This document shows, piece by piece, positions 1 to 20,898 of a stretch of 20,898 nt of DNA. This DNA comes from a virus. The translations under genes and the position numbers were made by a program. The notes under the pieces were generated by a model. That model was not told where the DNA came from, ran no database searches, and saw only the letters and a list, made by a program, of their open reading frames with translations. The stretch spans positions 1-20,898 of IMG/VR virus record IMGVR_UViG_3300018041_000090; one strand, 5' to 3'. Within the stretch, counting starts at the first letter, position 1, and the number at the start of each line of letters is the position of its first letter.

Positions 1-3000
1 ACTGGAGAGGCAATAGCGAGGAGTCTTGGACAGTTGATGGGTTTTATTGGTGTAGTTCCAGGTCTTGGTACAGCTACTAGAGTAGGAACTACTGCAGCTG
101 CTAAAGTATTAACTAGGGTTTCTGGTATTGCTGGTAAACAAGGCGCTGAAAAACTTGGTGCTAGATTAGCTTCTGGTGCTACAAAAATATCGCAAACAGC
201 TCCTGGCGCATTACGTGGCAAGTCTATACCCATGATGGTCGGCAATAAGGCTGTTCAGTATTCTCAAAAATATGTATTGCCAAGCGCTAGAAGCAAAGCA
301 TTAAAACATTTATCGGAAGGCACTGTAGATAAACTTATGGATGCTGGAGAAATGGCTATTCAATTAGGCTTTGCTAGCGCCGCGTCTAGCTGGAGTGGTG
401 GTATAGACCAAATGGTTAAGGGCGGTTTACTTGGCGCTGTTGAAGGTGGCGTGTTTAGAGGTATTACTAACATGACTCAGCTTGGCGGTATGCTTGCTAA
501 AGGCGGTATAGATGCTAAAAGGGCTAACCTTGCAATACGTACCATATCATCTAGTTTATATGGTGGTTTACAAAGTAAATCATTTGGAGATCCTATAGAA
601 CTTCAGATATATCATTACTTGCTTGGTGCTTACTTTGGTCTTACGGACGTTCCATACACACAGCGTAAAGCAATAGAGTTTATTAATAAGTCTAGAAATC
701 TTACTCCAGAAGAAGCGCAAGCGGGACTTACTGAACGCATGATGAAACCAGAAAAGAATCCTGGTTTTGATGAGCTTACTCCAGAAGTTCAACGCGAAGT
801 TACCGAGCAAATGGATATGATGTTTGGCAGGCCTGGTAATGCAGAAGATATATTTGCTAGAGCAATAATGCAGAACTTATCAGAACAAGATAGACAAGAG
901 ATAATACGAATTAAAGCTAACCAAAAGGTTGAAGAGTTTATGGACGAAGGTCTTGACTTTGAAGAAGCCAAGGCTAAAGCTTATGAATTTGTTAAAGACA
1001 AGAATCCGGGCGACTTATTTCTTGAAGAAGATTTTTATGTTAAAAGCGATAATGTTGTAGACGAACAATATAATCCTGCTAAAGGAGCTAACATATCTAA
1101 CTTAGATATTGTCCGTTTATCGTTTGAGGACCATGAAATACCTACTATATTAGCTGATCCACTTACGTCTGTTACAGAGCAAATAGTTCGTGAAAATCCT
1201 AATGTATCTTCTGATGTTGCTATTTATATGGGAAAAAAAATATCAAAAGGTATTAGCGAAAAAAGATTGTTTGAGGAAATAATAAGAGATGTAGATGAAG
1301 GCATTGAAAGCGAGTATGGAGTGCGAGCTAATATTGAAAACAATACGGAGCAAATTAACAAGCTTAAAAAAGCGTATTTAAAGTTAGACCAGTTTAAGCC
1401 TGTAAGACAAATTACTTACAATACTGAGCCAGGTGCAGATGCTTCATATTTTTCTGAGTCAGATGGTATACTGTCAGACAATACTAGATCCATAGAGACT
1501 AAAGGTGTTAGTGCTATACAAGAAATGGCTAATGCTTCTGGTAGAGGAATATTAATTAGCAAAAACTCTGATGACTTATCCGGAGGCGTGGATGATTTGT
1601 TTAAGTCTTTCTTTGATGATTTTGGGGGTATAGATGATGCGAAAGTAGAAGATTATGTTATTAGAGCCGCCCAAGAAGGGCGGCCTGTATTGTTTGGGAA
1701 AAAAGATAGCGGCAATATCTACCATACCGATGGTTGGTTAGACAACGCTATTGATTGGGAAAACAGATTTTCACAAAAAATAGATGAAATAAACGAAGCA
1801 GATCCAGATTTACAAATAACGCCATTAGAAAATCCTATACTACGCAAGTATCAGTACAATAACATGGTGGCACTAGAGCGTTTAAATGGATTGTCTATGG
1901 CTGAAATGGTTCGTGCTAATAAAGACGGCTCAGGTAGTTTTATTACACGACCAGATGAAATTAACAAACGTATGCAGCCATTAGCTGACGGTAATCCTAG
2001 GCTGCAAGATTTATCTAGTGTATTTAGAGGGCCAATAAAAGCATTTATTGTAAAAGGCGCTACTGCTAAAGACGTTGAAGGCATAATAGATGCTGATGAA
2101 GTGGGAAGTGATGGTGTTACGCTTGTAAGTGAAAAATTATTTAATACTATAAAGAATCAAATAGGCGCTACCGAAAAAGACGGTTTTATTAAGTTTACAA
2201 TTGCTGGACAGCAGAATGACAACAACGGTATGCTTATAGGTAAGCTTGGCGCATTTGAAGCTAATGGAAGTGCTGCTAAGTTAATGAAGGAAAATAGTGC
2301 TGATGTATTATTTTTTGATACAGCAGTTAAACAACGTGGACTTAGAAAAGAAACAAACATAGAGTTTACTGCAGATGGCATTAAACCTGTTGAAGGCGAA
2401 ACTATAGAAGCTTTTAATATAGACCCCTCTACTATTAGAGTTAATTTAGGTGTGTATGAAAAAGCTCCTAAAAACATACGCATGGTTAAGCAGTTCATGT
2501 CGCTTCTTACTGACCCTGCAGCTACTCAAAGAATGATAGACAATGTTATTAAACCTTCTATTAATGGCGATGCTGAGTTAAATAAACGTATAAAAAACAA
2601 ACAAATTAGTGACGAAGAAATAGCTAACATTGATATAGACAAGGTTAGCCTAGATGTTATTAACGATGTTTTATTTCAGCCCAATAGCGATAGGGTATAT
2701 GGTAGTAGATTATATAGTAAGGTATGGGAGCACGTATTAAACGAAGTAAGTAAAGAAGATTTTCTTGACCCGTCAGACCAAAAAGGAGAAGCAGGTAAGC
2801 TACAAGACTTATTGCCTGAGTTGTTAATTGATGACTTTAATAGTTCGTCAGATAGAATAATAAAAGTAGTAGCTAAGTATAACGGGCTTACTCCTGATAT
2901 TATGAACAGAGAGCAGATAAGTGCTTATGCTCACGAGGCTCTTAAAAGATACATGTTTAATCGCGCTGTAAGGCCCAAAATAGAAAATAGCGGGTCTACA

Positions 3001-6000
3001 TTCATGTATGGTAACGATGTGTTCTTACAAAGGGATATGGGGCGCCCTGTGGAGAAAGGAACGTATATGTTTGCTAAGAACATGAGGGACTTTAAAATTA
3101 AATGGATTAATAATGAGCAACTATCACTAGGCAAGGCTTGGGATTTATACCAAAAAGAATCTAATGCTTCTGAAAGAAAAAAGATGGAACAAGCTATGGA
3201 GTTTTTTGTAGTTCGCGTTCCACAAGATTCTCCGTCTGGTGCCAGAGTATTAAATTTTGGTGGTTTCACAACCAGAAATGGATACGGCATGCACCTTAAT
3301 GCTTATGATATGAAGTACTTGGGCGGTGCTGATAACGATGGTGATAAAGTACATTTCTATCAAAACTTAGATGGCGACCTTCCAGGGTCGCCTATACGAG
3401 ATGCCGTATTAGCAAACAAAGACCAATGGACAGACGCTGAAGGCAATGTACGTGACGCTAAAGAAGGTGAAGATATTCAGGCTTTTGAAGCGCAGCAATT
3501 AGCTCTTAGAGGAAAAAGAAGTTTAAAAGACTCTTTAGATCCAAGAGAAATATTAAAGACTCATATATACACTACTGATGGTAACAGGTTAGTAGGACCT
3601 ACAGCTAATGCCGGAGCAACATCTACTGGGTTTTTTGCTGGGTTTAATAAAAAAGTTTCTGGCTTTGACACAATTACGTTACCAAAATCTATTCCTGTTC
3701 AAAAAACAGGAAGCTATATATTGCAAATACGAATAAACAATATATCAGACAACCTTGTTGCTTTTAACGAACTTCGTAGAGAAATGATGAACGTAGCAGT
3801 AGATGCTACAGATATGCTTCCTTATAATATTAGGTCGGCTACTAGACTTCTTTCGCAAAAAATATTTAGCAATAAAGATGTAACATTGCTTGATAATAAT
3901 GGCAATGAAATTAATTTTGACCAACTAAGTAGACAAGAGTTTAACGCAGTTAACAGAAATCTTTCTTTTACTAAAGTTGATGGCGTTAGAAATTTAGTAC
4001 GCATTAACGAAACTATTAACGGAAGAAGGTTTAATTACGAAACAAATAAGTCTGAACGAATAGACTTTACACAAGCAATGTCTGAGTTGTCAGGCTTTAG
4101 TAATAAGTACGAAGGTATAGATTTAGGTAATGCTTATTGGAAGGCTGTAACAGAGCTTTCAAGACCTATTAAGCAGAAATGGAGAAATGTAATACAAGAA
4201 ATTACAACAAAGCAAACTGATGATGATGGTAATATATCAGAGTTTCGTGAGCGAGTATCTGTTAATACGCTTGCTAAATATGCTAGATTTAATGTAAATA
4301 AGATATTCGATATTGTTAATGCTTATATGAAAGCAGATATAGATTCTGAGGCAGGCAATGTATTAGCTAGTAGTGGGCAAAAAAGATTGCACATACTAAA
4401 AGAAGGGGTTGATCCATTTCGTACTCTTTCTACTGTCCGTCACGTAGAAGAAGCAGTTGCTAAGCTTTCTAGTTTACTAAATAATGATGTAGCATATAAG
4501 GCGGCCCTAAAAGCCGGCGTTAGTAAACAAAAGCTTAAGGGTATACGCAAGCACGTTGATTCTGTTAAGTACATGCGTACAAAGTTTGTTACTACAGATA
4601 AAACAAGACAATCATACATGCAAAATGTAGCTATAAAAGAAAGTGCATTAGGCTTAAAAAACGTAAAGAATTTAGATAGTTTATTAGAAGTTACTGCTAA
4701 CTACAAAAAAGGTTTAAAAACAAAACAAGAAAAAGATTACTACGATTTTTACATGATAGGCTCGTTATCAGAGCAGCGATTTAACATAGACGATATTGCC
4801 CGCATGGAATATATTGTCCAAAGTAAAGCGGCTAGAACGTATGCCGAAGCTGAGCAAATGATTAACAATGATGCTTATGATAATTATACATATGAGTATT
4901 TAAAAAGCCAGGAATTTATAGAAAAAAATCCATCGCTTGCTAATACTTATAAAGCAGTAGATAGATTATACCAAAATGACGTAGCAAGTGACTTTGGTTT
5001 TTCTGTACCAGCTGTAGATGATGCTAACATAGCTAAATGGTTTGCTGATTACACTGATATTATACAAGCTAAGCCCGACCAAGTTGTTAAAAAAGATATA
5101 TTAGACCCCGCAACAAGCAGGTTTCTTGAGAAATTTTTATTAAATAATATATCAGAAGAAAAAGCAACTGAAATAAAAAACAAATTAGCAAGTGATTTAA
5201 GGGAAAGTGGGTATAGGCAGCCAGGCAGAGAAGGAGAAGTGCCTTCTCTTAATGAGATGTGGAATAAATATAATACAAATAGACCACCTATAAATGCGGA
5301 GGAAGCTAGACGTTCTTCTATTTCTGACGAAGTTATTACAGAAAGATTTACTGATAGCTTGTTTGATAAAATAATTACTGATGCTGAAAAAATAACAGAT
5401 AAAGGACAAGCAGAGTTTGCTTTTGGTAAAATAAATGACACTATATTTAACGAAGGCACAGAGCAAGGAAGAAGAAATCAACAGTTATTAAAAGAACTTA
5501 AAGCGCATTTGTCTAAGCTTCCTTCTAATGTTATAAAAAATATAGAGCGTATTTATGAAGGTTATGTAGGCAAAGAAGTTGGGGTGTCTACTGTACGTGA
5601 CATAGAAAACTTTATTACGTTTTTAAATAGCTTTCATAAGAAAACATTTTTAGAACGCCTTGTAGGAGCAGACCCAGGTACTAAAGTATCTAGATTGTAT
5701 TGGGCATTTTTTCCTGATTCAATAGCGCGGAGACTTACTTCATTTGACCCTAATGTATCTGCTTCTAAAACGATACAAGTACTTACTAAAGATGGATACA
5801 AGTCTAAAGAAGTAGCTGATATTATGTCGCATTATGAGCAAATGAGGTTGTTTTTAAGTGCAGCAGAAGAAAGCAGATCATCGCTTGTAAGTATGGTTAC
5901 TAGCCGTATTAATGATGAGCTTTCTTATCTTAATGATGAGTCTGTTTTAAGAGACAGAGACGACCTTATTGAAGCGGCAATAGCGGTAAAAGAATATAAC

Positions 6001-8574
6001 AATGTTGCTCGTGAGCTTAACATAATTAGAAATCCAGATGCTACTCCAGAGCAAAAAAGAAATGCTGAAAATAATTACGAGCAATACAAAAAGAACTTTG
6101 ATAACGTTAAGGACATTTACGAGAAGCTAAAGGATAAAAAGTATACGATATACATTGACGGAATTAAACAAGAGGTAACAGGTAAAGACCTAATGGGGGA
6201 CTCTGATACGTCTTATATTACTGCTGGCCTTAAAATGAAAGACGGCATGATATCCAAGTCTTTTACAGGCCTTAACAAATTCTTTTTTGATACTGTTATT
6301 AACCCTATAGAAGCTGAACAATTTGTTGTACGCAGACCTGATGGTAGTTTAGATGCATTTGCTACTATGGATAAAATGGATGCTCAATTCCAGGGTACTA
6401 AATTTGAGTCTGAGCGTATAGCTAATATAGGCTTATCTAATTTGTTTGAACTGTCTAAAGAGATTGATTATTACTACAATAACGAGGTTAAAGTTGGTGG
6501 TAGAAAAATGTATATCAATCAAATAGAAGACCCACAACTTCGTGAAAAAAAACTATCTGATATTAGACTAACTGATAGAGGTAGAAAAATTACTGACGGG
6601 CCTCAAGGGCCCGAATACGCCCGTAATTCTGATGGTACATTTGTGCTAAATCCTATGATAGGTAAGATTGATGCAGTAGATTATTTCCCGCATACAAATC
6701 ATTCCGATGCAGCTATAATAGAATGGCAAAAGAAATTTCTTTTTGACAAAGATCTAAACGATGTTACTCCTAACGAAGCACTTGCGTTTAAAAAATGGAC
6801 ATCACAAGGCAAAGTTGAGGATGCGGGTATAGCTAGAGATTTTATTGATGATTTATTTACAAAAAAACGTTTATCGGTTAAGCTCCACGACAGAAACGTA
6901 AGTATAAAAAAGTTTGGCAACCTTAGTGGTCGTTCTGATAAAATTATAGGTGGTTGGGAATTAAGCGCTAAAGCTTATGATCAGTATGCTCAGTCGCTTA
7001 ATAGCGCGTATCATAAGTTATATGGTACTATTATGGCTCAAAAATACAACAGACAGTTTAGAGAGTCTGGAGTAATGGGCGATATTACCGAATCATGGGC
7101 TAAGTTTGGCGATATATACATACAAGATTTTGTTGGTAAACCTACATCATTTGGTCTTGAGTATTTTGCAGACCCTTATCTTAACTTTAAAAAGTCACCG
7201 TATTATGCTCTTAGCGATGATGCCGCTATGGGATACTACAATCGTATAGCTAAGTTTTTTGGCTGGAAGCAATACGCAAACGATGAGATGGGCAAAATGG
7301 ATTTCCAAACTAAGATGAAAGCTTTTACACGGCTTGAGGGTAAGACTCAGTTAATGACGCTATTGACCAACACCACGTCTATGATTAACAACTATGTTGG
7401 TGGTACAGCTCAAACAGCCATTAGCTCAGGTTTGCGTCCGTGGCGATTAGCTGGTAACTGGCAATATTTAAGAGATAATATAGACCCGTCAATTACTAGT
7501 GCCGAAAAAGCTAGAGAAATGGCCAGACAGTTTGGTGCTATTGAGTCTTATATTAGTAGTGAAGTTGGGCCTACAGCTCAATTAAGGTCAACATTTAATA
7601 GGTTTAAAAGAGACCTTGGGGCTCTTTATAGAAGTGGAGATTTTACTAAGCAACAAGTAGTAGAGCTTGCAAAAAAACATGGAATGTCCGATGTAATATC
7701 TGGACCGGGTGCATGGATGATGAGTTCTGTAGAAGTAAGATTACGTACTCGTTCTTTTTGGGCTCATTACTTGCAAGCCAGAGAAATAATGATGGCGGAT
7801 GGCAACTCGTTTAGATGGGATGACCCAATGATAATACAACAAGCATTAAAAGGTGTATGGGGTTCTCAGTTCTTATATAACGCACCTAACAGACCCGCTA
7901 TTGCACGAAGTAATTTAGGTCGTATATTTTCTCGTTTTCAGCTTTGGAGTTGGAACTCGATTAGATTTCGACGTGACATTTATCAAAAAGCTAGAGAGTC
8001 AGGATTTCAAGAAGGAACCCCTGAATACCAACGTTATGTGCGTATGGCTCAAGCTGACGCTTTTATGTTTGCTTTAGCCGCGTTAATGCCTATGAGTATG
8101 TTTGAGTCTATACTTCCTGCTCCTTGGAATTACCTGCAAGACTTTAGTGATTACTTCTTTGGTGATGAAAAAGAAAGAGACAGAGCTTTTTTTGGACAAA
8201 TACCTTATCCATTTAATCCTTTGCAAGTAGCTTTACCACCTTCTGCTAGATATATAACTACTGGTGTTAGTGTTCCTATTGAAATGGCAATAGCGATGTT
8301 AAGTGATAAAGATTTGTCTGATGCTCTTGATTACAGAGTTGTTAGCCTTATGCCTTATGGTATGCTTACTAGAAATATTGTTAGGTCAATAGATACACCA
8401 GCTATGGCTCCGCAGTACCTAACAGGTGTTCACTTTCATACTCTTACTAGGTTAATGAATCAAATGGAAGATAGCGCCACATTAAAAGCTAATGGTCTGT
8501 ATGAGGCTAAAAGCAGGTATGTGGATGAAGAAATACAGAAGCTTTTAGATTATATGCAAAATATTGAACAATAA
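1..8574 (+). CDS. Giant polyvalent phage protein with single-chain RNA polymerase-like double-psi beta-barrels (5' partial)
   Basis: The frame is open to base 1, and the in-frame TTG (34) and ATG (37) sit inside what reads as continuing protein, so the true start is probably outside the window. About 2,850 residues are visible. Numbered from base 34, residues about 690-770 contain SDGVTL, then GKLGAF (K737) and DTAVKQRG (K766). Residues about 1060-1110 contain RVPQDSPSG and GGADNDGDKVHFY, with aspartates 1100, 1102 and 1104. This pair matches the two DPBBs of single-chain RNA polymerases (QDE-1, YonO, crAss-like phage types). The DxDGD triad is the catalytic Mg-binding motif. The N-terminus has glycine-rich hydrophobic stretches. 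The C-terminal 450 residues have helical and proline-rich hydrophobic segments like those of large polyvalent phage proteins. I infer a virion-packaged, possibly injected polymerase. It could instead be a structural protein with inactive barrels. Confidence 0.65.
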   Translation, partial: TGEAIARSLGQLMGFIGVVPGLGTATRVGTTAAAKVLTRVSGIAGKQGAEKLGARLASGATKISQTAPGALRGKSIPMMVGNKAVQYSQKYVLPSARSKALKHLSEGTVDKLMDAGEMAIQLGFASAASSWSGGIDQMVKGGLLGAVEGGVFRGITNMTQLGGMLAKGGIDAKRANLAIRTISSSLYGGLQSKSFGDPIELQIYHYLLGAYFGLTDVPYTQRKAIEFINKSRNLTPEEAQAGLTERMMKPEKNPGFDELTPEVQREVTEQMDMMFGRPGNAEDIFARAIMQNLSEQDRQEIIRIKANQKVEEFMDEGLDFEEAKAKAYEFVKDKNPGDLFLEEDFYVKSDNVVDEQYNPAKGANISNLDIVRLSFEDHEIPTILADPLTSVTEQIVRENPNVSSDVAIYMGKKISKGISEKRLFEEIIRDVDEGIESEYGVRANIENNTEQINKLKKAYLKLDQFKPVRQITYNTEPGADASYFSESDGILSDNTRSIETKGVSAIQEMANASGRGILISKNSDDLSGGVDDLFKSFFDDFGGIDDAKVEDYVIRAAQEGRPVLFGKKDSGNIYHTDGWLDNAIDWENRFSQKIDEINEADPDLQITPLENPILRKYQYNNMVALERLNGLSMAEMVRANKDGSGSFITRPDEINKRMQPLADGNPRLQDLSSVFRGPIKAFIVKGATAKDVEGIIDADEVGSDGVTLVSEKLFNTIKNQIGATEKDGFIKFTIAGQQNDNNGMLIGKLGAFEANGSAAKLMKENSADVLFFDTAVKQRGLRKETNIEFTADGIKPVEGETIEAFNIDPSTIRVNLGVYEKAPKNIRMVKQFMSLLTDPAATQRMIDNVIKPSINGDAELNKRIKNKQISDEEIANIDIDKVSLDVINDVLFQPNSDRVYGSRLYSKVWEHVLNEVSKEDFLDPSDQKGEAGKLQDLLPELLIDDFNSSSDRIIKVVAKYNGLTPDIMNREQISAYAHEALKRYMFNRAVRPKIENSGSTFMYGNDVFLQRDMGRPVEKGTYMFAKNMRDFKIKWINNEQLSLGKAWDLYQKESNASERKKMEQAMEFFVVRVPQDSPSGARVLNFGGFTTRNGYGMHLNAYDMKYLGGADNDGDKVHFYQNLDGDLPGSPIRDAVLANKDQWTDAEGNVRDAKEGEDIQAFEAQQLALRGKRSLKDSLDPREILKTHIYTTDGNRLVGPTANAGATSTGFFAGFNKKVSGFDTITLPKSIPVQKTGSYILQIRINNISDNLVAFNELRREMMNVAVDATDMLPYNIRSATRLLSQKIFSNKDVTLLDNNGNEINFDQLSRQEFNAVNRNLSFTKVDGVRNLVRINETINGRRFNYETNKSERIDFTQAMSELSGFSNKYEGIDLGNAYWKAVTELSRPIKQKWRNVIQEITTKQTDDDGNISEFRERVSVNTLAKYARFNVNKIFDIVNAYMKADIDSEAGNVLASSGQKRLHILKEGVDPFRTLSTVRHVEEAVAKLSSLLNNDVAYKAALKAGVSKQKLKGIRKHVDSVKYMRTKFVTTDKTRQSYMQNVAIKESALGLKNVKNLDSLLEVTANYKKGLKTKQEKDYYDFYMIGSLSEQRFNIDDIARMEYIVQSKAARTYAEAEQMINNDAYDNYTYEYLKSQEFIEKNPSLANTYKAVDRLYQNDVASDFGFSVPAVDDANIAKWFADYTDIIQAKPDQVVKKDILDPATSRFLEKFLLNNISEEKATEIKNKLASDLRESGYRQPGREGEVPSLNEMWNKYNTNRPPINAEEARRSSISDEVITERFTDSLFDKIITDAEKITDKGQAEFAFGKINDTIFNEGTEQGRRNQQLLKELKAHLSKLPSNVIKNIERIYEGYVGKEVGVSTVRDIENFITFLNSFHKKTFLERLVGADPGTKVSRLYWAFFPDSIARRLTSFDPNVSASKTIQVLTKDGYKSKEVADIMSHYEQMRLFLSAAEESRSSLVSMVTSRINDELSYLNDESVLRDRDDLIEAAIAVKEYNNVARELNIIRNPDATPEQKRNAENNYEQYKKNFDNVKDIYEKLKDKKYTIYIDGIKQEVTGKDLMGDSDTSYITAGLKMKDGMISKSFTGLNKFFFDTVINPIEAEQFVVRRPDGSLDAFATMDKMDAQFQGTKFESERIANIGLSNLFELSKEIDYYYNNEVKVGGRKMYINQIEDPQLREKKLSDIRLTDRGRKITDGPQGPEYARNSDGTFVLNPMIGKIDAVDYFPHTNHSDAAIIEWQKKFLFDKDLNDVTPNEALAFKKWTSQGKVEDAGIARDFIDDLFTKKRLSVKLHDRNVSIKKFGNLSGRSDKIIGGWELSAKAYDQYAQSLNSAYHKLYGTIMAQKYNRQFRESGVMGDITESWAKFGDIYIQDFVGKPTSFGLEYFADPYLNFKKSPYYALSDDAAMGYYNRIAKFFGWKQYANDEMGKMDFQTKMKAFTRLEGKTQLMTLLTNTTSMINNYVGGTAQTAISSGLRPWRLAGNWQYLRDNIDPSITSAEKAREMARQFGAIESYISSEVGPTAQLRSTFNRFKRDLGALYRSGDFTKQQVVELAKKHGMSDVISGPGAWMMSSVEVRLRTRSFWAHYLQAREIMMADGNSFRWDDPMIIQQALKGVWGSQFLYNAPNRPAIARSNLGRIFSRFQLWSWNSIRFRRDIYQKARESGFQEGTPEYQRYVRMAQADAFMFALAALMPMSMFESILPAPWNYLQDFSDYFFGDEKERDRAFFGQIPYPFNPLQVALPPSARYITTGVSVPIEMAIAMLSDKDLSDALDYRVVSLMPYGMLTRNIVRSIDTPAMAPQYLTGVHFHTLTRLMNQMEDSATLKANGLYEAKSRYVDEEIQKLLDYMQNIEQ
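1666..1684 (+). repeat. Perfect GC-rich hairpin inside the giant gene
   Basis: GCCGCCC and GGGCGGC form a 7-bp all-GC stem with loop AAGAA, inside coding sequence that is otherwise AT-rich. No U-tract follows. Confidence 0.45.
3373..3392 (+). repeat. Perfect GC-rich hairpin just after the DNDGD codons
   Basis: GGCGACC and GGTCGCC form a 7-bp stem with a 6-base loop, 28 bases after the catalytic-motif codons of the giant gene. Confidence 0.4.
3692..3712 (+). repeat. Perfect 8-bp hairpin inside the giant gene
   Basis: TTCCTGTT and AACAGGAA pair around a CAAAA loop within coding sequence. It is not followed by a U-tract. Confidence 0.35.
6597..6613 (+). repeat. Perfect GC-rich hairpin inside the giant gene
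   Basis: CGGGCC and GGCCCG form a 6-bp all-GC stem with loop TCAAG, across the codons for a GPQGP segment. Confidence 0.4.
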
Positions 8575-8636
8575 TATTTTTTAACTATATTATAGTATAC
8601 GCGTAAAGCATTGGTTTAATAACAAATAAAAGCATA
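8575..8636 (+). other. AT-rich spacer before the phosphoesterase gene
   Basis: This 62-base gap between the giant gene and the metallophosphoesterase contains overlapping TATA-like steps around 8585-8601. There is no convincing -35 element, no hairpin with a U-tract and no good ribosome binding site before the ATG at 8637. The downstream gene may be read through from the giant gene or started from a weak promoter here; the sequence does not decide. Confidence 0.3.
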
Positions 8637-9527
8637 ATGAATTTACATATTGAGGAGCTCTCTGAAAACGTACATGCGTTTGAGTATAGTAATTGTAGAA
8701 CAGGAGACATAGTACCTACTCTTTTTTGTTCTGATATTCACTTAGATAGCATAGGATGTAAACGAAAGATTCTAAAGCAACATTTTGATGAAATTAAAAA
8801 AGCTAATGGATTAATTTTTATCTTTGGTGATTTGCTTGATGTAATGGGTAGCTATGGTGACCGCAGATTACAACGTGAAGATATAGACCCACAATTCATC
8901 CAACACGGGCGTACTTACCTTGATTTGGTATGTGAGTATACCATAGAGTTTTTAAAGCCTTACGCGCAAAATATAGCGCTTATATCGTATGGTAACCATG
9001 AGAAAACGATAAACAAATTTCACAACCACGACATATTACGTTCTATTGTATGGACGCTAAATCTTGAAGATAAAGTAAACATACAATTAGGCGCGTACTC
9101 TGGTTGGGTATTTCTTCGTATGCAAAAACCTAGTGGAACCGGTGTAGGGTGCAATATACATTATCATCATGGATTTGGAGGCAATGCTAAACGTTCTAAA
9201 GGTATGCTTGATGTACAGATTGAAGCAATGAAATATCCTGACGCGCATATACTAGTTCGTGGGCACACGCATCAAAAATGGTACGATCCAAGTACCGCGC
9301 GAATGCGAGTAACACGAAGTGGCAGAATTTATAAAGATAAAATTAAATACATACAATCAGGTTCGTATGTAGATGGAATAGGCACTGGAAGATCAGGATG
9401 GCCAGTAGAAAAAAACTTTAACCCTACTGATATTGGTGGGTGGTTTGTTGACTTTAAATTTACGATATCTGATAGTACCCCTAAGATAATTACTCAGATA
9501 ATAGAAACGCCTGTAGATACGTTTTAA
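8637..9527 (+). CDS. Calcineurin-like metallophosphoesterase
   Basis: This 296-aa protein has the full set of calcineurin-like phosphoesterase motifs in order: SDIHLD (D33, H35), FGDLLD (G64, D65), YGNHE (N120, H121), HYHHG (H175-H178) and RGHTH (H210, H212). These residues bind two metal ions and catalyse phosphodiester or phosphomonoester hydrolysis. The overall pattern is like stand-alone phage enzymes and the Mre11/SbcD nuclease domain, but no SbcC-type partner is in the window. The substrate is unknown; nucleic acid processing is an inference. It is the last plus-strand gene, and its stop overlaps the stop of the convergent minus-strand gene by 3-4 bases, so the two transcription units collide with no spacer. 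Confidence 0.9.
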   Translation: MNLHIEELSENVHAFEYSNCRTGDIVPTLFCSDIHLDSIGCKRKILKQHFDEIKKANGLIFIFGDLLDVMGSYGDRRLQREDIDPQFIQHGRTYLDLVCEYTIEFLKPYAQNIALISYGNHEKTINKFHNHDILRSIVWTLNLEDKVNIQLGAYSGWVFLRMQKPSGTGVGCNIHYHHGFGGNAKRSKGMLDVQIEAMKYPDAHILVRGHTHQKWYDPSTARMRVTRSGRIYKDKIKYIQSGSYVDGIGTGRSGWPVEKNFNPTDIGGWFVDFKFTISDSTPKIITQIIETPVDTF

Positions 9528-9787
9528 TTTAACAACTGAGCAATAGCATTTATAATTGTACTTGAGCCTAATCCTGCTCCTGTTGCCCAAGCAAGCAATT
9601 TCTTTTTAAAGTCTTTTAAATCTGCTACTTCTTGTTCTATTCTGTGTACTCTTTTTACCAGGCCTTGTTCGCCATATTCGTTGCCGACTAATGCTTTCTT
9701 AATTTCAGTAATGTCTTGAGCAAGTATTTCTATCATGTTTTCTAACTTGTCAATATCGTATTTAATTTCTTTTACTTGTGAGTCCAT
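9524..9787 (-). CDS. Small coiled-coil protein with C-terminal hydrophobic segment (XhlA/holin-accessory-like)
   Basis: This 87-aa protein starts at ATG 9787. A longer frame from GTG 9868 would start inside a terminator hairpin and encode an unlikely FFLH-type extension, so I reject it. Residues 1-30 and 45-65 form charged heptad-like helices around a conserved-looking GNEYGEQGLVKRV segment. The last 20 or so residues (LLAWATGAGLGSSTIINAIAQLL) are hydrophobic and could span the membrane. This is the architecture of phage XhlA-like and similar small holin-accessory proteins, so a lysis or membrane-anchoring role is possible. The start has no good Shine-Dalgarno site. Because a terminator lies upstream, it probably needs its own promoter or readthrough. 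Confidence 0.55.
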   Translation of the reverse strand: MDSQVKEIKYDIDKLENMIEILAQDITEIKKALVGNEYGEQGLVKRVHRIEQEVADLKDFKKKLLAWATGAGLGSSTIINAIAQLLN

Positions 9788-9854
9788 GTTTTCGGCTTGT
9801 GATATATCGTTTATAAAAAATATACATAATTCTTTACATACAAAAGTTTTATGT

Positions 9855-9886
9855 AAAAAAAAAGCCACCAGCGTTTAACTGGTGGC
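9855..9886 (-). terminator. Rho-independent terminator after rusA
   Basis: On the minus strand, a perfect 8-bp stem GCCACCAG / CTGGTGGC (9886-9864) with a 7-base loop is followed by nine U residues (9863-9855). It lies about 20 bases past the RusA stop codon and should end the long leftward replication transcript. Confidence 0.85.
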
Positions 9887-9904
9887 CTGAGGAGACATGA
9901 CATA

Positions 9905-10315
9905 TTAGAACAATACTTCACATAAGATAATAGTAACAGATGGAAATTTACTATAATGTTTGCTTACTTCCAAATATACTATTTGTGAATCATCGTCATA
10001 TGCTACGCCATTAAGCGTATCAAGATAAAATTTAGCTATATTGTCTACATCTGGCTTCTTAGGCCTGTACTGATCGTGCAGTGTTTCAGTTTTTTTATTA
10101 GAATAAGATTTAGGTATGCCGAAATTAGCTATAATCCTAGCTTCGATCATGTTTTCTATCTTAGTAATCTTGTAATTAGACTGAATGTATTTTAGTAGCT
10201 TTTCTTTATCTTTTGCTTTGGGGTCATAAGTACGCACAAACCCACCCCTAGAGGTGTGTCTGTGCCTTGCCTGTGAGTGAGGTTCACCTGGTATTTCTAT
10301 AGTAATGCTATCCAT
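9905..10315 (-). CDS. rusA: RusA-like Holliday junction resolvase
   Basis: This 136-aa protein is of normal RusA length. It begins ITIEIPGEPHSQARHRH, the family's N-terminal strand and basic patch, and carries KKPDVDNIAKFYLDTLNG followed by YDDDSQIV. The acidic residues D89, D91 and D108/D109 and the lysines K95 and K119 correspond to the metal-binding and catalytic set of RusA, which cuts four-way junctions as a homodimer. In phages it resolves recombination and replication intermediates, which fits its place behind the primase-helicase, SSB-like and Sak4-like genes. Its ATG shares one base with the stop of the Gp157 gene (TAATG), indicating translational coupling. A strong terminator follows. 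Confidence 0.9.
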   Translation of the reverse strand: MDSITIEIPGEPHSQARHRHTSRGGFVRTYDPKAKDKEKLLKYIQSNYKITKIENMIEARIIANFGIPKSYSNKKTETLHDQYRPKKPDVDNIAKFYLDTLNGVAYDDDSQIVYLEVSKHYSKFPSVTIILCEVLF

Positions 10316-10836
10316 TACTTGCGAATACTTAAAGTTGTGACCTTATGAGTTTCATAACCATCAGGTATAGCGCCGCCATCTTTGATATAAGCCTTGATAG
10401 CTTTCTTATCTGGCGACTCTTTTATTGCTACAGGTATATTGTATGCTTTAGAATATTCAATAAGATATTCATCATCGGGTAATATCTCTTTGTTTCTAGT
10501 AGTAAAGTATACAGTGCCTGCCTGCGTTGGTATGCGTGGCGTGTCTGAGTTAATCATAAACAGTTCAATGCGTGTTTTAAGCATGTCTACTGTTTTTTCT
10601 GTTGACTCAATCTTGTTAGCATAAAACTCAGCAGATTGTTTTTTTAGTGTTTTAAGGTTGTTTATTTCATCATTAAGTTTGTTTATAGCAAATAAGTATC
10701 CTTCTACTTGCGCTGGGTTACTGATGACTTTATTGTCATCGTTTTCTTCTAAAAAGATTCTACTAATATCATCATAGGTTAACTGCTCGTGAGTTACTTC
10801 TGATGTATCAGTGTGTTGGATTGAATCGAAATACAT
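10315..10836 (-). CDS. Gp157-family protein
   Basis: The 173-aa product from ATG 10836 has the layout of the Siphovirus Gp157 family. A central helical, coiled-coil region (about residues 45-95) ends in KTRIELFMINSD. A strand-rich domain follows with TVYFTTRNKE, IPVAIKESPDKKAIKAYIKDGG and a final VTTLSIRK. Gp157 proteins often sit in phage recombination operons next to Sak4, SSB and RusA genes, as here; their biochemical role is not settled. The reading frame can be extended to a TTG at 10845. Either start overlaps the end of the primase-helicase gene by about 30 bases, so translation is probably coupled. Confidence 0.75.
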   Translation of the reverse strand: MYFDSIQHTDTSEVTHEQLTYDDISRIFLEENDDNKVISNPAQVEGYLFAINKLNDEINNLKTLKKQSAEFYANKIESTEKTVDMLKTRIELFMINSDTPRIPTQAGTVYFTTRNKEILPDDEYLIEYSKAYNIPVAIKESPDKKAIKAYIKDGGAIPDGYETHKVTTLSIRK

Positions 10837-12592
10837 TGTAATCAAAATTAAGTTGTAAGTTTATTTTTCCTCCGTCCCTGGTCTTTAATGACCTCAACGT
10901 TTTGTATTGTTCTTCGCCTTCCAAAGCAAATACGTGGTCCATTTTAGTGACATTAGCACGATTACCAGATAAATCATTAAGCTCTATAGCTGCTCTTGGA
11001 TTATCTCGTTTCTTCAAGTGATGTATTAGTATTACTTGAATGTCTTTATTTTGCGCTAACTCTCTAAAAGTTTCTACGATCATGCCTAGTTTAACGTACT
11101 CATTGTTACCTGCTTTGTCTACCTGAATACCGTCTGATGTATCTACTACAACAAAACGATAATCTTTCTGACTAATTAGCCTACCAATAGTGCTTACCTC
11201 TGGTGATTGTGATAACATATCAATAAAGCTTAAATCTTTATCGAATATTTGTCCGCCTGTTACTAGTTCTATTATTTCTTGCTTTGTCTTGTTATACATA
11301 TTTTGTAAGAAACGTCTGTATACTAGCGATTCATGCATCTCTAGGTTTAAGTACAGCGTTTTATGACGTATTTTGCATAACATGTCTTGAACAAAGGCGC
11401 TTTTACCAGCACCTGTATCTCCTGTTACTACCATGATTTCGCCAGGTAAGAATTTATACGTACCTAACTTACCATACATAGACATTAGATTAACTCCTGC
11501 ATACTCTGACTTTTGTATATAATCTACAAGGTTTTTTGTCATACTAACGGAATCATTGATTTCTAGTACAAAGTCCTTGTTTTTATAAAATATACATCTT
11601 GAGTCGCAAAACTCAGTCATTACTTCATCTTTACATCCATAAGCGTATTCACCCTTATAAACATTTTCAACAAGACGAGTAAACTCTTGAGCCTCTTTTG
11701 ATCCATCTGCTATGTCTAGCCATTTTAGTAACATCACTCTAGCCAATGAAGCAATTATACCGTGTCTTCTCCATGAACTAACAAGTCGCAAAGCATCTTT
11801 GTGACGTCGGCCCCCTAAAGGGCCGCGTAAAACAAGCTTTTGCATACAAGTAACAACAGACGAAGGATTGTCGTAATCATTCATCTGCAAAAAGTTACTC
11901 TCTACTTCTCCTTTAATAACCTCTTCTGATAGCGTACCATCGTCTAAGTTATTCATAGGAACAGTTATTCGTTGTTCTATGTAATCTTTGCCTGCCAACT
12001 CGTGCAATAACGTTTCTGCATCAGCGCTATTGCCAATTTCAAACAAAGTGTTATGAGATATAGGAATTTTATGCCAACCACTTTTATGAGCGCTATACGG
12101 CGCTCTAATAAGACCTGTAGGTGACATAGGCATAGTGTCTACGTATTTTTCCCACGGTCTAAAGAATGATTTAAAGGTAGATACCATATCAAAGTTTAAA
12201 GACTCTGAGTCTTCAAACGTAAACACATTAGGCATGTGTATATGATATCCTTTACCTCCTGAAAACCATACTTGTATGTTGTTTTCCTCTATTTCATGAA
12301 GCTCGGTTAAATGCTTAACAATGTCTATAGTTACCTTTGTAATTGTTTCTAAGTCAGTAGATTCACCATCAATATCTATAATAGTTTTATGATGATAACG
12401 ATTACCTCTATATCCAGCGATACTATTCATTGATTTCACGTAATCTAGTACATGTTTATCATACGCATAGTATGATGTATACATGATTTTACCTAGATTA
12501 GCCGTTACGTATCCTTGAAGTCGTTCTTCTGGTATAAAATTACCCCTGTTAAATACAGAATCTACTACAAATTCTAAGTATCTATTAGCCAA
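10808..12592 (-). CDS. Archaeo-eukaryotic primase fused to DnaB-like replicative helicase
   Basis: This is a 594-aa bifunctional replication protein. The N-terminal primase has the archaeo-eukaryotic primase motifs IDID (D73, D75), WFSGGKGYHIHMP (residues 109-121, catalytic H117) and LIRAPYSAHKSGWHKIP (R163). A linker contains C250 and GGRRHKDALRL, then a cysteine cluster C320, C329 and C333 that may bind a metal. The C-terminal RecA-fold helicase has Walker A GDTGAGKS (391-398), NLEMH (E418), Walker B VVVDTSD (481-487), a paired histidine at 524-525 and NDLSGNRANVTKMD, as in DnaB-type motors. It starts with TTG at 12592, chosen because AAGGAG lies five bases upstream. It makes primers and unwinds DNA at the phage fork. 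A terminator just upstream separates it from the SSB-like gene. Confidence 0.85.
   Translation of the reverse strand: MANRYLEFVVDSVFNRGNFIPEERLQGYVTANLGKIMYTSYYAYDKHVLDYVKSMNSIAGYRGNRYHHKTIIDIDGESTDLETITKVTIDIVKHLTELHEIEENNIQVWFSGGKGYHIHMPNVFTFEDSESLNFDMVSTFKSFFRPWEKYVDTMPMSPTGLIRAPYSAHKSGWHKIPISHNTLFEIGNSADAETLLHELAGKDYIEQRITVPMNNLDDGTLSEEVIKGEVESNFLQMNDYDNPSSVVTCMQKLVLRGPLGGRRHKDALRLVSSWRRHGIIASLARVMLLKWLDIADGSKEAQEFTRLVENVYKGEYAYGCKDEVMTEFCDSRCIFYKNKDFVLEINDSVSMTKNLVDYIQKSEYAGVNLMSMYGKLGTYKFLPGEIMVVTGDTGAGKSAFVQDMLCKIRHKTLYLNLEMHESLVYRRFLQNMYNKTKQEIIELVTGGQIFDKDLSFIDMLSQSPEVSTIGRLISQKDYRFVVVDTSDGIQVDKAGNNEYVKLGMIVETFRELAQNKDIQVILIHHLKKRDNPRAAIELNDLSGNRANVTKMDHVFALEGEEQYKTLRSLKTRDGGKINLQLNFDYNVFRFNPTH
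11808..11825 (-). repeat. GC-rich intragenic hairpin with CCTAAA loop
   Basis: CGGCCC and GGGCCG form a perfect 6-bp stem around plus-strand loop CCTAAA, inside the primase-helicase gene. It stands out in AT-rich coding sequence, and no U-tract follows. Confidence 0.45.
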
Positions 12593-12597
12593 TTTGT

Positions 12598-12603
12598 CTC
12601 CTT
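12598..12603 (-). promoter_or_regulatory. Shine-Dalgarno site for the TTG-started primase-helicase
   Basis: AAGGAG on the minus strand is followed by ACAAA and then TTG (12592-12590). The site fixes the non-ATG start and lies just 3' of a terminator U-tract. Confidence 0.75.
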
Positions 12604-12607
12604 AAAT

Positions 12608-12639
12608 TAAAAGCCCCAGGCGCTTTCACGCCCAGGGCT
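12608..12639 (-). terminator. Intra-operon terminator between SSB-like and primase-helicase genes
   Basis: On the minus strand, AGCCCTGGGCG and CGCCTGGGGCT (12639-12612) form an 11-bp stem including two G-U pairs around a 6-base loop. A short U-tract and an AT-rich stretch follow. The U-run has only about four residues, so partial termination is likely. It would lower primase-helicase expression relative to the SSB-like gene. Confidence 0.7.
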
Positions 12640-12656
12640 AACTTTACGTCACAATA

Positions 12657-13325
12657 TTAGAACATAAGATCATCGCTACTAGCTGACGCTGTAGGTGTTC
12701 CATATGCTAATTCCGTCGTATTAGTGCTGTTATTTGTTTTACTAGATTCGTATCTATCTTGAGATTCTCTCAAGTATGAACGACCCTCTGATACTTGTTT
12801 CATTGCATAGCTATCGCCCTGCAATACGTCATAGATTACTTTAAAATGATCTTCATCACTTAACGATTCATCTAATGACAATAAGTATCCATAGTTTCTA
12901 TACGCTGGTTTATCTTTGGCTCGTTGACGGCCATATACATACGATAGAAAGAACGCTGGTTTACCAATCATATTGTCAAATACATCTTGCTTAAACATAA
13001 CGCCATCTAGTGCTTTCTGCTCGTCTGTAAGACCTTCGTATGCACCAAAACGCGCAAAAGTTTGGTCAATGCGAGAGGCTAGACCCCAGCCTGTAACTTT
13101 TTGAGTCATGTCATCTCTATTGAAATGACCAAACATAGTAACAGTATTGTCGTATGCTCCTGATTTAACCGTAAACTCAATGTATACATCAGGCTTGTAG
13201 TTACCTAATTCTTTGCCAGGTATTTGTTTAATAGCTGTAATAACGCCACGTTTACCGTATACGCCGTCAGCTATTTTACCTGAGCTTCCTGATGATTTTT
13301 GTTCTGATTGTCCTGCAATTAACAT
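12657..13325 (-). CDS. Putative single-stranded DNA-binding protein
   Basis: This 222-aa protein has strand-rich stretches (KRGVITAIKQIPG, DVYIEFTVKSG, NTVTMFGHF) consistent with an OB-type core. A long Ser/Thr/Asn-rich linker follows, and the protein ends in SSDDLMF. An acidic tip with a final phenylalanine, after a flexible linker, is the hallmark by which SSBs recruit partner proteins. It lies one base after the Sak4-like gene and upstream of the primase-helicase. The Sak4-SSB pairing is common in phage single-strand annealing and recombination modules. The fold is not provable by eye, so the call rests on the tail and the context. The start has only a weak AAGAAG ribosome binding site and is probably coupled. 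Confidence 0.55.
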   Translation of the reverse strand: MLIAGQSEQKSSGSSGKIADGVYGKRGVITAIKQIPGKELGNYKPDVYIEFTVKSGAYDNTVTMFGHFNRDDMTQKVTGWGLASRIDQTFARFGAYEGLTDEQKALDGVMFKQDVFDNMIGKPAFFLSYVYGRQRAKDKPAYRNYGYLLSLDESLSDEDHFKVIYDVLQGDSYAMKQVSEGRSYLRESQDRYESSKTNNSTNTTELAYGTPTASASSDDLMF

Positions 13326-13326
13326 A

Positions 13327-14115
13327 TTATTCTTCTTTTAGTGTTGTTGTATTATTATTAATAGTTCGTAATGACCATGATTTGCCATTACCTGTGTCTC
13401 CTAAAATTAATATCTTAGGATTGTGTATACCATGAGCTTTGTATGTATTTAATATATACGATAAGTCTTGTGGTATTATGCTAGGCATGTGACCGCCTCT
13501 GTTTTTAGCATAGATGTAACGGTTGTCTGCTGTTACTATCCAGCTAAATGTTTTGCTTTTGTTAGATGAGTCTTTTTCTACTTTAGAGTAGGCAATAACG
13601 TCAAAGTATCTACCACAAGCTTCTGTGATACTACCTTTTAAGTCTGGCACTTCTATAGGCCTACCATACTCGTCATCTTTACGCTTAACGTGACCTGTAA
13701 CAATAACAGGGAAGTTACACTTAGAAAACATATTAATTAGCTTTTCCATAGTGTCTCCATAAAGACCCCATGACCGCATGTCCATTGTTTCTAGCTTAGC
13801 TTCTTTAGTGATTGATGCACGTTCTTGGCTACCTAACATAGTGATAGTGTCAAGTATCAGCATGTTAACACCTGCTTTTTTAAACTTGTTGTTAAAATCT
13901 ATAGTAACCGTTTCACCTAAATCGCCTAGCAATGGATGTTGCTCTACAGATTTAGTAGCTATTATGATTTCTCCTACAAGTTTTTTGCCAAGCTCCTTAG
14001 CGGAGCCTGACCACGGCACAGCAGGAAGACCAAACACTTCTGTTTGCTTATCCTTGCCACCTATTGTTGATAGCGAATGATCTACATCAAACACTAATGC
14101 TTTATAATTACTCAT
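13327..14115 (-). CDS. Circularly permuted Sak4-like RecA-fold ATPase
   Basis: This 262-aa protein contains the elements of a Sak4-like phage recombination ATPase in rotated order. It opens directly with the post-P-loop strand (YKALVFDVDHSLSTIGG, residues 4-20). Next come Walker B MLILDT (85-90, D89), the conserved MDMRSWG helix (111-117), VIVTGHVKRKDDEYGRPIEV (137-156), YFDVIAYSKVE (170-180) and AKNRGGHMPSIIP (203-215). Only then comes Walker A, KILILGDTGNGKS (234-246), with its helix, followed by ten residues to the stop. Sak4 proteins normally begin with Walker A. Sak4 ATPases act with SSB in strand annealing, and the SSB-like gene follows after one base. The start ATG overlaps the upstream stop by 8 bases, so both ends are fixed by neighbours and no separate N-terminal P-loop exists. 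Confidence 0.8.
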   Translation of the reverse strand: MSNYKALVFDVDHSLSTIGGKDKQTEVFGLPAVPWSGSAKELGKKLVGEIIIATKSVEQHPLLGDLGETVTIDFNNKFKKAGVNMLILDTITMLGSQERASITKEAKLETMDMRSWGLYGDTMEKLINMFSKCNFPVIVTGHVKRKDDEYGRPIEVPDLKGSITEACGRYFDVIAYSKVEKDSSNKSKTFSWIVTADNRYIYAKNRGGHMPSIIPQDLSYILNTYKAHGIHNPKILILGDTGNGKSWSLRTINNNTTTLKEE

Positions 14116-14830
14116 ATTGAAATAATTTGAGTGTTTCTTGTTCTAATTTAACACCCGTTAAGTATTCGTATATATCATCAACTTCAATGATATTTATGTT
14201 TTTTTGTGATAAAACATTGCCAAAAAACCCCAAAGGTAAATCAACTTGTTTTTCTTTTACAATACGAACATCTTCAACTGGTATTTCTAGCTTGCTTACA
14301 TCATCCATTGTTATATAAGGATGAGCTTCTAATGATTCTTTGTCTGGTACAGAGTTAGAAACACTAAAAATATGTAAGGCTGTAATATATACATCATATG
14401 GTATTTCTACAAATGCAGCTAACTTATTATTTTTTACATAAACTCCATATTTTTCATCATGCAACTCTACGTTTAGCATTGAATACTTATGCATAAACGG
14501 CATTGTTACGTATGATATATGAGCATTTACCTTATTTTTTAATGATAATAGACTATTAAAATGAAATTTATAAGGGTAAATTGCCTTTAGTTCATCAAAG
14601 TTATAATTAATACCTATAGGATATTTGTCTTCATTGTTTGACAAATCGCATACTAATATTGATGAATTTATCTCATTATTTAGTGATAAATTTATCCACT
14701 TATGATTGAGTGCCCCTAAAGGCACTCTATCTTTTAGCTCAAAAGCAATGTGTGTTTTTGATGAATGTAAATATTCACTCCAAACATTAGCAATGCGATT
14801 CCAGTATGGAATTAAATCTATTGTCTCCAT
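14108..14830 (-). CDS. Uncharacterised 240-aa protein between the E1-like and Sak4-like genes
   Basis: I do not recognise this family. The protein is soluble-looking, has no membrane segment, no cysteine pair and no nucleotide-binding motif, and alternates short strands with charged loops (for example NAHISYVTMPFMHKYSML and GVYVKNNKLAAFVEIPYDVY). Its C-terminal quarter is acidic and helical, ending YEYLTGVKLEQETLKLFQYE. It starts 15 bases after the E1-like stop, without a clear Shine-Dalgarno site, and its end overlaps the Sak4-like start by 8 bases. By position it could be an adaptor or target-selecting partner of the ubiquitin-like cassette, or a recombination protein. The sequence alone does not decide. 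Confidence 0.6.
   Translation of the reverse strand: METIDLIPYWNRIANVWSEYLHSSKTHIAFELKDRVPLGALNHKWINLSLNNEINSSILVCDLSNNEDKYPIGINYNFDELKAIYPYKFHFNSLLSLKNKVNAHISYVTMPFMHKYSMLNVELHDEKYGVYVKNNKLAAFVEIPYDVYITALHIFSVSNSVPDKESLEAHPYITMDDVSKLEIPVEDVRIVKEKQVDLPLGFFGNVLSQKNINIIEVDDIYEYLTGVKLEQETLKLFQYE
14708..14727 (-). repeat. GC-rich intragenic hairpin with CCTAAA loop
   Basis: GAGTGCC and GGCACTC form a perfect 7-bp stem around the plus-strand loop CCTAAA, inside the 240-aa gene. A second hairpin with the same loop lies at 11808-11825 in the primase gene. Confidence 0.5.
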
Positions 14831-14845
14831 ATTATATTTATCTTA

Positions 14846-15514
14846 TTAGTAATGCGTTGTTTCTAGCTCCATTAGATTAGATATGTATGATATCTTTTCT
14901 GGAACTACATCTCCGCCTAAGTAATTGGTAAGTATACCTACCATAGCACTAGCGGTCATACTACCTATATGTGAGGTAGCCTTATAGGCACATGGAAGCG
15001 TTGTTGCTTCGTTTGGTGGAAACCAGTGCTCTAAATAATTATCATTATCTAAAGTAGCGGCATACACCTGAAACATTTCTGCTCCCATGCGACCATCAAC
15101 AAATAGCTTACGATTATCGCCTTGTGATAACCATTTCTCATACGCTAACTTGCGTACATCCATGTCATCTACGGCGCATAACATTATAGAATAAGCTGGG
15201 CTGTCTTTATCATATTTAACATCGTAAGGAAATACTTGATCAGGACCAAGCATGTCACTAATTAACTCAGAAACCGCTATTGCCTTATTCTTTCTGATGT
15301 CAGATAGCTTACAAAGCTGTCCGCCCATATTGTTGATGTCGTACAAATCCATATCACAAACAACTGGTTTAGCACCAGCTCTGGCTAGAAAATGAACTAA
15401 CCAAGAACCGATGCCTCCAGCGCCTATAACTAATGGAAATGATTCTTGTAAGGGTTCAAACCATTCAGCTTTGCTGAATCTAGCTCTGCCCATTTTTCCT
15501 TTTAGTTTAATCAT
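14846..15514 (-). CDS. ThiF/E1-like ubiquitin-activating (adenylating) enzyme
   Basis: This 222-aa protein has the E1/ThiF/MoeB adenylation core: LVIGAGGIGSWLVHFLARAG (residues 28-47, ATP-binding glycine loop), VVCDMDLYDINNMGGQ (D54, D56, N61, Q66), K77 in IRKNKAIAVSEL, and LCAVDDMDVRK (D116, R121). C175 in LPCAYKATSHIGSMTASA is in the position where E1-like enzymes carry a C-terminal conserved or catalytic cysteine. The family activates the C-terminus of a beta-grasp protein as an acyl-adenylate. It is compact, with no separate ubiquitin-fold or zinc domain visible. Its ATG overlaps the JAMM stop by one base (TAATG). An alternative ATG at 15493, after AAAGGA, would remove seven residues. The order Ubl, E2-like, JAMM, E1 supports the assignment. 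Confidence 0.85.
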   Translation of the reverse strand: MIKLKGKMGRARFSKAEWFEPLQESFPLVIGAGGIGSWLVHFLARAGAKPVVCDMDLYDINNMGGQLCKLSDIRKNKAIAVSELISDMLGPDQVFPYDVKYDKDSPAYSIMLCAVDDMDVRKLAYEKWLSQGDNRKLFVDGRMGAEMFQVYAATLDNDNYLEHWFPPNEATTLPCAYKATSHIGSMTASAMVGILTNYLGGDVVPEKISYISNLMELETTHY

Positions 15515-16923
15515 TAATAATACCCTCTATAGTATTCTATTGGATACGTAAGTCCTGCACGTACAAATGGTAGCCACTCAGCATAGTGTTCTATTACTTC
15601 TTCGGTTAGAAGTATAGGGTCCATACCTTGCATCATTTCTACGTCATGTATTTTGTAGTTTTTACTACGAGTAGATACATGAATTAGCACAGAACAATAC
15701 AGCATTTCTATCATATGAGCAGATTCCCATATGTGCTTTTCTCCTATTTTGTTTATTAAATTAAAAGCATCAACAAACGCATTCATAGCAACTAAATCAG
15801 TATAATCGTCATACACTCTTGATAAATCTACGCTCATAGTGATTTCTTCAGAAGCATATGGTGATTTCCAGGCTTTACCGTTACGTATCAGTCCTGAATA
15901 ATACTCAAGCACATCAGTTCTTGTATCGTCAGTACTTGATGGATTTAATCCATAAGACTTTAGTATAAAACTTAGTAACTCGTGAGTTGCTCTTAATTTG
16001 CTTTCTTTTTGCTTTTCGTTTAATTCTGTTTTAAAGTTAATATCATAAGCATCTTCAAGAAGCGGTTTTATGTCTTCTATTTCTGCTGTATCACTATTAA
16101 CAAGTTTAGGAGAATACATTTCTAACAAATCTTCTGACATAAACTCTACTGGAGTCATATATAAAGATTCATTGTATTGAATAGGAGATGGACTAAATCC
16201 ACCTTTGTTTGTATTACTATTTAAAGTAAAGTAGTTGCCTTTATAAGAATTGTATGTTCCTACAGTTCTATTAGCATCTATTTGCTTTATTCTAGCAACA
16301 AGGAATTCATCTATTTCTGGCTCAAGCGTCTCTACTTTGCAATTAAAGTAGCCCACTTTACTATCTATCTTATATTCACTTTTACTAATGCCTATTTTTA
16401 CATCTGCATCTAGCTTAAAGCTAATTCTGGCAATGTATTCAGCATCATTATTAGTAATTACAGATAAAAAGTAATCGTATTGATTAGCACCATCAATAAG
16501 TTGTTGGACGTCTGTACCTGAAAAGAATGTTTCCATAGAGTTATGTGAATGTATAAAGCCTTGCTTCATATCGTCTAACTCAGGATACTTTTCAATAGCG
16601 TCCAGCACTTCTTCATAGTTTTCAATAGTTGTTGAACCAGCTGTTCCTACATCCATAGGATACAAATAGTTTACATGCACTTGGTAGTTGTTAGGATCCG
16701 ATATTGTTCCTTCTTCGCTATAAAACAATATACCACACCATTCAAGGCCTGGATATTTATTGCAAAGATATCTGTCCAATGCTATTACTTGCGGATGCAA
16801 GGTAATGTTCGGAGTTCCTGACAACGATATTGTGGTAGCTTTGTTTTCTTTCAGCGATATATTTAATTGCTTGCTCGACTGTGTATCTACCGTAGATTTT
16901 GTATGTGTTCTCAATGTGTTCAT
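15514..16923 (-). CDS. JAMM/JAB (MPN+) metallopeptidase, predicted deubiquitinase-like
   Basis: This 469-aa protein has a JAB domain at about residues 37-175. Its strand-helix start (NITLHPQVIALDRYL) is followed by GLEWCGILFYS with catalytic E61, and then FIHSHNSMETFFSGTD. That segment gives a perfect JAMM signature: H125, H127, seven residues, S135, two residues, D138. Zinc-dependent JAMM enzymes cleave isopeptide or C-terminal extensions of ubiquitin-like proteins, so this one may mature or remove the 80-aa partner. The remaining 290 residues are largely helical and unrecognised. The frame overlaps the E2-like gene by 167 bases. The overlap includes real JAB sequence, so the JAMM start must lie inside the upstream gene; ATG 16923 is a guess without a good ribosome binding site. 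Confidence 0.85.
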   Translation of the reverse strand: MNTLRTHTKSTVDTQSSKQLNISLKENKATTISLSGTPNITLHPQVIALDRYLCNKYPGLEWCGILFYSEEGTISDPNNYQVHVNYLYPMDVGTAGSTTIENYEEVLDAIEKYPELDDMKQGFIHSHNSMETFFSGTDVQQLIDGANQYDYFLSVITNNDAEYIARISFKLDADVKIGISKSEYKIDSKVGYFNCKVETLEPEIDEFLVARIKQIDANRTVGTYNSYKGNYFTLNSNTNKGGFSPSPIQYNESLYMTPVEFMSEDLLEMYSPKLVNSDTAEIEDIKPLLEDAYDINFKTELNEKQKESKLRATHELLSFILKSYGLNPSSTDDTRTDVLEYYSGLIRNGKAWKSPYASEEITMSVDLSRVYDDYTDLVAMNAFVDAFNLINKIGEKHIWESAHMIEMLYCSVLIHVSTRSKNYKIHDVEMMQGMDPILLTEEVIEHYAEWLPFVRAGLTYPIEYYRGYY

Positions 16924-18094
16924 ATATGTTAAATATTATGTCTTGTGTTTGTGTTACTGGTTCAGCATTACCTTCATATAGATTTCCATCTATAAAAAAG
17001 CTTAAGCTATTTATGTAGTTAATTGTATAGTCATAGTCTGCTTCATTATTTATACTAGCATAATCTTCTAGCCGGTTATATACGGTTTCAAAATCAAACA
17101 GATCATCTTCATCGTATACTTCTCCGTCTACAAGTACTCTACAGTAAGAACCGCAATCAACTTCTTTTATATCTGTTATGTTTACATTGTTATTAACTTT
17201 ATAAAAGTTTTCAATGTAATTCATAGCGTCAATAAACGAAGTACTGTTATTAATGTATTCTTCTACTATATACTTAAATAGACCTAAGAGTTCTTTGTAT
17301 TTGCTGCTATAAATAATTGCATCAAACCTACTTTCATCTTCTACATAATAATAGATATGACTATTAAACATGAAGTTTATATCATCTATTACGCACTTTA
17401 TAAGATGGTGTATGTATTCAGCTACTTTTTTGTGCCCATCATTTAATGTATTATCATTGTATTCATTTTTAAGGTATTCTAGAAATATGCTTGGAGAACC
17501 GCCCAAATCATATTGACCTAAACTATCTGAAACACAATAATCTTCTCTAAATGAAAGGTAATCATCTTCACATACGTATCTGTATGCATCATTAGAAGAA
17601 TCTTCTGCATTATGTACATTTTCAATGTATACATATGGTCCGCCATCAATACTTTCATGATGAACCATCACATCTAGCAATGTAAAGAAGTCATATAACC
17701 TATCTTCATTCAAATGAATTCTGCTATCATCAAACGCTTTTTTAAGAGTTGTGTCTCCTAAACAAATTGTATGTGATGTTAGCCCTGATACATGAGAATG
17801 AGCGTAGCCTGCTATAATCATGTTTTCATCAGGAGATAAGTTATAAGCACCAATGCTATTGAATCTATTATAAAACACTTGATTATCCTTTACTGCTAAC
17901 GTACCAGTAATTTTTATGACAAAATTCTTTAAGAATAATTCGTCATTATCTTCATTAGATACGCGTAGCTCTGGATAAACAATAGTAATAGTAAACTTTT
18001 TATCATTATTGTAGTCTTTTTCGACTTCATACTTTACATTTGTTTGCTCATAAACAGAGTCAAGTATATTTATTAATGTTTCATGGTTTATCAT
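16757..18094 (-). CDS. Putative E2-like conjugating protein with large helical C-terminal extension
   Basis: This 445-aa protein has a strand-rich N-terminal domain (about residues 30-160): FTITIVYPEL, NFVIKITGTL, then MIIAGYAHSHVSGLTSHTICLGDT, and later VHHESIDGGPYVYIE. H99, H101 and C111 in the HSH...ICLG segment resemble the E2 active-site pattern (HPN...G.ICL), with C111 as the candidate thioester cysteine. The segment does not fit the JAMM spacing. Residues 160-445 are acidic and mostly helical, with no recognised motif. It starts by TAATG overlap with a 58-aa ORF and lies between the Ubl-like and JAMM/E1-like genes, exactly where an E2 is expected. The E2 call is inference from motif plus context; it may instead be a divergent partner protein conserved in such phages. 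Confidence 0.5.
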   Translation of the reverse strand: MINHETLINILDSVYEQTNVKYEVEKDYNNDKKFTITIVYPELRVSNEDNDELFLKNFVIKITGTLAVKDNQVFYNRFNSIGAYNLSPDENMIIAGYAHSHVSGLTSHTICLGDTTLKKAFDDSRIHLNEDRLYDFFTLLDVMVHHESIDGGPYVYIENVHNAEDSSNDAYRYVCEDDYLSFREDYCVSDSLGQYDLGGSPSIFLEYLKNEYNDNTLNDGHKKVAEYIHHLIKCVIDDINFMFNSHIYYYVEDESRFDAIIYSSKYKELLGLFKYIVEEYINNSTSFIDAMNYIENFYKVNNNVNITDIKEVDCGSYCRVLVDGEVYDEDDLFDFETVYNRLEDYASINNEADYDYTINYINSLSFFIDGNLYEGNAEPVTQTQDIIFNIYEHIENTYKIYGRYTVEQAIKYIAERKQSYHNIVVRNSEHYLASASNSIGQISLQ

Positions 18095-18270
18095 TATAAT
18101 GTTTTGTAAGTTATTGTTTCTTTTAGCTTATCTATAGTATCCTGTATAATAGATATTGCTTCTTTGTCAGAAAAAGAAAACCCCAGCTGTCCGCTAGAGT
18201 TCTCTACATTTTCCGTTATCGTCTTTACGACGCTCTCATGCCAACGTTTAATAATATCAAGCTCCTGCAT
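18094..18270 (-). CDS. Small 58-aa protein between Ubl-like and E2-like genes
   Basis: This ORF starts at ATG 18270, inside the last codons of the Ubl-like gene (14-base overlap), and stops with a TAA whose last base begins the E2-like ATG. The protein (MQELDIIKRWHESVVK at the start, SDKEAISIIQDTIDKLKETI near the end) is charged and predicted helical, with no cysteine and no membrane segment. The tight double coupling, and the lack of any other content in this interval, make it a credible real gene. A role as a small cofactor or helical partner of the E2-like protein is inference. Confidence 0.6.
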   Translation of the reverse strand: MQELDIIKRWHESVVKTITENVENSSGQLGFSFSDKEAISIIQDTIDKLKETITYKTL

Positions 18271-18499
18271 CGATCTTCATTGGATAGATGTGCAACTCTA
18301 CTTCATCGCCCCCGTTAATAGGATCGTGCATATTTAACGTTTTGCGACCATCTGTTCTGTTGACAACTTTACAACTAGAAGGAATAACGTCTTCGTTATC
18401 AGTGCCTTCTATTTTGTTGCAAATATCATTTACAGTACTAAACTCTCCGTGTATTGAAAAGCTTCTTCCTGTTGTTTTGTTAATGACTGTTACTATCAT
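18257..18499 (-). CDS. Ubiquitin-like beta-grasp protein (80 aa)
   Basis: The start is ATG 18499, fixed by AAGGAG seven bases upstream; a longer frame from 18544 adds 15 basic residues and lacks such a site. The 80-aa protein follows the beta-grasp order: strand MIVTVINKTTG, strand RSFSIHGE, helix STVNDICNKIEG, strand SCKVVNRTDGRKTL, then INGGDEVELHIYP, the typical fifth strand of ubiquitin-like folds. It ends with the exposed tail MKIDAGA. Ubiquitin-like modifiers normally end in GG after processing; here the final residues are AGA. The length (ubiquitin is 76 aa), the fold pattern and the adjacent E2-like, JAMM and E1-like genes together identify it as the probable modifier. A sulfur-carrier role is a possible alternative. 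Confidence 0.7.
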   Translation of the reverse strand: MIVTVINKTTGRSFSIHGEFSTVNDICNKIEGTDNEDVIPSSCKVVNRTDGRKTLNMHDPINGGDEVELHIYPMKIDAGA

Positions 18500-18505
18500 C
18501 TTGTT

Positions 18506-18511
18506 CTCCTT
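18506..18511 (-). promoter_or_regulatory. Shine-Dalgarno site that sets the Ubl-like start
   Basis: AAGGAG on the minus strand, overlapping the stop codon of the 120-aa gene and followed by AACAAG and ATG at 18499. It supports the shorter 80-aa product and coupling to the upstream gene. Confidence 0.8.
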
Positions 18512-18872
18512 ATGATTTTTGTATTTGTTGTATTTCGTATTCAAGTAATAATTTTCTAGGTACCTCTAAAGCATTTTCTAGAGTACATCCTTTAAAGCAC
18601 CACATAGTAGCGCCCTGCATTGCATAAGCCCATGACCTTGATACATACGACATAGGTATGTATTCGTCTTGGTCATATTTTGTGCAATGAATTAGTACAC
18701 TATCGACAATAATTTTTTCTTCTATTGTCATAAAGTATACATCATAGTCTCCGTTATCATCACTGACAGCATCAACTATTGATCCTTTTTTGTTTTTAAT
18801 ATGAGACTTCGCGGAGCTCATTAAAAGCTTCCGCAAAATCCATAGTAAAGCATTGCTTAATACATTAGTCAT
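18510..18872 (-). CDS. Uncharacterised 120-aa protein upstream of the Ubl-like gene
   Basis: This family is not recognised. The N-terminus (about 20 residues, VLSNALLWILRKLLM) is hydrophobic and may be amphipathic. A strand-rich middle follows (GDYDVYFMTIEEKIIVDSVLIHC), then SYVSRSWAYAMQGATMWCFKGCTLENALEVPRKLLLEYE, with cysteines at 63, 92 and 96. It overlaps the previous gene by 8 bases and ends 10 bases before the Ubl-like start, so it is translated with the cassette. An internal ATG (codon 18) would drop the hydrophobic stretch. A cassette-related role is possible from position only. Confidence 0.6.
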   Translation of the reverse strand: MTNVLSNALLWILRKLLMSSAKSHIKNKKGSIVDAVSDDNGDYDVYFMTIEEKIIVDSVLIHCTKYDQDEYIPMSYVSRSWAYAMQGATMWCFKGCTLENALEVPRKLLLEYEIQQIQKS

Positions 18873-19134
18873 TAAACCACTCAGCTTGTAAGGCTAGTAG
18901 GTCATCTTTCTCTTGTATTAAAGTATTTAAATCACGCTTCGCTTCTAACACATTAGCGGCGCTATAGTTTTGCGACGTTATTTGTGCATCAAAGTTTTGC
19001 GTAGCCACAACGATAGCTTTACTCAAATAAGCCAAACGTTGCTGGTTATCCGCTATTGCCATAGCAGCTCGTCCAGCCAGTTGTTCTTCTTTGATTTCGT
19101 TATCACTGCGCTTTATTACATCTAAGTATTTCAT
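18865..19134 (-). CDS. Small coiled-coil protein, 89 aa
   Basis: The protein is almost entirely helical and rich in Ala, Gln, Lys and Glu, with two predicted helices (about residues 10-50 and 58-85, ending KDDLLALQAEWFND). There is no enzyme motif. It resembles small phage early proteins of unknown function. Its end overlaps the 120-aa gene by 8 bases, and a 138-base non-coding gap lies upstream, so it may be the first gene of the transcript that contains the Ubl cassette. The start ATG at 19134 lacks a clear Shine-Dalgarno site. Confidence 0.6.
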   Translation of the reverse strand: MKYLDVIKRSDNEIKEEQLAGRAAMAIADNQQRLAYLSKAIVVATQNFDAQITSQNYSAANVLEAKRDLNTLIQEKDDLLALQAEWFND

Positions 19135-19272
19135 AATAGTATTATGTTATTGGTTGTTGTTTATATAAAAGATAGACATGCTTTCATACACATCTATCTA
19201 TTAGGGTTACTTATGAGAAAAATATACTCAGGCTTTCATACCCAAGTATATAAGGAACTGTATGCCCATCAG
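19135..19272 (-). other. Non-coding gap with a 10-bp direct repeat, possible operator/promoter region
   Basis: No plausible ORF over 13 codons is found on the minus strand. The decamer GTATGAAAGC (minus strand) occurs at 19241-19232 and again at 19189-19180, and a TATATAAA box lies close to the downstream gene at about 19161-19168. No good -35 match is present. The gap could hold a promoter and a repressor site for the cassette operon. Confidence 0.3.
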
Positions 19273-19527
19273 TTACCTGATGTGATCTACACTCATTCTA
19301 GCATGCTTTACTACTCTGCTTTCTTTGTTTTCTCTTGTTGGTTGGTCGCGCTTTGGGCGCTCCCCTGTTTTATTCCACACATCATTTGTAAAGTATGTGT
19401 TTATCTTTTTGTTACAATGTACCCACATTAGGTACGCTGGGTCTATAATACAAACTGAATTGACATCACGTCCCTGGTGTTTACCAAAGGACATGACATC
19501 ATTCAGCGATAACCACTTAGCACTCAT
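19273..19527 (-). CDS. DUF3820-like FGK-type small protein
   Basis: This 84-aa protein begins MSAKWLSLNDVMSFGKHQGRDVNSV and continues IIDPAYLMWVHCN. The pattern (FGK.kG......D..YL.W) is that of the DUF3820 module, found alone in phages and attached to exonuclease or polymerase proteins. The C-terminal 30 residues are basic (GERPKRDQPTRENKESR) and may bind nucleic acid. The ATG at 19527 overlaps the stop of the 53-aa upstream gene; a TTG at 19536 is a less likely start. Its function is not known. Confidence 0.7.
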   Translation of the reverse strand: MSAKWLSLNDVMSFGKHQGRDVNSVCIIDPAYLMWVHCNKKINTYFTNDVWNKTGERPKRDQPTRENKESRVVKHARMSVDHIR

Positions 19528-19678
19528 AGCTAGCAATTATCTGTTTGTTTATGTTTGGCATGTAACAACTAACATATTCGTACAATTCGGTAGCTTCATC
19601 GTTATTGCCGTATATATCTGTAGCATACTCACTCTGAAACAAGCCATTTATATATTGTTGTAAGGCTTCTTCTTCCAT
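19517..19678 (-). CDS. Small acidic 53-aa protein
   Basis: This is a short ORF from ATG 19678 to TAA 19519-19517. GGAGA five bases upstream is a strong ribosome binding site embedded in the end of the preceding gene, and the ORF's stop overlaps the next start (ATGAGTGCTAA). The product (MEEEALQQYINGLFQSEY at the start, YMPNINKQIIASYEC at the end) is acidic, with two tyrosine-rich segments and two cysteines. No family is recognised. The arrangement is strong evidence that it is a real gene despite its size. Confidence 0.7.
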   Translation of the reverse strand: MEEEALQQYINGLFQSEYATDIYGNNDEATELYEYVSCYMPNINKQIIASYEC

Positions 19679-19680
19679 GA

Positions 19681-19908
19681 CTATCTCCAGCGTTTGTTGT
19701 TACGTTCTATTTCACGTTTAAGTGACTTTTCATCCATTTCAAGTCCTACTAATGTTAGTATTACGCTTCCAAATAAGCATACTACAGTTACTATAGGTAA
19801 ACGAGCGTCTATTTCAATGCCTACAGCTCCAGCTGCAAGCAATCCAATAGTTATCGTTACCCATAATAATACCAGCATTACTCCTAGCTTTGTTAGAATA
19901 TCACCCAT
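19681..19908 (-). CDS. Small membrane protein with two transmembrane segments
   Basis: This 75-aa protein has hydrophobic segments at about residues 7-30 (LGVMLVLLWVTITIGLLAAGAVG) and 37-58 (LPIVTVVCLFGSVILTLVGL). A charged, basic tail (EMDEKSLKREIERNNKRWR) follows that would face the cytoplasm. This layout fits a holin-like or early membrane-modifying phage protein, but nothing more specific can be read. The start ATG follows GGTGG and the stop of the 79-aa gene; its own stop is two bases before the next ATG. Confidence 0.6.
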   Translation of the reverse strand: MGDILTKLGVMLVLLWVTITIGLLAAGAVGIEIDARLPIVTVVCLFGSVILTLVGLEMDEKSLKREIERNNKRWR

Positions 19909-19909
19909 A

Positions 19910-20149
19910 TCACCACCCCATTATAGCTTTAATTACTTTGACAAAGCTACGGCGCTCAAAGATGAAATCTACATAAGCAGTACGCATAGTATTAGTAGAC
20001 TTATGCTTTCTTTTACCATGGTATTTATTGACTAAGTCATATCCCATGTTGTCAAATACTTCTACAAGTATCTTCTCTATTCTATCTTTTAAATAGAATC
20101 GCTCCTCTCCTGTGCTAGTCACAGGTATTCTTACTTTATATGTTTTCAT
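19910..20149 (-). CDS. Uncharacterised basic 79-aa protein
   Basis: A basic, mixed alpha/beta small protein: strand MKTYKVRIPVTSTG, helix LKDRIEKILVEVFDNMG, lysine-rich loop NKYHGKRKHKSTN, strand AYVDFIFERRS, then a hydrophobic end VIKAIMGW. No family is recognised. The basic loop could contact nucleic acid. It is the first gene of the small-gene run and ends just ahead of the membrane-protein start. The start has no clear Shine-Dalgarno site. Confidence 0.5.
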   Translation of the reverse strand: MKTYKVRIPVTSTGEERFYLKDRIEKILVEVFDNMGYDLVNKYHGKRKHKSTNTMRTAYVDFIFERRSFVKVIKAIMGW

Positions 20150-20210
20150 AGTATTGTTTATTAGTTGTTACTTTACTCGTTTATCGGATCGCTTTCAGCG
20201 CCCATTCTTG

Positions 20211-20240
20211 AAAAAAACAAGGCAAGACGTTAGTCTTGTC
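20211..20240 (-). terminator. Rho-independent terminator after the 129-aa gene
   Basis: On the minus strand, CAAGAC and GTCTTG (20238-20223) form a 6-bp stem with a TAAC loop. It is followed by CC and then TTGTTTTTTT. It lies about 70 bases beyond the 129-aa stop and isolates that gene from the run of genes to its left. Confidence 0.75.
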
Positions 20241-20250
20241 CTTTCTCTTA

Positions 20251-20293
20251 GTCAATAGACTAAAGTAAGCTTTAGCTTACCATAGTCTTTGAC
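20251..20293 (-). other. Long nested hairpin in the 3' untranslated region
   Basis: On the minus strand the arms GTCAA, AGACTA and GTAAGCT pair with AGCTTAC, TAGTCT and TTGAC, with one bulge and a two-base mismatch. The stem has about 18 paired positions and a tiny AA loop. It lies between the 129-aa stop and the terminator. It could stabilise the mRNA 3' end, form part of a small RNA, or bind a protein as a palindromic DNA site. Confidence 0.5.
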
Positions 20294-20305
20294 GTTACAC
20301 TCGGA

Positions 20306-20695
20306 TTAACCTTTACTTAGTAATCTAGCAAAGACACTCTCGAGAGACTCGGTTTCCATTTCGTTCATCCAATACTTAACGTTGAAACCATTACCGTTCT
20401 TAGATGCAGTAATTGCAATGTTACCATTAAATCCAGTAATGGAAACGATGCTTTCGAAGAGTTTCTTGACATGGGAAGCTTGCTCCTTGGTTTCTGCCCA
20501 TAGGCGCATATTAGCATCGACATAACCGTTACCGGCTAAATACTCTGCTAAGTTTCCAAGCTTTCCTGAAAGAAAGTCTTCTTTTATGGCCTTTACTTGT
20601 GAGCCATATCTCTCATCTTCGCTGGATATCCAACCTCGGCTATCCTTAACGCTTAACGTTATCATGTTTGGGCTTAGTGTTCTTGAAGTACTCAT
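20306..20695 (-). CDS. Isolated 129-aa protein with distinct codon use
   Basis: The start at ATG 20695 is set by GGAGA five bases upstream; the ATG at 20707 overlaps that site and is rejected. The protein has no recognised domain. It contains strand-like ends (MITLSVKDSRGWIS; NIAITASKNGNGFNVKYWMN) and helical middles (QVKAIKEDFL; EQASHVKKLFESIV). Its codons differ from neighbours: lysine is mostly AAG, and AAC, TTC, GTC, CTC and ACC are frequent, as in highly expressed genes. Flanking hairpins, including a terminator downstream, suggest a separate, abundant transcript, perhaps an early takeover or DNA-binding protein. Confidence 0.65.
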   Translation of the reverse strand: MSTSRTLSPNMITLSVKDSRGWISSEDERYGSQVKAIKEDFLSGKLGNLAEYLAGNGYVDANMRLWAETKEQASHVKKLFESIVSITGFNGNIAITASKNGNGFNVKYWMNEMETESLESVFARLLSKG

Positions 20696-20738
20696 TGTAT
20701 TCTCCATTGTTTGTTGTTATTGTTACGGTAGAGTTAAG

Positions 20739-20753
20739 CCGTTTTTTCAACGG
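20739..20753. other. Small hairpin in the 5' leader of the 129-aa gene
   Basis: CCGTT and AACGG form a 5-bp stem with a 5-base loop, with a run of five T after it on the plus strand only. On the sense (minus) strand it would be a leader stem-loop about 45 bases before the start codon; no plus-strand gene is present for it to terminate. Confidence 0.35.
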
Positions 20754-20772
20754 TTTTTGACCCTACCTAGCC

Positions 20773-20800
20773 ATAAAAGAACCCCGTGGGGTTTGTGTTT
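20773..20800 (-). terminator. Short GC hairpin, terminator or attenuator
   Basis: AACCCC and GGGGTT (20780-20793) form a compact stem followed on the minus strand by TCTTTTAT, and on the plus strand by TGTGTTT. It could end a leftward transcript from beyond the window. Alternatively, if the promoter at 20798-20825 is real, it forms a 5' stem-loop or attenuator of the 129-aa gene. Confidence 0.5.
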
Positions 20801-20825
20801 ATCCTGCACATACATTGGATAACAA
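20798..20825 (-). promoter_or_regulatory. Candidate sigma70-type promoter for the 129-aa gene
   Basis: On the minus strand, TTGTTA (20825-20820), a 16-base spacer and GATAAA (20803-20798) match the -35 and -10 consensus at four of six bases each. It points at the 129-aa gene. The match is modest in AT-rich DNA, so this is tentative. The rest of the right edge (20826-20898) shows no ORF or clear signal. Confidence 0.25.
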
Positions 20826-20898
20826 TTTTTTGCATGTACACTAAATACCCTTATATTCCTTTTGATACTATGCTTACATCAACTATACCCCAATCTTG

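Follow-up and report, generated by a model that had tools for sequence, protein, structure and literature searches.

Some plasmids and defence operons of bacteria are known to encode complete sets of a ubiquitin-like modifier (Ubl), an E1, an E2 and a JAMM peptidase. In UFM1- and ubiquitin-type systems a C-terminal tail is cut off after Gly, and ubiquitin-fusion precursors are also known. The plasmid PRTRC operons have the layout ParB-E-C-F-B-A-ThiF and encode a Ubl (C), an E2-like protein (B), a JAB peptidase (A) and an E1 (ThiF). Row 6d of Iyer et al. 2006 appears to be of the same class (PMC1779556). In type II CBASS, Cap2 fuses E2 and E1 and works beside a CD-NTase, with Cap3 as the JAB peptidase, and the Bil/Bub systems of defence islands combine a dedicated Ubl with E1, E2 and JAB. 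In lambda, the Ubl TAPI and the JAB-NlpC protein TAPK have a role in tail assembly, without E1 or E2 (Iyer et al. 2006, PMC1779556). No published description of a phage Ubl cassette was found in the literature searched.

The viral DNA analysed here, a stretch of 20,898 nucleotides referred to as the window, contains such a cassette. Its features are as follows:

18257–18499, minus strand: Ubl, an 80-aa ubiquitin-fold modifier precursor with the C-terminus ...MKIDAG79-A80 (AF2 model, Foldseek, G79 conservation)
18263–18265, minus strand: codon of the invariant Gly79, the predicted mature C-terminus, with the predicted JAMM processing site between Gly79 and Ala80 (stand-alone tails, fusion joints)
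18094–18270, minus strand: 58-aa protein (ORF list)
16757–18094, minus strand: E2-like protein, 445 aa, with a UBC-like core (about residues 1–165) and a helical C-terminal region of unassigned fold (AF2, Foldseek/VIA)
17756–17800, minus strand: active-site box of the E2-like protein, HSHVSGLTSHTICLG; the candidate catalytic Cys111 is at 17762–17764 (C111 and G113 invariant, 74 homologues)
15514–16923, minus strand: JAMM/MPN+ metallopeptidase, 469 aa (invariant zinc-site residues, Prok-JAB, hhalign to PRTRC protein A)
14846–15514, minus strand: E1, a ThiF-type adenylating enzyme of 222 aa, with candidate catalytic Cys175 at 14990–14992 (Pfam ThiF, phrog_15670, UBA5 profile)
14108–14830, minus strand: 240-aa protein immediately downstream of E1 (ORF list)

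A preliminary description, made from the sequence alone, had placed four coupled genes for a Ubl, an E2-like protein, a JAMM peptidase and an E1 on this strand, and both their coordinates and their coupling were confirmed. Between 14846 and 18499, the gene ends overlap or have one base in common, and the start of the JAMM gene lies within the E2-like gene. The 58-aa gene between the Ubl and E2-like genes had been omitted from that description; in the ORF lists of two relatives, L001 and L002, its position is occupied by 63- and 67-aa genes. It was considered as a missing Ubl extension, which was ruled out as it has no relation to the family of Ubl extensions. Downstream of E1, relatives often carry a gene about as long as that for the 240-aa protein, with at least two sequence clusters at position +1 (33/98 and 28/98 loci).

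The AF2 model of the Ubl (pLDDT 85.7) has the topology β-β-α-β-β-β, and its best Foldseek matches are NEDD8 and ubiquitin (E 3.4e-4, probability 1.0). The β-grasp fold, whose absence was to have refuted the original proposal, is thus present in the model. Scans of all Ubl members with Pfam and NCBIfam gave no credible family, and a tblastn search with the window Ubl yielded no phage match; the family is detectable only through profiles and synteny. Residue G79 is invariant in 84/84 relatives. Stand-alone Ubls carry a tail of 1–4 residues beyond this Gly, while many relatives instead have a small phage protein fused to the Ubl at the Gly. The fusion partner is free-standing in rII-type phages (E 4.5e-13 to 2.7e-23), and its Met aligns a few residues past the Ubl Gly at the joint. 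Such fusions, which resemble eukaryotic ubiquitin–ribosomal-protein fusions, point to a processing site. In cr106_1, an HNH gene separates the Ubl from the extension at the joint; a group I intron was considered, and no Rfam intron was found. About 18 lineages, the window among them, have no Ubl fusion, yet keep all four genes.

The E2-like, JAMM and E1 proteins carry motifs whose residues are invariant across 14 diverged relatives, which places these motifs far beyond chance. In the window, they comprise H99-S-H101 and C111-L-G113 of the E2-like protein; E61 and H125-S-H127-x7-S135-x2-D138 of the JAMM peptidase; and GAGGIG and C175 of the E1. The catalytic residues of all three proteins persist across about 20–35% identity, and every key residue is invariant except for one E1 arginine that is lost family-wide. 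Each of the four original assignments gained independent support, that of the E2-like protein with weak match scores.

The E2-like assignment is indeed the weakest of the four. Its modelled core is a confident α-β-β-β-β-α-α fold with pLDDT mostly above 90, and its best Foldseek match is the E2 region of Cap2 (E 0.03, Z about 5, a weak score). The Foldseek/VIA list is dominated by similarly weak matches to E2/UEV/RWD folds (UBE2, UEV), and no Pfam or NCBIfam E2 model, nor any other credible family, was matched when all members were scanned. Residues S100, H101, C111 and G113 are invariant in 74 sequences. In the JAMM peptidase, the zinc-site residues E61, H125, H127, S135 and D138 (E...HxH-x7-SxxD) are invariant in 42 sequences, and Prok-JAB is matched by 21/42 members (best 1.1e-6). 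The E1 matches Pfam ThiF (3.7e-14) and phrog_15670 (4.3e-37), and its profile is closest to UBA5 in the PDB (4.6e-12). It carries GxGGxG, DxD and a catalytic-type Cys, C175, invariant in 50 sequences. The canonical Arg of N-x-x-R-Q is replaced by Gly in 115/121 scored sequences; because this Arg is missing, the E1, judged from its sequence, could use ATP in an altered way or no longer use it. None of the genes was recognised as E3-like.

Relatives were recovered by a JAMM scan and alignment-based scans of viral contigs; a scan of viral contigs with the single window E1 had found none. The 171 loci include 153 that are complete, the remaining 18 being incomplete at the ends of contigs or fetched stretches. 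The complete loci, 153/153, keep the genes in the order Ubl-E2-JAMM-E1 on one strand, so the proposal also survives another of its possible refutations, a lack of conserved co-occurrence in related phages. Carriers include Steigviridae (crAss001 gp79–76), Flavobacterium phages and many uncultured contigs. In the cultured human-gut phages crAss001, DAC15 and PhiCrAssBcn, the cassette genes are annotated 'thiamine biosynthesis protein' or 'hypothetical'. Bacterial genomes practically lack the cassette, with only two short MAG contigs matched among 84,980 species genomes; a host origin was considered, and the 12.3-kb contig of the two carries a crAss-like replication region. Within the window's own 20.9-kb record no structural marker was recognised, and its sole link to crAss-like phages is the cassette. 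The relative L001 has a phrog_38 terminase.

Type II CBASS and Bil operons had been named as known systems of a similar kind. From gene order and from JAMM and E1 sequence similarity, the closest known system is neither of these but PRTRC, of which the cassette is not a member. PRTRC and phage genes for Ubl, E2-like protein, JAB and E1 occur in the same order, and hhalign relates the E1 proteins at 98.9% (1.4e-17) and the phage JAMM to PRTRC protein A at 91.8% (7.2e-7). Further likenesses are the resemblance of the phage JAMM to HxH-x2-M-x2-FFSGxD, a C-x-G in the E2-like Cys box and a Ubl ending in Gly. The differences are also clear: no ParB, protein E or protein F was recognised in the window or annotated crAss-like loci, the phage E2-like protein has HSH before its Cys where PRTRC B has PxxN, the phage Ubl is made as a precursor or in fused form, and the phage E1 is without the Arg that PRTRC ThiF keeps. 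No PRTRC model cut-off was reached: phage E1 scores fell well short (26.8 and 25 bits vs 144.75), and the PRTRC_B and PRTRC_C models matched no member. Common descent of the E2-like protein and Ubl with PRTRC is not claimed, because hhalign of these two proteins to PRTRC B/C and Cap2 was not significant (1.5% for the E2-like protein against PRTRC B).

By inference, the cassette shares E1, E2 and JAB chemistry with type II CBASS, its E1 being similar to the Cap2 E1 domain and its E2-like model having the Cap2 E2 region as its best, though weak, match. In contrast to Cap2, the phage E2 and E1 genes are separate in every locus and accompany a dedicated Ubl; the phage JAMM is unlike Cap3 (hhalign 0.4%), and no CD-NTase or effector was recognised adjacent to the cassette in the window or annotated loci. 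A dedicated Ubl and separate Ubl, E2, E1 and JAB genes in one operon are features of Bil/Bub found in the phage loci. With the E1 profile, the match to Citrobacter BubCD (2.4e-5) is weaker than the similarity to UBA5 or PRTRC. BubCD is one chain, by name and length, whereas E1 and JAMM are encoded by separate genes in the phage, and the phage cassette is found in the replication operons of lytic phages rather than in defence islands. The UBA5 and NEDD8/ubiquitin similarities come with very low sequence identity, no recognised E3, and a JAMM rather than UFSP or UCH. In lambda, the JAB of TAPK is predicted to cut after the C-terminal Gly of TAPI, comparable to the processing envisaged here.

The cassette lies within a replication/recombination operon, alongside primase, helicase, RecA-like ATPase, SSB and nucleases. 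In crAss-like phages, its slot is between primase and uracil-DNA glycosylase, and relatives carry rIIA/rIIB or an amidoligase/ATP-grasp cassette there in its place. The arrangement around the window cassette differs from this slot. An unbiased, primase-seeded survey of 44 loci, including some near-duplicates, found the Ubl cassette in 22, rIIA/rIIB in 14, the amidoligase in 6 and neither in 2, never two together. On a 61-row primase tree, which is possibly affected by primase recombination, there are at least 10 label changes against a minimum of 2. Independently of the tree, direct comparison of flanks supports the exchange, with a clean swap between the close relatives L240 and L232; the replication genes of close relatives carrying rIIA/rIIB instead are at 75–93% protein identity. 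The rII system neutralises lambda RexAB exclusion (PMC9391042), and rIIA is listed as counter-defence (PMC7824862). A functional reading drawn from the shared slot is indirect. It is tentatively proposed, at less than even odds, that the three cassettes are functionally interchangeable means of disarming host defence or of commandeering host proteins at an early stage of infection.

Computation shows which folds or families the proteins belong to (with weak scores for the E2 fold), which residues do not vary, how the genes are ordered, how the Ubl precursor is built and that modules are exchanged. The best explanation, to which a probability of about 0.7 is assigned, is that the phage encodes a complete, self-contained and reversible system for Ubl conjugation that serves host takeover or counter-defence. 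The Ubl would be made as a precursor, with a short tail past the Gly (G79-A80 in the window) or, in many relatives, fused to the N-terminus of a small phage protein. Cleavage past the Gly by the JAMM peptidase would expose it, and the same enzyme would probably also strip the Ubl from targets. The E1 is inferred to adenylate the Gly carboxylate and take the Ubl onto Cys175, from which it would move to Cys111 on the E2-like protein, the component that would attach it to host or phage proteins. The parts and order of a conjugation cassette, as originally proposed, are thus supported, but conjugation itself, like catalysis, targets and biological role, is only inferred, in the absence of biochemical data.

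The same E1 might instead make a Ubl thiocarboxylate, a donor in the style of ThiS, MoaD or Urm1 for nucleotide, DNA or RNA modification, with the E2-like protein not conjugating. A short, single-domain ThiF-type E1, a Ubl ending in Gly and a location among nucleic-acid genes are compatible with this, but it is made improbable by the invariant Cys111-x-Gly and UBC-like core, the Foldseek similarity of the Ubl to ubiquitin/NEDD8, the constant presence of JAMM, and the failure to recognise a rhodanese, cysteine desulfurase or thiolase nearby. The frequent fusion of the Ubl to a protein that stands alone in other phages, together with the lost E1 Arg, could mean that the Ubl merely aids folding or dosage of the extension protein and is released by JAMM, with E1 and E2 secondary or vestigial. 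Conservation of E1 and E2 like that of JAMM, with invariant catalytic Cys, and retention of all four genes by the unfused lineages make this very doubtful.

It is also possible, if unlikely, that the cassette tags no targets of its own and competes with, or strips, the tags of type II CBASS, Bil or PRTRC systems. The E1 is distantly similar to Cap2 and BubCD, as the JAMM is to PRTRC protein A; these similarities and the exchange with rIIA/rIIB fit such sabotage of host immunity. Stripping, however, needs JAMM alone, leaving the full E1/E2/Ubl set superfluous, and the JAMM sequence is far from Cap3. Replisome control, in which the Ubl would tag phage replication or recombination proteins as ubiquitin and SUMO tag PCNA, had been suggested beside counter-defence and draws on the composition of the operon. 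It is weakened by the sharing of the slot: close relatives share the replication genes but have rIIA/rIIB and no cassette, so the machinery of replication can do without it, and this role is considered unlikely. For the conjugation system, early host takeover or counter-defence remains the most likely role, favoured because rIIA/rIIB or the amidoligase/ATP-grasp cassette fills the slot in relatives.

A Ubl-E1-E2-JAMM set is a standard part of a large and abundant group of phages related to crAss001, cultured human-gut phages among them. Its exchange with rIIA/rIIB provides a testable handle on rII-type function, an open question since Benzer, and the cassette offers a tractable system for studying viral use of ubiquitin-like tagging. 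The repeated exchange with genes of the T4 rII type, which are known to overcome bacterial defences, suggests that protein tagging is a means by which viruses control the cells they infect.

The 20,898-bp record of an uncultured virus carries its cassette genes on the minus strand, and adjoining genes overlap at their ends or have one base in common. Every motif that the preliminary description had assigned to these genes was correct on re-inspection; its inventory of four genes also stands, with the sole omission of a 58-aa gene. The coding regions, taken from the ORF list for the Ubl, 58-aa, E2-like, JAMM and E1 genes, are, in reading order:

5′ of Ubl in gene order, minus strand: small genes
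18257-18499, minus strand: Ubl, 80 aa
18094-18270, minus strand: 58-aa gene, between Ubl and the E2-like gene
16757-18094, minus strand: E2-like gene
15514-16923, minus strand: JAMM peptidase gene
14846-15514, minus strand: E1 gene
14108-14830, minus strand: 240-aa gene, after E1

The 240-aa gene is followed by genes for a Sak4-like ATPase, a 222-aa protein, a primase-helicase, a Gam/Gp157-like protein and RusA; the 222-aa protein has no family match and looks like an SSB. Elsewhere in the window, a 2846-aa protein (34-8574) matches nothing in Pfam or PHROG at E 1e-3, and a calcineurin-like phosphoesterase (8637-9527) resembles phage DNA-repair exonucleases (PF00149, 2.4e-6; phrog_7339, 2.7e-13).

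Among 50,697 phage records searched by tblastn, E1 and JAMM were each matched in 74, belonging to Steigviridae crAss-like phages and Flavobacterium psychrophilum phages; weak matches to the E2-like protein occurred in 64 phage records. The matched genomes share the gene order of the window. Viral-contig scans yielded 160 E1 and 190 JAMM relatives, 80 of each being retained. In profile searches, 153 of 171 loci contained all four genes, always as Ubl-E2-JAMM-E1 on a single strand and with overlapping E2 and JAMM genes in 146; the remaining 18 were incomplete at the end of the contig or fetched stretch. As judged from these sequence searches, the family is virus-specific, because only two short MAG contigs matched among 84,980 species genomes and the larger is crAss-like. 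These contigs come from Clostridium and Spirochaetia MAGs (L171 and L172): L171, with all four genes and a crAss-like replication region, is probably of phage origin and was sorted into a bacterial MAG during binning, and L172 (3.7 kb) has an E1 match. No published report of the phage cassette was found in the literature searched. The crAss001 annotation calls gp76 a 'thiamine biosynthesis protein', gp77 a 'metalloprotease', and both gp78 and gp79 'hypothetical'; neither ubiquitin nor ThiF is mentioned in the main text of the crAss001 paper or Yutin et al. 2021.

Residues invariant in an alignment of 14 relatives include Ubl G79; H99, S100, H101, C111 and G113 of the E2-like protein; JAMM E61, H125, H127, S135 and D138; and E1 G31/G33/G34, D54, D56, N62, Q66, K77, D116, R121 and C175. 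Modelled from 84 sequences, Ubl has a β-grasp fold (pLDDT 85.7), with NEDD8 and ubiquitin as top Foldseek matches (E 3.4e-4, probability 1.0) and VIA-align Z scores of 7-9 against ubiquitin, SUMO, MoaD and DIX folds, a range that the tool flags as common. The confident core of the E2-like model (residues 1-165, pLDDT mostly >90) comprises a helix, four strands, an active-site loop and two helices, as in UBC folds. Its top Foldseek match is a Cap2 chain (E 0.03), VIA-align matched it to the Cap2 E2 region (residues 8-153), and the VIA-align list is mostly E2, UEV or RWD (Z 4.4-5.8). These model-based matches to a UBC/E2 fold are supportive but weak. The JAMM profile bears a weak likeness to CSN5/Rpn11; Prok-JAB hits occur in 21 of the 42 members. 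In L049 (5540-5799; 66 bits) and Flavobacterium phage Fpv1 (L006 6024-6269; 43 bits, just under the gathering score), group I introns split JAMM at or next to the HxH metal-motif codons. The Fpv1 annotation has two hypothetical genes in place of JAMM; the gene is also split in loci L054 and L035.

The window E1 matches Pfam ThiF (3.7e-14), and E1 profiles ranked UBA5 closest, followed by MccB, Cap2, SUMO/NEDD8 E1s and BubCD. Phage E1s, including that of the window (15514-14846), lack the Arg of the canonical N-x-x-R-Q motif, which the PRTRC and Cap2 sequences read retain; of 121 phage sequences scored, 115 have Gly in its place. The activation chemistry of the cassette therefore cannot be assumed. 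The gene order is shared with the plasmid-borne PRTRC operons (Ubl (C), [F], E2-like (B), JAB (A), E1), a class to which row 6d of Iyer et al. 2006 (PMC1779556) appears to belong. By hhalign, phage E1 aligned with PRTRC ThiF (98.9%) ahead of Cap2 (97.3%), and phage JAMM was linked to PRTRC A (91.8%) but not to Cap3; no significant alignment of the phage E2-like protein or Ubl to known-system counterparts was obtained. PRTRC membership was nevertheless rejected, because the PRTRC-defining proteins are absent from the phage cassette and model cut-offs were not met. The cassette also differs from CBASS in lacking the fused Cap2 and the CD-NTase.

About 20 Ubl proteins end 1-4 residues, usually one, past the invariant Gly (...KIDAG-A in the window, ...KMKAG-A in L004, ...KVKSG-I in L045), and the others continue after the same Gly into an extension of about 80-230 residues. 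Without Ubl, this extension family is a free-standing gene right behind primase in all 15 rII-type loci having one (E 4.5e-13 to 2.7e-23); its start Met lines up a few residues past the Gly of fused forms, and the Ubl-domain profile did not match these free-standing genes. Ubl therefore behaves as a detachable module joined at the Gly. Fusions of ubiquitin to ribosomal proteins provide a parallel. In phage cr106_1 (L009 3725-4928), an HNH endonuclease gene lies between Ubl and the extension, just past the conserved Gly, and the Ubl ORF ends KIKSG-KF; no Rfam intron was found at this insertion. JAMM is inferred to be the obvious processing enzyme of the Ubl precursor. The anatomy fits a reversible Ubl-conjugation pathway: JAMM would expose the Gly of the precursor, E1 would activate Ubl, the E2-like protein would transfer it and JAMM would reverse the conjugation.

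The crAss001 cassette is flanked by primase and uracil-DNA glycosylase (UDG). In cr116_1 (L192 10608-14764), the same slot holds rIIA and rIIB (PHROG RIIA 7.6e-17, RIIB 5.6e-35), and in cr108_1 (L193 9279-16335) a set of ATP-grasp, COOH-NH2 ligase, Peptidase C26, glutamine amidotransferase and amidoligase genes. A survey seeded on primase rather than the cassette (44 loci with ≥7 kb downstream) found the full Ubl cassette in 22 loci, rIIA/rIIB in 14, amidoligase in six and none of these in two; no locus had two modules together. Mapped onto a 61-sequence primase tree, the slot labels require 10 changes, where two would suffice. Between L240 (Ubl) and L232 (rII), flanking proteins are 75-93% identical and the module is wholly different. 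In crAss-like phages, three unrelated modules are swapped at the primase-UDG slot: Ubl cassette, rIIA/rIIB and amidoligase/ATP-grasp/COOH-NH2 ligase (L192, L193, L194-L271). The counts include near-duplicate loci, recombination of primase itself is possible, and the genes around the cassette in the window have a different arrangement. E1 is usually followed by a gene of about 200-360 aa, such as crAss001 gp75 (L005 8696-9508); these genes form at least two clusters by sequence, with 33 and 28 of the 98 loci. Where L240 and L232 differ by the swap, this gene disappears along with the cassette. It is a possible fifth component.

The T4 rII genes allow the phage to overcome lambda RexAB (PMC9391042), and rIIA is counted among phage counter-defence systems (PMC7824862). 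A peptide-ligase role for linked ATP-grasp and COOH-NH2 ligases is discussed in PMC4431377, as is the possibility that phage ATP-grasp enzymes modify host proteins. The cassette's repeated exchange with these modules suggests that it serves in host takeover or counter-defence.
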